Assembly: GCA_030426085.1 (NCBI GenBank)
Contig: JAUHYW010000023.1
Span: 1 to 64,000 of the forward strand
Length of the DNA stretch: 64,000 bases
DNA from: a bacterium
GTDB lineage: Bacteria; Myxococcota_A; Bradymonadia; UBA7976; UBA1532
Reading direction: 5' to 3'
Within the stretch, counting starts at the first letter, position 1. Every line of letters begins with the position of its first letter. A program made the position numbers and the translations under genes. Shown piece by piece: positions 1-64,000 of this stretch. The notes beneath the pieces were generated by a model. It had not been told where the DNA came from, did not search any database, and was given only the letters and a program-made list of their open reading frames with translations.

Positions 1-732
1 CGGCGAGACATCGGCGTCGCATATATCGGTCTGGATCGCCCATTCTTGAGACACAGACAGCGCATACACCTCCAAACCGTCCTCACCATTGGGACATCGA
101 CGTCGCATACATCACCGCAGGCCGCCCTCTGGAGGGCCCTCGACCGCGTAGGGTCGCCAGAGATGTCGCGTCGGCGCGATCCGGAGGCCGTACCCCTCGC
201 CGTCGAGGCCCGACGGCGGGCCTCGGGCAGCGCAGGGTCGTCGGCGATGTCCGGCGCGCGGGGCTCGCGCGGCGTCGAGTGATCCGCCGCGGGTCCGCCG
301 GCGGTGGTCGGGTGGCGCAGGGTCGTCGGCGATGTCCGGCGCGCGGGGCTCGCGCGGCGTCGAGTGATCCGCCGCGGGTCCACCGGTCGAGGTCGGGCGG
401 CGTAGGGTCGCCCGCGATGTCCGGCGCGCGGGGCTCGCGCGGCGTCGAGTGATCCGCCGCGGGTCCGTCGGCGGTGGTCGGGTGGCGCAGGGTCGTCGGC
501 GATGTCCCACGATCGCGATCGGCCCGGCGCGAGGTGGCCGTACGCGGCATCGGGACGCCCGCGGCGCCCGGCGAGCGCGGTGAGCGCGGGCCCTCCCCCG
601 CCGATCGCCGCCCGCGCCCCGGTGGTTCCACCCATTGCGAGACATTCTTTTTACAACCTCCTCAAGCCCGCCTGACCACCGCCGACGGCCAGGGGCCTAG
701 CCTCGGGGTGCATCCAGCGCCGAGGAGGCCCC
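1..732. other. Gene-free upstream region
   Basis: No convincing gene lies here. The open frames on both strands are carried by a GC-rich tandem repeat and have arginine/proline-rich translations without a domain. The first 120 bases are less GC-rich and hold two related 20-base stretches near 7 and 93, about 86 bases apart, which may be a decayed outlier of the same repeat. The last 30 bases hold the ribosome binding site GAGGAGG before the VWA gene at 733. Confidence 0.6.
143..520. repeat. 85-bp tandem repeat, about five copies
   Basis: The word GATGT followed by a GC-rich block recurs at 162, 246, 331, 416 and 501, giving a period of 84-85 bases. The three middle copies are nearly identical and contain the blocks GGCGCGCGGGGCTCGCGCGG and GAGTGATCCGCCGCGGGTCC. 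The first copy and the tail are diverged. An 85-base period is not a multiple of three and the translation is low in complexity, so this is read as a non-coding minisatellite. Confidence 0.85.
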
Positions 733-2889
733 ATGAGATCAGCCCGCCGCGCCCCGCCCCTGCCGCTCGCCGGGGCGCTCTGTCTGCTCACCGCGACGCT
801 CGCCGCCCCGGCGCTGGCCGGGCCGATGGTGCTCGACGGCACCTGGAAGGACGGCGCGCTCGCGCCGCCCGAAGCCGGGGCCGCCGCCCGGGACATCCTG
901 CTGGCCGAGGTCGAGGTCGAGGTCGAGGGCGATCACTACACCGCCCGCTGGAGCTGGCGCGCGGCGCCGGGCGACGGGGCGGCGACGATCGTGGTGCCGC
1001 TGCCCGCCGGCGCGGAAGCCGACGCCACGGCGCTGACCCGGGGCGACGCGCCGGTCGCCGGGTGGTTCCTGGACGCCGGCCCGGCCGAGAAAGCGCTGGC
1101 CGGGCTGGCCGAGGCCACCGGCGACACCGCGCTGCTCGCCGCCGTCGGGCGCCCGCTCTTCATCTCGACCCCCACCGCCCTCGAACCCCACGACCGCCTC
1201 ACCCTGCGCACCCGGGCCGCCGTCGCCGAGCGGGACGGCCTGCGGCGCATCGACCTGCCCCTGCCCCAGCGGGTGGGCGAGCGGGCGCCGCGGATCCGGG
1301 GGCGGCTGGTGATCGCGGCCGATGAGCCGGTCCGGGCCGTGATCTCGCCGACCCACCCCATCGACATCCACCGCCCCGATCCGCGCCGGGCCGCGGTGCG
1401 CCTGGGCATCGACCGGGCCACCGCCGACGGCGACTGGACGGTGATGTGGGCCGTCGACCGGGCCCCGCTGGGCCTGCGGCTGCTGACCCACCGCGACGAC
1501 GACGCCGACGGGGGCTGGTTCGCGCTGCTGGGCAACCCCTCCGGGGGCGACGGCGGGGCGCCCATCGCCAAGGACGTGGTGCTGGCGCTCGACACCAGCG
1601 GCAGCATGCGCGGCGAGAAGATGGAGCAGGCCCGGCTGGCGGTCGAGGCGGTCCTCGATCGGCTGGGGCCGCACGATCGCTTCGACATCGTGGCGTTCGG
1701 CACCGAGGTGAAGAGCTTCGCCGGGCGGCCGGTGCCCCGGGGCGACGGGGCGGTGGCCCGGGCCCGGGGCTTCGTCGAGGATCTGGTGGCCCACGGGCGC
1801 ACCAACATCGCCGACGCGCTGGCCGCGGCGCTGGCCGATCCGGCGCCCGATCGGCCGCGCATCGTGCTCTTCTTGACCGACGGCACCCCCACCGCCGGGC
1901 TGCGCGAGCCGGAGAAGATCGTCGACGGGCTGCCGAAGCGGGGCGAGGGGCAGGCCCGCGTCTTCGCGTTCGGGGTGGGGCACGACGTCAACGCCCACCT
2001 GCTGGACTCCATCGCCGAGCGCACCGGGGGCGACACGACCTATGTGAACCCGGGCGAGGCCATCGACGTGAAGGTCGCCGCGCTCTACGAGGGGCTGAGT
2101 CATCCGGTGCTGGAGGACGTCGTCGTCGACTTCGGTGAGCTCGAGGTCGAGGCGGTGCATCCGATGCGCATCCCGCTGCTGTTCCGGGGGCGGGATGTCC
2201 TGATATTGGGGCGCTACACCGGCTCGGGGCGGCATACGCTGACCCTGCGGGGCACGGTGCAGGGCAAGCCGCAGAGCCACGCGGTGACGGCGGACTTCCC
2301 GGCGCAGGCGCAGCCCGAGAACGGCTTCGTGGCGACGCTGTGGGCCACCCGCCGGGTGGGTGAGCTGCTGCGGCGCATGCGGCTGGCGGACGGCGACGGC
2401 GATCGCCAGAAGACGCTGGCTGAGATCGTCGAGCTGAGCCGGCGCTTCGGCATCCTGACCGAGTACACGGCGTTCATCGCCGACAGCGACGCGCCCATCG
2501 ACGCCGCCGAGGCCAACCGCACCGCGGCCGAGCTGCTCCAGCGGGCCAACGCGCAGCAGTCGGGGCAGTGGGCGGTGCGGCAGGCGGACAACGAGCAGGC
2601 GCTGCGCAAGCGCACGGTGGCCTCGACGGCGGGCAACGTCTACCGCGACCGGCAGGGCAAGACCCGCAAGGGCGCCAAGGTGCGCATGATGCACGGGCGG
2701 GCCTGGTACAAGCGCGACGGGCGGTGGGTCGAGGCCGAGGACGGCAAGCAGCGCACGCGGCGGCGGGTGAAGAAGTTCAGCAAGGCCTACATGGATCTGG
2801 TGCGGGAGAACGCCGACTTCGCCGAGGCGCAGCGGCTCGACGGCGACAGGACGATCAACCTGGACGGCGAGCAGGTGGAGGTCTACTGA
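733..2889 (+). CDS. VIT and VWA domain secreted protein
   Basis: A 718-residue protein with an N-terminal signal peptide (residues 1-29, cleavage near ALA-GP), so it is exported. Residues about 30-150 fit a vault/inter-alpha-trypsin (VIT) domain and residues about 280-450 a von Willebrand A domain. The metal-binding MIDAS motif DTSGSMRG is complete, with its first Asp at residue 287. The C-terminal third is charged and includes a basic stretch around KTRKGAKVRMMHGRAWYKR. Start choice: GAGGAGG lies 5 bases before the ATG. The stop overlaps the ATG of the next gene (TGATG), which indicates translational coupling. VIT-VWA proteins usually bind proteins or calcium; the ligand is unknown. Domains are assigned with high confidence, the role is not. 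Confidence 0.9.
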   Translation: MRSARRAPPLPLAGALCLLTATLAAPALAGPMVLDGTWKDGALAPPEAGAAARDILLAEVEVEVEGDHYTARWSWRAAPGDGAATIVVPLPAGAEADATALTRGDAPVAGWFLDAGPAEKALAGLAEATGDTALLAAVGRPLFISTPTALEPHDRLTLRTRAAVAERDGLRRIDLPLPQRVGERAPRIRGRLVIAADEPVRAVISPTHPIDIHRPDPRRAAVRLGIDRATADGDWTVMWAVDRAPLGLRLLTHRDDDADGGWFALLGNPSGGDGGAPIAKDVVLALDTSGSMRGEKMEQARLAVEAVLDRLGPHDRFDIVAFGTEVKSFAGRPVPRGDGAVARARGFVEDLVAHGRTNIADALAAALADPAPDRPRIVLFLTDGTPTAGLREPEKIVDGLPKRGEGQARVFAFGVGHDVNAHLLDSIAERTGGDTTYVNPGEAIDVKVAALYEGLSHPVLEDVVVDFGELEVEAVHPMRIPLLFRGRDVLILGRYTGSGRHTLTLRGTVQGKPQSHAVTADFPAQAQPENGFVATLWATRRVGELLRRMRLADGDGDRQKTLAEIVELSRRFGILTEYTAFIADSDAPIDAAEANRTAAELLQRANAQQSGQWAVRQADNEQALRKRTVASTAGNVYRDRQGKTRKGAKVRMMHGRAWYKRDGRWVEAEDGKQRTRRRVKKFSKAYMDLVRENADFAEAQRLDGDRTINLDGEQVEVY

Positions 2890-5324
2890 TGCGATATCCG
2901 ACGACCGGGAAGACCTATCGGATGGCATGGGCCATGGCATGCCTGATGGCTCTGGGCGCGCCGGCCTCGGCGTGGGACGAGCTGGACGTCGAGCAGATGC
3001 CTCAGCAGGCCCAGCGGGCGCTGCCGGACAACGTGCTGAACGTCGACCGCCGGCTGCGGCGGGTGCCGCGCTTGCAGAGCCGCAACTACGGCCAGCAGGC
3101 GCCGGTCGGGGCCGCGATCCACACCCCGCACGAGGGGCCGATCACGGCGGCGGCCATCCGCACCGCGATCGACGACGCGGTGTTGTTCCTGCGCAGCCGG
3201 CAGAGCCCGGACGGGGCCATCGGCCGGGGCTACGTCGACGGGGGCAGCACCGGGCTGGCGACGCTGGCGATGCTGGCGGCGGGGGCCGATCCGGTGAGCG
3301 ATCCGGCGGTGAAGCTGGCCCTCGAGCACCTGCTGACGCTGGAGACCGACAACACCTACGTGATCGGCATCCGGGCCAACGTGTGGGAGTACGCGCTGCG
3401 CAAGGCGCCCCACGCGCTGCGCTACCGGGAGGCGTTGCAGCGGGACGTGAAGTGGCTGCTCGACGCCCGCAACGACGTGGCGTGGCGCTATTCGAGCAGC
3501 AGCCGCGACTGGGACAACTCGTGCACCCAGTACGCGGCGCTGGGGCTGTGGGCGGCGCAGCGGGCGGGCATCGAGACCGGGGACGCGGTGTGGGATCAGC
3601 TCTCGCGACACTTCCGGCGGGTGCAGAACGGCGACGGCGGCTGGGGCTACGTGCAGGGCAGCGCCTCGACGGCCAACATGGCGACGGCCGGGCTGGCGAC
3701 GCTGTACCTGGTGTTCGATCACCACTACGGGCGCAAGGGCGCCTGGCGCCGGGGCAAGCCGGCGCCGTTCGCCTCGGGCGACGCGCGCAAGGTGCTCGAC
3801 GCGATCGACCGGGGGCTGACGTGGCTGGGCAGCGCCGACGGCGACAAGAGCCACGCGTATTACTTGTATGGCATCGAGCGCACCGGGGTGGCCGGCGGGC
3901 GGCGCACGCTGGGCGGGGTGGACTGGTTCGCCGAGGGGGCCGACGCCGCGCTGCGGGCCCAGCGGGTCGATGGGGCCATCCCCCTGGGCTACACCGACGA
4001 GATCGGGACCGCGCTGACGACGCTGTTCCTGGTGTACGGCGGCGCGCCGCCGGCCTTCGCCAAGCTGCAGCACGGGGCCGACGACGACTGGAACCTCAAC
4101 CCGCGGGACGTCGCCAACCTCACCCGGCGCATGTGGTCGGCCTACGAGCGGCCGCTGAACTGGCACACGGTGGGCGTCGACGAGCCGATCGAGTCCTTCG
4201 AGGCGCCCATCCTCTTCGTCAGCGGGTCGAAGGCGGCCCGGTTCGACGACGCGCAGGTGGCGACGCTGCGGGACTACATCGAGCGGGGCGGCATGATCGT
4301 GGCCGAGCCGGCGGACGGCAGCCCGGCCTTCCGGGCGAGCATGGTCGAACTGCTGGGGCGCATCTTCCCGGCGGAGGACTTCCCCGGCGTGGCCCTGGCG
4401 CCGGTGGCGGCCGATCACCCGATCTACACGGTGGTCAAGCACGACTGGACCGATCGCCCGAAGCTGTCGGCGGCCTCGGACGGGGTGCGCACGGTCTTCG
4501 TGCTGTCGGAGGGTTACCTGGCCGCCGACTGGCAGACCGATCGGGTGGAGTCGGACGCCTTCCCGCTGGCGATGAACCTGCTCTTCCACGCGACGGCCCT
4601 GCGCCCGCTGGCGGGGCGCTTCGCGACGGTGCCGCTGCCCGAGGACGGGACCCCGAAGCGGGGCGGCGAGGTGGTGGTGGCCCGGGTGCAGCACGGCGGC
4701 GATCGGGATTGGGACGTGGCGCAGCACGCCTGGGATCGGCTGCGGGCCTACGCCGAGCACGCCACCGGGCTGGCGCTGCGGTCCCGCCCGCCGGTGACGC
4801 TGGGCGCGGCGGCCATCCCCGACGAGGTGGGGCTGCTGCACCTGACCGGGCGGCGGGCGATGGCCCTGGAGGCGAGCGAGCGGGCGGCGTTGCAGGCGTT
4901 CGTGGCCAACGGGGGCACGGTGCTGATCGACGCCTGGGGCGGCTCGGCGCCCTTCGCGGCGTCGGTCCGGGCGATGGTCGAGCAGACGTTCGCCGCGCCG
5001 TACTCGCCGCTGCTGCCCATCGAGGCGGATGATCCGCTGCTGACCGGGTTCTTCGTGGGCGGGCAGGACGTGTCCCGGGTGCGCTACGATCTCGAGGGTC
5101 GGCGCCGGCTGCGGGCCGAGGGCGCGGCGGCCGATCGGGCGCACCTGTCGGCGGTGCGGGTGCAGGGGCGGCCGGCGGTGATCGTGTCGGACTTCGACCT
5201 GTCGGCGGCCCTGGCCGGGGTCGACGTGCACCGGGGGGCGGGCTACGCGCCGGCGTCAGCCCGGCGGATCGTCAGCAACATCGTCGCGTGGATCGGGCGC
5301 GACGCGGCCCTGGCGGCGCGCTGA
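2889..5324 (+). CDS. DUF4159 protein with prenyltransferase-like repeats
   Basis: An 811-residue exported protein (signal peptide ending near ASA-WDELD). The N-terminal half has terpenoid-cyclase/prenyltransferase-type alpha-barrel repeats, seen as FLRSRQSPDGAIG, VQNGDGGWGY and LRAQRVDGAIPLGY. Two C-terminal blocks, about residues 430-590 and 610-800, look like DUF4159/glutamine-amidotransferase-like folds with LRDYIERGGMIVAEPADG and LQAFVANGGTVLIDAWGG. The ATG overlaps the upstream stop by one base, so the longer open frame upstream is not used. The VWA neighbour suggests a shared envelope or surface complex, which is inference. DUF4159 proteins are often found near VWA proteins and AAA ATPases; no ATPase is present here. 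Confidence 0.85.
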   Translation: MRYPTTGKTYRMAWAMACLMALGAPASAWDELDVEQMPQQAQRALPDNVLNVDRRLRRVPRLQSRNYGQQAPVGAAIHTPHEGPITAAAIRTAIDDAVLFLRSRQSPDGAIGRGYVDGGSTGLATLAMLAAGADPVSDPAVKLALEHLLTLETDNTYVIGIRANVWEYALRKAPHALRYREALQRDVKWLLDARNDVAWRYSSSSRDWDNSCTQYAALGLWAAQRAGIETGDAVWDQLSRHFRRVQNGDGGWGYVQGSASTANMATAGLATLYLVFDHHYGRKGAWRRGKPAPFASGDARKVLDAIDRGLTWLGSADGDKSHAYYLYGIERTGVAGGRRTLGGVDWFAEGADAALRAQRVDGAIPLGYTDEIGTALTTLFLVYGGAPPAFAKLQHGADDDWNLNPRDVANLTRRMWSAYERPLNWHTVGVDEPIESFEAPILFVSGSKAARFDDAQVATLRDYIERGGMIVAEPADGSPAFRASMVELLGRIFPAEDFPGVALAPVAADHPIYTVVKHDWTDRPKLSAASDGVRTVFVLSEGYLAADWQTDRVESDAFPLAMNLLFHATALRPLAGRFATVPLPEDGTPKRGGEVVVARVQHGGDRDWDVAQHAWDRLRAYAEHATGLALRSRPPVTLGAAAIPDEVGLLHLTGRRAMALEASERAALQAFVANGGTVLIDAWGGSAPFAASVRAMVEQTFAAPYSPLLPIEADDPLLTGFFVGGQDVSRVRYDLEGRRRLRAEGAAADRAHLSAVRVQGRPAVIVSDFDLSAALAGVDVHRGAGYAPASARRIVSNIVAWIGRDAALAAR

Positions 5325-5339
5325 GCGGCGCGCTGTGGG

Positions 5340-5750
5340 TCACGAGCCCAGCCCCACCCACACGCTGCCGTCGCCCCGGATCTCTTTCTTGAAGATCGGC
5401 ACGTCGGCCTTCATGCGCTCGATGGCGTAGCGGCAGGCGTCGAAGGTCTCGGCCCGGTGCGGCGCCGAGACCGCGATCACCACCGCCACCTCGCCCACGA
5501 CCAGGCGCCCCAGCCGGTGGTGGATGGCGATGCGGGTGCCCGGCCAGCGGGCGTCGACCTCGCCCCGGATGCCTTCGAACACCTTGACCGCCATCGGGCG
5601 ATAGGCCTCGTACTCCAGGCGCTCGACCCGGTGGGGGCCGGTGTGATCGCGCACGAGGCCGACGAAGGTGAGCACCGCCCCCCGGTCGGCGGCCCGGACG
5701 CGCGCCTCGACCGCCGCCGGGTCGAGCGGGTCGTCGGTGAGGCGCACCAT
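5340..5750 (-). CDS. moaE: Molybdopterin synthase catalytic subunit MoaE
   Basis: The large subunit of molybdopterin synthase, which inserts two sulfurs into precursor Z to form the molybdopterin dithiolene in the cytoplasm. The family start VRLTDDPLD is followed by GAVLTFVGLVRDHT, IAIHHRLGRLVVGEVAVVI, HRAETFDACRYAIERMK and VPIFKKEI with the conserved Lys pair of the active site. The chosen ATG at 5750 has a strong site (AAGGGGAG) 6 bases upstream and gives 136 residues. An alternative ATG at 5786 overlaps the moaD stop as ATGA and would add 12 residues; it has only a weak site. The gene is directly downstream of moaD and probably cotranscribed. Confidence 0.95.
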   Translation of the reverse strand: MVRLTDDPLDPAAVEARVRAADRGAVLTFVGLVRDHTGPHRVERLEYEAYRPMAVKVFEGIRGEVDARWPGTRIAIHHRLGRLVVGEVAVVIAVSAPHRAETFDACRYAIERMKADVPIFKKEIRGDGSVWVGLGS

Positions 5751-5782
5751 GGCGCTCCCCTTCTCTCGCGGCGTGGGGGCGC

Positions 5783-6031
5783 TCATCCGCCGGAGACGGG
5801 GGGGATCAGGGCGACGGTGGCCCCGTCCTTCAGAGGCGCGGCGTGGTCGCTGACGAACGCCTCGTCGACCGCCAGCCGCACGTGAGGCCACAGCGGCTCG
5901 AGCGGGGCGTGCTTCGCGGTGAGCGCGTCGATCAGATCGGCGAGGGTCGCCCCCTCGGGCAATGTCACCGCCTCGGCGCCGGTGCCCGCCCGCTCCCGGG
6001 CGGCGGCGAAATACAGCACCTCGATCTGCAC
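5783..6031 (-). CDS. moaD: Molybdopterin synthase sulfur carrier MoaD
   Basis: An 82-residue ubiquitin-fold protein that carries the thiocarboxylate sulfur for MoaE. It ends in the diagnostic Gly-Gly (PPVSGG) that is adenylated and thiocarboxylated. The start VQIEVLYFAAARERAG is typical of the family. The GTG start at 6031 has a perfect AGGAGG 6 bases upstream; the longer frame from 6172 has an unrelated N-terminal extension and is not used. The other moa genes are not in this window. Confidence 0.95.
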   Translation of the reverse strand: MQIEVLYFAAARERAGTGAEAVTLPEGATLADLIDALTAKHAPLEPLWPHVRLAVDEAFVSDHAAPLKDGATVALIPPVSGG

Positions 6032-6189
6032 GGGTCCTCCTGGGCCTTGTGGCGCGCGGGCCGTCCCCGGTATGAGTTCGGACGCACGGCGTGGCATCGG
6101 GAGAGATGCGTCGGCGGCCGTCCGGTCGCCGACCGGGTCACGCGGCGACGGCGCCACGGCGACAGGTGCCACGAATGAGGAGGCGCGCG

Positions 6190-9027
6190 GTGAAGCGATG
6201 TGAGGTCTGGTTCGCGTGTATGGCGCTGGCCCTGGCCGCGTGCGGGGGGGACGAGTCGGGTGAGGATCCGCTCGACCCCATGGTGGACGCGACGCCCGAT
6301 CCCGAGGCCGATCCGGACGCGGCGCCCGATCCCGAGCCGGACGCCCTCGACGGAGGGGCCCCGATCGACGCGGCGGTCGACGCCGGGCCCCCGCCGGTGA
6401 GCCGGCCGTCGAGCTGCGCCGCAGCGACGACGACGTCCATCGGGCCCGAGGGCGGCGCGCTGACCGTCGGCGAGGGCGCGCTGGTCGACGCGGCGGTGGT
6501 CATCGGCGCCCGGGCGTTCGAGGCGTCGGTGCCGGTCACGCTCGAGTGCGCCGACGACGACCTCGTCGGCGAGGGCTACGTGGCGCTGGGCCCGGCCATG
6601 CGGGTGGGCACCCCGACCCCCCACCGCTTCGGCTTCGGCAACTGGGCCCGGGTGACGTGGGTCTACGACGCGGCGAGCGCCCCGCCCGTGCTGCGCAACA
6701 AGCACCTGCGGCTGTTCTGGCGGCCGGACGACGAGGCGCGCGTGGTCGAGCCGCCGCTGGTCGACCCCGAGATCGATCTGGTGGCGGGCACGGTGGCGTT
6801 CGATACGCCCGGCCTGGGGGTCTTCCAGGTGGGCTACATCGAGGACGCCGGGCAGCCCATCCGGCGGCGCTTCGCCTACCGGGCCATCGCCGGCATCAGC
6901 ATGGGCGCGGGCGGGGCGTCGTACTTCGCGACGAAGCACCACGAGCTGTTCGACTTCATCATGCCGCTCGGCGGGGCGGTCGACTGGGTGTACCTGATGG
7001 ACTACATCACCCAGCGGCTCACCGGCGGCTTCTGTCGCCACGATCAGGGCGGCGGCCTGGGGGCGTGGTGCGGGGTGCCCGACTCGGGGCAGCAGTTCGA
7101 GCACGCGGTCAGCTATCTGCACTTCAAGTATCAGGACAGCGGGGGCAGCTTCGACCGCGAGGAGTACGGCAAGCTCTTCCAGGATCTGGCCTTCGCCTAC
7201 GGCAACCCGCTGATGTACAACCCCGACAGCCCCTACCTGCCCCCGGGGGTGCCCTTCGAGGAGCTGCTGCGGCCGGTGGCTCAGCGGTGCGCGGCCGAGT
7301 GCCGGGGCGATGGGTGTCCCCCGCCGGAGACCTTCACCATCGAGCGGGGCTTCTACGACGACGAGTACAACCCCGACGGCAGCCTGCCGGTCATCATGTT
7401 CTGCGACGGCGAGGACGGCGAGCCCTACGGCAAGTTCGACGGGCGGGTGCCCCACGACAAGCCGAGCGATCTGGTGCTGGCGGTCGATCTGGACGGCAAC
7501 GGGCGGCGCGACACCTACGAGCCGGTCATCCGCAACATGTACGAGCCGTACGGCGACGTGGGCTGCGACTCGGTGCCGTCGAGCAGCGAGCCGGGCTACG
7601 ATCCGGTGGCCAACCCCGATCCGGCGGGCGACGACTACGACTGGTACCGCAATCCGCTGGGCACCGAGGGCAACTGGATGTACGACGGCTACGAAGCGTG
7701 CGGCGGCGACGGGGCCGAGCCCTATGTCGACGCGGGGCTCGACGGGCTGGTGGGCACCCCGCAATACGCCGAGGGAGGCTACGACTGGGGCGAGGGCAAC
7801 GGGCGCTTCGACTACAACCCCAACTACGAGCGGGCGCTGAAGCTCAACGGCGGCTCGATGTACCTCGACCTGTCGCCCGAGGAGCGGGCCCGGTTGCAGG
7901 TGTGGACCGATGGCGGCATCCGCGACCTGTTCAACTTCGCGACGGCGGCCAACCACTGGGTGGGGCGCTTGCAGGCCGGCGGGCAGAACGTGCGGATCTA
8001 CGACGGCTTCCCCCGCATCCTGCCCGGCGGCGGGCTGGGGCCGCACCTGCCCAACGCCAACCGGGACGATCCGTTCGGCGAGCTGGGGCAGAGCGTGCTG
8101 ATGCGCTATGGCGATCCGTGGCTCGACGACGAGACGGTCATGGCGACCAACGACGGGGAGCACGTCGGCACGACCATCCAGGCGCTCAACCGCTTCATGA
8201 CGATGTACGACTGGGTGCACAACCGCTGGGAGCACCTGGAGCCGGGGCCGGCCAACCCGGGCTATGGCAGCCGCACCGAGACGGTGTTCTTCCACAGCGA
8301 GCGGTTCGGCAAGACCTTCCGCTACGCGATCACGGTGCCTCCGGGCTACGACGATCCGGCGGCGAGCGAGGAGCGCTATCCGCTGGTCATCCTGATGCAC
8401 GGCTACGGGCAGCGGCCGGAGGATCTGCCGGGCACCGGGGTGCTCTTGAGCGATCCGATGATCCAGGGGGTCTGGGCCCGGACCCTCATCGTCAGCCCCG
8501 ACGGCTCGTGCGGGCGCAACGATCGGGTGCAGTGCAACGACGGGGTGGACAACGACCGCGACGGCACCGTCGACGCGGGCAACGACGCCGAGCGGCGGGT
8601 GCGCTGCGAGCGGACGGCGGAGTGCGGCGGGGGCTACACCTGCCGCCCGCAGACCTTCACCCTCGATGGCAAGCCGGGCCCCAAGTGGTGCTGCCCGCCC
8701 GAGTCGCTGCACTGCGGGCCGCCCGACGCGCGCTGCGGGCTGCGGGGCGGCAACCGCACCGAGGACGTGCCGGTCCCGATCTGCGCCGACGGGGTCGACA
8801 ACGACTTCGACGGGCTGACCGACCTGGAGGACGAGGGCTGCCTCGGCCTGCGCCACCTCGAGACCGAGGCCGACTGCCGCGAGGGCTCGTTCTACACCGA
8901 GCATCAGGCGGGCAAGGACGGGCGGCCGGGCGGCCCCGACTGGGAGGGCGCGCTGCTCGACATGATCGATCACATCGACACCCACTACCGCACCCGGCGC
9001 CCCGAGACGGTCACCGTGCCTCGGTAG
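6190..9027 (+). CDS. Secreted lipoprotein with permuted-looking esterase domain
   Basis: A 945-residue lipoprotein (lipobox LAAC near residue 17) with an Asp/Pro-rich linker. Start choice: the GTG at 6190 has AGGAGG exactly 6 bases upstream, better than the ATGs upstream. The nucleophile motif GISMGAGG is at about residues 235-242 (Ser237). The oxyanion motif LVILMHGYGQRPEDL, which normally precedes it, is near residues 732-746. The protein ends at DTHYRTRRPE, the segment that in esterase-D/feruloyl-esterase-like proteins leads straight into GxSMGG. The order therefore looks circularly permuted. Between them are two MopE-like motifs (NDGVDNDRDG and ADGVDNDFDG), Cys pairs, and a long Tyr/Asp-rich middle section. 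The fold is likely an esterase; activity and substrate are unknown. Confidence 0.75.
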   Translation: MKRCEVWFACMALALAACGGDESGEDPLDPMVDATPDPEADPDAAPDPEPDALDGGAPIDAAVDAGPPPVSRPSSCAAATTTSIGPEGGALTVGEGALVDAAVVIGARAFEASVPVTLECADDDLVGEGYVALGPAMRVGTPTPHRFGFGNWARVTWVYDAASAPPVLRNKHLRLFWRPDDEARVVEPPLVDPEIDLVAGTVAFDTPGLGVFQVGYIEDAGQPIRRRFAYRAIAGISMGAGGASYFATKHHELFDFIMPLGGAVDWVYLMDYITQRLTGGFCRHDQGGGLGAWCGVPDSGQQFEHAVSYLHFKYQDSGGSFDREEYGKLFQDLAFAYGNPLMYNPDSPYLPPGVPFEELLRPVAQRCAAECRGDGCPPPETFTIERGFYDDEYNPDGSLPVIMFCDGEDGEPYGKFDGRVPHDKPSDLVLAVDLDGNGRRDTYEPVIRNMYEPYGDVGCDSVPSSSEPGYDPVANPDPAGDDYDWYRNPLGTEGNWMYDGYEACGGDGAEPYVDAGLDGLVGTPQYAEGGYDWGEGNGRFDYNPNYERALKLNGGSMYLDLSPEERARLQVWTDGGIRDLFNFATAANHWVGRLQAGGQNVRIYDGFPRILPGGGLGPHLPNANRDDPFGELGQSVLMRYGDPWLDDETVMATNDGEHVGTTIQALNRFMTMYDWVHNRWEHLEPGPANPGYGSRTETVFFHSERFGKTFRYAITVPPGYDDPAASEERYPLVILMHGYGQRPEDLPGTGVLLSDPMIQGVWARTLIVSPDGSCGRNDRVQCNDGVDNDRDGTVDAGNDAERRVRCERTAECGGGYTCRPQTFTLDGKPGPKWCCPPESLHCGPPDARCGLRGGNRTEDVPVPICADGVDNDFDGLTDLEDEGCLGLRHLETEADCREGSFYTEHQAGKDGRPGGPDWEGALLDMIDHIDTHYRTRRPETVTVPR

Positions 9028-9156
9028 GCGGCGCCCGCAGGCGGTCGAGCGACGTGAATTTGAGATGACGCCGATCCCTCGCGTAGGCTCGCCGCAGAGC
9101 CTCGAAGCCGCAGGGTGGCAGGGCTCCTGACCGTCGTGTCGCAGGGAGGAGAGCGG

Positions 9157-10587
9157 ATGACCGGGCGGATCATCGGAGGCGCCATCGCGTGCCTCGCGCT
9201 GTGTGTCGGCTGCGTGCCGGCCGGGGGCGAAGAAGAAGACGTCGACTCGGCGATCCGGGACGCGACGCCGGCGGTGTTGCTGGACATGTTCGTGCCGGTC
9301 GAGCCCGACGGGGGCGGCATGGGCGGCGCCGGCGGTGAAGGCGGCGCGGGCGGCATGGGCGGCGAAGGCGGCGCCGGGGGCATGGGCGGCATGGGCGGCG
9401 CCGGGGGTATGGGCGGCATGGGCGGCGCCCCGGCGATGGGCGACGCGGACTGCCGCGCGCTCGACACCTGCCTGCGCGGCTGCGGCGACCCCGAGTGCTC
9501 CCGCATGTGCCGCGAGGTGGCCCCCGCCGAGGCCGGCGCGCTGTACGACGCGATCTTCGCCTGCGCCCGGGAGAGCGGCTGCACCGAGCCCGGCGGCGGG
9601 CTGAACGAGCCGTGCATGCAGACCAACTGCAACGACGAGCGGCTGGCGTGCCTCGGGCCGCCGCCGCCGCCCGATCCGCTGGACTGCGACGGGCTGAGCG
9701 CCTGCCTCGACGCCTGCGAGGCGGGCGACGTGGAGTGCACCGACAGCTGCAACGGCGCCGCCACCGACGAGGGCCGGCAGGCCTATGACGGGCTGGTGCA
9801 GTGCCTGAACAACGCCGCTTGCCCCCCGGAGGACGACGCCTGCCGCCGCGGGGCCTGCGCCGACTTCTTCGAGGCGTGCTTCGGGGCGGCGGTGGTGCCC
9901 ATCGGCGACGACGACTGCAACGAGCTGGCCGGCTGCATCAACGCGTGCCCCGAGGGCGATCAGGCGTGCACCGACGGCTGCTTCGAGGCCAGCTCGCCCG
10001 AGGCGTTCAACACCTATCAGGAGGCGCTCGACTGCCTGCGGGAGGCCGAGCCCCAGTGCCCGCCGGGCGACCAGGAGTGCGCCCAGATGCTGTGCGCCAC
10101 CGAGATCGCGGCGTGCATCCCCCCGCTGACCCCGATGGGCGACCTGACCTGCCTGGAGTTCGACGCCTGCATCGGCGAGTGCGAGGGCGACCAGCCGTGC
10201 ATCGACGCCTGCGTCCGGTCGGCGAGCCAGGAGGGCTACGACCAGCTCATCGAGCTGCTCGACTGCTTCGAGATGCAGTGCCCCGAAGGATCGGCGCCGT
10301 CGTGCACCCGGATCCGCTGCGAGCTGCCCTACGCCGCCTGCCTCGGCGACATCGCCGTGCCCCGGGGCAACCTGTCGTGCCTCGGCTTCAACGACTGCCT
10401 CGCCCTGTGCGCCGACGGGGACGACGCCTGCGTCGACCGCTGCATCGAGTCGAGCAGCCCGATGGGCTTCGACCTGCTCGTCATCGTGTCGAACTGCCTG
10501 GCCGACTCCGGCTGCGGGCCGGAGGACGCGGCGTGCCAGGAGGCCAACTGCGGCGGCGAGATCCAGGCCTGCATCAACGACTTCTGA
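9157..10587 (+). CDS. Cys-rich lipoprotein with Gly-Met repeat
   Basis: A 476-residue putative outer-surface lipoprotein (lipobox LCVGC, Cys near residue 17). GGAGGAGAG lies just before the ATG. Residues about 50-95 are a Gly-rich tract of GGMGG/GGEGG/GGAGG units, followed by five or six repeats of a roughly 70-residue module with the signature CxxLxxCxxxCxxGDxxCxDxC. Such even-numbered Cys modules suggest disulfide-stabilised extracellular domains. No catalytic motif was recognised. The Gly-rich DNA at 9309-9435 is itself a short tandem repeat and may vary in length between strains. Confidence 0.75.
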   Translation: MTGRIIGGAIACLALCVGCVPAGGEEEDVDSAIRDATPAVLLDMFVPVEPDGGGMGGAGGEGGAGGMGGEGGAGGMGGMGGAGGMGGMGGAPAMGDADCRALDTCLRGCGDPECSRMCREVAPAEAGALYDAIFACARESGCTEPGGGLNEPCMQTNCNDERLACLGPPPPPDPLDCDGLSACLDACEAGDVECTDSCNGAATDEGRQAYDGLVQCLNNAACPPEDDACRRGACADFFEACFGAAVVPIGDDDCNELAGCINACPEGDQACTDGCFEASSPEAFNTYQEALDCLREAEPQCPPGDQECAQMLCATEIAACIPPLTPMGDLTCLEFDACIGECEGDQPCIDACVRSASQEGYDQLIELLDCFEMQCPEGSAPSCTRIRCELPYAACLGDIAVPRGNLSCLGFNDCLALCADGDDACVDRCIESSSPMGFDLLVIVSNCLADSGCGPEDAACQEANCGGEIQACINDF

Positions 10588-10599
10588 GGTCGGCCCCGC

Positions 10600-11181
10600 T
10601 CAGGCGGAGCCGCAGTCGGCGACATCCCCCGGCGGCTCGATCTCACCCTCCATCGCTTCGAAGGGCGCCCGCTCGGCCTCGTCGAGACAGGCGGCGAACA
10701 CCGTCGCCAGCGCCGAGCCGTCGAGCGGCGGCGGCGCGCGGTCGACGAAGAGGGCCTGCGCCTCGGCGTCGAGCACCCACCGGGCGTGGTGCACCCCGGC
10801 CGGGCTGACCCCCAGGCCCACCTCCATGCCCTCGACCCGCAGGCGGCGCACGGCCAGCATCAGGAACCGCCCGGCGACCGCCCGCTCGGGGCGCCCCCGC
10901 CGCTGGCGCACGGCGAGGTGATGCCGGTAGCGGTCGCCCTCCGCCGCGATGACGTAGGTCGCCTCGAGGCCCCCGGCAGTCACCGTCGTCCGGGGATCAC
11001 CCGGCCGCAGCGGCTGGTCGAAGAGGTCGAGGGCCGCCGCCCGCAGGCTCGCGACGCGGTCGACGAACGCGTGGACGTGATCCAGGCCGAGCATCGCGCG
11101 GGCGCGGGCGCGGGCGAGGCCGACCGCGGCGAGCACACCGAGCGCGGACGCCGCCGCGACCATGACGAGCACTTCGGGCAC
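10600..11181 (-). CDS. Membrane-anchored protein of unknown function
   Basis: A 193-residue protein with one N-terminal hydrophobic segment (residues 3-22) and no recognisable domain. The GTG start at 11181 has AGGAGG 6 bases upstream. The middle has an Arg-rich region (RHHLAVRQRRGRPERAVAGR), and the rest is a mixed alpha/beta-like globular sequence. It is convergent with the Cys-rich lipoprotein gene and 12 bases away from it. I do not recognise the family. Confidence 0.65.
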   Translation of the reverse strand: MPEVLVMVAAASALGVLAAVGLARARARAMLGLDHVHAFVDRVASLRAAALDLFDQPLRPGDPRTTVTAGGLEATYVIAAEGDRYRHHLAVRQRRGRPERAVAGRFLMLAVRRLRVEGMEVGLGVSPAGVHHARWVLDAEAQALFVDRAPPPLDGSALATVFAACLDEAERAPFEAMEGEIEPPGDVADCGSA

Positions 11182-11305
11182 CAGACGCCTCCTCGTTGCG
11201 CCGAAGATACCTCAACCGGGCATCGATGGAGAGCACCGAATACGATGGGGCGTGAGGCCCGGAGTCATTCTATGACCGCATGGTCTTACAGATTGGTGAA
11301 GACCT

Positions 11306-11334
11306 TTGACGCACGTTCCAGAGAGGCGTACTGT
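11306..11334 (+). promoter_or_regulatory. Sigma70-like promoter, probably giving a leaderless mRNA
   Basis: TTGACG (11306-11311) is followed after 17 bases by TACTGT (11329-11334). The GTG at 11340 and the ATG at 11343 lie 5-8 bases after the -10 box, where transcription would start, so the mRNA of the next gene may have no leader. Confidence 0.4.
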
Positions 11335-11342
11335 TCCAGGTG

Positions 11343-11837
11343 ATGCGAGAGCCTCGAAGCCCTTCTAACGCCCGCTGCGCCTCACCATTGTGGCTTGGAG
11401 CCCTATTGGGCGGGCTGCTGTTCATCGGGTGTGACGGGCCCCCACCTGATCCGACCGTCGAGATCGGAAGCAGCGACGACCCGCTGCGGCACCGGATGAT
11501 TCCTGATGGGGCCACCGTATGGATAACCTACGGACTTCAAGGCGGTTACCACATCTGGGGCAGCCTGAGCGCGGACCACATCGACCCCGACGATGTGCGC
11601 ATGCAGTTCGCGCTCTTCGTCGACGGGGCGCAGGTCGGCGGGGCCGACTACCGCGATGATCTGCGGCGGGGGCCCGACGGGCCGTTCGAGTACGGCGGGG
11701 TGACGGTGTTCGTCTATGACGACGTGCCGCCCGAGACGCTGCACGATCGCACGGTCGAGATGACCCTCCGGCTGACCGACGGCGCCGGCGAGGTCATCGA
11801 AGACGAGGTCACGGTCCGGGCCCGGTGCTGCGAATGA
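11343..11837 (+). CDS. Small lipoprotein of unknown function
   Basis: A 164-residue lipoprotein with a long n-region and lipobox LLFIGC (Cys near residue 30). The mature part looks like a single beta-sandwich (VWITYGLQGGYHIWGSL, ALFVDGAQVGG, VEMTLRLTDGAGEVIEDEV), similar in feel to an Ig- or cadherin-like domain, and it ends with a Cys pair. There is no Shine-Dalgarno sequence, which is consistent with leaderless translation from the adjacent promoter. Its codon and base use are slightly less GC-biased than the neighbours at the 5' end. The function is unknown. Confidence 0.7.
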   Translation: MREPRSPSNARCASPLWLGALLGGLLFIGCDGPPPDPTVEIGSSDDPLRHRMIPDGATVWITYGLQGGYHIWGSLSADHIDPDDVRMQFALFVDGAQVGGADYRDDLRRGPDGPFEYGGVTVFVYDDVPPETLHDRTVEMTLRLTDGAGEVIEDEVTVRARCCE

Positions 11838-12264
11838 ACCCCGATCGGTCACCCTCTTCGACGGTCGTAAAGCGTTGGCCAGCGGGCGAGTCCCGCCCGC
11901 CCGGCCGACCCCTCGACACCCGGGTAGCCGCCCTCGGGCGTAACAATACCCTTGTCACGCAGGGGCGGCATGGTAACTTCTTCGCGCGATCGGGCCGCTC
12001 GTTCGGCCCGGCGGCGTCGTCGAGAGGGACGATGGCGACCGCGCGCACCCGCAAACGAGAGGTCTCCGGCGCGCTTGGAGCAGCGGGCCCGACCTCCTGG
12101 ACTCGAGTCGTGAGCTCTGCGATCAGAGCGGCGAAGAGCGCGAGGGACTTTCCGCCATCGACCTGACACGCCCGAACGTCCGGCGGCCCGAGCAGGCCGA
12201 AGGCGGCCGATCCGGCTCGGATGCCCGCCACATGGTCCACCGACCGAAGGGGAAGAGCGCCGAG
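11838..12264 (+). promoter_or_regulatory. Intergenic region with candidate promoter for the GRAS operon
   Basis: No gene is supported in this 427-base stretch. TTGTCA (11952-11957) and TAACTT (11974-11979), 16 bases apart, form a plausible plus-strand promoter about 285 bases before the GRAS gene. The part around 11930-11990 is the least GC-rich in the stretch (TAACAATACCCTTGTCAC). A 113-residue open frame at 11825-12166 has no homology-like features and is not called. Confidence 0.35.
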
Positions 12265-13395
12265 ATGCCGCCCGAGCCACCATCGGCCTACGAGCCGCTG
12301 TTGCTCGCCTGCCAGCAGATGCTGCGCCATCGGGAGCCCTTCGCCAAGGCCACCCTCGAGCGCTACATCCTGCGGCGGGTCGACGAGACGGTGGACAACC
12401 CGGCGCTGATGGGCCACCTGATCGCCGAGGCGCTGATGTCGCGCCTCGACCGCTCCCTGGTGGCCAGCAAGAACATCTACGTCGCCGACTTCGACATCCC
12501 CCAGATCGATCTCTTCTACGAGATGGCGACGGCCTACCCCCACATCTACCTGAGCCACCACCTGGCCAACACCGCCCTCGTCGACGAGATGGCGCCCCTC
12601 GAGGCGGTGAGCCTGCTCGAGATCGGCATCGGCAAGGGCACCCAGGTCGAGCAGCTCTTCGAGGCCCTCGCCCGCCACCCCCGGCGGGCCACCCGCCGGG
12701 TGCAGGTCATCGCGGTCGATCCCGATCCGGCGAACCTGCTCGACGCCGGCATCCGGCTGCGCACCCTGGCCGAGCGGCTGCCGTTCGCCGTCGAGATGAA
12801 GAGCCGCCTCGGCCTCATCGAGCGCCTGCCGCTCGAGCCGCTCGCCGCCCTCGCCCGCAATACGGACGGCGAGCTGGTGATCAACGCGGCCTACACCCTG
12901 CACCACATCATCCCCAGCCGGGACGACCCCCACGTGCGCACGACGGTGCTGCGTCGGCTGGCCCGGCTCCAGCCGCGGCTGATGAGCCTGATCGAGCCCG
13001 ACTCCGACCACCACGCCGAGTCGCTCACCCGTCGGTTCCACAACTGCTGGACCCACTTCATGGCGGTCTTCCGGCTGGTGGACGAGGCCCAGCTCGAGCC
13101 GGCGGTCCGGTTCAGCATCAAGGAGAAGTTCTTCGGGCGTGAGATCCGGGATATGTTCGGCGTCGCGGACGCGTTCCGCTGCGAGCGACACGAGCAGACC
13201 ACCCAGTGGGTCGAGCGCCTGCACCGCGCCGGCTTCGAGCCCGACACCCGCACGCCGGAGACCGGCGACCTGCCCGAGCGATGCTCGGCCGAAGTGTACC
13301 CCGGCCTGGTCCGGCTGGGGCATCGCGCGACCAACCTCATCTCGGTGATGCTCCAACGCCCCGCGCGGGGCGGGGAGAAGCGAGGTCAGTCATGA
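12265..13395 (+). CDS. Bacterial GRAS-domain protein
   Basis: A 376-residue cytoplasmic protein with the GRAS fold, a Rossmann methyltransferase-like fold known from plant regulators and some bacteria. Landmarks in order: YEPLLLACQQML at the N-terminus, LLEIGIGKGTQVEQLFEAL (about residues 117-135, the VHIID-like region), VIAVDPDP, LMSLIEPDSDHHAESLTRRF (matching the plant E-x-N-H-N...F-x-x-RF segment), FFGREIRDM (about residue 289-297, matching FGREIxN) and ERHEQTTQWVERLHRAGF (the RxE...W...L...AGF SAW-like end). The ATG at 12265 has GGAAG 9 bases upstream; an upstream in-frame ATG at 12232 has no site. The first gene of a coupled operon; its stop overlaps the next start (ATGA). It may bind a small molecule or act as a methyltransferase or switch partner; the activity is unknown. 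Confidence 0.8.
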   Translation: MPPEPPSAYEPLLLACQQMLRHREPFAKATLERYILRRVDETVDNPALMGHLIAEALMSRLDRSLVASKNIYVADFDIPQIDLFYEMATAYPHIYLSHHLANTALVDEMAPLEAVSLLEIGIGKGTQVEQLFEALARHPRRATRRVQVIAVDPDPANLLDAGIRLRTLAERLPFAVEMKSRLGLIERLPLEPLAALARNTDGELVINAAYTLHHIIPSRDDPHVRTTVLRRLARLQPRLMSLIEPDSDHHAESLTRRFHNCWTHFMAVFRLVDEAQLEPAVRFSIKEKFFGREIRDMFGVADAFRCERHEQTTQWVERLHRAGFEPDTRTPETGDLPERCSAEVYPGLVRLGHRATNLISVMLQRPARGGEKRGQS

Positions 13396-13931
13396 GAGAA
13401 GACGAGGAGAAGCCGGTCCGGGTGTTCGGGGCGCTGCTGGTGGGCTACGCCCAGGCGTGCGTCAACCTGAACATCGTCGCCGGCCGCCGGGGCGCCGAGC
13501 TGGTCGGCGGCCTCGAGGTCAACCGCTGGTATCCCCTCTCCCGCCTGCGCCGGCTCGAGCGGCTGGTGCTCGAGACCTACGAGAACTCGGGCCCCATCAT
13601 GGAGCGGGTCGGCATGGAGATGATGTTCGGCTGGTACCACTTCGGCCCCGGCCGGGATCTCATCCGCTCGGGGGCCGACTTCCTGCGCTTCCAGTCGGGC
13701 AGCGAGGGCTACGCCAGCGTCATCGACGGCCCCGACTCGATGCTCGGCGACTTCACCCTGTTGACCGAGGATCGCGAGCGGGGCCGGGCCACGCTGCGAT
13801 CGACGACCCCCCTCAACCGCGACATGGAGCGGGGGGTGCTCATCGGCGGCATGAAGGCGCCCGGCGATCTGGACTTCGTCGACGTGGCCTACATGCCCGA
13901 TCGGCAGGCATTCTCCATCGAGTATCACTGA
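13392..13931 (+). CDS. Small sensor-like protein, V4R/heme-NO-like layout
   Basis: A 179-residue protein without signal or membrane segments. The pattern GRRGAELVGGLEVNRWYPLSR followed by a helical region, then FRLQS-like beta strands and the closing GVLIGGMKAPGDLDFVDVAYM recalls the layout of V4R or myxobacterial heme-NO-binding-related sensor domains (helical bundle, then GxLxGxLxxxG and a final strand). I see this as a weak similarity. It overlaps the GRAS stop by 4 bases and is 11 bases before the phosphatase, so it is probably the input or adaptor of the module. There is no obvious heme-ligating His. Confidence 0.55.
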   Translation: MREDEEKPVRVFGALLVGYAQACVNLNIVAGRRGAELVGGLEVNRWYPLSRLRRLERLVLETYENSGPIMERVGMEMMFGWYHFGPGRDLIRSGADFLRFQSGSEGYASVIDGPDSMLGDFTLLTEDRERGRATLRSTTPLNRDMERGVLIGGMKAPGDLDFVDVAYMPDRQAFSIEYH

Positions 13932-13942
13932 GGCGGCGACCG

Positions 13943-14863
13943 ATGATCGAGCTCGACGAACTGCTGTCCATGCACGAACCGCCCGCCGATCTGGCGCTCT
14001 CACCGGCCGATCTGAAGCGGCTGTACTGGAAGTACCGGGGGCTGCTCAAAGACCAGCAGCGGGACCAGGCCTACTGGGCGGCGACCAACGACAACCTCAC
14101 CCAGGCGTTCCTCAAGCTCGACGAGAAGGAGAAGCACCTCGCCCGGGCCTACGAGATCATCCGGGACGATCTGCGGGTGGCCAGCCGCATCCAGCAGAGC
14201 CTGCTGCCGTCGAACTACAGCCCGCCCGAGCTGGACGTGGCGGTCTACAACCGCCAGCTCACCGACGTCGGCGGCGACTACTACGACTTCTTCCGCACCC
14301 GCTCGGGGCGGGCGGCGATCGGGCTGTTCGACATCTCGGGCCACGGGGTCTCGGCGGCGCTGGTGATGGCCTTCCTCAAGGCGCAGTTCACCCTGGCGTT
14401 GGACCACCTCGAGGCGCCGGGGGCCATCGTCGACGCGGTCAACCAGCGGTCGTACGGCTTTCTGCGCGAGGTCAAGAAGTACGCCACGGTCAACTTCGTG
14501 GTGCTCGATCACGACGCCCTGACCTACGCCGCCGGCGGGGGCTTCGGGCTGGTGATGCACCGGGGCGGGGTGTCGACGTTCGAGAAGCGCTCGCCCTTCC
14601 TCGGCCTGCGCCAGCGCACCTACCCCCAGTACACCCTGCCGTTCAACGAGGGCGACCTGCTGGTGATGTACACCGACGGCATCCCCGAGTCGCAGGACGC
14701 CGAGGGGCGGGACTACACCGTGCGCCGGCTCAACGACCTCATCGTCGAGCACGGCGACGAGCCGCCGGCCCGCATCCTCGAGCGGTGCATCGACGACTAC
14801 GAGTCCTTCCGGCACGAGGTCTCCGACGACGTCACGCTCGTCATCGCCAGGAGGAAGGCGTGA
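13943..14863 (+). CDS. SpoIIE/RsbU-type PP2C phosphatase (SiaA-like)
   Basis: A 306-residue soluble Ser/Thr phosphatase that would dephosphorylate a STAS-like antagonist in a partner switch. A coiled coil at residues about 45-95 ends in the linker ASRIQQSLLP that is typical of RsbU/SpoIIE proteins. Metal-binding Asps are present in VGGDYYD (Asp112), DISGHG (Asp130), YTDG (Asp245) and SDDVTL (Asp295). There is no HAMP or transmembrane part, unlike Pseudomonas SiaA, so the signal should come from the cytosolic partner proteins. It begins 11 bases after the sensor-like gene, and its stop overlaps the next GTG. Confidence 0.9.
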   Translation: MIELDELLSMHEPPADLALSPADLKRLYWKYRGLLKDQQRDQAYWAATNDNLTQAFLKLDEKEKHLARAYEIIRDDLRVASRIQQSLLPSNYSPPELDVAVYNRQLTDVGGDYYDFFRTRSGRAAIGLFDISGHGVSAALVMAFLKAQFTLALDHLEAPGAIVDAVNQRSYGFLREVKKYATVNFVVLDHDALTYAAGGGFGLVMHRGGVSTFEKRSPFLGLRQRTYPQYTLPFNEGDLLVMYTDGIPESQDAEGRDYTVRRLNDLIVEHGDEPPARILERCIDDYESFRHEVSDDVTLVIARRKA

Positions 14864-15396
14864 TCACCGAAGCCGATCTGGGGCAGACCCGGATGTCGAT
14901 CAGCTACACGTTCGCGCCGCTGCGCAACATCATCTGTGATCTGAGCGGGCTCATCGGCCGCTCGGTGCGCGAGCTGGTCGACGCCTTCTACCCCCCCGTG
15001 GCCGGGCAGCGGGTCGAGGTGCTCATCGCCGAGCTGGTCGACAACATCGTGCAGAACATCGCCGATCCCGAGAGCGAGATGAGCCTCGATCTGTCGGTCG
15101 AGGACGGCAGCCTGCATGTGCGCACCCGCAACGTCGCCCGCCGCGAGAGCTTCGAGAAAGTGCGGGATCACGTCGCCGCCATCCGGGCAGCCCGCGACGC
15201 GGGCACCTTGCAGGATCTCATGCGGCGGACCATCCGCGAGCGCCGCAAGGCCCGGCTGACCGGCGGCCTGGGCTTCATCCGGCTGGTGCACGAGTCCCGG
15301 TTCGACCTCGCGGTGGAGCACGACGACGGCGAGCTGGTCATCGACGCCTGGCTGGATATGAACGCGCTGGCTGACGAGAAGGGAGACGCCCGGTGA
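14860..15396 (+). CDS. SiaB/anti-sigma-like ATPase (DUF6272-like)
   Basis: A 178-residue GHKL-type kinase candidate that would phosphorylate the SiaC/STAS-like protein. The N-box is ELVDNIVQN (Asn62). A middle section, RNVARRESFEKVRDHVAAIRA, fits the GNxV...L...L linker of SiaB. The glycine motif TGGLGFIRLV (about residues 134-143) corresponds to the GxGLG box. The GTG start overlaps the phosphatase stop as GTGA and has AGGAGG 5 bases upstream. Whether it is an active kinase or only a binding switch cannot be told from sequence; the clear D-x-G G1 box of RsbW is not obvious, as in the SiaB family. Confidence 0.75.
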   Translation: MITEADLGQTRMSISYTFAPLRNIICDLSGLIGRSVRELVDAFYPPVAGQRVEVLIAELVDNIVQNIADPESEMSLDLSVEDGSLHVRTRNVARRESFEKVRDHVAAIRAARDAGTLQDLMRRTIRERRKARLTGGLGFIRLVHESRFDLAVEHDDGELVIDAWLDMNALADEKGDAR

Positions 15397-15800
15397 AGGT
15401 CCTCACCTACGGTGACATCATGCAGGGGGGGAGCAGCGTCTTCACCGCCACCGCCCGGCTGGAGGACGACTGGCTCGTGGTGAGCTTCTCCGGCGCCATC
15501 CGGGTCGACAACCCCCACGTTCAGCTCCAGGCGTTCATCGACGCCATCCAGCTCGAGCTCAAGGACAAGGCCGTCGGCGCGGTGACCCTCGAGTTCACCG
15601 ACCTCAAGTTCTGCAACTCCAACGGGTTCTACGTGATCATGGACGTCATCGAGTCGGTCTACGAGAACTCGGACGGCCCGGTGCACGTCCGCCGGCTGGA
15701 GCACGACGACTGGCAGCAGCAGACCCTGCCCATCCTGCTCGACCTCGGCTCGGAGGAGGTCCGGGAGCGCACCTCGTTCGAAGACGTGCGCAACGTCTGA
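15393..15800 (+). CDS. SiaC/STAS-like phospho-antagonist
   Basis: A 135-residue protein with the alpha/beta layout of STAS or DUF1987 (SiaC) proteins. The strand VTLEFTDLKF leads into CNSNGFYVIMDVIESVYE, where Ser76 sits at the position of the phosphorylated Ser/Thr of the family (SiaC has NTSS there). It would therefore be the target of the SiaB-like kinase and SiaA-like phosphatase. The GTG overlaps the upstream stop as GTGA with AAGGGAG upstream. It is the last gene of the operon, followed by a strong stem-loop. The downstream partner is not obvious: no diguanylate cyclase lies here, which leaves the GRAS or the sensor-like protein as the candidate client. Confidence 0.7.
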   Translation: MKVLTYGDIMQGGSSVFTATARLEDDWLVVSFSGAIRVDNPHVQLQAFIDAIQLELKDKAVGAVTLEFTDLKFCNSNGFYVIMDVIESVYENSDGPVHVRRLEHDDWQQQTLPILLDLGSEEVRERTSFEDVRNV

Positions 15801-15802
15801 CC

Positions 15803-15839
15803 CCCGCCGACCCGGGCCGCAACCCGGCCCCCCGGCGGG
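15803..15839 (+). terminator. Strong stem-loop after the signalling operon
   Basis: CCCGCCG (15803-15809) pairs with CGGCGGG (15833-15839), and inside it CCGGG pairs with CCCGG around the loop CCGCAA. The hairpin begins 2 bases after the stop of the SiaC-like gene. No T-run follows, so it may work as a weak or factor-dependent terminator. Confidence 0.5.
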
Positions 15840-15853
15840 CCATCTGCCCACGC

Positions 15854-16669
15854 ATGCCCCCCTCCCCCACGAGCCCCGCGCCGACGCACGCCGACCCCGG
15901 GCTGGCCGCCCCGCTCGGCGTGCGCCTCGACGGCGTCGGCCGCCGCTTCGGCGACCTCGACGCCCTGCGCGGCGTCTCGCTCGACCTCGCGCCGGGCCGC
16001 CTCGTCGCCTTCATCGGCCCCTCGGGCTGCGGCAAGACCACCCTGCTGCGCATCATCGGCGGGCTGGACCACGCCACCGCCGGCCGGGTGACCTACGACG
16101 GCGGCCCCCGCCCGCCCAGCGCGCTGAGCTTCGCCTTCCAGGACGCCCGGCTGCTGCCCTGGCGCTCGGTCCTGCGCAACGTCGCCCTGCCCCTCGAGCT
16201 GGCCGGCGCGCCCCGCCCCCAGCGGGAGGCCCGCGCCCGGGACATGCTCGCCCGGGTCGATCTGGCCGACTTCGCCGACGCCCGACCGCATACGCTCTCC
16301 GGGGGCATGCAGATGCGGGTCGCGCTGGCCCGGGCCCTCGTCACCCGCCCCCGGCTGCTGCTGCTCGACGAGCCCTTCGGCGCGCTGGACGCCATCACCC
16401 GGGTCGACCTCGACGACGAGCTGCGCCGGCTGTGGCGGGCCGATCCGATGACCGTGCTGCTCGTGACCCACTCGATCAGCGAGGCGATCTACCTCGCCGA
16501 TCGGGTCATCGTGCTCGCCCCCCGCCCGGGGCGGATCATCGACGACATCCCGGTCGACATCCCCCACGCGGCCCGCGCGCCCGCCGTGCGCACCACCCCC
16601 GACTTCGTGCAGCGGGTCGCCCGGGCCCAGGCGGCGCTCGAGCGGGGCGTGCGGGCGGCGGCCCGATGA
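15854..16669 (+). CDS. ABC importer ATPase (SsuB/TauB/ThiZ class)
   Basis: A 271-residue nucleotide-binding subunit energising an inner-membrane importer. It has Walker A GPSGCGKT (Lys61), a Q-loop in FAFQDARLLPW, the signature LSGGMQMR (Ser149), Walker B LLLLDEPFGALD and an H-loop VTHSISEAIYLADRV. FQDARLLPWRSV and DEPFGALD are typical of the nitrate/sulfonate/taurine/NMT1 class. The stop overlaps the ATG of the permease (ATGA). The first of five coupled genes that end with folate-pathway enzymes, so the substrate may be a pterin, a pyrimidine thiamine precursor or a similar compound. Confidence 0.9.
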   Translation: MPPSPTSPAPTHADPGLAAPLGVRLDGVGRRFGDLDALRGVSLDLAPGRLVAFIGPSGCGKTTLLRIIGGLDHATAGRVTYDGGPRPPSALSFAFQDARLLPWRSVLRNVALPLELAGAPRPQREARARDMLARVDLADFADARPHTLSGGMQMRVALARALVTRPRLLLLDEPFGALDAITRVDLDDELRRLWRADPMTVLLVTHSISEAIYLADRVIVLAPRPGRIIDDIPVDIPHAARAPAVRTTPDFVQRVARAQAALERGVRAAAR

Positions 16670-17448
16670 GGCGGCTGCTCGCGACCGCCGGCCCCCCGCT
16701 GCTGACCGTGGCCATCGCCGTCGGGCTGTGGCAGCTCGGGGTCACCCTGACCGGCGTCCCGGACTACCTGTGCCCGTCCCCCTTCGAAGTCGCCGCCGCC
16801 TTCGCCGAGCGCCCCGGACCGCTGCTGGCCGCCACCGGGCGCACCGCCGCCGCCACGCTGCTCGGCTTCGGCATCGCCGCGCTCCTGGGGGTGGCCATCG
16901 GCACGCTGCTGGCCTCGGTCGAGGCGCTGCGCCGGGGGGTCTACCCGCTGACCAACCTCTTGCAGATGGTGCCGGTGGTCGCGGTCGCCCCGCTGCTGAC
17001 GATCTGGTTCGGCTACGGCCTCAGCGCGGTGACCGCCTCGGCGTGCATCGTCGCGATCTTCCCGGTCATCGCCAACACCGTCGACGGCCTGCGCAGCGTC
17101 GATCCCCACCTGCGGGAGCTGTTCGACATCTACGGCGCCGGCCGGGCGCAGCGGTGGTGGGGGCTCGAGCTGCCCGCGGCCACCCCCAGCATCTTCACCG
17201 GCCTGCGCATCGCCGCCGGGCTGGCGGTCATCGGCGCGGTCGTCGGCGAGTTCGTCAGCGGGTTCGCCGACCACCGGGCGCCCATCGGCATCGTCATCCT
17301 GACCGCGATCCGCGAGGCGCGCACCGATCTGGTGTTCGCCGCCATCTTGTGCAGCGCGGCCGTCGGCTTCACCCTCTTCGGGCTGGTCAGCGGCGCAGGG
17401 CACCTCGTCCTGCGCCGGTGGCACCCGTCGAGCCGCTCGACGCCGTGA
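16666..17448 (+). CDS. ABC importer permease (SsuC/TauC/ThiX class)
   Basis: A 260-residue membrane protein with about six transmembrane helices. The EAA loop that contacts the ATPase is seen as ELFDIYGAGRAQRWWGLELPAATPS, in its usual place before the last helices. The start overlaps the upstream stop by 4 bases. Length and order fit BPD_transp_1 permeases of the NMT1/taurine family, which work as homodimers. Confidence 0.9.
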   Translation: MRRLLATAGPPLLTVAIAVGLWQLGVTLTGVPDYLCPSPFEVAAAFAERPGPLLAATGRTAAATLLGFGIAALLGVAIGTLLASVEALRRGVYPLTNLLQMVPVVAVAPLLTIWFGYGLSAVTASACIVAIFPVIANTVDGLRSVDPHLRELFDIYGAGRAQRWWGLELPAATPSIFTGLRIAAGLAVIGAVVGEFVSGFADHRAPIGIVILTAIREARTDLVFAAILCSAAVGFTLFGLVSGAGHLVLRRWHPSSRSTP

Positions 17449-17464
17449 GCTCGAAGGAGGACCG

Positions 17465-18433
17465 ATGACCCCCCGCTCCCTGCTGCTGGCCGCCCTGGCC
17501 CTGGCCCTGGCGGCCGGCTGCAAGTCGAAGGACCGCGCCGAGGGCCCCGACGCGCCGACGACGATGCGGCTCCAGCTCAACTGGGTGCCCGAGCCCGAGT
17601 TCGGCGGCCTCTACGCCGCGCAGAAGCAGGGCCTGTACCGGGCCGCGGGCCTCGAGGTCGAGCTGATCAAGGGCAGCGCCGGGGTGCCCTCGGCCCAGCT
17701 CGCGGCGAGCGGCAAGGTCGAGTTCGCCGTCGTCACCGGGGCCGAGGTCATCCGCATGCGGACCCGGGGGGCCGATCTGGTCGCGCTGTACGCCCAGTTC
17801 CGCACCTCGCCCCGGGGGATCGTCGTGCACCGCGACAGCCCCTACAAGTCGCTCGAGGCCCTGTGGAAGAGCGACGCCACCGTGGTGCTCGAGCCGGGGC
17901 TGCCCTTCGCCCGGTGGCTGGACAAGCAATACGGCGGGCAGAACCTGGAGCGGGTGCCGTCCACCGGCAACCTCGCCGGGTTCATGGCCGACAAGGGGCT
18001 GGCCCAGGCGGTGTTCGTCTTCGCCGAGCCGGTCGAGCTCGAGCGGCGGGCGGTGCCGGTGCGCATCCTCGACGTGGCCGACACCGGCTTCAACCCGTAC
18101 GAGGCGATCATCGTCACCCGCCGGGCGTACCTCGAGGCCAACCGGGCGAAGGTGAAGGCGTTCGTCGACGCCACCCGGGCCGGCTGGGCGGCCTACCTCG
18201 CCGATCCGGGCCCGACCAACGCGGTGATGGCCGAGCTGAACCCGGCGATGAGCAAGGCCGCGATGGACACCTCGATCCGCCTCGCCGAGCGCTACATCAA
18301 GGGCATCGACAAAGGCCCGCCGGGCTCGATGACCACCGCCCGCTGGGCCGCGCTCGTCGACCAGCTCGTGCGGCTGGGCGAGATCGAGGCGAAGCAGGCC
18401 CCGCCGCCCGACTCGCTGTATGTCGACCTCTGA
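17465..18433 (+). CDS. NMT1/THI5-like substrate-binding lipoprotein
   Basis: A 322-residue lipoprotein (lipobox LAAGC, Cys19) that captures the substrate for the adjacent permease. The typical beginning of the mature domain, LQLNWVPEPEFGGLYAAQKQGLY, is that of NMT1/THI5-like proteins, which bind pyrimidine thiamine precursors, riboflavin or related heterocycles. AAGGAGG lies 5 bases before the ATG. The 3' end overlaps the folB start by 14 bases, which is unusually long and ties transport to pterin metabolism. The substrate is not proven. Confidence 0.85.
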   Translation: MTPRSLLLAALALALAAGCKSKDRAEGPDAPTTMRLQLNWVPEPEFGGLYAAQKQGLYRAAGLEVELIKGSAGVPSAQLAASGKVEFAVVTGAEVIRMRTRGADLVALYAQFRTSPRGIVVHRDSPYKSLEALWKSDATVVLEPGLPFARWLDKQYGGQNLERVPSTGNLAGFMADKGLAQAVFVFAEPVELERRAVPVRILDVADTGFNPYEAIIVTRRAYLEANRAKVKAFVDATRAGWAAYLADPGPTNAVMAELNPAMSKAAMDTSIRLAERYIKGIDKGPPGSMTTARWAALVDQLVRLGEIEAKQAPPPDSLYVDL

Positions 18434-18809
18434 GCGACCGCCCGCGCCGGGCACCGTGCTCATCCGCGATCTCGAGATCCGGTGCATCGTCGGCGTGCTG
18501 CCCCGCGAGCGGATCGAGCCGCAGATCCTCCGGCTCGACGTCGAGCTCGATCTGGACCTCGCCCCCGCCGCCGCCGCCGAGGCCGTCGAACACACCGTGG
18601 ACTACGCCGCCGTCGCCGCCTGGCTGGCCGAGCGGGCGCTGTCCCGGGCCTATCGGCTCGTCGAGACGCTGGCCGTCGAGAGCTGCCGCGACCTGCTCGC
18701 CCGCCACCCGTCGCTCACCCGGGCGGCGATCACCGTCAAGAAGCCGGCCGCCGTGCCCGCCGCTGCGTGGGTCGGCTGCCGCTACGAAGCGCGCCGGAGC
18801 CCGCCATGA
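18420..18809 (+). CDS. folB: Dihydroneopterin aldolase family protein FolB
   Basis: A 129-residue cytoplasmic enzyme of the folate pathway, converting 7,8-dihydroneopterin to hydroxymethyl-dihydropterin and glycolaldehyde (or a family relative). Matches include IRDLEIRCIVGVLPRERIEPQ, LDVELDLDL, VDYAAVAAWLAE, RLVETLAVESCRDLL and the C-terminal ITVKKPAAVP with the conserved catalytic Lys. The ATG lies inside the end of the binding-protein gene in another frame. The stop overlaps the ATG of the SDR gene. Confidence 0.9.
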   Translation: MSTSERPPAPGTVLIRDLEIRCIVGVLPRERIEPQILRLDVELDLDLAPAAAAEAVEHTVDYAAVAAWLAERALSRAYRLVETLAVESCRDLLARHPSLTRAAITVKKPAAVPAAAWVGCRYEARRSPP

Positions 18810-19564
18810 TGAACATCTCGCCGAAGCCGATCGCGCTCGTCACCGGGGCCGCCCACCGCACGGGGCGGGCGCTGGCCGAGTCGCTCGGGCTCGACCGCTT
18901 CACCGTCTGGGTGCACTACGACACCTCGGCCGAGGCCGCCGAAGAGGTCGCCGACAGCATCGAGCGCGACGGCGGCCGGGTGCGGCTCGTCCGGGGCGAC
19001 CTCACCCGGCCCGACCAGACGGCGGCGATCATCGACCGCATCGCCGAGGTCGACGGCCGGATGGACGTCCTGGTGAACAACGTCGGCATCTACCGCACCG
19101 GCCCGCTCGCCGAATACGACCGGGAGGACTACCGCCAGACCCTCGCGGCCAACGTGCTGGGCCCGTTCGACCTCATACGCCGATCGCTGCCGCTCTTCCG
19201 GGCCTACGGGGGCAACATCATCAACATCGGCGCGGCGGGCATCGACTACAACGGCGCGGGGGGCAAGGCGGCGGCCTACTACAGCAGCAAGGCCGCGCTG
19301 CTCGTCCTGACCCGCAGCTTCGCCGAAGAGCTGGGGCCCCGGGGCATCCGGGTCAACATGATCTCGCCGGGGCACATCGACAACAGCGTCGACATCCCGC
19401 CCGACTTCGCCGAGACGGTGCCCCTGCGGCGGGCGGCGACCACCCTGGACATCTGCAACGCGATGCGGTGGCTGATCGACACCCGGCGCGCGGGCTACAT
19501 CACCGGCCAGAACATCCAGGTGGACGGGGGCATGATGCTCGGCCTCCGGGCCGATCGGTGGTGA
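18806..19564 (+). CDS. Pteridine-reductase/FolM-like SDR
   Basis: A 252-residue short-chain dehydrogenase. The dinucleotide motif is TGAAHRTG, that is TGxxxRxG, which marks pteridine reductase PTR1 and FolM (most SDRs have TGxxxGxG). NNVGIYRTG stands for the NNAG box, YYSSK holds the YxxxK catalytic pair, and ITGQNIQVDGG closes the domain. The usual catalytic Ser is not obvious (NIGAAG), as in FolM. Overlap with folB (ATGA) makes dihydropterin or dihydromonapterin reduction the likely role; a general SDR is the alternative. Confidence 0.8.
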   Translation: MMNISPKPIALVTGAAHRTGRALAESLGLDRFTVWVHYDTSAEAAEEVADSIERDGGRVRLVRGDLTRPDQTAAIIDRIAEVDGRMDVLVNNVGIYRTGPLAEYDREDYRQTLAANVLGPFDLIRRSLPLFRAYGGNIINIGAAGIDYNGAGGKAAAYYSSKAALLVLTRSFAEELGPRGIRVNMISPGHIDNSVDIPPDFAETVPLRRAATTLDICNAMRWLIDTRRAGYITGQNIQVDGGMMLGLRADRW

Positions 19565-19568
19565 CGCG

Positions 19569-20447
19569 ATGCGCCGCGCCCTGCTGAGCGCCGGGTGGGC
19601 GCTGCTCGCGCTCGCGGCCGGCTGCGACGACGACCCCATCGCCCCGCTCGACCTCGGGATCGACGCCGCGCCCGATGCGGACCCCGACGCCGCCCCCGAT
19701 GCTCGCCCGGATGCCATCCCCGGCCCCATCGAAGACGCCGCGCCCGACGCCCGCCCGGTCGACGCCGCGTCGGACGCGACGCCCGACGCCGCGCCCGACG
19801 CCATCGCCGACGCCACTTCCGACGGGGCGCCCGACACCGGCGACCCGGGCGACGCGGGCCCCGACGGCGCCCCCGACGCGCTGCCCCCCGACATGCCGTG
19901 GGCCCCCGCCGTCCACCGGGTGTTCATGACCGCCGAGGCGTTCACCGCCGACTTCGGCGGCCTCGCCGGCGCCGACGCCGCCTGCGCCGCCGCCGCGGCG
20001 GCCGCCGGGCTCGACGGCGTGTGGATGGCCATCCTCTCCGACGCCGACACCGGGGCCCGCGACCGCCTGACGATCACCGGCCCGATCGAGACCACCGCCG
20101 GCGCGCGGGTCGCCGAGGGCGCCGACGACCTGTGGGACGGCGCCATCCGCTCCCCCATCGCGGTCGACGCCACCGGCCGCCCGCCCGGGGGCCGGCCCGA
20201 CGTGTGGACCGGCACCGACGCCGACGGCTCGCCCGACGCCCGGGCCAACTCGTTCTGTTCGGGGTGGGGCCGCCTCGACCGCCCGCTGGGCGGGGTCGAG
20301 ATCGGCCGGGGCGACCTCGTCGACGCCCGGTGGATCGCCTTCTACCGCGACGGCGCCTCGGCCTACGCGTGCAGCAGCGCCGCCCGCCTGTACTGCATCG
20401 ACGGACAGTCGCCCCTCAGCGCATCAGCTCGGCGGCGAAGGCCATGA
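19569..20447 (+). CDS. Lipoprotein with Asp-Ala-Pro linker and C-type-lectin/endostatin-like domain
   Basis: A 292-residue lipoprotein (lipobox LAAGC). Residues about 25-110 are an Asp-Ala-Pro-rich linker with AAPDA and DATPD units. The following domain, beginning VFMTAEAFTADFGGLAGADAACAAAA, WMAILSD and ending RLYCI, matches the DUF1554/collagenase-NC10-endostatin-like pattern, which is often a sugar- or cell-surface-binding fold with paired Cys. It starts 4 bases after the SDR stop, but is probably not functionally related. The last 32 bases overlap the convergent gene. Confidence 0.75.
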   Translation: MRRALLSAGWALLALAAGCDDDPIAPLDLGIDAAPDADPDAAPDARPDAIPGPIEDAAPDARPVDAASDATPDAAPDAIADATSDGAPDTGDPGDAGPDGAPDALPPDMPWAPAVHRVFMTAEAFTADFGGLAGADAACAAAAAAAGLDGVWMAILSDADTGARDRLTITGPIETTAGARVAEGADDLWDGAIRSPIAVDATGRPPGGRPDVWTGTDADGSPDARANSFCSGWGRLDRPLGGVEIGRGDLVDARWIAFYRDGASAYACSSAARLYCIDGQSPLSASARRRRP

Positions 20448-22209
20448 TCCGGGCCGCGAAGACGTTCGCCGGATCGGCCGGATCGCTGCCCGGGGCCCAG
20501 CTCCAGCCGGAGTCCCGCCCGGTCATCTGCCCCGGCGCCTCGAAGTCGCCCACCAGCAGCCCCGCCAGATCGAGCGACAGCATCTCGTCGAACCACGCCT
20601 GCACGATCTGCCGCCGGGCGTCGACGCTCAGCGCGCTGCCCGGCAGCCGGGCGGTCATCACCAGCGGCCGCTGCTCGACCGCGGCGATCACCGCGTGCCC
20701 CCGGATCCACGCCGCGCCCAGGTTGGCCAGCGTATTGGCGTCCCCGGCGAAGCCGAGCAGCAGCGGATCGAGGCTCAGCGTCGCGAAGTCGATGCCATCC
20801 AGCCGCAGGTTGCGCAGCCACCCGATCTGGTGGGTCCCATCCAGCAGCGACACCAACCCCGCCTGACGCAGCGTATCGCCGGCCTGATTGTAAGACTGGG
20901 GGTTGATGTCGAAGCCCGCGTCGCCGCTCGCGATGAGCTGGCGGGGCGCGTTGGCCACGATGACCGGCAGCACGTCGGCGTAGAACTGCGACACCCCGTC
21001 CCCGGTGGCGTCCATGTAGACCCCCACCGCGTCGAGATCGTCGAGCACGATCCAGCCCAGTATGCTCGGGTCGTCGCGATAGGGCAGATCGGTGCGGGCG
21101 TTGACCCGGGTGATGATCGTGCGGACGTACGCCTTGAACTGCTCCCGGGGCAGGCCGATGCCGAAGAACGCCTGCCAGTCCTCGGGATCGGCCGCGGGCA
21201 GCGCCGACCAGTTGAGGTACTGCGGCGGCCCCCCGTAGGTCGGGCCCCCGTCGCCGAGCGACAGCAGCAGCTTGACCCCGGCCACCCCCGCCTGCTCGAT
21301 GATCAGATCGAGGGCCTCCAGCCCGGTCTGCGTCAGCTCGCCCGGCGCCTGCTGGATGACCGTCGGGGTGAACGGCCGATCGTCGTAGGCCCGGGTCCGG
21401 ATCACCGTCGCCCCCATCTCGGCGGCCTGCATCAGCAGCGGCCCCACCGCCTCGGGATCGCTCACCGCCACGTCGAGCAGATCGGGCATCGCGACCCCCA
21501 CGAAGCGGTAGGGCGTCTCGTCCTGCACGAAGCGCCCGTCGCGCACCTCGACGAAGGCGTCCACCCGGATGCTGACCGTCTCCCGATCTTCGAGCCCATC
21601 GAGCCCGGCCACCACCGTCAGCGTGTGCAGCCCCGGCGGGAGCTGCACCGTCGTCTCGAAGCGCCGCCCCTCGATCAGCTCGAGCGGCTGCCCCGGCTCG
21701 AGCCCGTCGATCACCAGCCGGGCGCTGCCCCCGTCCTCGAGCCGGAAGACCTGCCCGATGACATCCACCGCCCCGTCGAACAGCACGCTGCCGTCGAAGG
21801 GCGCCGTGATCACCACGCTCGGCGGCTCGGGCCCCATGTCGGGCGGATCGGGCATACCGCCGAAGCCGCCCTGCCCCCCCGCGCCCCCGCTCACGTCGGC
21901 CTCGACCCGGGCGTCGTCGAGCGGCCCCACGTCGAACGGCACCGACATGTCGCGCCCGGTGCCCCCGTCGGCGAGCGGCAGACACTCGCCGTTCGAGCAC
22001 ATCTCGCGGCCGTAGGCGCAGAGCTGCTCGCCGCAGCGGATGACGTAGATCGACTGCACGCACTCCCCGGCGTACAGCGTCGTGTCGCAGCGGAAGCCCT
22101 GACGGCAGTCGTCGTCGGTCGAGCACGGCGCCACCGCGTCGCTGCACCCGGTGAGGGCCACGAGCAGCGCGAGCAGGGCGGACTTCGGGTCGAGTCGGGG
22201 TCGGATCAT
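20416..22209 (-). CDS. GH5-like lipoprotein, probable pseudoenzyme
   Basis: A 597-residue lipoprotein (lipobox LTGC) with a Cys-rich N-terminal part (DDDCRQGFRC, CGEQLC), a Gly-rich linker, an Ig-like domain (about residues 130-225) and a TIM-barrel segment that follows the scheme of GH5 mannanases: FVGVAMPDLLDVA, GATVIRTRAYDDR, GVKLLLSLGD, ILGWIVLDDLDA, PLVMTARLPG. At the two sites where the catalytic Glu residues are expected (W-x-L-x-N-E and E-x-G) the protein has LDDLD and TARLPG, so activity is doubtful. A TATACT box lies 7 bases before the ATG at 22209 and no ribosome binding site is present, which suggests a leaderless mRNA. Confidence 0.65.
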   Translation of the reverse strand: MIRPRLDPKSALLALLVALTGCSDAVAPCSTDDDCRQGFRCDTTLYAGECVQSIYVIRCGEQLCAYGREMCSNGECLPLADGGTGRDMSVPFDVGPLDDARVEADVSGGAGGQGGFGGMPDPPDMGPEPPSVVITAPFDGSVLFDGAVDVIGQVFRLEDGGSARLVIDGLEPGQPLELIEGRRFETTVQLPPGLHTLTVVAGLDGLEDRETVSIRVDAFVEVRDGRFVQDETPYRFVGVAMPDLLDVAVSDPEAVGPLLMQAAEMGATVIRTRAYDDRPFTPTVIQQAPGELTQTGLEALDLIIEQAGVAGVKLLLSLGDGGPTYGGPPQYLNWSALPAADPEDWQAFFGIGLPREQFKAYVRTIITRVNARTDLPYRDDPSILGWIVLDDLDAVGVYMDATGDGVSQFYADVLPVIVANAPRQLIASGDAGFDINPQSYNQAGDTLRQAGLVSLLDGTHQIGWLRNLRLDGIDFATLSLDPLLLGFAGDANTLANLGAAWIRGHAVIAAVEQRPLVMTARLPGSALSVDARRQIVQAWFDEMLSLDLAGLLVGDFEAPGQMTGRDSGWSWAPGSDPADPANVFAARIMAFAAELMR

Positions 22210-22261
22210 GGCGCGGAGTATAGCGGAAGCGCGGGGGTCGGCACGCCCTCTCGCCCGACCG

Positions 22262-23794
22262 TCAGAAGTCCAGGCCGCCGGTGGACTCCGGCTCATCCGC
22301 CGGCGCGGGCGGATCCGGCTGCGACGGCACCGTCGGACCGCGCTGATCGGACCCCGCCGACGGCGGCGCTGGTGTCCGGCGCCGGCTCCGTCGCTTGGGC
22401 GGCCGCCGCACCACCGGCGAGGGTGGCGCGATGTCGCCCCGAGCGTCGACCTGCGCATCGGGCGCGCCGGATCCGCCGCCCGCCGCCCCGTCGGGGCGCT
22501 CGACCAGCTCGATGACCCCCAGCGCCATGGCCGACGGGCCGTGGAGGTGCACCTCGACCGCGTCGTAGCCCGGGCGCTCGATCCGCAGCCAGCGGGCGGT
22601 CCCGCACGGGCGCTCCACCGGTAGCGGGGTCACCCCGAGCGGCGTCTGATCTTCGAACACCCCCGCCCCGGGCGGGTCGGTCGCCAGCCGCTCGACGCAG
22701 GGCTCGACCGTCCCCGGCGGCGCGCTCGTCGGGCGGCGGACGAGCGCCACCAGCGCCACCAGACCGGCGACGCCCACCACCACCCCGGCGGCGATCGGCT
22801 GCCACCGCCGGCGACCGGGCGGCTTCGGCAGCGCGGTCAGCGTCGAGCGACCGGAGCTCATGAGCCCGCTGCTCGGCGTCCCCCCGTACTCCGGCGTCGC
22901 CCGCAGGGCATCACGGGCGCTGCGGGCGTCGGCCGGCCGCTCCGAGCGCGCCTTGCGCAGCATCGCCGTGAGCCAGCCCTGGAGCTGCGGCGACAGCCCG
23001 TTGACCAGCGGCGGCTCGCGGTTGAGGTGCATCCAGGCCAGCCGGGCGTCGACCGGCATCGAGGCCAGCGCCGCCGGGACCGGGTCGTCGGCCTCGAACG
23101 GCCGCCGGCCGACCAGCATCTCGTAGACGATCAGGCCCAGCGCATAGAGGTCGGTGCGCCCGTCGGTCGGCTCGTTGCGGAACTGCTCGGGCGCCATGTA
23201 GGGCGGGGTGCCCATCGAGGCGTTGCGCCGGGTCAGCGCCGGCTCGGACGCCCGGGTCTGCTTGGCGATGCCGAAGTCGAGGACCTTGGTGACCTCGATG
23301 CCATCCTCCCGCACGAGGAACAGGTTGGCCGGCTTGAGGTCGCGGTGCACGATTCCGAGCGCGTGGGCCTCGACGAGCGCGGTGAGCACGTGATCGGCCA
23401 CCGCCAGCGCCCGGGACAGCGTCGGGGGTTCGGCGGCCAGGGCCTCGTCGAGCCCTCGTCCTTCGAGCAGCTCCATCACGACGTACGGCCGCTCGTCGGG
23501 CAGCAGGCCGCTGTCGAAGACGGGCACGGTGTGCAGGCTGCGGAGCTGAGCGATCGTCCGGATCTCACGATCGAAGCGGGCCCGCTCGCGGGGCGTCCCC
23601 AGGCCGGCGAGCACCTTCATGGCGCATGGCCGGTCGTGCAGGCGCACGTTCTGGCAGTGGTACACCGCGCCCATGCCGCCCCGCCCGAGCAGCCCGACGA
23701 CCCGGTAGCGGGCGTCGACCACGGCGCCGATCAGCGGGTCGGAGGCGGCAGCGTCACCGGCGGCGCGGTCGTCGGGGGTCGGGCGGTCGGGCAC
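22262..23794 (-). CDS. Ser/Thr protein kinase with PEGA-like extracytoplasmic part
   Basis: A 510-residue Hanks-type kinase. Kinase domain about residues 25-290: GRGGMGAVY, AMKVL (ATP-binding Lys), HRDLKPANLF (near residue 150), DFGIAK and GTPPYMAPEQ. One transmembrane helix around residues 328-348 is followed by a PEGA-like domain (ATDPPGAGVFEDQTPLG) and a disordered Pro/Arg-rich tail. The GTG start at 23794 lacks a good ribosome binding site and is 7 bases after the stop of the upstream kinase, so the two are probably translated together. The target is unknown. Confidence 0.9.
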   Translation of the reverse strand: MPDRPTPDDRAAGDAAASDPLIGAVVDARYRVVGLLGRGGMGAVYHCQNVRLHDRPCAMKVLAGLGTPRERARFDREIRTIAQLRSLHTVPVFDSGLLPDERPYVVMELLEGRGLDEALAAEPPTLSRALAVADHVLTALVEAHALGIVHRDLKPANLFLVREDGIEVTKVLDFGIAKQTRASEPALTRRNASMGTPPYMAPEQFRNEPTDGRTDLYALGLIVYEMLVGRRPFEADDPVPAALASMPVDARLAWMHLNREPPLVNGLSPQLQGWLTAMLRKARSERPADARSARDALRATPEYGGTPSSGLMSSGRSTLTALPKPPGRRRWQPIAAGVVVGVAGLVALVALVRRPTSAPPGTVEPCVERLATDPPGAGVFEDQTPLGVTPLPVERPCGTARWLRIERPGYDAVEVHLHGPSAMALGVIELVERPDGAAGGGSGAPDAQVDARGDIAPPSPVVRRPPKRRSRRRTPAPPSAGSDQRGPTVPSQPDPPAPADEPESTGGLDF

Positions 23795-23801
23795 GGCGGC
23801 G

Positions 23802-24923
23802 CTATCCGATGAACGCGTAGACGAGGCCCCCGGTGACCACGATGGCCAGAGCGAGGCCGATCGCCGTCGCCCACGCCGGCCACCCGGTCGCGCGGGGAGG
23901 CGGAGGCGCGAGGTCGATCACGGCCTCGACCGAGTTCGGCGTTCCGTGGGGGTCGTCGGGCACGTCGAGGTCGAAGTCGTGGATGTCGACCGGCACCGTC
24001 TTGGGGGCGAGCGCCTCGACCCGCCGGGGATCGAGCGCCGGCAGGCCCGCCCCCTCGGGCGTCGCCCGCAAGGCCTGCATGGCGTCGGTCGCGCTGCCGA
24101 ACCGGGCCTCGGGATCGCGCGCGCGCAGCCGGGCCACGACCCGCTCCAGAGCGTCGGAGACCCCCCCGATCGGGGCGGGCGGCGTGTGCAGGTGGTGCCA
24201 CAGATAGACCATCTGCCGCGCGCCGCGCACATGCAGCGGCGCCGAGTCGAGGCCATCGAAGGGGTGTCGCCCGGCGAGCATCACCGCCAGCAACATGCCG
24301 ACCGCGTACAGGTCGCTGCGCCCGTCGATGCGCCCGTGCTCGATCTGCTCGGGGGCCATGTAGCGCGGCGTACCGAGCAGCGTGCCCCGACCGGTGAGCC
24401 CCTGAGCGTCGCCCTGATAGGGCCGGGCGATGCCGAAGTCGAGCAGCACCGGCCGCTCGGCGTGCATCTCGTCGGCGGCGAGGAAGACGTTGGCCGGCTT
24501 GATGTCGCGGTGCACGATGCCGACGGTGTGGGCCACGGCCAGCCCCAGCAGAATCCCATCGGCCAGGGCGACCGCCCGGGGCGGCGCCAGACGCGCGGTC
24601 TGCGACAGCAGCGCGTCGAGCGAGCGCCCGTTCAGCAGCTCCATCACCAGATACGGGCGCCCGTCGGCGGTCACCCCGGTGTCGATCATCTTGACGATGT
24701 GCGGGCTGGTGAGCTGAGCGGTCAGCTCGACCTCGCGGATGAACCGGGCCCGCGCGATCCCGGTGGCGCCTGCGCCGGCGAGCAGCTTGACCGCGCACAC
24801 CCGCCCGCCGAGCCGCCGATCGAGCGCCCGATAGACCTCGCCCATGCCGCCCCGGCCCAGCGGCGCGAGCAACTCATAGCGGCCATCGGCGATGGTGCGC
24901 GGGGCCGGAGGGGGCTCAGCCAT
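23802..24923 (-). CDS. Tail-anchored Ser/Thr protein kinase
   Basis: A 373-residue Hanks-type kinase with the kinase domain at residues about 15-285 (GRGGMGEVY, AVKLL, HRDIKPANVF near residue 136, DFGIARP, GTPRYMAPEQ). The only membrane segment is the last 22 residues (AIGLALAIVVTGGLVYAFIG), with no extracytoplasmic sensor, so it is tail-anchored and probably senses through partners. The partner may be the kinase encoded downstream. It is divergent from the PEGA-domain gene at 25000 and shares its promoter region. Confidence 0.9.
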   Translation of the reverse strand: MAEPPPAPRTIADGRYELLAPLGRGGMGEVYRALDRRLGGRVCAVKLLAGAGATGIARARFIREVELTAQLTSPHIVKMIDTGVTADGRPYLVMELLNGRSLDALLSQTARLAPPRAVALADGILLGLAVAHTVGIVHRDIKPANVFLAADEMHAERPVLLDFGIARPYQGDAQGLTGRGTLLGTPRYMAPEQIEHGRIDGRSDLYAVGMLLAVMLAGRHPFDGLDSAPLHVRGARQMVYLWHHLHTPPAPIGGVSDALERVVARLRARDPEARFGSATDAMQALRATPEGAGLPALDPRRVEALAPKTVPVDIHDFDLDVPDDPHGTPNSVEAVIDLAPPPPRATGWPAWATAIGLALAIVVTGGLVYAFIG

Positions 24924-24938
24924 GGCGGTGGTTCGACC

Positions 24939-24966
24939 TTGTCAGCAACATCGCAGGCAGTATACT
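24939..24966 (+). promoter_or_regulatory. Sigma70-like promoter for the PEGA gene, palindromic -10
   Basis: TTGTCA (24939-24944), 16 bases, then TATACT (24961-24966), 33 bases before the ATG at 25000. The -10 element lies in the palindrome AGTATACT (24959-24966), so the same box could serve the divergent kinase genes, although a good -35 for that direction is not visible. Confidence 0.5.
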
Positions 24967-24999
24967 CCAACTGTGCGTCGGGGCCAGCCGGGAGTCGGG

Positions 25000-25938
25000 A
25001 TGCGAAAACAGGCCGAAATGCGCCGTATACCGCAAAAGGAATACACCCGCCGACGACCGCTGGCGCTGGTCGCGCTGCTGCTCGCGGGCGCGGCCGGTGT
25101 CAGCATCCCATCGACGGCGGCCGACGCAGCCGAGGCCGAGGCCGAGGCCGATCCCCACGCGGCGGCGGTCTACTTCCGCAAGGCCCGGCGCGAGGCGAGC
25201 AAGGGCCGCTACCCCACCGCGCTGCGCTTTCTGCAGCGGGCCTACGCCGCCGACCCCCAGCCGAAGTACGTGGCCAACCAGGGGGTGGCCTACCTCAAGA
25301 TGAAGCAGTACGCCGAGGCGCTCGAGCGCTTCGAGTGGTTCCTCGAGCGGGCCGAGGCCCCCGACGACCGGGCGCTGGCCGAGAGCTACCTGCTCAAGCT
25401 GCGCCCCCAGATCATCATCACCTCCGAGCCGCCCGGGGCCCGGGTCTCGATCGATCAGCAGGCGATCGGCGTCACCCCCCTCATCACCGAGGTGATCGCC
25501 GGCAAGCACCTGCTCCAGCTCGATCTGTCCGACCACCGCACGGCCGATCAGGCGCTCGAGGTCGCGCTCAACACCGGCCAGAACCTGCACGTCGTGCTCG
25601 AAGCCGCCCCGGCTGGAGGCGCCCCGCCGCCCTCCGGGAGCTGGGGGCTGACCGAGTGGGGGTGGACGTCGATCGCGGTGGGCGGGGTCGCGGCGGCCGT
25701 CGGCGGCACGCTGGGCGGGCTGGCGATGCAGTCGCTCGACGCCCGGGGTGACGCCGCCGACGTGCCGCAGTGGAAGGCCCGTCAGGCCGACGCCGAGCGC
25801 TACGGCGTCGGCATGTACGCCGCCGGCGGCGTCGCCGTCGCGGCGCTGGTGACCGGCGTGATCCTGCTCTCCACCGACGCGTCGCCGGCCTCGATCGAGG
25901 TCGGGCCGGGCGGCGTATCGGTCGAGGGCCGCTTCTGA
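25000..25938 (+). CDS. TPR and PEGA domain exported protein
   Basis: A 312-residue protein with an N-terminal hydrophobic signal or anchor (residues about 20-40), a TPR region (about residues 45-130; HAAAVYFRKARREASKGRY, ALRFLQRAY, YVANQGVAYLKMKQYAEAL) and a PEGA domain (about residues 137-205; IIITSEPPGARVSIDQ, IGVTPL, VIAGKHLLQLDL). Two hydrophobic segments near residues 222-248 and 270-292 follow. GGGAGTCGGG precedes the ATG. PEGA proteins commonly bind surface polysaccharide or partner with Ser/Thr kinases; the divergent kinases make a shared pathway plausible. Confidence 0.8.
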   Translation: MRKQAEMRRIPQKEYTRRRPLALVALLLAGAAGVSIPSTAADAAEAEAEADPHAAAVYFRKARREASKGRYPTALRFLQRAYAADPQPKYVANQGVAYLKMKQYAEALERFEWFLERAEAPDDRALAESYLLKLRPQIIITSEPPGARVSIDQQAIGVTPLITEVIAGKHLLQLDLSDHRTADQALEVALNTGQNLHVVLEAAPAGGAPPPSGSWGLTEWGWTSIAVGGVAAAVGGTLGGLAMQSLDARGDAADVPQWKARQADAERYGVGMYAAGGVAVAALVTGVILLSTDASPASIEVGPGGVSVEGRF

Positions 25939-26006
25939 CACCGCGCCCCGCCGAGGCGGCGGCTCACACCCCCACCGGCTGGGCACCGGGCATACGCGGA
26001 GGACTC

Positions 26007-29000
26007 ATGACCTGCCATCTGCGCCTCGCGCCGCTCACCCTCGCGCTCGCGGCGTGCCTGGGCGCGCCCGGCTGCATCCCGTTCGGCGCCGAACCCCCGG
26101 CGTGCATCGCGCCGGGCGACTGCCCCGCGGGGCACACCTGCGTCGACGCGATCTGCGTGGCCATCGACGACGGCGCGGTGGACCTCGCGCAGGCACCCGG
26201 CTTCGAGGTGGGCCCGCCGGTGCGGGATCAAGAGGTCGGGGAGCCGACGTGCCGCACGGGCCGGTTCGGCCTGTGCGACCGCGGCCGCTGGGAGCGGGCG
26301 ACCTGCGTCCCGATCTACGAGGCGGGCGAGGTCGAGGAGGGCTGCGAGGCCAACGGCGTCGACGAGGACTGCGACGGCACGGTCGACGAGGGCGCCCGGG
26401 ACATCGGCGGCCCGTGCCCGGCCGACGCCCTCGGCGTCTGCGCCAGCGGCCGCTGGGCGTGCGAGGCCGAGGGCCGGGTGTGCGCGCCCGCCGCTCAGTC
26501 GCCCGAGGTGTGCGACGGGCGGGACAACGACTGCGATGGCCGGAGCGACGAAGGCGAGCTGGAGGGCGAGGGCGAGCGATGCATGATCGGCGGCCTCGAA
26601 GGCGACTGCGCCGACGGCCGCCGGGCCTGCCGGGGCGGCGTGCTGATGTGCGCCCCCGGCGCGCAGAGCGAAGAGGTGTGCGACGGGCGGGACAACGACT
26701 GCGACGGCGACATCGACGACCTCCCCCCGGGCCCGCCGTGCGTACCGGTCGACGCCGAAGGCCAGCCCCTGCGCGGCCTGTGCCACGCGGGCCGCGCGCT
26801 GTGCGCCGCCGGCGCGCTGAGCTGCGTGCCCTGGCTGCCGCCCGTCGAGGGCTGGCAGGCGGCGTGCAACCTGCTCGACGACGACTGCGACGGCCGCTAC
26901 GACGAGGCGGGCGAGCGGCACATCCTCGACGCGCCGCCCGAGGCCCTGCCGTTCGACCCGGCCGACGTCGCCGATCTGTGGGCCGCCGACGACGCCCGGC
27001 CCCCGCCCGCCGAGCCGGCCCTGACCGGGGCCGAGATCCGCCTGGACCGCCGCCCGCCCGATCTGGCCGAAGACGCGTACCTGCCCCACGCCTGCGTCGA
27101 GCGGGCCTGCGCCGCGGCGTGTGACGGCGCGCTCGACGCCGACGCCCACCGGGCCTGCCTGCGGGACGCGGGCTGCCGCGGCGCGCCGGGGGTCACCGCG
27201 TGGGACTGCCGTGAGGACTCGCAGTGCACGGCCGCCGCCTGCGGGCGCGACTTCACCCTCACCGAGGGGCCCGACGCCCGCTGCCGGCCGCTCGAGATCT
27301 GCAACAACGGCGAAGACGACGACGGCGACGGCCTGATCGACGCCAGCGCGGCCGATCCCGACGCCTGCGAGGCCTCCATCGACAGCCGGGGCCAGCCCAA
27401 CATCCTCGGCGGCTGCGCCCCCGGCCAGGACTGTGAGGGCATACCCCCGCTGTCGTCCCCCAACCCCGACGAGTATTGCTGGCCCAACGAAGCCGACTGC
27501 CCGAGGCGGGTGACGCCGAGCTACGACTACGCCATCGACCGGGAGGAGGTCTCGCTGCGGGCCTACCTGCGCTGCGTCGAAGCGGACGCCTGCACCGACC
27601 CCTCGGTGGCGTACTTCGACCGCATCGAAGCGTGGGGCGAGGCGCACCCGGCGGACACGCGCGCGCGCCCAGCGGCTCGACCCCTGGCCGATCAGATGAA
27701 CGTGCACACGACGCCGGTACCGCTCGACGGGCGGGGGCACACCGTCGAAGAGCTGCTCGATCTGCCGGTGACCGGGGTGAGCTGGTGTCAGGCCCGCCAG
27801 TACTGCGCGTGGGCCGGCAAGCGCCTGCCGACCGAGTTCGAGTGGGAGCGGGCCGCCGTGGGCCCCGAGGCCGATCGGCGGCACTACCCGTGGGGTGATC
27901 GCCGGCCGCCCCGGTGCCCGTTGGACGACTGCTGCGCGGCCGAAGACGTCGACCCACCCGCGATCTGCCCGCCGGGGGTCGGGCCCTGCGCCGACGGGGA
28001 CGCCGGGCCCGACGGCATCCGGACCTGGCCTGCGGCCTATGGCATGTTCGAGCCGGACTGCGTCGATCGGTTGGGCAACATCGAGCCGGGCCTGTTCCCG
28101 GTGTGGAGCTTCCCCGCCGGGCAGACCCCCGAGGGCGCGCTCAACATGGCCGGCAACGCCGGGGAGTGGGTCTACGATCGCTACTCGTATCACTACGGGG
28201 CGACGGCTCCGGTCGACCCCATCGGGCCTGCGTGCATGCCCCCGGCCCTCGTGCCGGAGGCCCTGCCAGCGGGCTGGGCGCCGTCCGATTGGGCCCTCGC
28301 GCCCGGCCCCCGGTTGCCCGAACTCCGGGTCTTTCGCGGGGGTATGTTCAAGAACCCGGACTACGTGATCCGCAGCACGAATCGCATGCCGATGTTCGCC
28401 GCGTCGGGGGTCCCCTTCCTCGGCTTCCGCTGCGCCCGCACGCGAGCAGACGAGGGGCTCTGCCTCGCAGCCCTGCCCGGTCAGAACGGGCCCACCCGCG
28501 ACGCGGCCCGCGACCGGATGGCCGACGCCGGTGAGATCGTCCGGGGAGACTGCGCGCCCGACTTCCGGGAGCACCCGCGGGTCGAGCGGGCCATCTGCCC
28601 CGGGGAGGCGGCCGACGGCGCGCCGCTGAACTGCTTCGACGCCCAGCCCGAGTGCGCGGCTGACGACGGGACCCCCCCGCCGAGCTGCGGCGCGTACGTC
28701 CTCAGCAGCCTCCGGGTCGCCACCGACCGCATCGCCCTGCCGCCGGGCGCCGAGCTGCGGGGCGAGGCGGTCGGACTGCTCGACGCCGTCTTCAGCGGCG
28801 CGCTCGCCCCGTCGGGCGGGTCGAGCTACGTCGTGCTGGACCTCGAGCCGGACTTCGGGCTCGCGGACAACGACACCCCGGTGCGCTTCGGGACGGCCTT
28901 CCGCTCCAACGGTCGACTGCGCTGGATCGGGGTCGGCGCCGGGCAGGACTGCGCGCCCGAGCCTGTCGGCGCGCTCGCGCCCCTGGTGAGCGACCTGACG

Positions 29001-29498
29001 TGCTGCGGCGAAGACGCGCGCTGCAGCAATGGCAACCCGATCCAGATCTGCCCGTCCGCCGAGCCGACCACCGGGCGCCTCATGATCACCACCATGCCGG
29101 TGGGGGTCGCGTTCAGCAGCGTCGCCATCTCGATCGAGCGGGGCGAGCTGCGGCCGAACGAAGGCCGGATCCGCAGCGGCGCCCTGGGCTTCTTCATCAA
29201 CCAGCGGGTCGGCGCCGAGGCGTGGTTCGGCGATCCCGCCACGCGGAGCCCGTTCCTCTTCGAGCGTCACATGGGCCTGCAAGCGATGGATCTCTGCCCG
29301 CTCGCCGCCCGCCTGCCCGGCTGCAGCCCCCTGCCCGGCTGCGAGGGCGCCGTGTGCCCCGCCGGCTCGGAAGCCGAGTGCGAAGGCTACTTCCTCCCCT
29401 TCACCTTCGAGGCGGTCCGGCTCGACGTCGCGATCGCCGAGGGGCTGGTCAACGGGCTGGGTGAGATGCAGTGCGCGCCGGTCTGCGCCGACCCCTGA
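26007..29498 (+). CDS. MopE-like and FGE-sulfatase domain lipoprotein
   Basis: An 1163-residue secreted protein with a lipobox-like GAPGC near residue 21 and GGAGG upstream of the ATG. Residues about 60-330 contain four or more MopE-type repeats (GVDEDCDGTVDEG, GRDNDCDGRSDEG, LLDDDCDGRYDE, NGEDDDGDGLIDA), putative calcium sites. Residues about 505-815 form a formylglycine-generating-enzyme/sulfatase-modifying domain (YAIDREEVSLRAYLRC, GVSWCQARQYCAWAGKRLPT, EFEWERAA, LNMAGNAGEWVYD, FRGGMF, FRCAR). Such domains are often non-catalytic in large surface proteins. The last 350 residues form one or two beta-rich domains with paired Cys that I do not recognise. Confidence 0.8.
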   Translation: MTCHLRLAPLTLALAACLGAPGCIPFGAEPPACIAPGDCPAGHTCVDAICVAIDDGAVDLAQAPGFEVGPPVRDQEVGEPTCRTGRFGLCDRGRWERATCVPIYEAGEVEEGCEANGVDEDCDGTVDEGARDIGGPCPADALGVCASGRWACEAEGRVCAPAAQSPEVCDGRDNDCDGRSDEGELEGEGERCMIGGLEGDCADGRRACRGGVLMCAPGAQSEEVCDGRDNDCDGDIDDLPPGPPCVPVDAEGQPLRGLCHAGRALCAAGALSCVPWLPPVEGWQAACNLLDDDCDGRYDEAGERHILDAPPEALPFDPADVADLWAADDARPPPAEPALTGAEIRLDRRPPDLAEDAYLPHACVERACAAACDGALDADAHRACLRDAGCRGAPGVTAWDCREDSQCTAAACGRDFTLTEGPDARCRPLEICNNGEDDDGDGLIDASAADPDACEASIDSRGQPNILGGCAPGQDCEGIPPLSSPNPDEYCWPNEADCPRRVTPSYDYAIDREEVSLRAYLRCVEADACTDPSVAYFDRIEAWGEAHPADTRARPAARPLADQMNVHTTPVPLDGRGHTVEELLDLPVTGVSWCQARQYCAWAGKRLPTEFEWERAAVGPEADRRHYPWGDRRPPRCPLDDCCAAEDVDPPAICPPGVGPCADGDAGPDGIRTWPAAYGMFEPDCVDRLGNIEPGLFPVWSFPAGQTPEGALNMAGNAGEWVYDRYSYHYGATAPVDPIGPACMPPALVPEALPAGWAPSDWALAPGPRLPELRVFRGGMFKNPDYVIRSTNRMPMFAASGVPFLGFRCARTRADEGLCLAALPGQNGPTRDAARDRMADAGEIVRGDCAPDFREHPRVERAICPGEAADGAPLNCFDAQPECAADDGTPPPSCGAYVLSSLRVATDRIALPPGAELRGEAVGLLDAVFSGALAPSGGSSYVVLDLEPDFGLADNDTPVRFGTAFRSNGRLRWIGVGAGQDCAPEPVGALAPLVSDLTCCGEDARCSNGNPIQICPSAEPTTGRLMITTMPVGVAFSSVAISIERGELRPNEGRIRSGALGFFINQRVGAEAWFGDPATRSPFLFERHMGLQAMDLCPLAARLPGCSPLPGCEGAVCPAGSEAECEGYFLPFTFEAVRLDVAIAEGLVNGLGEMQCAPVCADP

Positions 29499-29657
29499 GC
29501 CGGCGTCCGCGGCGGCGGGATGACTGCCCGCCCGCAGCGCCCCGCCCCCTCACCCGCAAGCGGTGTCCCGAGCGCGACATCAGGCCATTTCCCCTTGTCT
29601 CGGGCCGATCTCACCGCCACCCTCGCCCCGCATCGCGTATGACTCGGAGGGGAATAC

Positions 29658-32600
29658 ATGAAGCCCGGATGCTCGTGGTGGTCGGCCGCTCTCGCGGCCC
29701 TTCTGTTCGTCGGCTGCACCGACGATCCCGAACCCGGCGGCGCCGGCGGATCGGGCGGCGGCGACGCGGCCATGGCCGAATGCGAGGAAGACGCCCGCCG
29801 GTGCGCCGGCGACGCGGTCGAGCTGTGCCGCGGCGGCGTGTGGACCGCGCTCGCCGACTGCCCCGGGGCGCAGTTCTGCGAAGACGGCGAGTGCGTCGAG
29901 CCGGTCTGCGAGCCGGACTGCGCCGACCGCGAGTGCGGCGACGACGGCTGCGGGGGCGACTGCGGCCCGTGCGCCGACGGCGGCGTCTGCGTCGCGGGGG
30001 CCTGCGAAGACGCCCCGGCCGCGTGCGGCGACGGCGCCTGCCAGGACGACGAGGACTGCGCCAACTGCCCCGCCGACTGCGGCTGCCCCGAGGGCGAGGT
30101 GTGCGACGCGCCGTCCCGGGCCTGCGCGCCCGCGTGCGTGCCCGACTGCGAAGGCCGGATCTGCGGCAGCGACGGCTGCGACGGCGTCTGCGGCGCCTGC
30201 GACGACGAGCAGCTCTGCATGGACGGCGCCTGCGTCGACGCCCCGCCCGAGTGCGGCGACGGCGTCTGCGAAGAGGGCGAGAGCTGCCTCGGCTGCCCGC
30301 TCGACTGCGGGGTCTGCTGCGGCGACGGGGCCTGCGTGCCCGAGCACGGCGAAGACTGCGCGACCTGCCTCGCCGACTGCTTCTGCGCCGACGACGCGCG
30401 GTGCGACGTGCCGACCCGGGCCTGCGTGCCGGCCTGCACCCCCGACTGCGAAGACCGCGCCTGCGGCGACGACGGCTGCGACGGCGTCTGCGGCGCCTGC
30501 GCGGGCGACCTGATCTGCGACGCCGACGGGGCCTGCGTCGAGCCGCCGGCCGAGTGCGGCGACGGGGCGTGCGCCGACGGCGAGGACTGCGCCAACTGCC
30601 CCGCCGACTGCGGGCAGTGCTGCGGCGACGGCCAGTGCGGGGCGGGCGAGAACTGCGCGACGTGCCCCGTCGACTGCGGCTGCCCCGACGGCGAGTTCTG
30701 CGACCTCGACGCGCGGGCCTGCGCTCCGGAAGAGTGCGCGCCGCAGTGCCAGGGCCGGGTGTGCGGCCCCGACGGCTGCGGCGACGTGTGCGGCGTGTGT
30801 GACGCCGGCGAGCTGTGCGACCCCGACCGCGGGCGGTGCGAGGCGCAATGCGAGCCCCAGTGCGCCGACCGCGCGTGCGGACCCGACGGCTGCGGCGGCA
30901 CCTGCGGCGACTGCGGCCCGGACGAGGACTGCGACGCCGGCCAGTGCGTGCCGGCGTGCGTGCCGGTCTGCAACGCCCGCGAGTGCGGGCCCGACGGCTG
31001 CGGCGGCCTGTGCGGCGCGTGCGCCGACGGCGAGGCGTGCGGCGCCGACGGCCAGTGCCTCGGCGGCGGGCTGGCCTGCGACTGCGCGGCGGACGAGATC
31101 TGCCTCGACGGCGTGTGCCGGCAGCCCGAGCTGATCTGCGGCGAGGACACCCCCGAAGGCCTGTGCGCCAACGGCGAGGACTGCGTCGCCGGGGTGTGCG
31201 TCGACGCCGGGGCCGGCTGCTCGGTCGACAACCCGGGCGGCGTCTGCCCCGCGGGGCTGTTGTGCGTCGGCGGCGCCTGCGAGGCGTTCGACGACGTGGC
31301 GCTGTGCGACGACCGCAACGCCTGCACCGCCGACGCCTTCGACTTCGCCCGCAACGCGTGCGTCAACCCGGCCATCGAGGGCCCGTGCACCGACGGCAAC
31401 GGCTGCACCGCCGACCGCTGCCTCGACGGGGTGTGTGTCAGCGACCCCATCCCCGGCTGCATCCCGCCGCCGACCATCGACCCCTACGTCACCCCGACCA
31501 ACGAGGTCGAGCTGCGGCTGAGCGGCACCAAGCCGGCCGGGGCCGCGGTGACCATCAACGGCGAGGTCGCCGCGCCCGAGAGCCCCGAAGAGATGTGGGC
31601 GGTGACCCTCAACCTCGTGCCCGGAGAGAACGTCTACGTCGTGCGCTCGCTCGACCAGGGCCAGGAGAGCGAGGCGGTCGAGGTGCGGGTGGTCTACGAC
31701 ATCACCCCGCCCAACACCACGATCACCCCCGACGGCGGGGTCTACCTCGACGGCCTGACGGTCACCATCGCCACCGACGAGCCGGCGACGGTCTACTACA
31801 CCACCGACGGCAGCTCGCCCGATGAACACAGCGACCACTTCTTCTCGGTGCGCACGATGCGCATCTTCGACGACACGACCCTGCGGGTGCGGGCGCTCGA
31901 CGAGGCCGGCAACTGGGAAGAGGCGCCCCAGACGGCGGTCTTCGAGATCACCGGCGAGCGCAACCGGTGGCACGTCGGCGCGCCGCTCGCCGAGGCCCTG
32001 ATCCACGCCGCGGTCTCCCAGCACGACGACGGGATCTACGTCGTCGGGGGCTCGGACGGGCAGGCGGCCCAGGCCGGAATCTCCGTCTTCGCGCCGGCCG
32101 AGGAGGCGTGGATGAACCTGCCCGCGCTGCCCCTCGCCCGCTCGCAGGCCGCGTCGATCAACGACGGCGCGCTGTACGTCTTCGGCGGGGAGAACGAGGG
32201 CCTGCCGCTCAACCTCGTCAGCCGCCTGACCGCGGGGGCCGACGGGTGGGAGAACCGCCGCCCGATGCCCTCGACCCGCTTCGGCCTGCGGGCGGTGCAC
32301 CGGGGCGCCCGGGTCTACGTGCTCGGGGGCAAGACCAACGGCGGGGTCGTGGTCGACACCCACGAGGTCTACGACCTGCGCACCGACACCTGGAGCAACG
32401 ACGTCGCCCAGATGCCGCGCCCGCGCTACGCCTTCGCCACCGTGCTCGTCGACGACGACATCTTCGTGGTCGGCGGCGAGGACGAGGACGGCAACCCCAT
32501 CGCCGAGGTCGACGTCTACGACATCGGCGCCGACGCCTGGCGGCAGATCGACCCGCTGCCCACCCCCCGCTCCTTCCTCGGGGCCACCCTCGAGATCAAC

Positions 32601-34106
32601 CGGGGCGCGGTCACCGGCGGCCACACCGGGATCATCGTCAGCGGCGGCCGCGGCGCCGGCGGGCAGCCGACGGCGGTGGTCGAAGAGTACATCGTCGAGG
32701 AGGCCCGCTGGGTCGCCCGCAGCCCCCTGCCCCGCCCCCGCCACGGGGCCGGCGCGGCGACGATCGTGCGGGCCGACGCGCTCGACAGCCAGCGTGGCGA
32801 AGGCTGGCTCATCGGCGGCCAGCTCGGCGGCGAGGGCCTGGCCGGCGACGCCTTGACCGCGAGCACCGCCTACTACACCCACGTACAGGACCACATCCGG
32901 CACCTCGCCCCGCTGCCCGCCGGGCGCTTCATGCACGCCGCCGTCTCGCTCGGCGACCGCATCTACCTGCTCGGCGGCCGGGAGTTCCAGGAGACCACCC
33001 AGGGCTGGGCCTTCGACCCCGAGACCGGCACCTACGACGCCATCGCCGATCTGCCGAGCGCCCAGAACGGGCTGGCGGCGGTCGCGCTCGACGGGCGGGT
33101 GTGGGCCATCGGCGGGGCCAACGCCTTCGGGCTCGCGCTGCCGACCCTGCGCAGCTACGACCCGGTGCTCGACGCCTGGACCGACCACCGCCCGATGCTC
33201 AACGGGCGGCGGGACGCGGTGGCGGTGGTCATCGGCGGCGAGATCCACGTCGTCGGCGGCGACAACAACGGGCCGGTGCAGGCGGTCGAGATCTACGACC
33301 CGCTCACCGACCGCTGGCGCAACGGCCCGCTGCTGCCCGAGGCCCGCGCGGGCGCGGTCGGCGTGGCGTGGCAGGGGCGGCTCTTCATCGCCGGGGGGCG
33401 CAACGCCGACGGGGTCATCCACGGCAACCTGCTCGAGCTGCGCGACGGCCGCTGGCTGTCGACCCAGGTGGGCGCCTTCCCGGTGGCCGACGCGGTCGCC
33501 GGCCTCATCGGCTCGCGCCTCATCGTGATGGGCGGCCGGCAGGTCGGCGACGCGCTCACCGACCGCCACTCCACCTTCGACCTCGACCGGCGGCGCATGG
33601 ACCGCGCGTGGACCCCCGCGACCCGGCTGCTGTTGCCCTACGACCACGCCGCCGCCGTCACCCACAACGGCGAGATCTACGTCTTCGGGGGCAACACCGG
33701 CACCCCGCCGGGGCCCAGCGGGCTGGCCGAGGTCCAGAAGTTCGCCGGGCGCTGCCTCGACGGGGCCCTCGGGCGCTACGAGGGGGGCGACGCGTTCCTG
33801 AACACCGCCGACTTCGGCGGCGGGTGCGGCGCGGGTGACTTCACGGTGGCGCTGCCGCCCAACGACGGCTACGGCAACCACGGGGGCTGCAACACCTTCA
33901 ACGCCTGCGGCGACGCCCGGACGTGCGCCCACTGGGCCTGCCAATACCGGGGCCACGGCCCGGCGGTCTCGTGGCGCGAGGGGGTGTGCACCCGCGACCG
34001 CACCTGCCACCTGTTCCGCGGCAACCCGAACGACATCCAGCTCAACTGGCCCCGGTCGTGCGACATCCCCGTCGCCTATCAGATCGTGTGCCAGGACAAC
34101 GGCTGA
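29658..34106 (+). CDS. Giant Cys-rich, kelch-propeller lipoprotein
   Basis: A 1482-residue lipoprotein (lipobox LFVGC, Cys near residue 20), GGAGGGG upstream of the ATG. Residues about 35-600 are Cys-rich repeats of two types: CxPDCxxRxCGxDGCGGxCGxC and CGDGxCxxGEDCxxCPxDCG. Residues about 610-680 form a beta-sandwich, about 685-765 a chitobiase C-terminal-like module (VYYTTDGSSPDEH), and about 768-1354 twelve kelch motifs (GIYVVGG, LYVFGG, VYVLGG, IFVVGG, IYLLGG, VWAIGG, IHVVGG, LFIAGG, IYVFGG among them), enough for two six-bladed propellers. A C-terminal Cys-rich domain of about 120 residues closes the protein. Probably a cell-surface adhesin or scaffold; the ligand is unknown. Confidence 0.85.
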   Translation: MKPGCSWWSAALAALLFVGCTDDPEPGGAGGSGGGDAAMAECEEDARRCAGDAVELCRGGVWTALADCPGAQFCEDGECVEPVCEPDCADRECGDDGCGGDCGPCADGGVCVAGACEDAPAACGDGACQDDEDCANCPADCGCPEGEVCDAPSRACAPACVPDCEGRICGSDGCDGVCGACDDEQLCMDGACVDAPPECGDGVCEEGESCLGCPLDCGVCCGDGACVPEHGEDCATCLADCFCADDARCDVPTRACVPACTPDCEDRACGDDGCDGVCGACAGDLICDADGACVEPPAECGDGACADGEDCANCPADCGQCCGDGQCGAGENCATCPVDCGCPDGEFCDLDARACAPEECAPQCQGRVCGPDGCGDVCGVCDAGELCDPDRGRCEAQCEPQCADRACGPDGCGGTCGDCGPDEDCDAGQCVPACVPVCNARECGPDGCGGLCGACADGEACGADGQCLGGGLACDCAADEICLDGVCRQPELICGEDTPEGLCANGEDCVAGVCVDAGAGCSVDNPGGVCPAGLLCVGGACEAFDDVALCDDRNACTADAFDFARNACVNPAIEGPCTDGNGCTADRCLDGVCVSDPIPGCIPPPTIDPYVTPTNEVELRLSGTKPAGAAVTINGEVAAPESPEEMWAVTLNLVPGENVYVVRSLDQGQESEAVEVRVVYDITPPNTTITPDGGVYLDGLTVTIATDEPATVYYTTDGSSPDEHSDHFFSVRTMRIFDDTTLRVRALDEAGNWEEAPQTAVFEITGERNRWHVGAPLAEALIHAAVSQHDDGIYVVGGSDGQAAQAGISVFAPAEEAWMNLPALPLARSQAASINDGALYVFGGENEGLPLNLVSRLTAGADGWENRRPMPSTRFGLRAVHRGARVYVLGGKTNGGVVVDTHEVYDLRTDTWSNDVAQMPRPRYAFATVLVDDDIFVVGGEDEDGNPIAEVDVYDIGADAWRQIDPLPTPRSFLGATLEINRGAVTGGHTGIIVSGGRGAGGQPTAVVEEYIVEEARWVARSPLPRPRHGAGAATIVRADALDSQRGEGWLIGGQLGGEGLAGDALTASTAYYTHVQDHIRHLAPLPAGRFMHAAVSLGDRIYLLGGREFQETTQGWAFDPETGTYDAIADLPSAQNGLAAVALDGRVWAIGGANAFGLALPTLRSYDPVLDAWTDHRPMLNGRRDAVAVVIGGEIHVVGGDNNGPVQAVEIYDPLTDRWRNGPLLPEARAGAVGVAWQGRLFIAGGRNADGVIHGNLLELRDGRWLSTQVGAFPVADAVAGLIGSRLIVMGGRQVGDALTDRHSTFDLDRRRMDRAWTPATRLLLPYDHAAAVTHNGEIYVFGGNTGTPPGPSGLAEVQKFAGRCLDGALGRYEGGDAFLNTADFGGGCGAGDFTVALPPNDGYGNHGGCNTFNACGDARTCAHWACQYRGHGPAVSWREGVCTRDRTCHLFRGNPNDIQLNWPRSCDIPVAYQIVCQDNG

Positions 34107-34335
34107 CGCGCCCGCGAGCCGGACTCTCGCGCCCAGCCCGGGCCCCGGGAGGCACCGACCGCGCCGCGGTCGGATCGACCGTCGCCCGGTCAGCCGAGCC
34201 GATCAGCGCGGGCGCCGACCGCCGATGGAGGCCGCGCCGACCTGCGGCGGGCCGCGGGGGCGCGCTCGGCGGCAGGACGTGGGTGATCGCGGCGGCCGGC
34301 CCCTGGCTGCGGGGGAGCCGGGGCGCGGCGGACGC

Positions 34336-34545
34336 GCCACCCGACCCGCTCGGCGGCGAGCCGCGACCGATCGCGGCGTCCGGACGGGCGCCCGGTGAGC
34401 GGATCCACGCTGCGGCCGTCCGGGGCCACCCGCTCAGCAGCGAACCGCGACCGATCGCGGCGGCCGGACGGGCGCCCGGTGAGCGGATCCGCGCTGCGGC
34501 CGTCCGGGGCCACCCGCTCAGCAGCGAACCGCGACCGATCGGCGA
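34336..34545. repeat. 84-bp tandem repeat, about 2.5 copies
   Basis: The decamer CCGCGACCGA recurs at 34361, 34445 and 34529, a period of exactly 84. The two complete units differ at only two positions. The unit includes GCGCCCGGTGAGCGGATCC and GCGGCCGTCCGGGGCCACCC. The third copy decays after CGATCGG. It has the same size class as the 87-bp repeat that follows and the 85-bp repeat at the window start. Confidence 0.85.
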
Positions 34546-34675
34546 GCCCGCCGGGCAGCCCCTCGCGCCGGGCGCGCGCCGCGTCGATCGGCCCGAATCA
34601 CTCGGCGGCCGGTGCAGACCGATCGCCATCGGGGCCGAGTGGCCTTCGACGTCGATGGACGGCGCGCCCGATCGC

Positions 34676-35165
34676 TTCGACTCGGCTTCGATAGCGGGTT
34701 CTCCGGGTCGGGGATCGGTTCGGGGTCGCCTTCGAAGCGATCTCGCCGCGCTCGAGATCGGTTCGACCCGGCTTCGATAGGCACTTCCCCGTATCCACGA
34801 TCGGTTCGGGGGTCGCCTTCGAAGCGACCTCGCCGCGCTCGGGATCGGTTTCAACCGGCCTCGATAGGCACTTCCCCGTATCCGCGATCGGTTCGGGGGT
34901 CGCCTTCGAAGCGACCTCGCCGCGCTTGGGATCGGTTTCAACCGGCCTCGATAGGTACTTCCCCGTATCCACGATCGGTTCGGGGGTCGCCTTCGAAGCG
35001 ACCGCGCCGCGCTCGAGATCGGTTTCAACCGGCCTCGATAGGCACTTCCCCGTATCCGCGATCGGTTCGGGGTCGCCTTCGGAGCGACTTCGCCGCGCGC
35101 GAGATCGGTTTCAACCGGCTTCGATAGGCGTTCACCGCGTCGCCGATCGGTCTGGCTTCGCCTGG
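34676..35165. repeat. 87-bp tandem repeat with two hairpins per unit
   Basis: TTCCCC recurs at 34785, 34872, 34959 and 35046 (period exactly 87), with diverged units at 34699 (TTCTCC) and 35131 (TTCACC), giving about six copies. Each central unit holds two perfect hairpins: GGTCGC / GCGACC around CTTCGAA, and CGGTT / AACCG around TC. The end copies are the most diverged, as in arrays that grow internally. It sits about 80 bases from the old end of the CRISPR array. The whole unit is conserved, so it is not a CRISPR array. Confidence 0.85.
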
Positions 35166-35247
35166 GGGCGGATGCCGGGGCGCGCGGTGTGGAGGCGGCG
35201 CCCTCGCGGCCCGTATCCGGGTTCGATCCCGAGGCGTCCGCGGGCGT

Positions 35248-38200
35248 GGCCTACCCCCGCATGAGCGGGGCAGCCAGGGGCAGGGTCACCGTCGTCTGCC
35301 AAGACGAAGGTCTACCCCCGCGTGAGCGGGGCAGCCAGGGGCAGGGTCACCGTCGTCTGCCAAGACGAAGGTCTACCCCCGCGTGAGCGGGGCAGCCAGG
35401 GGCAGGGTCACCGTCGTCTGCCAAGACGAAGGTCTACCCCCGCGTGAGCGGGGGACAGAGGACGTGCCTACATGAGCGGGGCAGCCGCCATGCCGTAGGC
35501 GAACGCCACCTGTGCGCGGGGCCTACCCCCGCGTGAGCGGGGCAGCCACCCCGGAGGAGGCGGCCGCGGCGCAGGAAGAGGGCCTACCCCCGCGTGAGCG
35601 GGGCAGCCCGCAGCCCCGCCCCCTCGACGGCGGCCCGCAAGGGCCTACCCCCGCGTGAGCGGGGCAGCCGGCTCGATGTCGCTCGGGGCCCGGGTGCGCG
35701 AGGGCCTACCTCCGCGTGAGCGGGGCAGCCGCCGCGGCGAGGCCGGAACCCGCGGCCCCACACGGCCTACCCCCGCGTGAGCGGGGCAGCCGAGGGGCGA
35801 GTCGACGACGTGGCCGTCACCATCGGCCTACCCCCGCGTGAGCGGGGCAGCCGTCGTGCAGGCGGTCACCGACGGGGCCGGCGAGGGCCTACCCCCGCGT
35901 GAGCGGGGCAGCCGTGGTGCGCACCCCCAGCGCGTTCATCGACATGGGCCTACCCCCGCGTGAGCGGGGCAGCCGATCCGGTGGACGTCTTCGTCGGGCC
36001 GGAGCGGGGCCTACCCCCGCGTGAGCGGGGCAGCCCGCGTCTCTATCCACTGTCGGCAGGCTGCTGGGGGCCTACCCCCGCGTGAGCGGGGCAGCCATGC
36101 CCACGTCGACGGCGCCCAGCCCGGTGAAGGGCCTACCCCCGCGTGAGCGGGGCAGCCCAGCTTGTGGCAGTACGAGCACCCGGCGATCCGGGCCTACCCC
36201 CGCGTGAGCGGGGCAGCCTACAAGGCTCCGGCCTACACCGCGCAGCACGGGGGCCTACCCCCGCGTGAGCGGGGCAGCCCGAGACGGCTCGGGACAGATC
36301 GGCACCGCGGCCGGCCTACCCCCGCGTGAGCGGGGCAGCCGAGTGGCACACGCGAAAGGCCGTCGTATGCGAGGGCCTACCCCCGCGTGAGCGGGGCAGC
36401 CGGCTGCCGTGGCCCACGAGGGCCTCGAAAGGTGGGCCTACCCCCGCGTGAGCGGGGCAGCCCGACGTGAACGACTGCCGGTTGCAGCTCTTCGTGGCCT
36501 ACCCCCGCGTGAGCGGGGCAGCCTTGTAGAGCCGGCGCATGTCGGACTTCAGCGCGGGCCTACCCCCGCGTGAGCGGGGCAGCCGTCACCAAGGACTCTC
36601 TCGTCACCGAGTACCTGGGCCTACCCCCGCGTGAGCGGGGCAGCCTGGAAGAGAAGCTGGTCCGCCCCAGGAGAGCAGGGCCTACCCCCGCGTGAGCGGG
36701 GCAGCCCGCCTGCCGCAGCGCGCGGCGGGCGGCGTCCAGGGCCTACCCCCGCGTGAGCGGGGCAGCCTCTTCGTCGTCCACCGCATCCCAGGGGATATCG
36801 GGCCTACCCCCGCGTGAGCGGGGCAGCCCGCGTGCTCTCGCAGGAAGACATGCAAGCGGGGGGCCTACCCCCGCGTGAGCGGGGCAGCCGTGTGCGGTCG
36901 GGACATGCGGGACAACTGCCGGGGCCTACCCCCGCGTGAGCGGGGCAGCCGAGCTGCTTGGCCGCGTGCTTTCTCGAAGAGGGGGCCTACCCCCGCGTGA
37001 GCGGGGCAGCCGGGTGGGCGCGGGGTCGCGTCGAGGTGCACCGGGGCCTACCCCCGCGTGAGCGGGGCAGCCCGGCACCTTGCCGGTGAAGAGGTAGTGG
37101 GCGCGGGCCTACCCCCGCGTGAGCGGGGCAGCCCGACGCTGCCCGCCGCCAAGCGGCGGGCAGGGGGGCCTACCCCCGCGTGAGCGGGGCAGCCCGCCCG
37201 AAGGAGGACTGGGTGAGGCTGGATCCGGGCCTACCCCCGCGTGAGCGGGGCAGCCTCGGCCTGGGCCAACGTCCAGGTCCCGTCGTTGGGCCTACCCCCG
37301 CGTGAGCGGGGCAGCCCACATGCCATCACTCCCCCGGGCCTGCACCCGGGGCCTACCCCCGCGTGAGCGGGGCAGCCGACCGCGAGCCGACCGCACACGA
37401 TGGCTGGGTGGGCCTACCCCCGCGTGAGCGGGGCAGCCGGCTTGGTCGCGCCCTCCGGCATCCGCCCCTTGGGCCTACCCCCGCGTGAGCGGGGCAGCCC
37501 CGCTGCGGGCGCTGGCCCCGGTGCGGTTGTGGGGCCTACCCCCGCGTGAGCGGGGCAGCCGTCCGACGCGTGATCATCCTGTCGGGGGCCGGAGGCCTAC
37601 CCCCGCGTGAGCGGGGCAGCCTAAGACACTGCCCCGAAGTAGCAGAGATGCAGGGGCCTACCCCCGCGTGAGCGGGGCAGCCGCGGCCTCACGGCCGGAG
37701 GTGGGCCGTGAGGCGGGCCTACCCCCGCGTGAGCGGGGCAGCCCGGGCGAGCAGCGCGTCGACCAACTGCCACATCGGCCTACCCCCGCGTGAGCGGGGC
37801 AGCCGTCTGCCGAGCGTCCCCGCGGCGATCCCCGCCGTCATTGCCGGGGCCTACCCCCGCGTGAGCGGGGCAGCCGGGCCGGTGTGGTCGGCGACGCCGA
37901 GCTGGTCGGGCCTACCCCCGCGTGAGCGGGGCAGCCAACACGGTCTCGGTGAGCGTGATCTATCTCGGCGGCCTACCCCCGCGTGAGCGGGGCAGCCCCG
38001 AGAGTGGGTCTGGCTGCACGGGGAAGAGGACGGCCTACCCCCGCGTGAGCGGGGCAGCCTGGCGCCCATGGGCAGGGAAGGCGACAACAAGCGGCCTACC
38101 CCCGCGTGAGCGGGGCAGCCCGGGGCGGCTGGCCCTTCGACCCCGTCGTGTGCGGCCTACCCCCGCGTGAGCGGGGCAGCCTACCTGACGGTTTATATCG

Positions 38201-41107
38201 AACGATGAGCGTGGGGCCTACCCCCGCGTGAGCGGGGCAGCCGACCGCCCCGACGGCATGGCGTCGCTGAAAGCGGGCCTACCCCCGCGTGAGCGGGGCA
38301 GCCCCCGGGGGCTGTTCACCCGGGAGCGCAAGATGCGGCCTACCCCCGCGTGAGCGGGGCAGCCGCGCGCGTCGAGGTGCGCAACGGCGCGCTCAACGGC
38401 CTACCCCCGCGTGAGCGGGGCAGCCGTGCGGTCGGTGCAGATGCCCAGCGCTCTGTCGGGCCTACCCCCGCGTGAGCGGGGCAGCCCGCCGACCACGCCG
38501 TTGACGTTGGCGCCCTCGGGGCCTACCCCGCGTGAGCGGGGCAGCCCGTGCCAGTCGGGGCGTGCGCGTCCCGATTAGGGGCCTACCCCCGCGTGAGCGG
38601 GGCAGCCGGGCTGCACTGCCCGGCGTGCCAGTGGGATGCGGGCCTACCCCCGCGTGAGCGGGGCAGCCGGCCAGCAGGTCGAGATCGTGCCGCGGGTCGA
38701 GGGCCTACCCCCGCGTGAGCGGGGCAGCCATGACCTGACCATCGGCCACCCGGCGGGGGGGGGCCTACCCCCGCGTGAGCGGGGCAGCCTGCCGCGTGCG
38801 TGACATGAACGGCACCGTGCGGGGCCTACCCCCGCGTGAGCGGGGCAGCCTCGCCCATGGTGGGCGGGGCGCCGCTCCGTGCGGGCCTACCCCCGCGTGA
38901 GCGGGGCAGCCGCGATAATCGAACCGTCGGCCGGTGCATTGCACGGCCTACCCCCGCGTGAGCGGGGCAGCCGTCGGCGAAGAGCACCCACAGCCCATCG
39001 ACGCGGGCCTACCCCCGCGTGAGCGGGGCAGCCGAGCAGCTCGATTGCCCGGGCGGTCAGCGGCACGGCCTACCCCCGCGTGAGCGGGGCAGCCTCCGCG
39101 GTGAAGCCCGTCCCGAAGACCCAGGTGGGCCTACCCCCGCGTGAGCGGGGCAGCCGAGGGGGACGCGCTGATCGTGCGCGTCGCCAAGGGCCTACCCCCG
39201 CGTGAGCGGGGCAGCCTCGATCCGAGTGCAGGTCGACTGGTCGATCCCGGGCCTACCCCCGCGTGAGCGGGGCAGCCACCGGGTGCCGGTCGCCCCGGCG
39301 ACCATCGAGGGGCCTACCCCCGCGTGAGCGGGGCAGCCCGGGCGATGGGCAAGGTCGCGTGGGAAGTCGAGGGCCTACCCCCGCGTGAGCGGGGCAGCCG
39401 GGGTGGACCCGGGCAGTGATGCCTTCGCAGACGGCCTACCCCCGCGTGAGCGGGGCAGCCCCCGACCTGATGTCCTCGAGGTAGTCGGCGGCGGGCCTAC
39501 CCCCGCGTGAGCGGGGCAGCCCCCGCGGCGCCGGCCCGCGCTGTCGAACCGGCGGGCCTACCCCCGCGTGAGCGGGGCAGCCGCGATGCGCTCGTCGGCG
39601 AGCCGGATCGCCTCGGGCCTACCCCCGCGTGAGCGGGGCAGCCTCGCTTCGTCGATACCCATCAGCCTGTCCCCTGGGCCTACCCCCGCGTGAGCGGGGC
39701 AGCCTAGATGATCGGCGCAGCCGTGCTCGACGGCGTGGGCCTACCCCCGCGTGAGCGGGGCAGCCTGCGCGGCCTGCCCCTCGAGTAGAATCGGGAGGGG
39801 CCTACCCCCGCGTGAGCGGGGCAGCCCGGGTCCGCGTGCTGTCCTCGCTCGAGGGGACGGGCCTACCCCCGCGTGAGCGGGGCAGCCAGCCCGTCGACGC
39901 GGTGGTCGGGGGCCAGCGCGGGCCTACCCCCGCGTGAGCGGGGCAGCCACGCTCGAGTCGAGGATCCGGCTCAGGGCCAGGGGCCTACCCCCGCGTGAGC
40001 GGGGCAGCCCGACTGTGTCGAGGCTGACGGTGCGCCGCCGTGGGCCTACCCCCGCGTGAGCGGGGCAGCCGAGGTGTGCGAGCGGCTCGGTGTCGACCCG
40101 GAGGGCCTACCCCCGCGTGAGCGGGGCAGCCCCCCAGCTCGGCGGCCGCCAGCACCGCGTCTCGGGCCTACCCCCGCGTGAGCGGGGCAGCCCAGGAGAG
40201 GCGCATGAAGATGACTGCATTGATGGGCCTACCCCCGCGTGAGCGGGGCAGCCACGTCGCGTCGGCTGAGGGCTGGGATGGACACGGGCCTACCCCCGCG
40301 TGAGCGGGGCAGCCCGGGGTCGCCGCCTGTGATCGCCCGGGCCGGGGGGCCTACCCCCGCGTGAGCGGGGCAGCCTGGGCAGCAGGGGGGAGAGGTCGAC
40401 GGTGGTCGGGCCTACCCCCGCGTGAGCGGGGCAGCCCTCGGCGCGGGCCTGACTGCGACCTGGGCATACGGCCTACCCCCGCGTGAGCGGGGCAGCCTGG
40501 AACATGTCCGCCATCTCCTGATCACGCTTGGGCCTACCCCCGCGTGAGCGGGGCAGCCGCAAGCGGGCGCAAGAACGCGCGTCCGCCCGCGGGCCTACCC
40601 CCGCGTGAGCGGGGCAGCCTCCGGGGGCTGCCGCTCGAGTAGAATCGGGAGGGGCCTACCCCCGCGTGAGCGGGGCAGCCCATGCGTCCTCTGTCGAGAT
40701 GCGTCACTCGGGGGGCCTACCCCCGCGTGAGCGGGGCAGCCCTGCGACGCTCTACCCCCTGAGCCTAGCATGCGGGCCTACCCCCGCGTGAGCGGGGCAG
40801 CCGGCGTGCTGAGGCGCAGCCAGGCGATGTCCGAGGGCCTACCCCCGCGTGAGCGGGGCAGCCCCGTGTGATCGCGGCGTAGAGCGCGCGTGCGGCGGCC
40901 TACCCCCGCGTGAGCGGGGCAGCCATCGTCGGGACCCTCGATCTCAATCGTACAGAGGGCCTACCCCCGCGTGAGCGGGGCAGCCCGCCCCGCAGTAGGG
41001 CCCGAGGAACCACGGACGGGCCTACCCCCGCGTGAGCGGGGCAGCCGCTCTCCGGCGGCGAGTGCAGGGCCGAGCCGCGGGCCTACCCCCGCGTGAGCGG
41101 GGCAGCC
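35248..41107 (-). CRISPR. Type I-E CRISPR array, about 97 repeats
   Basis: A 28-base repeat recurs every 61 bases. On the minus strand it begins GGCTG, has the stem CCCCGC / GCGGGG around TCAC, and ends GTAGGCC, the type I-E form. Counting from the plus strand: four repeats at 35248, 35309, 35370 and 35431, one remnant at 35465-35486, then 92 from 35520 to 41080. Spacers are 33 bases except a 43-base spacer (37805-37847), a 34-base one (about 37999-38032) and a 32-base one (about 38730). The first three spacers are identical. One repeat (38520) lacks one C and another (35703) has a C-to-T change. The cas operon points toward the array and the leader lies at 41108, so transcription should run on the minus strand, with the youngest spacers near 41100. 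Most spacers end in G on the plus strand (C as the first base on the crRNA strand), a trace of the PAM. Confidence 0.98.
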
Positions 41108-41648
41108 TCTGTCAGCGATTTGACGCAGCGCCCATGCCGGCCCTGAGCAGGCGCGCGTCCGCCGACAGAGGAAAATCGAACTTCGTCCCTCTTTTCAAAG
41201 ACCTCCTCCCAATCGTACTCGCCGTCGACGTCATGCGGCCTCTGCGCCGCCATGACCGAGCACCGAGTCGAACCGTCCGCGGCCAGTATACACAGCTCAC
41301 TCCGCCGATACACCGCCCACGTAGATGCGGACATCGCCCGCGCCCGTCGGCGCAATCGCCAGAATCCTGACGACTCCACATCTGTCCGCCGGTATCCAGT
41401 CGGTTCATTCCGTAATGCGGGCTACACGCAGCGGAGCCCGCTGGCGAGGCGCTCGCGCGTTGGGTGAGCGCCCACCGTGGGACCTCTGCGGCGCCCCCCT
41501 CCCCACGCTCGTGAGAGCCGCCGCCGAGGCCGAGCTGCCTGGACACGCATCCGAATCCAGGGTCCGGGCCGCGGGACGCCCCGATGAGCCGCGACCTCGG
41601 TGATCGGCGACAGCGTCCGCCGGGCTCTCGGCGCCGACGCCGGGGCGC
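41108..41648 (-). promoter_or_regulatory. CRISPR leader and cas2-array intergenic region
   Basis: A 541-base gene-free region between cas2 and the first repeat. The array-proximal 250 bases are clearly less GC-rich than the surroundings (GGAAAATCGAACTTCG and CCTCTTTTCAAAGACC), as expected of a leader. TATACT on the minus strand at 41290-41285 is a candidate -10 about 180 bases before the array; no matching -35 is clear. Open frames on both strands here lack any protein-like features. Confidence 0.6.
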
Positions 41649-41990
41649 TCAGGCGAGGCCCTCCTTCTCCAAGGCGCCGCGCATCGCTTTCGACAGCGCC
41701 TTTCGCGCCAGCGGCACCCCGTCGTGATCCGACAGCGCCGTCGGCGCGTCGCCCAGGATCCACAGCCCCTGACCACACGGCTCCGCGGCGTCGGGCCAGG
41801 TCAGCAACACCCCGGCGTCCAAGCCGAAACTGTCTTCCCAGCCGACCAGGACCCGCTGCACGCGCTGGCGCACGGCCTTCGTCATGCGCGGCGCGGTATA
41901 GACCCCCGGCGCCACCTCGAGCATCACCGAGGCGAGGAAGCCCCGCACCCGGGGGGCCGCGTTACGGGTCACCGCCAGCGTCATCGGCAT
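41649..41990 (-). CDS. cas2: CRISPR-associated protein Cas2 (I-E type)
   Basis: A 113-residue Cas2e that forms the Cas1-Cas2 spacer integration complex. The I-E family pattern is seen in VTRNAAPRVRGFLASVMLEVAPGVYT and in the later helix AVRQRVQRVL. The C-terminal extension (GILWILGD-type strand, ALSKAMRGALEKEGLA) is typical of Cas2e. The ATG at 41990 lies inside the end of cas1 (29-base overlap); a second ATG at 41984 (MTLAV) is an equally good start. It is the last gene of the operon before the leader. Confidence 0.93.
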   Translation of the reverse strand: MPMTLAVTRNAAPRVRGFLASVMLEVAPGVYTAPRMTKAVRQRVQRVLVGWEDSFGLDAGVLLTWPDAAEPCGQGLWILGDAPTALSDHDGVPLARKALSKAMRGALEKEGLA

Positions 41991-42852
41991 CGGCCAGCAC
42001 CTCCTTGATCCGGTCGATCATCTGGGGGATGACCTTCTTCCGCCGCAGGACCTCACCCGCCAGCTTGCGGGCGCATCGCTCCACCGGCAGGCGGTGGCCG
42101 GACGCCTCGACCTTCTTCACCGCCCGAAACGCCACCGGCAGCGTCACCGCGTCGCGGAAGAGATCGGCCACGTCTAGGCAGAAGGCGAGGCCCGACTCCT
42201 CGTGGATGAAGCCGAGCTGCGGCACGGCCCCCACCGCCGCCGTGGCCACCATCGCCGCGCCCTGGATGGCCGTCGCCGCGTGGTTGATCGCCTGATTCGC
42301 CAGATCGGCCGCCTCGGGGCGCTTGCGGTCGTAGCGCCGGCCGCTCCAGGCGATCCCGTACTGTTGGGCCAGATTGCGATACATCGCCTTCGCCCGGGCG
42401 CCCTCGATGCCCCGCAGCGCGTTGAGATCGCATTGGGGGAGCTGCTCGCCGCCGAGGCGGATGGCATACATGGCTTTGGCGACGCGGATGCGGGCCTTCG
42501 GATCGGCCCACAGCGTCACCTGCCGCCGGGCATACTTCGACTCGTCGGGGCCGAACGGCATGCTGGCATAGAAGCGCACCCCGCCCTCGCCGACCGCGAG
42601 CAGGCCGGTCCCGTGGCGGGCGAGCAGGCGCAGGGCGTCATGGGTCACCGACGTGCCCGGGGTCAGGATGATGGTCGACAGCCCCTGGAAGGCGATGTCG
42701 TACTCCCCCGCCTGCAAGTCGGCGAAGCCCACCGTCGCGAAGCGCAGCGTGCCCGAGTCGACGAAGAGGCGCCCCCGACCCAGCCACAAGAGGCCGTGGC
42801 GGTCGACGTGCGGGACCCGGGCGGTCTCGATCCCCAGGCGGCCCTTCAGCAC
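41962..42852 (-). CDS. cas1: CRISPR-associated integrase Cas1
   Basis: A 296-residue metal-dependent integrase, the catalytic half of the adaptation complex. Family landmarks: VDRHGLLWLGRGRLFVD, YDIAFQGLSTIILTPGTSVTH, RRQVTLWADP, ANQAINHAATAIQGA, LGFIHEESGLAFCLDVADLFRD, where the Glu, His and Asp of the active site lie. The GTG at 42852 gives the usual length and overlaps the cas6e end by 7 bases; the longer frame upstream reads through cas6e in another frame and is not used. Confidence 0.95.
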   Translation of the reverse strand: MLKGRLGIETARVPHVDRHGLLWLGRGRLFVDSGTLRFATVGFADLQAGEYDIAFQGLSTIILTPGTSVTHDALRLLARHGTGLLAVGEGGVRFYASMPFGPDESKYARRQVTLWADPKARIRVAKAMYAIRLGGEQLPQCDLNALRGIEGARAKAMYRNLAQQYGIAWSGRRYDRKRPEAADLANQAINHAATAIQGAAMVATAAVGAVPQLGFIHEESGLAFCLDVADLFRDAVTLPVAFRAVKKVEASGHRLPVERCARKLAGEVLRRKKVIPQMIDRIKEVLADADDAGGDP

Positions 42853-43601
42853 GCGCGGTCGGTCGGGGGCGCGAGCAGCAGCATGCCGAAGCCGAAGCCC
42901 CGGTGGCGCCCGATGCCCCGGCGCAGCGTCGCGGCGAAGGCGTCGCCGTCGGTGACCTGCAACACCCCGTGGAACAAGGCGTCCGGCCGCTCGATGCGGC
43001 GCCCCTCGCGGCCGTTGCGGCCACGGCCCTGCGTGCGCCGCCACAGGCGCACCCGGCGGTACGAGGTGAGCTTGCGCCGCTCGACCGTCAGCCCGTCGGC
43101 CCGCCCGAGCAGCTCATCGAGCCAGTCGAGGTAGACCGTGTCGCGGTCGAGCCCCGCGTCTCTCGGGGCGTGGTCGCACGCGACCAGGAAGGCGTCCTTC
43201 TCCCAGCGTCGGCGCTCGGCGTCCCGCCCCCGGCGCACCGGGCACGTCCGCAGTTCGAAGCCCAGCCGGCGACCCGCGGGCCACGCCGACGGCATCGGGC
43301 GGCTGACGAAGCCATCCCAGTCGCAGGCGGCGTGGGCCAGCGGGTGGCAGAACGTCCCGGCCCGCTCGCGCAGGGCGTCGGCGTCGCTGCCGGCGTAGGC
43401 CAGCACCTCGACGCGGCCCCCCTTCGGCTCGCGCACCCTGAACACGCCCGGGGCCTCGGCATCGAACAGCTCGCCCAGGGCCAGGTGCACCGCGTAGCCC
43501 GGATCCACGTCGGCCATCTTCATGCCGCGCTCGGCCCCGAGCTGCATCAGCCGGTCGACGCGCATCGACGCCCGCACCAGATACAGCGGCTCAGTCGCCA
43601 T
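42846..43601 (-). CDS. cas6e: CRISPR RNA endonuclease Cas6e (Cse3/CasE)
   Basis: A 251-residue ferredoxin-fold RNase that cuts the repeat hairpin and remains on the crRNA 3' end. YLVRASMRVDRL begins the family; YAVHLALGELF holds His39 at the place of the catalytic His20 of E. coli CasE (YQLHQGLW). The C-terminal glycine-rich loop GIGRHRGFGFGMLLLAPP is diagnostic. The start overlaps cas5e by 11 bases. Confidence 0.95.
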   Translation of the reverse strand: MATEPLYLVRASMRVDRLMQLGAERGMKMADVDPGYAVHLALGELFDAEAPGVFRVREPKGGRVEVLAYAGSDADALRERAGTFCHPLAHAACDWDGFVSRPMPSAWPAGRRLGFELRTCPVRRGRDAERRRWEKDAFLVACDHAPRDAGLDRDTVYLDWLDELLGRADGLTVERRKLTSYRRVRLWRRTQGRGRNGREGRRIERPDALFHGVLQVTDGDAFAATLRRGIGRHRGFGFGMLLLAPPTDRAC

Positions 43602-44364
43602 CGTCGCCCTCCCCATACGGCGGCGGATCCACCGTCTCCTGCCACAGCAGCCGCCGGCCGCCGTGGATCTGATTGCGCCAGTCGCGCGCGTCGGTGACCT
43701 CGATGACCGGGCGCTGCACATCGAGTCGTTCGCCGGCCGATGGGGGCGCCTCGATCCACGCCGTCAGGGGCCCGGTGCCCGCCCGCCGGATCCGCGGCTC
43801 TTCGCTCAACGCCGCCCGCAGGTCCTGGGATCGGCGGCGCCCGGCGAAGATTGGGCTGGCCGGTACGCATGGCTTGCGGCCGATGCACAGCGGGCGCGCC
43901 GGCCGCTTCAACGCCGCCTCGATGTCATCCAGCGTCGGCGCCTCGTCGATGGGATCGAGCGTCAGCGCCAGCGTATAGACCGCGTCGGCCCAGTACTCCC
44001 GCTCGCGGATGTGGGTGTCTTCGCCCGACGCCCCGCCGCGGGGCTCGATGCGGCCCCACGTCGTCCAGCCGACCGCCTTGGCCTTCAGGTGCGGCTGGCC
44101 CAGATCGACCGTCTGATAGTCGCGCAGCTTCACCCCGGGCACGTCGAGCCGGGTCGCGAAGCGCACCCGGGCCTGCAAGCGCTGGTGGGCCTCGGCGTCG
44201 GTGCGGCGCCAGCCGAGCGCGTTGGCCAGCAGCCCGGTGATCATCGATCGCGCGGGGACCCGCCGGGTGACGCCCCGGCTGTCGACCGCCGGGCCGCCGA
44301 AGCTCATCAGCGGCGCGTCGAACCGCAGCATCAGCGCGTCGATGGCATCGTCGATGCCATCCAT
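43591..44364 (-). CDS. cas5e: Cascade subunit Cas5e (CasD)
   Basis: A 257-residue RAMP protein that caps the crRNA 5' handle in Cascade. LMLRFDAPLMSFGGPAVDSRGVT and RSMITGLLANALGWRR are the family opening, followed by VRFATRLDVPGVKLRDYQT and a RREYWADAVYTLALT-like region (here REREYWADAVYTLAL). The C-terminus ends in acidic residues. The ATG overlaps the cas7e stop as TGATG; the much longer open frame upstream (to 45393) is only a shadow of cas7e. Confidence 0.95.
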   Translation of the reverse strand: MDGIDDAIDALMLRFDAPLMSFGGPAVDSRGVTRRVPARSMITGLLANALGWRRTDAEAHQRLQARVRFATRLDVPGVKLRDYQTVDLGQPHLKAKAVGWTTWGRIEPRGGASGEDTHIREREYWADAVYTLALTLDPIDEAPTLDDIEAALKRPARPLCIGRKPCVPASPIFAGRRRSQDLRAALSEEPRIRRAGTGPLTAWIEAPPSAGERLDVQRPVIEVTDARDWRNQIHGGRRLLWQETVDPPPYGEGDDGD

Positions 44365-45521
44365 CACTTCACCTGCGCCGCCAGCCAGTCGGCCGTCGCC
44401 GCGAGCGGGCCGCGCTCGGGGATCGCGCCGCCGAGCGCGTCGGCGAGCGCGTCCACCGGGCCCATCGCCGACAGCCGCTGGGTGGTCGACCGGCCGTACA
44501 TCTGATCGAGGTCGCTCAGGTGGGCGCCCAGCGCCCGGTAGGCGCCGGCGAGGACGTCGCGCCCGCGCACCGGGGAGAGGAAGGCGTTGGCCAGCGTGCG
44601 CGGCTGCCCGTCGCCGGCCTCGACGAGCACGAGGTGGGACAGGGCGTAGGGCGCGGTGCTGCCCTTCTTCGCGCCGGGGCTCTCGGTGGCGATGAGGTGC
44701 ACCAGCCGGCGGATGACCTCGGCGGCCATCAACCGGTCGCCGGCGAGGTTGTCGACGAGCTGCTGCACGTCGACGACGACGTAGCCGTAGAAGACGCCCG
44801 CGGTCAGCTCGGCGGTGTTGACGTGGCCGCTGCCCGCCTCGCCGGCCTCTTTGACGAGGTCGTCGACCACCGAGAAGTAGTCCGGCTCGGCGGCGTTGCC
44901 GTGCACCGTCAGCGCGTGGGCCACGTGCACCGCCGCGTCGCCCTGGGCGAGCACGTCGCTGGTGACCATGCGCCCGAAGAGCGCCGCGTCGAGGCCGGCG
45001 GATAGGCGCAGGCCCTCGAGGTTCTTCTTCATGTCGCGGGTGTTCAGGTGGGCCTTGATCGCCTGCTTGATCGGCGCCTCGTCGGCGGCCACCGTGCGCA
45101 CGAGGTCGCGCAGGTAGCGCAGCTCCGGCTCGCCGAGCACCGTCACCTGCCCGGTCTCGGCCTTGGGCTCGGCGTCCTTCTTCTTCGCCTTCGCCTTGGC
45201 GCTCTTGCCGAGCACCTTCGCCATCACGTCGTCGGTCGCCGCCCGCACCCGCGCCTCGTCGAGCCCATCGGCGATGAGCGGCGCGACGATCTTCTCTTCG
45301 AAGGTGACCCGCGAGCGCACCGAGCGGGGCACGTCGTCGATGCCATACAGGCGATGCGGCCCCTCCGAGGTGCGCCAGTGGCGCTTGAGGCACTGCGACG
45401 AGATGCGGGTGCGCTCGACGCCGCCGAAGGGCATGCGCTTGGCCAGCCCGGCGTCGTCCCGGTTGAGCAGCGTCGCGTGGTACGACGTCAGGGTATGGAT
45501 CTGAAGGAATCGCGGGCTCAT
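44364..45521 (-). CDS. cas7e: Cascade backbone subunit Cas7e (CasC)
   Basis: A 385-residue protein that forms the six-subunit filament along the crRNA spacer. The opening FLQIHTLTSYHATLLNRDDAGLAKRMPFGGVERTRISSQCLKRHWR is textbook for the family. ADPDYFSVVDDL-like and GAGHVNTAELTAGVFYGYVVVD-like sections follow, as does TPYALSHLVLVEAG (here APYALSHLVLVEAG). Residues about 105-120 carry a Lys-rich insert (KSAKAKAKKKDAEPKAE) that is longer than usual. It starts one base after the cas11e stop. Confidence 0.95.
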   Translation of the reverse strand: MSPRFLQIHTLTSYHATLLNRDDAGLAKRMPFGGVERTRISSQCLKRHWRTSEGPHRLYGIDDVPRSVRSRVTFEEKIVAPLIADGLDEARVRAATDDVMAKVLGKSAKAKAKKKDAEPKAETGQVTVLGEPELRYLRDLVRTVAADEAPIKQAIKAHLNTRDMKKNLEGLRLSAGLDAALFGRMVTSDVLAQGDAAVHVAHALTVHGNAAEPDYFSVVDDLVKEAGEAGSGHVNTAELTAGVFYGYVVVDVQQLVDNLAGDRLMAAEVIRRLVHLIATESPGAKKGSTAPYALSHLVLVEAGDGQPRTLANAFLSPVRGRDVLAGAYRALGAHLSDLDQMYGRSTTQRLSAMGPVDALADALGGAIPERGPLAATADWLAAQVK

Positions 45522-45522
45522 C

Positions 45523-46071
45523 TCAGGCCTCCTCTGCGGCCGCGCCCCGGGCGGCCTGGGTCTTGTATTGCGTTCGGAAGTAGTCGCGGGCGATGCCCCG
45601 CCGGATGCCCTCGGCGGCCTGGGGGCGGTCGAGCACCGCCAGCCGGACGAGGTCGGTGTAGTCGACCGCCACGCCCTTGGCGGCCAGGAACCGGGCCGCC
45701 GTCTGCACCTCGATCGGCAGCCGATCGGCGGGGCAGCTCAGCATGCGCTGCAATCGCATCTCGGCGTAGCCCGCCTCGGCCAGCGCGGCGCCCAGGCGGC
45801 GGTTCGGATGGGACAGATCGGCCAGCGTCGCCAGCGCCCGCAGCGCCACCGCCCACCGCCGCTCGGCGTCCCGCCGGGCCTCGGCCTCGCCGTCGGGCGG
45901 AAGGGCCGGCTCGAGCACTTCGGCCACGATCGCCCAGAACGCCGGCTCGGACGGCGCGTCGGGATCCAGCCGCCGCATCCGGGCCGTCTGCCCTGGATCG
46001 AGCCGGGCCCGCGACGCGCCCGAGAACAGCGGCGTCAGTTGCTTCACGGTCTCTCTCAGGCCCTCAGCCAT
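45523..46071 (-). CDS. cas11: Cascade small subunit Cas11e (Cse2/CasB)
   Basis: A 182-residue all-helical protein; two copies stabilise the target-strand side of Cascade. The pattern fits Cse2: LDPGQTARMRRLDPDAPSEPAFW, RRWAVALRALATLADL, GAALAEAGYAEMRLQRML, and a C-terminal DYFRTQY. The ATG at 46071 has AGGAGG 9 bases upstream and overlaps the cas8e stop by 8 bases; an in-frame ATG at 46092 is less likely. Confidence 0.93.
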   Translation of the reverse strand: MAEGLRETVKQLTPLFSGASRARLDPGQTARMRRLDPDAPSEPAFWAIVAEVLEPALPPDGEAEARRDAERRWAVALRALATLADLSHPNRRLGAALAEAGYAEMRLQRMLSCPADRLPIEVQTAARFLAAKGVAVDYTDLVRLAVLDRPQAAEGIRRGIARDYFRTQYKTQAARGAAAEEA

Positions 46072-47653
46072 CGGCGGCCACCTCCTCGTCATCGGGATCG
46101 GCGTCGGCCTTCGCGAACGCCGACGGGCAGAACTTGCGGGCCCCGCCGTAGAACCGCCCCTCGGCGGCGGCGATGGCCCGGTAGCGGCGGGCGGCGGGCA
46201 GCGGCGCGGCGTCCAGCGCCTCTCTCAGCACGCCCTCGGCGATCTTCACCAGCCGCGCGCGCCACGGCGTCTCGTCGAAGGCGTCTTCGGCGTCGGCCCA
46301 CAGCGCGGGGAAGAAGGCGTCGTCGACCCGCGACTCGAAGCGGGCGAGGCGCTGCCCGGCGAACTGCGCGATCACCTGGCTCTTCGAATCGCCGTCGGCG
46401 CCGCGCAGCCGGCCCAGCGCCGGGCCGAGGATGCGCTTGCGCATCTCGCCGGCCGCGTCGACCCGCTTCTTGGCCGCGGTGATCAGCCGGGCCCGGGCGT
46501 CGGGTCGGGTGAGCAGGCCACGCACCGCCGGGGGGATCGGGATCCGCCGCCGGTGCATGCCTTCGGTCTTGCCCTGGCCCCGCACCAGGGCCCAGGCCGA
46601 AAACCACGACCCGTCGGCGTCCCCCTCCAGCCGGCCGCCGAGCGGGCCCATCTCATAGGCGCCGGTGACCAGCAGATCGACGATCTTGCCGTAGGTGAAG
46701 CCGGCCGCGGACAGCGTCAGCGACTTCTCGGCCGCGATGTCGATGGGGGTCCAGGGGTCGCCGACGCGGCCGCTCTGGGCCTTGGCGTCGACGCGCGGGG
46801 CCTCCTGGGTCGTCTTGCGGGCGGCGATGGCTCCATCGCGATGGGCCAGCCGGATCGCCTGACACACCTCGACGAAGAAGGGGTCGAGGTCGCTCAGGCT
46901 CAGCGACGACGCTCGATCCCAGGCTCGATCCCATACGAGGGCGAGGCCGTCGTCGCGGTAGCCATAGGTGTCGATCAGAGGCTCGCGGGCCGCGCGCAGG
47001 CCGGCCACGTCGCGCCGGAAGCGCGCGGCCCAGCCCAGCGACGGCTGGTGTCCGACCGCCGGGCGGTTGCCCGAGCCGCCGTTCATCCGCGCGATGCCGT
47101 AGTAGCCCCGCCCGGGGTAGCCCTGCATCGTCTGGAGCGCCACCAGCGCGTACAGCCAGTGCTCGGGCCGGGGGTCGCCGATACGCAGCGCCTTGACGTC
47201 GTGGTTCTTGGACGTCACCAGAATGTCCAGCTCGTCGGGGTGGCTCAGGTCGGACTTGAACTGCGCCAGATCGGGGGCCGGCGCCTGCAAGAACGCCGGC
47301 TGGCGGGGGTCGTCGACCACGAGACACCACGGCTCTCTTCGGCCGTCGGTCAGCGCCCGCAGGTGCTCGGCCCAGGTCGAGGCCTCGGTCGGCGGCCCGT
47401 CGGCCCCCGCCCGGTGCAGCGCGATGGCCGCCAGTTGGACCAGCAGCGCGTACCACGGGTGCTGCTGGTGGGCCTGGAGCGCGGGGAAGTCGCCGAAGAT
47501 GTCATCCCCCGAGAGCGCGGCGAGCACCCCGGGCAGCGAGTGCCCGCGCACGACGCCGTCGGCGGCGCGCAGGCCGATGAGGGGCTCTGCGAGCAGATCG
47601 TGGTGGGTGCCTTCGCTCATGTCTCCCATGCCATCCGTCCTGCCATCCGTCAT
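46064..47653 (-). CDS. cas8e: Cascade large subunit Cas8e (Cse1/CasA)
   Basis: A 529-residue protein that recognises the PAM and recruits Cas3. The family pattern is seen in LLAEPLIGLRAADG, the PWYALLVQLAAIALHRAG helix, FLQAPAP, LDILVTSKNHDVKALRIGDP, ALVALQTMQGYPGRGYYGIARMNGGSGNRP and the four-helix C-terminus. ATG at 47653 overlaps the cas3 stop (ATGA). Two further ATGs within the first 13 codons are possible starts, because the first residues MTDGRTDGMGDM are atypical. Confidence 0.95.
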   Translation of the reverse strand: MTDGRTDGMGDMSEGTHHDLLAEPLIGLRAADGVVRGHSLPGVLAALSGDDIFGDFPALQAHQQHPWYALLVQLAAIALHRAGADGPPTEASTWAEHLRALTDGRREPWCLVVDDPRQPAFLQAPAPDLAQFKSDLSHPDELDILVTSKNHDVKALRIGDPRPEHWLYALVALQTMQGYPGRGYYGIARMNGGSGNRPAVGHQPSLGWAARFRRDVAGLRAAREPLIDTYGYRDDGLALVWDRAWDRASSLSLSDLDPFFVEVCQAIRLAHRDGAIAARKTTQEAPRVDAKAQSGRVGDPWTPIDIAAEKSLTLSAAGFTYGKIVDLLVTGAYEMGPLGGRLEGDADGSWFSAWALVRGQGKTEGMHRRRIPIPPAVRGLLTRPDARARLITAAKKRVDAAGEMRKRILGPALGRLRGADGDSKSQVIAQFAGQRLARFESRVDDAFFPALWADAEDAFDETPWRARLVKIAEGVLREALDAAPLPAARRYRAIAAAEGRFYGGARKFCPSAFAKADADPDDEEVAADG

Positions 47654-50469
47654 GCCTTTCGCAACCCGTGCCGATCATAACGCCAGGGCGCGCCGTCCAC
47701 GGTGAAGTCGAAGCCCTCCGGGTCGCGCCCGGTCACGGCGATCTCGGGCTCCGGGCCGACGTCTCGGGCCATCCACCCGGGCGCCTTCAACTGGTCGACC
47801 GGCTCGCCGAACGGGCCCGTCGGCGCGGGCTTCGGCAGGTCGAAGAGCCGGTCGTCGTCCCCCAGCCGGGTCGGCGGGCGGCGGTCGCCCTTCTCGGGGA
47901 AGAGGCCCGCCGGGTCGCCAAACGGCGTCTGCCAGCCGAGCAGGTTGAGGCGCGCCGCAGTGGACTTCGCCAGCACCTGCCCGACGACGTAGGTCGCGTG
48001 GCGCTGCCAGCGGGCGTCGCTCGCGGCGATGGCCGCCAGGGCCTCGCTGTGCACCGCGGCCTCGACCCGCGCCCGGCACTGATCGGGCACCCGGAGGACG
48101 GGGTCCCGCTCCAGCTCGCGCCAGGTGGCTTCGACGACGCGCAGATCGAGGTAGACCGATCCCAGCCCGTGGCCGGCGTTGCCCCGCCCTTCGCGATCGA
48201 TCGCCGCCGCCAGATCGCGCTCGGCGGGCACCAACACGACGACCCGCGCGTCTTCGAAGCCCGGCGCCCGCTCACCGGGGGCCCGCTCATGCCGATGCAG
48301 CCGCCCGACCCGCTGGAGCAGCACGTCCATCGGGCACAGGTCGGTGATCATCAGATCGGCGTCGAGATCGAGGCTCTGCTCGACCGTCTGGGTGGCCACC
48401 GCGACCACGCCGCGGCGGTCGTCGGCGTAGGTCGGGCGCGCCTTGCCGAACGTGGCCTCGATCGCCCCGTCGAGCGCCGCCCGATCGACCCGGGCGAACC
48501 GCGAGTGATGCGGGGCGCGCACGCCCTGGCAGCGGAACAGCTCGGGCCCGTCGCCGGCCAGTGGGGCGGACGCGAAGTCCGCGTGATGAGTCCGCGAGCC
48601 ATTTCGACCCCGATCAAGGCGGGCCGACGAAGGCGTGCCAGGGGCACGTCGAGGAGAACCAACGCCGAGCGGGGGCGAAAGGGCCGTGGAATTGTCATGC
48701 GGATCTCGCGGACGACCCACCAGGGCCTCGAGCGCCTGCTGCACCGCGAGGCAGCCCTTGACGGTGTTGCGCAGGACCAGCACCCGCGCCCCGGCCCGGG
48801 CCGCCGCGAGCGCCCGGCGGGCGATGGCCTCGGGGTCGTCGATGATCGGCGCCTGCTCCGCCTCGATCGCCCGGCGCCGCCCGTGGTGGGGCACGGTGAG
48901 CGGCTCGACGGCGCCCCGGGCCACCCGGTGGGAGACGAGCGGATACGGCGCCGCCCGGGCCTCGCCCAGCGCGGGCCCCGCGGTCCGCTCGCCGGGGTGC
49001 AGCAGCCGCCGCCGGGCCTCGCCGCCGAGCGTCGCCGAGAGCAGCAGCGCGTGCCCGCCGGCCGCCCGGTGGCGGGTGAGGACCGCCTCGAGCAGCCGGG
49101 TCATATAGGCGTCCGAGGCGTGCACCTCGTCGACGACGAGCAGGTGCCGCAGCAGCGACGTGGCCCGCAGGTGGGCGTGGTCGACCCGCAGCGCCGAGAG
49201 CAGCACCTGATCGACGGTGCCGACGACCACCGCGCCGGCGAGGTAGCGCTTGGCGTTCTCGGCGGCCCAGGTGCGGAATCGCCAGCGGGCGCGGGGGCGG
49301 TCGTTCCACAGGTACTCGAAGCGGGCCAGCTTGCGGCCCTCGACACCGTCCACCCGCAGGTAGCCCGGCACGGCCAGGGTCACCGGCGGCTGGGCGTCGA
49401 GGTCGTCGGCGAACGCCCGCTGCATGGCGCTGTGGACCCGGGCTTCGAGCTGGGTCGCGGCGGTGCGGGTCGGCAGCGCGAAGTAGAGCCCGTCCACCTC
49501 GCCGGCGGCGAAGAGCGACATGAAGCGGGCCAGCGCGGCCTCGGTCTTGCCCGAGCCGGTCTCGGCTTCGAGGACGGTGATCGAGCCGCCGGGCGCAGCC
49601 GGCAAGCCATGCAGCGCCGCCTGCGCCGGACGGGGGGTGTATTCGCTGATCCGATCGAAGCCGGGCGCCGGGCCGAGCGCGCGCCGGGCCGACGCGGTGT
49701 CGAGGCCGATGTGGCCCAGGACCTCGGGGGCGCGCTCGCGGGCGAAGGCGATGCGAGCCCGGCCGCGGGGGTCGTAGTCCCGCTCGACGGTGTAGGGGAA
49801 GGCCGAGGTGTCCGGGTTCGAGCCGAGCCAGTCGGCGAGGGTGACCAGCCCGCTGAAGGCATGGGCGAAGGCGGGGGCGTCGGGCAGCGGCGGGCCCTCG
49901 CGCCATGCCTCGGGGAACCACGCCCGGGCGGCGTCGACCAGGGCGCGGATGCCAGCGAAGGCGTCCCCCGGGCCGAGCCAGAACCGCCGCTGCACGCCGC
50001 AGTGCTCGACCGCGTGCGGCCGCCCGTGGTGGGCGATGGACGCGGTCAGCAGTTGCATCAGCGTGCCTTCATCGGTGATCCACGGCGCAAAGGACGGCAG
50101 ATCGGCGGCCTCGAAGAACGGGTCGAACAGGGCCGGGTCGCCGTTGGGGTTCAGCAGCGCCAGCGCCTCGGTGACATGGCCCGCCGTGTCACGGGGCGTG
50201 CGCAGGCCCTTGCGCTGGAAGCCGTGGTTGAGCTTGCCGAGGTCGTGTAATGCGCAGAGCACGCACAGGCGGGCGCGGGTGGTCGGGTGGAGGTGCGGTC
50301 GGTCGGCGAGCCGGGCCAGGCGACGCGCGATGAGCGGGAGGCGCAGCAGGGCCTCGCAGCAGGCGGCGACGTCGGCGCAGTGATCGATCAGCGGGTGCCA
50401 TGCTGCCACCGAACCGTCGTCCTCTTCGCGCCGCAGCTTGCCCCAGAATGTGGTCGGCTCGCCCTGCAA
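47650..50469 (-). CDS. cas3: CRISPR nuclease-helicase Cas3
   Basis: A 939-residue HD nuclease and SF2 helicase that degrades the DNA bound by Cascade. HD part: WHPLIDHCADVA and ALHDLGKLNHGFQ. Helicase: AETGSGKTEAAL (Walker A), VVDEVHASDAYM (motif II DEVH), LLLSATL (motif III), ATQTVEQSLDLDADL (motif V) and LLQRVGRLHRH (motif VI). Residues about 586-637, between ALEAL and AGDGPELF, are an extra segment not expected in the family; it is encoded by a small hairpin-rich insert. The start is a TTG at 50469 with GGAGG 10 bases upstream; no in-frame ATG gives a better N-terminus. The first gene of the cas operon. Confidence 0.95.
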   Translation of the reverse strand: MQGEPTTFWGKLRREEDDGSVAAWHPLIDHCADVAACCEALLRLPLIARRLARLADRPHLHPTTRARLCVLCALHDLGKLNHGFQRKGLRTPRDTAGHVTEALALLNPNGDPALFDPFFEAADLPSFAPWITDEGTLMQLLTASIAHHGRPHAVEHCGVQRRFWLGPGDAFAGIRALVDAARAWFPEAWREGPPLPDAPAFAHAFSGLVTLADWLGSNPDTSAFPYTVERDYDPRGRARIAFARERAPEVLGHIGLDTASARRALGPAPGFDRISEYTPRPAQAALHGLPAAPGGSITVLEAETGSGKTEAALARFMSLFAAGEVDGLYFALPTRTAATQLEARVHSAMQRAFADDLDAQPPVTLAVPGYLRVDGVEGRKLARFEYLWNDRPRARWRFRTWAAENAKRYLAGAVVVGTVDQVLLSALRVDHAHLRATSLLRHLLVVDEVHASDAYMTRLLEAVLTRHRAAGGHALLLSATLGGEARRRLLHPGERTAGPALGEARAAPYPLVSHRVARGAVEPLTVPHHGRRRAIEAEQAPIIDDPEAIARRALAAARAGARVLVLRNTVKGCLAVQQALEALVGRPRDPHDNSTALSPPLGVGSPRRAPGTPSSARLDRGRNGSRTHHADFASAPLAGDGPELFRCQGVRAPHHSRFARVDRAALDGAIEATFGKARPTYADDRRGVVAVATQTVEQSLDLDADLMITDLCPMDVLLQRVGRLHRHERAPGERAPGFEDARVVVLVPAERDLAAAIDREGRGNAGHGLGSVYLDLRVVEATWRELERDPVLRVPDQCRARVEAAVHSEALAAIAASDARWQRHATYVVGQVLAKSTAARLNLLGWQTPFGDPAGLFPEKGDRRPPTRLGDDDRLFDLPKPAPTGPFGEPVDQLKAPGWMARDVGPEPEIAVTGRDPEGFDFTVDGAPWRYDRHGLRKA
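48560..48713. mobile_element. Hairpin-rich insert inside cas3
   Basis: About 150 bases that keep the cas3 frame open but read as low-complexity peptide. The inverted repeat GTCCGCGAG (48590-48598) and CTCGCGGAC (48705-48713) brackets it. A perfect hairpin GCGGAC-GCGAA-GTCCGC (48566-48582) lies at one edge and a second one, CGTGCC-AGG-GGCACG (48634-48648), in the centre. The segment is less GC-rich in places (GTGGAATTGTCATG). It looks like a small dispersed repeat or MITE-like element; no transposase is present and target duplication is not clear. Confidence 0.5.
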
Positions 50470-50516
50470 CTCGCCCGGGCCTCCATACGCTCGGGTACCT
50501 TGACCCGTGGGTCATT

Positions 50517-50545
50517 GTCGTAGCTCAAGCGTCGGCTCCTGACAA
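50517..50545 (-). promoter_or_regulatory. Candidate promoter of the cas operon
   Basis: On the minus strand TTGTCA (50545-50540) is followed after 17 bases by TACGAC (50522-50517). Transcription would begin near 50510, giving a leader of about 40 bases to the cas3 TTG start. The divergent amidase gene begins at 50630, so both promoters share this 160-base region. Confidence 0.4.
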
Positions 50546-50629
50546 CCGGAATCCCAGGAGACGCCGACAACATGGGATAACACTTCGCGCGACTGCCTCA
50601 ACGCCGCCACCTGAGGTAAGCTGCCCGCC

Positions 50630-52033
50630 ATGATCCACCCCCCCGACGACCCCACCGCCTGCACCGCCGCCGAGCTGGCCGCCCACATCCGCGAGGGCCG
50701 GCTCTCGGCGCGGGCGGTCATCGACGCCCACCTCGCCCGCCTCGCCGCGTTGAACCCGGTGATGAACGCGGTGACCGTGCCCCTCGACGACGCCGCCCGG
50801 GCCGCCGCCGACGCCGCCGACGCCGCGGCGAAGGCCGGTGCGCCGCTGGGGCCGCTGCACGGGGTGCCGTTCACCGTCAAAGAGAACCTGGACTGCGTGG
50901 GCTCGGCCACCACCCACGGCGTGTGGGCCCTGCGCCGGGCGATGCCCTACGCCGACGCGCCGATCGTCGCCCGCATGAAGGCCGCCGGGGCCATCCCCAT
51001 CGGCCGGACCAACCTCTCCGAGATGGGCCTGCGCCTGGACACCGACAACCCCCTGCGCGGGCGGACCCGCAACCCGTTCGATCCGAAGCTGACCATCGGC
51101 GGATCGAGCGGGGGCGACGCGGCGGCGGTGGCCACCGGCATGGCGCCGATCGGGCTGGGCAATGACATGGGCGGCTCGCTGCGCATCCCGGCCTTCTGCG
51201 CGGGCGTCGCTGCCCTCAAGCCGACGCTGGGCCGGGTGCCCCACGGCGCGTCGCTGCCGCCCCACGACTACGGCCTCTCTGGGCAGCTCATGCTGGCCCA
51301 CGGCCCCATCGCCCGCGGGGTGGCTGATCTGCGGATCGCGCTCGGGGTCATCGCCGGCCGCGACCCCCGTGATCCGCGATCGGTGGACGCCCCGCTGATC
51401 GGGCCCGACGTCGAGCGCCGGGCGGGGCTGGTCGTCGAGCTGCCCGGGGGGCCGCTGCCCGCGGATTACGTCGACGCCGTGCGCCGGGCCGGCGCGGCGC
51501 TCGAGGCGGCCGGGTGGCAGGTCGAGGAGGTCGACCCGCCCGATCTGGCGGCGGTGGAGGACGTCTGGACCGGCCTCATCGTGGCCGACTTCGAGACGAT
51601 GCTGCCCCAGATGCAGCCGTTCATCTCCGACGCGCTGGCGGGCCACCTCGAGCGGATCGTGGCCTCGACCGACGGGCATCGGATGTCGACCCACCGGCTG
51701 CACGCCGAGCGCTCCCGGCTGGGGCGCGTCTGGTCGGGGGCCTTCGCCGATCACCCGGTGATGATCGGCCCCAACTGGACCCGCCGCCCGTGGCCCGTCG
51801 ACGCCGATCTCGACCCCGACGGCGGCCTGGATCTGTTGCGGGACAGCGTGCGCTTCACCATGCCGGGCAACGCGCTGGGGCTGCCGTGCCTCGCGCTGCC
51901 CACCGGGTGCGTCGACGGCCGGCCGACCGGGGTCCAGATCTACGCCGATCTGTGGCGCGAGGACCTGTGCCTCGCCGCCGGGGCCGTCGTCGAGGCCGCG
52001 GTGGGCCGGCCGGAGCCTATCGAGCCCCGCTGA
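50630..52033 (+). CDS. Amidase signature enzyme
   Basis: A 467-residue cytoplasmic hydrolase of the amidase-signature family (amides or short peptides). The triad is complete: Lys84 in TVKENLD, cis-Ser159 in GGSSGGD, and nucleophile Ser183 in DMGGSLRIPA; spacings of 75 and 24 residues are those of GatA and other members. There is no signal peptide. No gatB or gatC lies near, so a stand-alone amidase is more likely than the tRNA amidotransferase. TGAGGT lies about 13 bases before the ATG. The gene faces away from the cas operon and is probably unrelated to it. Confidence 0.92.
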   Translation: MIHPPDDPTACTAAELAAHIREGRLSARAVIDAHLARLAALNPVMNAVTVPLDDAARAAADAADAAAKAGAPLGPLHGVPFTVKENLDCVGSATTHGVWALRRAMPYADAPIVARMKAAGAIPIGRTNLSEMGLRLDTDNPLRGRTRNPFDPKLTIGGSSGGDAAAVATGMAPIGLGNDMGGSLRIPAFCAGVAALKPTLGRVPHGASLPPHDYGLSGQLMLAHGPIARGVADLRIALGVIAGRDPRDPRSVDAPLIGPDVERRAGLVVELPGGPLPADYVDAVRRAGAALEAAGWQVEEVDPPDLAAVEDVWTGLIVADFETMLPQMQPFISDALAGHLERIVASTDGHRMSTHRLHAERSRLGRVWSGAFADHPVMIGPNWTRRPWPVDADLDPDGGLDLLRDSVRFTMPGNALGLPCLALPTGCVDGRPTGVQIYADLWREDLCLAAGAVVEAAVGRPEPIEPR

Positions 52034-52130
52034 CCCCCACTGCGCCGCGGCCGGTTGAACTCCGCCCCGTCGACCGGCCACACTCGACGCAGGCGACGGC
52101 CCTCCGTCGACGCCGCGCTCGCGAGAGGCC

Positions 52131-53000
52131 ATGCCAGACATCTCCCCCACTCCGCTCATCGGCGCCCTGCTCGCCACGCTGGCGTCGACATCCGCCCTCG
52201 CCGCCCCGCCCGCGGGCCCGGTGGAGGCCCCGGGCTTCGCCACCCTCGCCCGGATCGGCGAACACCGCACGTTCGGCCTCGCCGCGGCGGTCTCCGACGG
52301 CGATCCACAGACCGGCGCCGGCCTGGCCGGCCGCTTCGATCTCTATGGCTGGAGCCCGCTCGGCGGCGGCTGGGGGGCCCACGCCCAGGCCACGCTGGGG
52401 GTGGCCGACGTCTCCCGCTTCGGGCCGCCGGGCGCGGGCGCCCTCGACAGCGGCCCGCCGGTCGTCGACTCGCAGGCCGGGGCCGCGCTGTGGGGCGCCG
52501 TGGTCGGCGGGCACTGGCTGGCCCGCTTCGCCCGGGGCGGCATCCCCCTCGCGGCGGGGGTCATCCTGCCCACCGCCGGCTCGGGGGCCGACGCGCGCAC
52601 GATCCGCGAGGACGGGCTCTACGGCCGGGTCACGGACGCCGCGGCCGCGTCCGATCCGGCGACCCGGCTCCGGCTGTCGGCCTCGCCCTGGCTCGACGAG
52701 GGTCGGGGGCGGCTGCGCCTCGACCTGGGCGCCGATCTGCCGCTGGAGGGCGAGGCCGAGATCCTGCTGCGGCTCAACGTCGGCTTCGCCCTGCGCCTGG
52801 GGCCGGCCGCCGCGACGGCCGAGCTGGCGCTGACGACCGAGGCCGACGTGCGGGAGATGGTGCTCTCGGGCGCGCTCGGCGCCCGCTACGTCGACGCCCC
52901 GCTGCGCCCCGGGCTGCATGTCGTGCTGCCCTTCGGCTCGGCCACCGACGACAGCGCGCCGTGGTGGACGCTGTCGATCGAGTGGGCGCCCGGCGGGTGA
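52131..53000 (+). CDS. Exported beta-barrel-like protein
   Basis: A 289-residue protein with a signal peptide (cleavage near ALA-APP). The mature part alternates hydrophobic and polar residues with many Gly and aromatic residues (GRFDLYGWSPLGGGWGAHAQATLG, LRLDLGADLPL, ILLRLNVGFALRL), as in outer-membrane barrels, and ends LSIEWAPGG. The C-terminal Phe/Trp signature is weak. No family recognised; the same general plan is found in the gene at 55267. Confidence 0.65.
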   Translation: MPDISPTPLIGALLATLASTSALAAPPAGPVEAPGFATLARIGEHRTFGLAAAVSDGDPQTGAGLAGRFDLYGWSPLGGGWGAHAQATLGVADVSRFGPPGAGALDSGPPVVDSQAGAALWGAVVGGHWLARFARGGIPLAAGVILPTAGSGADARTIREDGLYGRVTDAAAASDPATRLRLSASPWLDEGRGRLRLDLGADLPLEGEAEILLRLNVGFALRLGPAAATAELALTTEADVREMVLSGALGARYVDAPLRPGLHVVLPFGSATDDSAPWWTLSIEWAPGG

Positions 53001-53027
53001 GCGCAGCGCGGTGTGCGACGGGCGGGC

Positions 53028-55106
53028 CTACTCGCACGCGACGTCGAAGAAGGGGGTGTCGGGCGGGAGGCACACCGCCCCGTCGCCTTCGAACCAGGGC
53101 AAGCAGCAGGTGTAGTCACCGGGGCAGGGCCCGTCATCGCACGGGACGAGGCACGTCGTGCGGCCCTGGAGGTCGGTCGGCAGCGGGGTGCACACTTCAT
53201 CGGCGGTGCAGTCCGCGGCCCGGTCGCACAAGGGCGGCTCGTCGGGCGAGGGCCAGTCGCTGAGCTCGGGCGCGTGGCACTCGGCCCGGTCGGCGCAGAC
53301 CGGGATCTGCTCGCCGTCGCGCAGGGCCAGGACGCACTCCGAGCCGGCCGGGCAGTCGCCGTCGTCCACGCAGCCACCCGGCGCGCAGGCCGGCGCCTCG
53401 CCCTGCTGGTAGTTCAGGCAGGAGAAGCCATCGGGGCAGTCGGCGCGCCCCGCGCACGGGCGGCAGGTCCCGGCGAAGGGATCGACGCACTCTCGCAGCT
53501 CGGGATCACAGCGCAGCCCGTCGGGGCAGCCCCCGACGCGGCAGCCGGGCAGGCAGATCGCGTCGACGCATGCCTGAGCGGGCGGGCAGGCGGCGTCGTC
53601 CCGGCAGCCGGCGATGCACGCCCCGTCCGAGCAGATGCGGCCGTCCCCGCAGGCGGCGTCGTCCCGGCAGCCCTCGACGCACAGCAGATCCTCGCAGATG
53701 CGCCCCGGCCCGCAGGCGGCGTCGTCCCGGCAGCCATCGGCGCACACCGCGTCTTCACAGATGCGCCCCGGCCCGCAGGCGGCGTCGTCCCGGCAGCCCC
53801 CGACGCACTGCCCGTCTTCGCAGATCTGGCCCTCGCCGCAGCGCCCGTCGTCCGCGCAGCCCGCCGCGCAGCGGTTGCCGACGCAGCGCTGGCCGACGGG
53901 GCACTCGCCGTCGGCGAAGCAGCAGCCCGCCTCGTCGGCCCCATCGGCGCAGTCATCCCGCCGGTCGCACACCGCGTCGGGCGGGACGCAGCGATCGCCG
54001 TCGCAGGCGAAGCCCCCCGGCGGGCAGGCGCAGGCCCCCTCGGCGCAGATGGCGCCCTCGCCGCAGACCACGCCGCAGCCCCCGCAGTGGGTCGGATCGT
54101 CAGCGGTGCCGACGCAGACGCCCCCGCAGGCCGATCCGCCGTCGCAGTACAGCTCGACCTGGATCTCGCGCAGCGCCCGCAGGCCGCCCTGGTCGAAGAA
54201 GATGGCCACGAAGGTGTGCCCGGTCGCGTCGGCGAAGTCGATGGGATCGACGCGCATGACATCGGCCCATGACACCGTGATGGCATACGCGCCGTCCCCG
54301 CCGCTCGAGACGAACGCCCCGTAGGACTGCCCGGCGGGCGACTCGAGCACCCCCGCGGCGAGGTCGTCGAGGCCGTCGGGATCGGTCATCACCGCCGAGA
54401 TGCGCACCGACTCGCCGACGGTGATGCGGCGCACGTCGGTCGACAGGCTCAGGAAGCGGGGCGCGCCCGGCTCGGGGGCCTCGCAGGCGCCGGCCACGCA
54501 GTCGACGCCCTCGGGGCAGGCCCCGCACGAGCCGCCGCAGCCGTCCTCGCCGCAGGCCCGGTCGGCGCAGTCGGGCACGCACTCGGCCACGCACCGCTGC
54601 GCCGCGTCACAGCGCTCGCCCGCGGCGCACCCGCAGTCGGCGGGGCAGGTGGCGCAGGTCTCGTCCAGCGCGCCGTCGCAGGCCCCGTTGCCGCAGCACG
54701 CGCCGCAGTCGGCGGGGCAGGTCGAGCAGTCCTCGTCGGCGCCGCACTGCCCGTCGCCGCAGTCGGCCGACGGCGCAGCGCACCGCCCGGCGAGGGTGCA
54801 GACCTCACCCTCGGGGCAGGCCCCGCACACGCCGCCGCAGCCGTCGCCCCCGCAGGTCCGATCGGCGCAGTCGGGGGTGCAGGCCGCGGCGTCCGGGGCC
54901 GCGTCGGCCGGATCGGGCCCGGCGTCGGGGGCGGGATCGGCGCCGGTGTCCGGGCGGGGGTCGGTCCCCACGTCGTCGTCACCCCCGTCACCCCCGCCGG
55001 GGGGCACGCAGGCGGTCGACAGCGTGAGCAGGACGCACAGTGGAAGCGAGGGCAGCAGCGAAGACAGCAACGCAGGCAGAGGGCGCGGCGCGGCGGGGGA
55101 TGGCAT
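53028..55106 (-). CDS. Cys-rich lipoprotein with LDL-receptor class A motif
   Basis: A 692-residue lipoprotein (lipobox LSTAC). CGGAGC lies just before the ATG at 55106; the longer open frame upstream is a shadow. After an Asp/Pro linker come Cys-rich repeats CTPDCADRTCGGDGCGGVCGAC and CGNGACD.. like those of the kelch lipoprotein, an Ig-like domain (about residues 225-320), an LDL-receptor class A pattern (CDGDRCVPPDAVC, then RRDDCADGADEAGC), and four tandem 21-residue units CRDDAACGPGRICED. Both Cys modules and acidic SDE-like residues suggest calcium-stabilised surface domains. It is convergent with the gene ending at 53000. Confidence 0.8.
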   Translation of the reverse strand: MPSPAAPRPLPALLSSLLPSLPLCVLLTLSTACVPPGGGDGGDDDVGTDPRPDTGADPAPDAGPDPADAAPDAAACTPDCADRTCGGDGCGGVCGACPEGEVCTLAGRCAAPSADCGDGQCGADEDCSTCPADCGACCGNGACDGALDETCATCPADCGCAAGERCDAAQRCVAECVPDCADRACGEDGCGGSCGACPEGVDCVAGACEAPEPGAPRFLSLSTDVRRITVGESVRISAVMTDPDGLDDLAAGVLESPAGQSYGAFVSSGGDGAYAITVSWADVMRVDPIDFADATGHTFVAIFFDQGGLRALREIQVELYCDGGSACGGVCVGTADDPTHCGGCGVVCGEGAICAEGACACPPGGFACDGDRCVPPDAVCDRRDDCADGADEAGCCFADGECPVGQRCVGNRCAAGCADDGRCGEGQICEDGQCVGGCRDDAACGPGRICEDAVCADGCRDDAACGPGRICEDLLCVEGCRDDAACGDGRICSDGACIAGCRDDAACPPAQACVDAICLPGCRVGGCPDGLRCDPELRECVDPFAGTCRPCAGRADCPDGFSCLNYQQGEAPACAPGGCVDDGDCPAGSECVLALRDGEQIPVCADRAECHAPELSDWPSPDEPPLCDRAADCTADEVCTPLPTDLQGRTTCLVPCDDGPCPGDYTCCLPWFEGDGAVCLPPDTPFFDVACE
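53580..53840 (-). repeat. 63-bp in-gene tandem repeat
   Basis: The block CGGCGTCGTCCCGGCAGCC occurs at 53591, 53654, 53717 and 53780, period 63, encoding the 21-residue unit CRDDAAC-GPGRICEDxxCxxG. Copies are nearly identical, so the number may vary between strains by slippage without breaking the frame. Confidence 0.85.
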
Positions 55107-55266
55107 GGGCGCTCCGGGGTCGCGATGGTGCCGGGGCACTCTACCGGGCCGCTCACCGGCAGGACAGGCCCGCGTGGGTCGTGACGGCCGACCGCGTCGG
55201 ATCGCCGCCCCCTGCGGCGTTTCGCCATCTTGCGCCGGCTCTCCGTGGTCGGGTATCCCGTGCCCG

Positions 55267-56151
55267 ATGCGCACCGCCCTGCCCCTGCTGTTCGCGCTGC
55301 TCTGCGCAGCGGCCCCCGACACCACCCACGCGTGCGCCGCCTGCGCCTGCGGCGACCCCACCCTGACGGTCATGGGCACCGGCAAGAGCTACGCCGGGCG
55401 GCTGCGGCTGTCGGGGGAGTGGCGGCGGCGCTCCGAGAGCATCCCGTCGGCCTATGGCACCGACCGGATCACCGAGGATCGCTACACCCTCGGCGTCGCC
55501 TGGGCCCCGCTCGACGCGTTGCAGCTCGCGGCGACGGTGCCGCTGGTCGACCGGACCCTCGACACCGTGACCCTGGCCCGCGACCGGGCGGTCCACATCG
55601 GCGACGTGGAGCTGATCGGGCGCTGGTTCGTGCTCGGCGCCCGGGGCCGAGCCACCCACCAGCTCGGGTTGACCGGCGGGGTGCGGCTGCCCACCGCCCC
55701 CGAGGTGAGCGGGGCCGGCGGCGCGCCCCTGCCCCTCGACGCCCAGCCGGGCAACGGCGCGGTCATGCCCAGCGTCGGCGCGTGGTACGCCGCCTTCGCC
55801 CACCCGTGGTCGGCGCACGTCAGCCTCACCGGGGTCGCCTCGACCGAAGGCCACGCCGGCTTCGCGCCGGGCCTCGCCGGCCTCGCGACCGCCTTCGGCC
55901 AGTATCAGTGGGGGGCCGGGATCGCGGCCCGCCTGGGCGCCGACGGGCGCTACACCGGGCGCGATACGCAGGGCGGCGCCCCGGTCGACGCGTCGGGCGG
56001 CGGCACGGCGTTCGCGTTGGGCGGTCTGGTCTACAGCCCGGTGACCGATACGCTGCTGCACGCCACGCTGCGCTGGCCGGTGTACGACGGGCGCCGGGGC
56101 GGCGAGCGCGCCGGGCCCTCGCTGGCGATCGGGCTGACCCATGATCTGTAG
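55267..56151 (+). CDS. Exported outer-membrane-like protein with CAACACG N-terminus
   Basis: A 294-residue exported protein (signal peptide, then THACAACACGDPTLTVMG, a Cys-rich mature start) with beta-barrel-like strands (LQLAATVPLVDRTL, HIGDVELIGRWFVLGARG, QLGLTGGVRLPTAP). This resembles OMP-type proteins found beside metal or copper genes, but no metal gene is present here. There is no clear ribosome binding site at the ATG. Its end overlaps the next ATG by 11 bases, so the two are coupled. Confidence 0.7.
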   Translation: MRTALPLLFALLCAAAPDTTHACAACACGDPTLTVMGTGKSYAGRLRLSGEWRRRSESIPSAYGTDRITEDRYTLGVAWAPLDALQLAATVPLVDRTLDTVTLARDRAVHIGDVELIGRWFVLGARGRATHQLGLTGGVRLPTAPEVSGAGGAPLPLDAQPGNGAVMPSVGAWYAAFAHPWSAHVSLTGVASTEGHAGFAPGLAGLATAFGQYQWGAGIAARLGADGRYTGRDTQGGAPVDASGGGTAFALGGLVYSPVTDTLLHATLRWPVYDGRRGGERAGPSLAIGLTHDL

Positions 56152-56794
56152 GCCGCTGGCCCTCGGACTGGCGCTGGCGCTGGCGGTCGGCTGCGCGATC
56201 GAAGACCCGGGGCTCGTCGCCACGCTTGAGGTCCGCCTCGAGCCCCTGCCCGCCGCGCCGGTCGAGACCTTCGCCGGCCCGATGACCCTCACCGACGCCC
56301 GGCTCGCCGTCGACCGGGCGCTCTTCGAACTGTGCCCCGACGCGCCCACCGCCGGGCCGCTCGGCTGGCTCGTCGGCCGGGCCTGGGCCCACGGCGGCTT
56401 CGAGCACGCCGAGGGCTCGCTCACCGTGCCCCTCGGCGCCGCGCTGGGCCCCGACGGCGCCGCCGAGGGCAGCGTCGCGGTGCCGCCGGACCACGCCATC
56501 TGCGCGGTCGTGCTGGTGCCGACCCAGCCGATCAGCGCCGAGCTGCACGTCTCGACCGAGGCCGGCCCCGAGGGCTGGCCGCTGCTCGTCACCCCCATCC
56601 GCTGGCCGGTCGAGCCGATGGCGCTCGACGCCGATCATCGCGCCGCCCGCTGGACGGTGACCGCCGATCCGGCGCGCTGGCTGGACGGGCTGGCCGTCGG
56701 CGGCGAGGCCCCGCTGCCGGTGCGCCTCGCCGACGGGGTGCGGGCCGGCTTCACGGTGCACGGGCCGACCCGGCGGGACGCGGACGGCGGCTGA
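56141..56794 (+). CDS. Small lipoprotein coupled to the OMP-like gene
   Basis: A 217-residue lipoprotein (lipobox LAVGC) without a recognised domain. Short beta-rich segments such as LVATLEVRLEPLP and AICAVVLVPTQPISAELHV suggest a single beta-sandwich. The long coupling overlap makes a joint role with the barrel-like protein likely, for example a periplasmic or surface partner. Confidence 0.7.
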   Translation: MICRPLALGLALALAVGCAIEDPGLVATLEVRLEPLPAAPVETFAGPMTLTDARLAVDRALFELCPDAPTAGPLGWLVGRAWAHGGFEHAEGSLTVPLGAALGPDGAAEGSVAVPPDHAICAVVLVPTQPISAELHVSTEAGPEGWPLLVTPIRWPVEPMALDADHRAARWTVTADPARWLDGLAVGGEAPLPVRLADGVRAGFTVHGPTRRDADGG

Positions 56795-56814
56795 CGGCGG
56801 GGTACACTCGGCCG

Positions 56815-58110
56815 ATGCCCGACCCCGAACGCCCGCCCGACCGCTTCGACGCCGCGCTGCGCTTGGCGGTGGTGCGCTCCGAGCGCGTGCGGGCGGCGGT
56901 GCTCTCCAGCCTCCTGGGGGGTATGTCGCTGATCGTCGGCGGCATCTGGCTGGCCACCGCCGACGACTTCGCCGCGCTGTCGGCCCACGCCGGGCGACGC
57001 TACCTGAGCATGGTCGTGATCCTCGGCGGCGCGCTCTACGAGCTGATCTGGTGCCGCATCCTGGCCCGGTTCGAGGCCGCCGGGCGCCGACCCTCGGCGT
57101 GGCTGATGGGGGCCAACGCGGCGGTCGAGGTGAGCATCCCGACCCTGGCGATCGGCGTCTTCACCACCTTCGTGCCCCCGCCCGAAGCCCTGATCGCGCC
57201 CCCGTCGTACGGCTACCTGATCTTCGTGGCGCTGACCATCCTGCAGCTCGACCCCCGCATCTCGCTGTGGGCCGGGGCGCTGGCGGCGGCGCAGTACAGC
57301 GGGCTGGCGCTGTATCACGCCGACGCGATCGCGGCCCACCCCGGCAGCCTGCTGGGGGTGATGCCGGCCTATCACATCCGATCGCTGTTCTTCGCGCTGG
57401 GCGGGGTGTGCGCGGCGCTCGTCGCCCGCGAGCTGCGGCGGCGGGTGGTGGCGTCGATCACCTCGGTCCAGGAGCGCGAGCGGGTGCTCGATCTCTTCGG
57501 GCAGCACGTCTCACCCCAGGTGGCCCGGGCGCTGCTGGCCGGAGAGCCGGCCCAGGCCAGCCGGGAGGTCGTGGTGCTCTTCCTCGACGTGCGGGGCTTC
57601 ACCGCGTTCTCGGCCGCGCGTCGCCCGGACGCGGTCGTGGCCTACCTCGACGCGCTGCTCGGGCCGCTGATGAACACGATCCGGGCCCACCGGGGGGTGG
57701 TCGACAAGCTGCTCGGCGACGGCTTCATGGCGGTGTTCGGGGCCCCCGAGCCCGACCCCGACGCGGCGCCGAACGCGGTCCGGGCGGCGCGGGCGATGCT
57801 GGCGCAGGTCGACGCGCTGGTGGCCGGGGGGCTGCCGCCGACCCGGGTGGGCATCGGCATCCACAAGGGGCCGGCGGTGGCCGGGCTCATCGGCTCGGGG
57901 CGCCGACGGGAGTACACGGTCATCGGCGACACGGTGAACCTCGCGGCGCGGGTCGAGGGGGCGTGCAAGGCGCTCGACGCCGCGCTGCTGGTGACCGAGG
58001 CGGTGTGGCGGGCGCTGCCCCCGGCCGAGCGGGTGGGCGAGCGGCTGCCACAGACGCCGATCCGGGGCCGGGGCCCGGTGACGCTGTACCGGCTGACGCC
58101 GGGCGGGTGA
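56815..58110 (+). CDS. Membrane class III adenylate/guanylate cyclase
   Basis: A 431-residue enzyme making cAMP (or cGMP). Residues about 25-205 form an integral membrane domain of about six helices; a signalling linker QERERVLDLFGQHVSPQVA leads to the cyclase at about 240-425. Metal-binding Asp258 (LFLDVRG) and Asp302 (GDGFMAVFG), the adenine-selecting Lys298 (VVDKLLGDG), and the Asp/Thr site plus transition-state Asn/Arg in YTVIGDTVNLAARVE are all present, which favours ATP as substrate. Dimerisation is required for activity. The upstream gene is 20 bases away; the input signal is unknown. Confidence 0.9.
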   Translation: MPDPERPPDRFDAALRLAVVRSERVRAAVLSSLLGGMSLIVGGIWLATADDFAALSAHAGRRYLSMVVILGGALYELIWCRILARFEAAGRRPSAWLMGANAAVEVSIPTLAIGVFTTFVPPPEALIAPPSYGYLIFVALTILQLDPRISLWAGALAAAQYSGLALYHADAIAAHPGSLLGVMPAYHIRSLFFALGGVCAALVARELRRRVVASITSVQERERVLDLFGQHVSPQVARALLAGEPAQASREVVVLFLDVRGFTAFSAARRPDAVVAYLDALLGPLMNTIRAHRGVVDKLLGDGFMAVFGAPEPDPDAAPNAVRAARAMLAQVDALVAGGLPPTRVGIGIHKGPAVAGLIGSGRRREYTVIGDTVNLAARVEGACKALDAALLVTEAVWRALPPAERVGERLPQTPIRGRGPVTLYRLTPGG

Positions 58111-58170
58111 ACCCCCGTTGCCATCGGGGACCCGAGCGGTCACCCTGCGCACCCATCGTGGAGGTGTCTC

Positions 58171-59601
58171 ATGGGATTCGGTCGGCTCAGTGCCCTGACG
58201 GTCCTGGCGCTGCTGGCGTGCAGCGGCGCCCGGGCCGAGGCGAAGTGTCGTCCGGTGCACGGCGCGGTGGACGGGGCGCCGGTCGCGGTCCGCGTCGAGG
58301 GCACGACACCGGGCGGGCTGCCCCCGAGCGGCCGGCTCGTGCTCTCGTGGCTGGCGCCGCCCGCCGCCGAGGCGTTCGGGCGGCATGGGCGCACGTCGCT
58401 GAGCGCGGTGATGCCGTTCATCCGCCACGCGCAGGTCTACGAGGTGCCGTTGCCCGCGCTGGCGGATGGGTCGGTTCGCTGTCCGATGCCGGCCGGGCCG
58501 CCCGGCGCCCGGGTGGTGGGGCTGCTCGAGTTCCGCGAGCGGTTCTGGTCGGCGCTGATGGGCGGCGGCCCCCGTCTCGTGGGCGCGGCGGTCAAAGCCG
58601 GGGCGCCGGTGCCGCTGAGGGCCCGGGGCTTCGCGGCGGCGGCGGTCGGGTCGAGGCCGTCGACGCCCCCGAAGCCATCGAAGCACTGCGCCGGGCCCCG
58701 CTTCGTGCATCTGGTGGGCGATGACCCGGCCCACCACGCCTGCGCGCTGCTGCCGAAGGATCACGACCCCCGGCGGCGCTATCCGGCGATCTTCATGCTG
58801 TCGGGGCTGTCGGGCGACGACACCAACCGCTTCGGCTGGGATGGCTTCGTACCGTTGGCCGATGCCCTCGCCGAAGAGACCGGGCCGGCCCTCTACATCG
58901 GGGTGAACAGCCAGGGGCCGGCGGGCTCGATCTACCCCACCGAAGCGAGCTCGAAGGCATGGCTCGACTGGCTGGCCGGCGGGCTGGCGAAGGCCGCCGG
59001 TGAGCGCCTGGGGGCCGATCCCGACGCCCGGGGCCTGATGGGGCAGTCCACTGGCGGGTTCAACGCGGTGAGCGTCGCGATGCTGCGGCCGGGGGCCTTC
59101 CGCTCGATGGCGGCCGTGGCCCCCGACGCGCTCGACATGGGATCGTGGCTGCTCGACGGGGATGTCATCGACCCCCGCTGGCTGGCCTGGATGCGCCTGG
59201 AGGTCGGCGTGGGTGGCCCGGGGCAGATGGTGAGCTACGCCGCGGCGTGGTCCCCCGATGGGCGCTCGATGCCGGCCGATCTGGCGACCGGCGCGGTGCG
59301 GCGGGGTGTCTTGAAGGCATGGCTGACCCACAGCCCGTATGCCATGCTGGGCCAGCCGGCCCATCAGGGCGCGCTGCGCGGTCTCGACGGGCGGCTGCAC
59401 ATCGTGGTGGCCGACAACGATCCCTTCGACCTCGCCCCGCCGGCCCGGCACTTCGCCGCCCGGTTGAAGACGCTGGGCATCGACCATCGGCTGGTGGTCG
59501 ACGAGCACGGGCACTTCGGGCTCGACAAGCGGCTGCCGGCGGTCCTGCGGGCGATGCTGACCGATCTGGCGGGCGGCCTACCAGCGGATGGCGAGCAGTA
59601 G
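58171..59601 (+). CDS. Exported esterase-D-like alpha/beta hydrolase
   Basis: A 476-residue exported protein (signal peptide ending ARA-EAKC). N-terminal half (to about residue 175) is beta-rich and probably non-catalytic. The hydrolase domain has YPAIFMLSGLSGDD (oxyanion region), GLMGQSTGGFNAV (nucleophile Ser293), VVADNDPFD (acid) and VDEHGHFG (His). GGAGG lies upstream of the ATG. In contrast to the protein at 6190-9027, the motif order is the normal one, so it is a useful comparison. The substrate is unknown; the last 24 bases overlap the convergent gene. Confidence 0.8.
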   Translation: MGFGRLSALTVLALLACSGARAEAKCRPVHGAVDGAPVAVRVEGTTPGGLPPSGRLVLSWLAPPAAEAFGRHGRTSLSAVMPFIRHAQVYEVPLPALADGSVRCPMPAGPPGARVVGLLEFRERFWSALMGGGPRLVGAAVKAGAPVPLRARGFAAAAVGSRPSTPPKPSKHCAGPRFVHLVGDDPAHHACALLPKDHDPRRRYPAIFMLSGLSGDDTNRFGWDGFVPLADALAEETGPALYIGVNSQGPAGSIYPTEASSKAWLDWLAGGLAKAAGERLGADPDARGLMGQSTGGFNAVSVAMLRPGAFRSMAAVAPDALDMGSWLLDGDVIDPRWLAWMRLEVGVGGPGQMVSYAAAWSPDGRSMPADLATGAVRRGVLKAWLTHSPYAMLGQPAHQGALRGLDGRLHIVVADNDPFDLAPPARHFAARLKTLGIDHRLVVDEHGHFGLDKRLPAVLRAMLTDLAGGLPADGEQ

Positions 59602-61236
59602 CTGGATCATGCCGATGAGGAAGAGCGCGAGCACGATGAACATGTAGCCCGCGTCGAGCAGCAGCCGTTTGCGGGTGCCGAGCAGCTCGCCTTCTTCGGC
59701 GCCGCCCGCCTCGATCCAGCCCCGCTGCACCTGCCGCTGGTTGCCGATGATCAGCACCCCCATCACGATGAACAGAATGACGCCGCTGCCGACGAGCGCC
59801 ATCACCAGCCGGGACTCCCAGACCGTCTTCATCTCGGCGACGGTCTGCTTGGCGGTGACGCCCGAGTCGGCGAGCAGCGGGGGTTCGGCCTCGGGGCGGG
59901 GCAGGCGGCCGAGCAGGTCGCGCAGCAGGCGGGGGCTGTCGTCGGCGTCGGCGGCGTGGGCCCGGAGCGTCGGGGGGTCGTAGCCCTTGTCGGCCATGGC
60001 TTCGGCGACCCAGCGGATCAGCTCGGGGGTCGTCTTCCGGCTGACGACGAGGAAGCGGCCGGCGCGGGCGTCGCCCGGCTGGTAGGTGTTCTGCAGCACC
60101 TGGACCCAGACCAGGGTCGGATCGGATGGCAGCGATGGGATGGGCAGCGTCGCGCGCCCGGCGCCCTGGCTCAACCGGGTGGTGGCCGCGCCGATCCAGC
60201 GGTCGCCGTGCCACAGGTCGACGAAGACGTCGGCGTCGCTGTGCAGCGCCCGGAAGTGGGCCTCGATGGGGCCGCCGGGCGCCACGATCGGTCCGGGCAC
60301 CGCCAGCGCGAACTGGGTGTTGGTGTGATGCACCCGGCGGTCGGCGATGGTCTCGGTGCCCGACAGGGCAGGCGGCGTGGGCGGTGCGGGCGGCGCCTCG
60401 GCGGGCGGCGGCTCTTCGGGGGGCGGCTGTTCGGGGGCGTCCGTGGGCGGCGGGGCCGCCGCGCCGGCCCGGAGCTGGAAGTCGAACACCGGGTGCATCG
60501 GCAGCACGTCGATGGTGGCCAGCCCGTGGCGATCGGTCACGATCCGCTGGGGGATGGCCTTCGCGCTGCGGCCCAGGCTCATCGAGAGCTGCACCTCGGC
60601 CGACAGCGGGCGCCCCTCGGCGTCGGCCGCCCGCACCACCAGCGCCCCGGGCAGGCCGCCGGGCAGGACGTGATCCAGCGGGCGGATGTCGAGCTTCAGC
60701 GGGCCCCGGTCGGGCTTGGGCGGGTGCTTGGGCTTCGGCGGCGGGGGCCACTCGAAGCGGGGCGCCTCGGGCCGCACGGTGATCGGAAAGCGGGCGGTGA
60801 CCGGCCCGTCGGGGCCCTCGGCGTCGATGCGCACCTGCCAGGTCCCCGGGCGGCCGGGCGCGGTGAGGTGGCCCTGCACGAACAGCCCGGCCGGATCGGC
60901 GACGCGCTGGGTCGGGCCGGGGTTGCCGTCGGCGTCGGTGAGCTGCACGGTCAGCGGGCCCAGCGCCTGGTAGCGGCCGAAGCGCAGATCGCGCAGCGCG
61001 GCCCGGACGACCGCCGGCTCGCCGGCGACCCACTCGCCGGTGCCGAAGACGTGCAGCCCGTAACGGGCGTCGATGCCGGTGAGCACGATGCCCCCGCCGA
61101 GCACCAGCCCGAACCAGACGACCCCGGCGACGAGCAGCAGCGTGCGATAGCGGGCGAGCGCGCCGATCAGGCCCGGGCGGCGCGCCGCGGGGGCCGGGAT
61201 GTCATCGTCGATGCCATCGTCGGTGCCATCCGTCAC
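59578..61236 (-). CDS. Membrane protein with Ig-like/macroglobulin-like domains
   Basis: A 552-residue protein with one N-terminal helix (about residues 27-50), an extracytoplasmic part of beta-sandwich domains (VQLTDADGNPG, GTWQVRIDAEGPDG; later LRAGAAAPP and a Pro/Glu-rich linker around residues 285-315) and two C-terminal helices (VMALVGSGVILFIVMGVLII and YMFIVLALFLIGMIQLLL). The GTG at 61236 overlaps the M23 stop as GTGA; GGAGG lies 10 bases upstream. The long frame to 61620 is a shadow. It may anchor or regulate the adjacent peptidase; the family is not recognised. Confidence 0.7.
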   Translation of the reverse strand: MTDGTDDGIDDDIPAPAARRPGLIGALARYRTLLLVAGVVWFGLVLGGGIVLTGIDARYGLHVFGTGEWVAGEPAVVRAALRDLRFGRYQALGPLTVQLTDADGNPGPTQRVADPAGLFVQGHLTAPGRPGTWQVRIDAEGPDGPVTARFPITVRPEAPRFEWPPPPKPKHPPKPDRGPLKLDIRPLDHVLPGGLPGALVVRAADAEGRPLSAEVQLSMSLGRSAKAIPQRIVTDRHGLATIDVLPMHPVFDFQLRAGAAAPPPTDAPEQPPPEEPPPAEAPPAPPTPPALSGTETIADRRVHHTNTQFALAVPGPIVAPGGPIEAHFRALHSDADVFVDLWHGDRWIGAATTRLSQGAGRATLPIPSLPSDPTLVWVQVLQNTYQPGDARAGRFLVVSRKTTPELIRWVAEAMADKGYDPPTLRAHAADADDSPRLLRDLLGRLPRPEAEPPLLADSGVTAKQTVAEMKTVWESRLVMALVGSGVILFIVMGVLIIGNQRQVQRGWIEAGGAEEGELLGTRKRLLLDAGYMFIVLALFLIGMIQLLLAIRW

Positions 61237-62618
61237 GGCTCGTCGTCCTCCACCTCGGGGGCCGGGGCGACGTGGATGTCGGCCAGCCGGGCCAGCCGCC
61301 GCTCGACCACCGCGTCGAACGCCGCCCGGTGCGCGGCGGCCACCGGCTTGCCCCGGGTGATCTTGAGGGTCGAGGGGTCGACGTAGCGCCCGCTGCGCTT
61401 GACCCCGAAGTGCAGGTGGGGCCCGGTGCTGCGGCCGGTGGTGCCGACGTAGCCGATGACCTGCTTCTGGCGCACCCGCACCCCCTTCTTGATGCCTTTG
61501 GGGATGCGGCTGAGGTGGGCGTAGGCGCTCTCGAGGCCGTTGCCGTGGTCGACCCGCACCAGCTTGCCGTTGGGGCCCTTCCACGCGGCCCAGGTGACGG
61601 TGCCCCCGGCCATGGCCCACACCGGGGTGCCGGTGGGCGCGGCGTAGTCGACCCCCATGTGGGCCTTGGTGTAACCCAGCACCGGGTGCTTGCGCATGCC
61701 GAAGCCGCTGGAGATGCGGGCGAACTTGAGCGGGGTCGCCAGGAAGGTCTTCTCGGCGCTCTGCCCGTCCTCGAGGTAGTAGTGGCCGTCGACCTCGCCC
61801 TGGCCCTCGGGCACGAACCAGAAGGTGCGGAACTCGCCGACCTGCCCCACGTACTCGGCGGCGAGGATGCGCCCGTAGCGGATGAACTCGCCGTCCTTGG
61901 TGACCTTCTCCACGATCACCCGGAAGCGGTCGCCAGGGTGGGTGTTCTTGTAGAAGTCGATGTCCCAGGCGAAGACGTCGGTGACCAGCGCCACCAGCGC
62001 CGGGGACTCGCCGGCCCGCTGCATCGCCCGGTAGAGCGAGTTGCGGATCTCGGCGCCGACCTCGGCCTCGACGTGCTCGACCGGCACGTCGACCCGGCTG
62101 CCCTCGTAGCTGTCGTCGGCCCCGCGGGTCACCTCGAAGACGTCCAGCGGCCCGTGCTCGAAGCGGAAGCCCACCAGCTCGCCGGTCTTGCGGTCGAGGC
62201 GCACCGCGAAGGCGGCGCCGGGGCGGGCGGTGCGGAAGTCGTAGAGCCCGTCGAGCGCGGCGACGATGCGGTGCACCTGCCCCCCGGTCACCCCGTAGGC
62301 TTCGAGCGCGGCCCCGAGGGTCTGGCTCTTCTCGAGCACCCCGTCGTGGGTCACCCAGGGCACCGGCGGGCCGGGGGTGCGGGGGGTCAGCTCGTCGAGC
62401 GGGGGCCGGGCCTCGACGACGGGCTCCGGCTCGGGGGGCGGGGTGTCCGGGTCGAGGCGGGTGTGGAGCTGGGGCGCGTCGGGCGGCGGCGGCAGCATGT
62501 CGTCGGACTCGTCGACGAGCACCACCAGCCCGATGGCGGTGGAGAAGACGAGGGCCCCGGCGAGCAGCGTGCCGACGGGCAGCGGCTTGCGGGGCGGTCG
62601 GTCGCGCAGCGGGGGCAC
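61233..62618 (-). CDS. M23 (LytM) peptidoglycan peptidase
   Basis: A 461-residue inner-membrane-anchored protein (helix at about residues 17-36) with a Pro-rich linker, an OapA/LysM-like middle region (LGAALEAYGVTGGQVHRIVAAL) and a C-terminal LytM domain with HMGVDYAAPTGTP and HLHFGV, the zinc-binding residues of an active enzyme. The domain is of the MepM/NlpD class (GNGLESAYAHLSRI). GTG start at 62618 with a GGAGC upstream. Its product would cut peptide cross-links in the periplasm; it is coupled to the next gene. Confidence 0.88.
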   Translation of the reverse strand: MPPLRDRPPRKPLPVGTLLAGALVFSTAIGLVVLVDESDDMLPPPPDAPQLHTRLDPDTPPPEPEPVVEARPPLDELTPRTPGPPVPWVTHDGVLEKSQTLGAALEAYGVTGGQVHRIVAALDGLYDFRTARPGAAFAVRLDRKTGELVGFRFEHGPLDVFEVTRGADDSYEGSRVDVPVEHVEAEVGAEIRNSLYRAMQRAGESPALVALVTDVFAWDIDFYKNTHPGDRFRVIVEKVTKDGEFIRYGRILAAEYVGQVGEFRTFWFVPEGQGEVDGHYYLEDGQSAEKTFLATPLKFARISSGFGMRKHPVLGYTKAHMGVDYAAPTGTPVWAMAGGTVTWAAWKGPNGKLVRVDHGNGLESAYAHLSRIPKGIKKGVRVRQKQVIGYVGTTGRSTGPHLHFGVKRSGRYVDPSTLKITRGKPVAAAHRAAFDAVVERRLARLADIHVAPAPEVEDDEP

Positions 62619-62711
62619 GGCGGGGATGGCTCCAGGCGGACGATGCGGGCGTACTCTACAGGATGGCGATCGGCGATTCGACCGACCCGCGCGCGGGCTG
62701 GGGGTTCCCGG

Positions 62712-63989
62712 TCAGCGGCGCACGGCGGGGATGCCGCCCAGGCTCTTGGGGTAGCGCTGGCGGAGCTGCAGCAGCGCGTTGCGCGCCGCCCGCCGATGCA
62801 CCTTCTGCCGGGTCAGCTCGATCAGCACCAGCTCGGCGTCGGGGCCGCCCACCCGGCCCAGGCGGTCGGCCGCCCCGTGCACCACCTCGGCCACCGGGTG
62901 GTGCAGCAGCGCGCCCAGCGCGGCCTCGGCCCGGGGGCCGGTGGCGGTGTGCAGCCACTCCAGCAGTCCCAGCCCGACCCGGGGGTCGGGGTCGGCGGCG
63001 GCGGTCGTCAGCCGGTCTTCGGCCAGCGGCAGGCTGCGCCGCCCCAGCGCGCACAGGGCGCTGCCCCGCACGCCGCCTTCGGGGTGATCCAGCAGCAGGT
63101 CGAGCCGGGCGGCGAGGCCGTCGAGGGGCCACAGCTCGATGAGGGCGTCCACCGCCCGGGCCCGAACCGGGGGGTCGTCGATGGCGAGCAGCGCGACCAG
63201 GGTGTCTTCGTCTCCGGCGACCTCGGCGGCCAGGACCCGGCGCCAGGGGTCGGGGTCGGCGAGCAGCCGGCGCTGCACCTCTTCGGTCACCGGGCTCGCC
63301 GGGGCGCGGGCCCGCAGGGTGCGCAGGGCGTTGGCCGCCACGGCCGGGGGCTCGGCCGGGGCGCGGGCGAGGCGTTGCAGGGCGGCGGCGACGTCCCCGG
63401 GGCGGTGCACGCAGGCCGCCGCGCCCCGGGCGAGCTGCTCGATCAGGCGCCGGATGGCGCGGGGGCGGGCGGTCCGGGGGGCGTAGGCCAGCGAGAAGAA
63501 GAGGCGGCCATCGGTCACGGTGACGTCGTAGTCGGCCACCAGCCGGGCCCAGGCGTCGCGGGCGGCGCGGTCGAGCAGGGCCACCCGGGCGTCGAGCGGC
63601 CCCCGCACGCCGACCCGGGCGTCGAAGTCGGGGTCGCCGGTGGGCCAGAAGCGGCGGGCGGTGCTGCGCCGCTGGAGGGACAGCTCGGCCCGGGCCTCCT
63701 CGGCGTCGGGCAAGGGGTTGAGCCAGAGGCACTCCAGCCCGTACTCGTCGGTGCCCAGCTCGGCGTCGAACCGGCGCCCGGCCGCGGCGATGCGGGCCAG
63801 GGCGTGGTCCCCCACCCCAGCGCTCGGCTCGCCGCCCAGGCTCCGCAGCGCGCGTAGCCAGCCCCGGCGTCGGCGGCGGGCGAAGACCCGATCGTGGTCG
63901 AGCGCGATGACCCCGAACAGCGCCAGCCCGGTCAGCGCGAGGCCGATGATCACGCCGGCCTCGGTGTGGGCCGGAGGCAGGCGGGGCAT
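62712..63989 (-). CDS. HEAT-repeat protein, possibly membrane-anchored
   Basis: A 425-residue protein with one N-terminal hydrophobic segment (residues 12-30), a middle domain of mixed structure, and HEAT-like repeats toward the C-terminus (LLAIDDPPVRARAVDALIEL, LDLLLDHPEGGVRGSALCALGRR, LLHHPVAEVVHGAADRLGRV). The ATG at 63989 leaves only 11 bases before the window edge, so the upstream context is missing and a longer frame cannot be excluded. The gap to the M23 gene is 93 bases. The Arg/Lys-rich start of the cytosolic part follows the membrane segment. Confidence 0.65.
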   Translation of the reverse strand: MPRLPPAHTEAGVIIGLALTGLALFGVIALDHDRVFARRRRRGWLRALRSLGGEPSAGVGDHALARIAAAGRRFDAELGTDEYGLECLWLNPLPDAEEARAELSLQRRSTARRFWPTGDPDFDARVGVRGPLDARVALLDRAARDAWARLVADYDVTVTDGRLFFSLAYAPRTARPRAIRRLIEQLARGAAACVHRPGDVAAALQRLARAPAEPPAVAANALRTLRARAPASPVTEEVQRRLLADPDPWRRVLAAEVAGDEDTLVALLAIDDPPVRARAVDALIELWPLDGLAARLDLLLDHPEGGVRGSALCALGRRSLPLAEDRLTTAAADPDPRVGLGLLEWLHTATGPRAEAALGALLHHPVAEVVHGAADRLGRVGGPDAELVLIELTRQKVHRRAARNALLQLRQRYPKSLGGIPAVRR

Positions 63990-64000
63990 GACCCCCAGCG

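Follow-up and report, generated by a model that had tools for sequence, protein, structure and literature searches.

The kinase and STAS protein encoded by the operon described here have their closest known relatives in the products of slr1658 and slr1659 of Synechocystis (NCBIfam NF047703 and NF047705), although the operon proteins score far under the curated cut-offs of these families. Gene slr1658 is on record as belonging to a putative two-component system; when it is lost, recovery from iron limitation is impaired and Pgr5 is up-regulated (PMC7555055). The literature that we found reports no GRAS, cyclase or SENS partner (SENS, the product of the second gene, see below) of slr1658-slr1659.

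In the SiaABCD system of Pseudomonas aeruginosa, a SpoIIE/PP2C phosphatase and a kinase act on residue T68 of SiaC, located in the peptide LLYLNTSSIK (PMC7647112, PMC8457831). The phosphatase/kinase/STAS-like set is common to both systems, as is a nucleotide cyclase encoded within the operon, which in SiaABCD is the output. However, the operon type described here differs in that (i) it has a separate sensor protein, whereas SiaA has its own sensor region, (ii) its optional sixth gene encodes a class III adenylate-type cyclase, whereas SiaD is a diguanylate cyclase, and (iii) it includes a GRAS protein, which is lacking in Sia. The RsbRST/RsbVW and SpoIIAA/AB systems likewise consist of a PPM phosphatase, a GHKL kinase and a STAS substrate, but the present operon is devoid of a sigma factor and its STAS protein has N-S rather than D-S at the acceptor site.

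To our knowledge, little or no biology has been assigned to bacterial GRAS proteins. They share with plant GRAS proteins (PF03514) a Rossmann methyltransferase-like fold, and the operon protein matches DELLA, SCL3, SCR and SHR; it belongs to a clade distinguished by an intact SAM motif and a fixed set of signalling partners. The methyltransferase-like nature of the bacterial proteins was proposed in 2012, according to the passage of PMC4279901 that cites Zhang, Iyer and Aravind. Literature searches for GRAS together with SpoIIE, STAS or anti-sigma factors returned no paper mentioning GRAS, and a search for DUF6272 returned no paper. The operon is apparently a conserved variant of partner switching undescribed in the literature searched, which excluded the 2012 paper on bacterial GRAS proteins.

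Genetic organization of the operon

The window (the whole stretch of 64,000 nucleotides analyzed) contains the following five genes:

12265..13395, plus strand: GRAS-domain protein, 376 aa (PF03514, E 5.6e-35), with motif E119-I-G-I-G-K-G-T-Q; probable SAM-dependent methyltransferase/effector
13392..13931, plus strand: SENS, putative input protein, 179 aa; H-NOX/TRAPP fold predicted (AlphaFold model)
13943..14863, plus strand: SpoIIE/PPM-type phosphatase, 306 aa (PF07228 at residues 121-305, E 2.2e-29), with an N-terminal helical domain of ~90 residues (NDOM)
14860..15396, plus strand: GHKL-type kinase of the DUF6272 / slr1658-SiaB kind, 178 aa (PF19788), with E58/N62/N66 and GGLG
15393..15800, plus strand: slr1659-type STAS switch protein, 135 aa (NCBIfam slr1659, E 1.3e-6); Ser76 is the probable phospho-acceptor

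The junctions between consecutive genes measure -4, +11, -4 and -4 bases, in agreement with the 4-base overlaps and 11-base gap reported in the initial annotation of this DNA, all five ORFs of which were recovered. The operon yielded neither a sigma factor nor a DNA-binding domain. The sequence itself shows the five genes with their order and conservation, the residues for catalysis and phosphate acceptance, the SAM motif and the recurrence of SENS and NDOM as modules; the SENS fold is a prediction.

Conservation and distribution of the five-gene order

GRAS genes were detected in 17 of 379 sampled genomes of the phylum. Profiles built from the window proteins revealed the full GRAS-SENS-SpoIIE-kinase-STAS set, on one strand and mostly with overlaps or short gaps, in 11 of these 17; the remaining six GRAS genes have neither SENS nor the SpoIIE-kinase-STAS trio alongside. 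SENS is present in 13 of the 379 genomes and co-occurs with GRAS in 11, with ~0.6 expected (Fisher p 2e-15, ignoring shared ancestry).

A scan of ~85,000 species genomes identified 18 operon-type GRAS loci (12 assigned by title or placement to Myxococcota/Deltaproteobacteria, six to Spirochaetota). Each of them runs on into SENS and, up to the contig end, the remaining genes. Two of the Spirochaetota loci are continued on another contig of the same genome: L059 by L084 (exact end overlap of 121 bases) and L060 by L085 (overlap with one mismatch). In another Spirochaetota genome (L096), the C-terminal end of GRAS lies at the contig edge and is followed by the other four genes. Together with L096 and the window, the scan loci give a total of 20 genomes (13 Myxococcota-type and seven Spirochaetota). 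The initial annotation would have fallen had the five genes not stayed together in related genomes; their order is kept at every one of these loci wherever it is visible.

Nearly all of the 20 genomes are metagenome-assembled, but recovery of the same operon from independent assemblies argues against a binning artefact. The Spirochaetota sequences occupy two places in the clade of operon GRAS proteins, so that a transfer of the operon between phyla is probable. In two phyla, a bacterial relative of the plant growth regulators (GRAS/DELLA) thus has a sensor, a phosphatase, a kinase and a phospho-switch as its stable operon partners.

Phosphatase, kinase and STAS protein

The metal-binding Asp residues, N-box Asn62, GGLG motif and Ser76 named in the initial annotation are all present. 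Across 11 aligned orthologous operons, phosphatase Asp112, Asp130, Asp245 and Asp296, as well as kinase Glu58, Asn62, Asn66 and GGLG, are invariant or nearly so, and the CNSNG core of the STAS motif (FCNSNGF, containing Ser76, in the window) is invariant. The set has the sequence hallmarks of a general partner-switching module, i.e. PPM metal Asps, the GHKL N-box and G-box, and a STAS Ser/Thr at a helix start. Ser76, which aligns by eye with Thr68 of SiaC (in LNTSS), is the probable phospho-acceptor.

Comparison with protein families placed the module more precisely. The kinase just reaches the gathering score of DUF6272 (PF19788; 27.2 bits, cut-off 26.6, E 3.4e-6) and lies below the curated cut-offs of both the SiaB family (NF038262; 23.3 bits, cut-off 85, E 3.8e-5) and the slr1658 superfamily (22.1 bits, cut-off 100, E 8e-5). 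The latter is the commonest kinase match, found in 10 of the 11 orthologues (best E 2.6e-12). The window STAS protein has no match in Pfam and scores best against the NCBIfam slr1659 superfamily (28.6 bits, below the curated cut-off of 100; E 1.3e-6). The SiaC family (PF09345) is not matched by the window STAS protein and is matched weakly by two of the 11 orthologues (best E 0.006). Since the kinase is nearest to slr1658, the module is best described as slr1658/slr1659-like, a sister rather than a member of SiaB/SiaC. The initial designation "Sia/Rsb-like" was accordingly right as to a partner switch with SpoIIE, SiaB-like and STAS components, but slr1658/slr1659 are the nearer relatives of kinase and STAS, albeit below the curated cut-offs.

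The GRAS protein

The identification of the first gene product as a GRAS protein, which the initial annotation had made dependent on a match to the GRAS profile, is confirmed by a score of 121.4 bits against PF03514 (Pfam cut-off 27), and a GRAS profile search found plant DELLA proteins at E 2e-29. With an AF2 model of modest quality (mean pLDDT 71), used for the overall fold only, plant GRAS structures ranked first, followed by SAM methyltransferases. The operon GRAS proteins form one clade (support 99/100), separate from standalone GRAS proteins and from the TerB-containing GRAS proteins of loci L061 and L069.

Motif I, [E/D]xGxGxGxQ, is present in every operon GRAS row of the alignment that covers this region, and all rows covering both sites combine [E/D]xGxGxG with an acidic residue after strand 2, the pattern expected of Rossmann methyltransferases. 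Plant DELLA proteins have DFGLKQG at the place of motif I, i.e. they have lost the SAM-binding ExGxGxG. As judged from these motifs, the operon GRAS protein retains a methyltransferase-like cofactor site. Its most likely function is that of a SAM-dependent methyltransferase acting on a small molecule; an active site with substrate specificity was not recognized in it. The question of why plants made hormone regulators from a methyltransferase-like fold becomes directly testable with a fixed bacterial partner set of mostly known biochemistry.

Two loci carry a second GRAS gene downstream of the operon, beyond a Ser/Thr kinase gene (L061:11498-13318 and L069:12771-15527; the TerB fusion was checked in L061). 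At L071:6170-7951, a PAS-Hpt-HATPase protein with a phosphatase-type NDOM is encoded directly upstream of GRAS.

SENS and the N-terminal domain of the phosphatase

SENS has no match in Pfam, even at E 10. Its AlphaFold model (pLDDT 81.6) matched H-NOX domains over nearly the whole length (Foldseek E 1e-5), with TRAPP/Bet3 next, and a comparison with VIA gave Z 13.9 and rmsd 3.3 over 161 aligned residues, consistent with an H-NOX fold. A profile search against solved structures gave only chance matches, so that the fold assignment rests on the predicted structure.

SENS shares with H-NOX, V4R and TRAPP (Bet3) proteins this predicted fold and its use as an input domain. TRAPP, V4R and H-NOX folds hold hydrophobic ligands or haem. 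However, in contrast to haem-binding members, the window protein has no histidine at residues 94-120, where the haem ligand of H-NOX is located (a region placed by secondary structure rather than coordinate superposition), and an alignment of 26 relatives shows no conserved histidine there. The YxSxR motif expected at the end of strand 2 is likewise absent from the window protein and not conserved in the relatives. Canonical haem binding by SENS is therefore unlikely.

SENS-like proteins also occur outside the trio, where they are joined to other outputs. In L073 and L074, SENS lies upstream of a Ser/Thr kinase bearing an NDOM of ~90 residues like that of the operon phosphatase. The following fusions were found in Spirochaetota:

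L095:7584-9191: SENS-like domain fused to NDOM-GAF-PAS
L097:8224-9546: SENS-like domain fused to NDOM-GGDEF
L099:6354-8372: SENS-like domain fused to HisKA-HATPase-receiver (hybrid histidine kinase)

Its recurrence in fusion with GGDEF, histidine-kinase and GAF-PAS proteins indicates that SENS is a true input domain; the H-NOX-fold family to which it belongs has no entry in Pfam. No operon-type GRAS gene adjoins these SENS genes, which suggests that SENS and NDOM form an input unit while GRAS goes with the switch. We infer that SENS acts on the phosphatase via NDOM. The alternative raised in the initial annotation, in which GRAS itself senses a ligand for the switch, has become less likely, as the product of the second gene is itself a sensor domain and recurs with different outputs where GRAS is lacking.

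An adenylate-type cyclase as an optional sixth gene

The downstream side is visible in 18 operons, and in six of these the STAS gene is directly followed by a gene for a class III adenylate-type cyclase, which either overlaps it or lies 37 bases away:

L056:6544-7710: adenylate-type cyclase after STAS
L057:11672-12838: adenylate-type cyclase after STAS
L062:11496-12632: adenylate-type cyclase after STAS
L068:11593-12765: adenylate-type cyclase after STAS
L084, about 2046-2864, minus strand: adenylate-type cyclase after STAS
L085:443-1708: adenylate-type cyclase after STAS

The substrate-specifying residues of these proteins are Lys (in KTIGD/KTSGD) and Asp (in FDIWG), the pair characteristic of adenylate cyclases. 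Some of the six have a PAS-like N-terminal part. All six operons carry GRAS too, and the cyclase occupies the place of SiaD in siaABCD; no diguanylate cyclase was found in any operon. The initial annotation, which held that there is no cyclase and that GRAS takes the free place, is correct in that none lies beside the window operon, but the presence of both genes in 6/18 operons indicates that GRAS is not a stand-in for the cyclase.

Elsewhere in the window, a class III cyclase domain (57484-57966, E 7e-11) is encoded within a frame of 626 residues ~42 kb from the operon. The best cyclase of the window genome (E 1e-62) was considered as the missing sixth gene and rejected: it is a protein of 967 residues with a cNMP-binding domain, encoded on another contig, and nothing links it to the operon.

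A GRAS-free variant of the switch

The STAS protein as query gave no match among plasmids. In genomes it revealed four members of a single genus (10.8-13.4 Mb) with loci that have a STAS match at E ~1e-64 and the trio, from which GRAS and SENS are absent:

L119, L120, L121 and L122 (e.g. L120:2359-9069): GRAS-free variant loci

The variant run consists of genes for (i) a fusion of slr1659-type STAS (E 1e-8) with a UbiE-like SAM methyltransferase, at the head, (ii) Cache-HAMP-SpoIIE, (iii) a DUF6272-STAS fusion, (iv) SpoIIE, (v) the kinase and (vi) STAS. The N-terminal domain of the variant SpoIIE is divergent, matching NDOM only at E 5e-4 to 2e-5, which would be expected in the absence of SENS if NDOM docks SENS. 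On sequence comparison, the variant swaps the sensor and the methyltransferase for unrelated equivalents and retains the trio. The clearest pointer to methylation as a possible output of the switch is the STAS-methyltransferase fusion, which is confined to one genus, lies at least 150 bases before the next frame and has Asn at the place of Ser76 in its STAS part.

Proposed mechanism

We propose, with a probability of roughly 55%, a self-contained partner-switching operon with SENS as input, in which the phospho-state of STAS controls GRAS, most likely a methyltransferase. The signal would act on the H-NOX-fold protein SENS, which would work through NDOM at the N-terminus of SpoIIE; this phosphatase and the opposing DUF6272/slr1658-type kinase would set the phosphorylation of STAS at Ser76; and one phospho-form of STAS would bind and switch GRAS. 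In some genomes the adenylate-type cyclase may be a second STAS output. The direction of signalling, the STAS-GRAS contact, the methyltransferase activity and the identity of ligand and substrate are inferred.

The role of GRAS is the part on which the evidence divides. GRAS accompanies the trio in 20/20 genomes to the extent that the contigs cover the locus, and the STAS phospho-state, already put forward in the initial annotation, seems its most likely controller. Somewhat more tentatively, at rather less than even odds, GRAS may be the effector of the partner switch in the specific sense of a SAM-dependent methyltransferase turned on or off by STAS phosphorylation. The distance correlation between GRAS and SENS (0.91, the highest) exceeds that between GRAS and STAS (0.74; 11 thinned loci), which counts against control by STAS and fits a GRAS protein on the input side, methylating or making a hydrophobic small molecule sensed by SENS, with the output of the switch elsewhere (the cyclase, or an unlinked target in the window genome). 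Such an arrangement would agree with the position of GRAS, always directly before SENS and often with a 4-base overlap, with the joint absence of the two genes from the variant operon, with the ligand-holding capacity of the TRAPP/V4R/H-NOX folds, and with the six operons that own a separate plausible output in their cyclase. However, SENS-like proteins fused to or paired with kinase, GGDEF or HisKA modules work without an adjoining operon-type GRAS gene, and the fusion of a methyltransferase to STAS in the variant operon points to the output side. For these two reasons a downstream role of GRAS is judged likelier and the input-side role unlikely.

It is more doubtful still that GRAS is non-catalytic and acts, as in plants, as a SAM- or ligand-binding scaffold or transcription co-factor sequestered and released by STAS. 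Plant GRAS proteins do function mainly via protein contacts, and STAS switches classically serve for sequestration in the style of anti-sigma factors, but the operon GRAS keeps the SAM-binding motif that plant DELLA proteins have lost and has neither a sigma factor nor a DNA-binding domain beside it. The enzyme set SpoIIE-kinase-STAS is also that of a plain SiaABCD-type system with the diguanylate cyclase replaced by GRAS, as first annotated; this is highly improbable, given the coexistence of GRAS and cyclase in six orthologous operons and the scores of kinase and STAS below the SiaB and SiaC cut-offs.

If control of GRAS by STAS is correct, the phosphatase/kinase/STAS switch gains a methylation output, and bacterial relatives of DELLA/SCARECROW proteins are placed in a signal-transduction pathway whose small-molecule sensor is a distinct protein. 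The possible outputs of STAS switches are extended by a methyltransferase and by a cyclase of the cAMP type.

Genes flanking the operon

Ser/Thr kinase genes are frequent near the operons but were rejected as operon parts, as these genomes contain many such kinases and the side on which they lie varies. In the window, two neighbouring Ser/Thr protein kinase frames are found at 22265-24941 (minus strand). The operon is followed at 15854-19564 by genes for an ABC transporter (ATPase, permease and NMT1-type binding protein) and then by two genes, read from the ORF list only, that seem to encode a FolB-like protein and an SDR.
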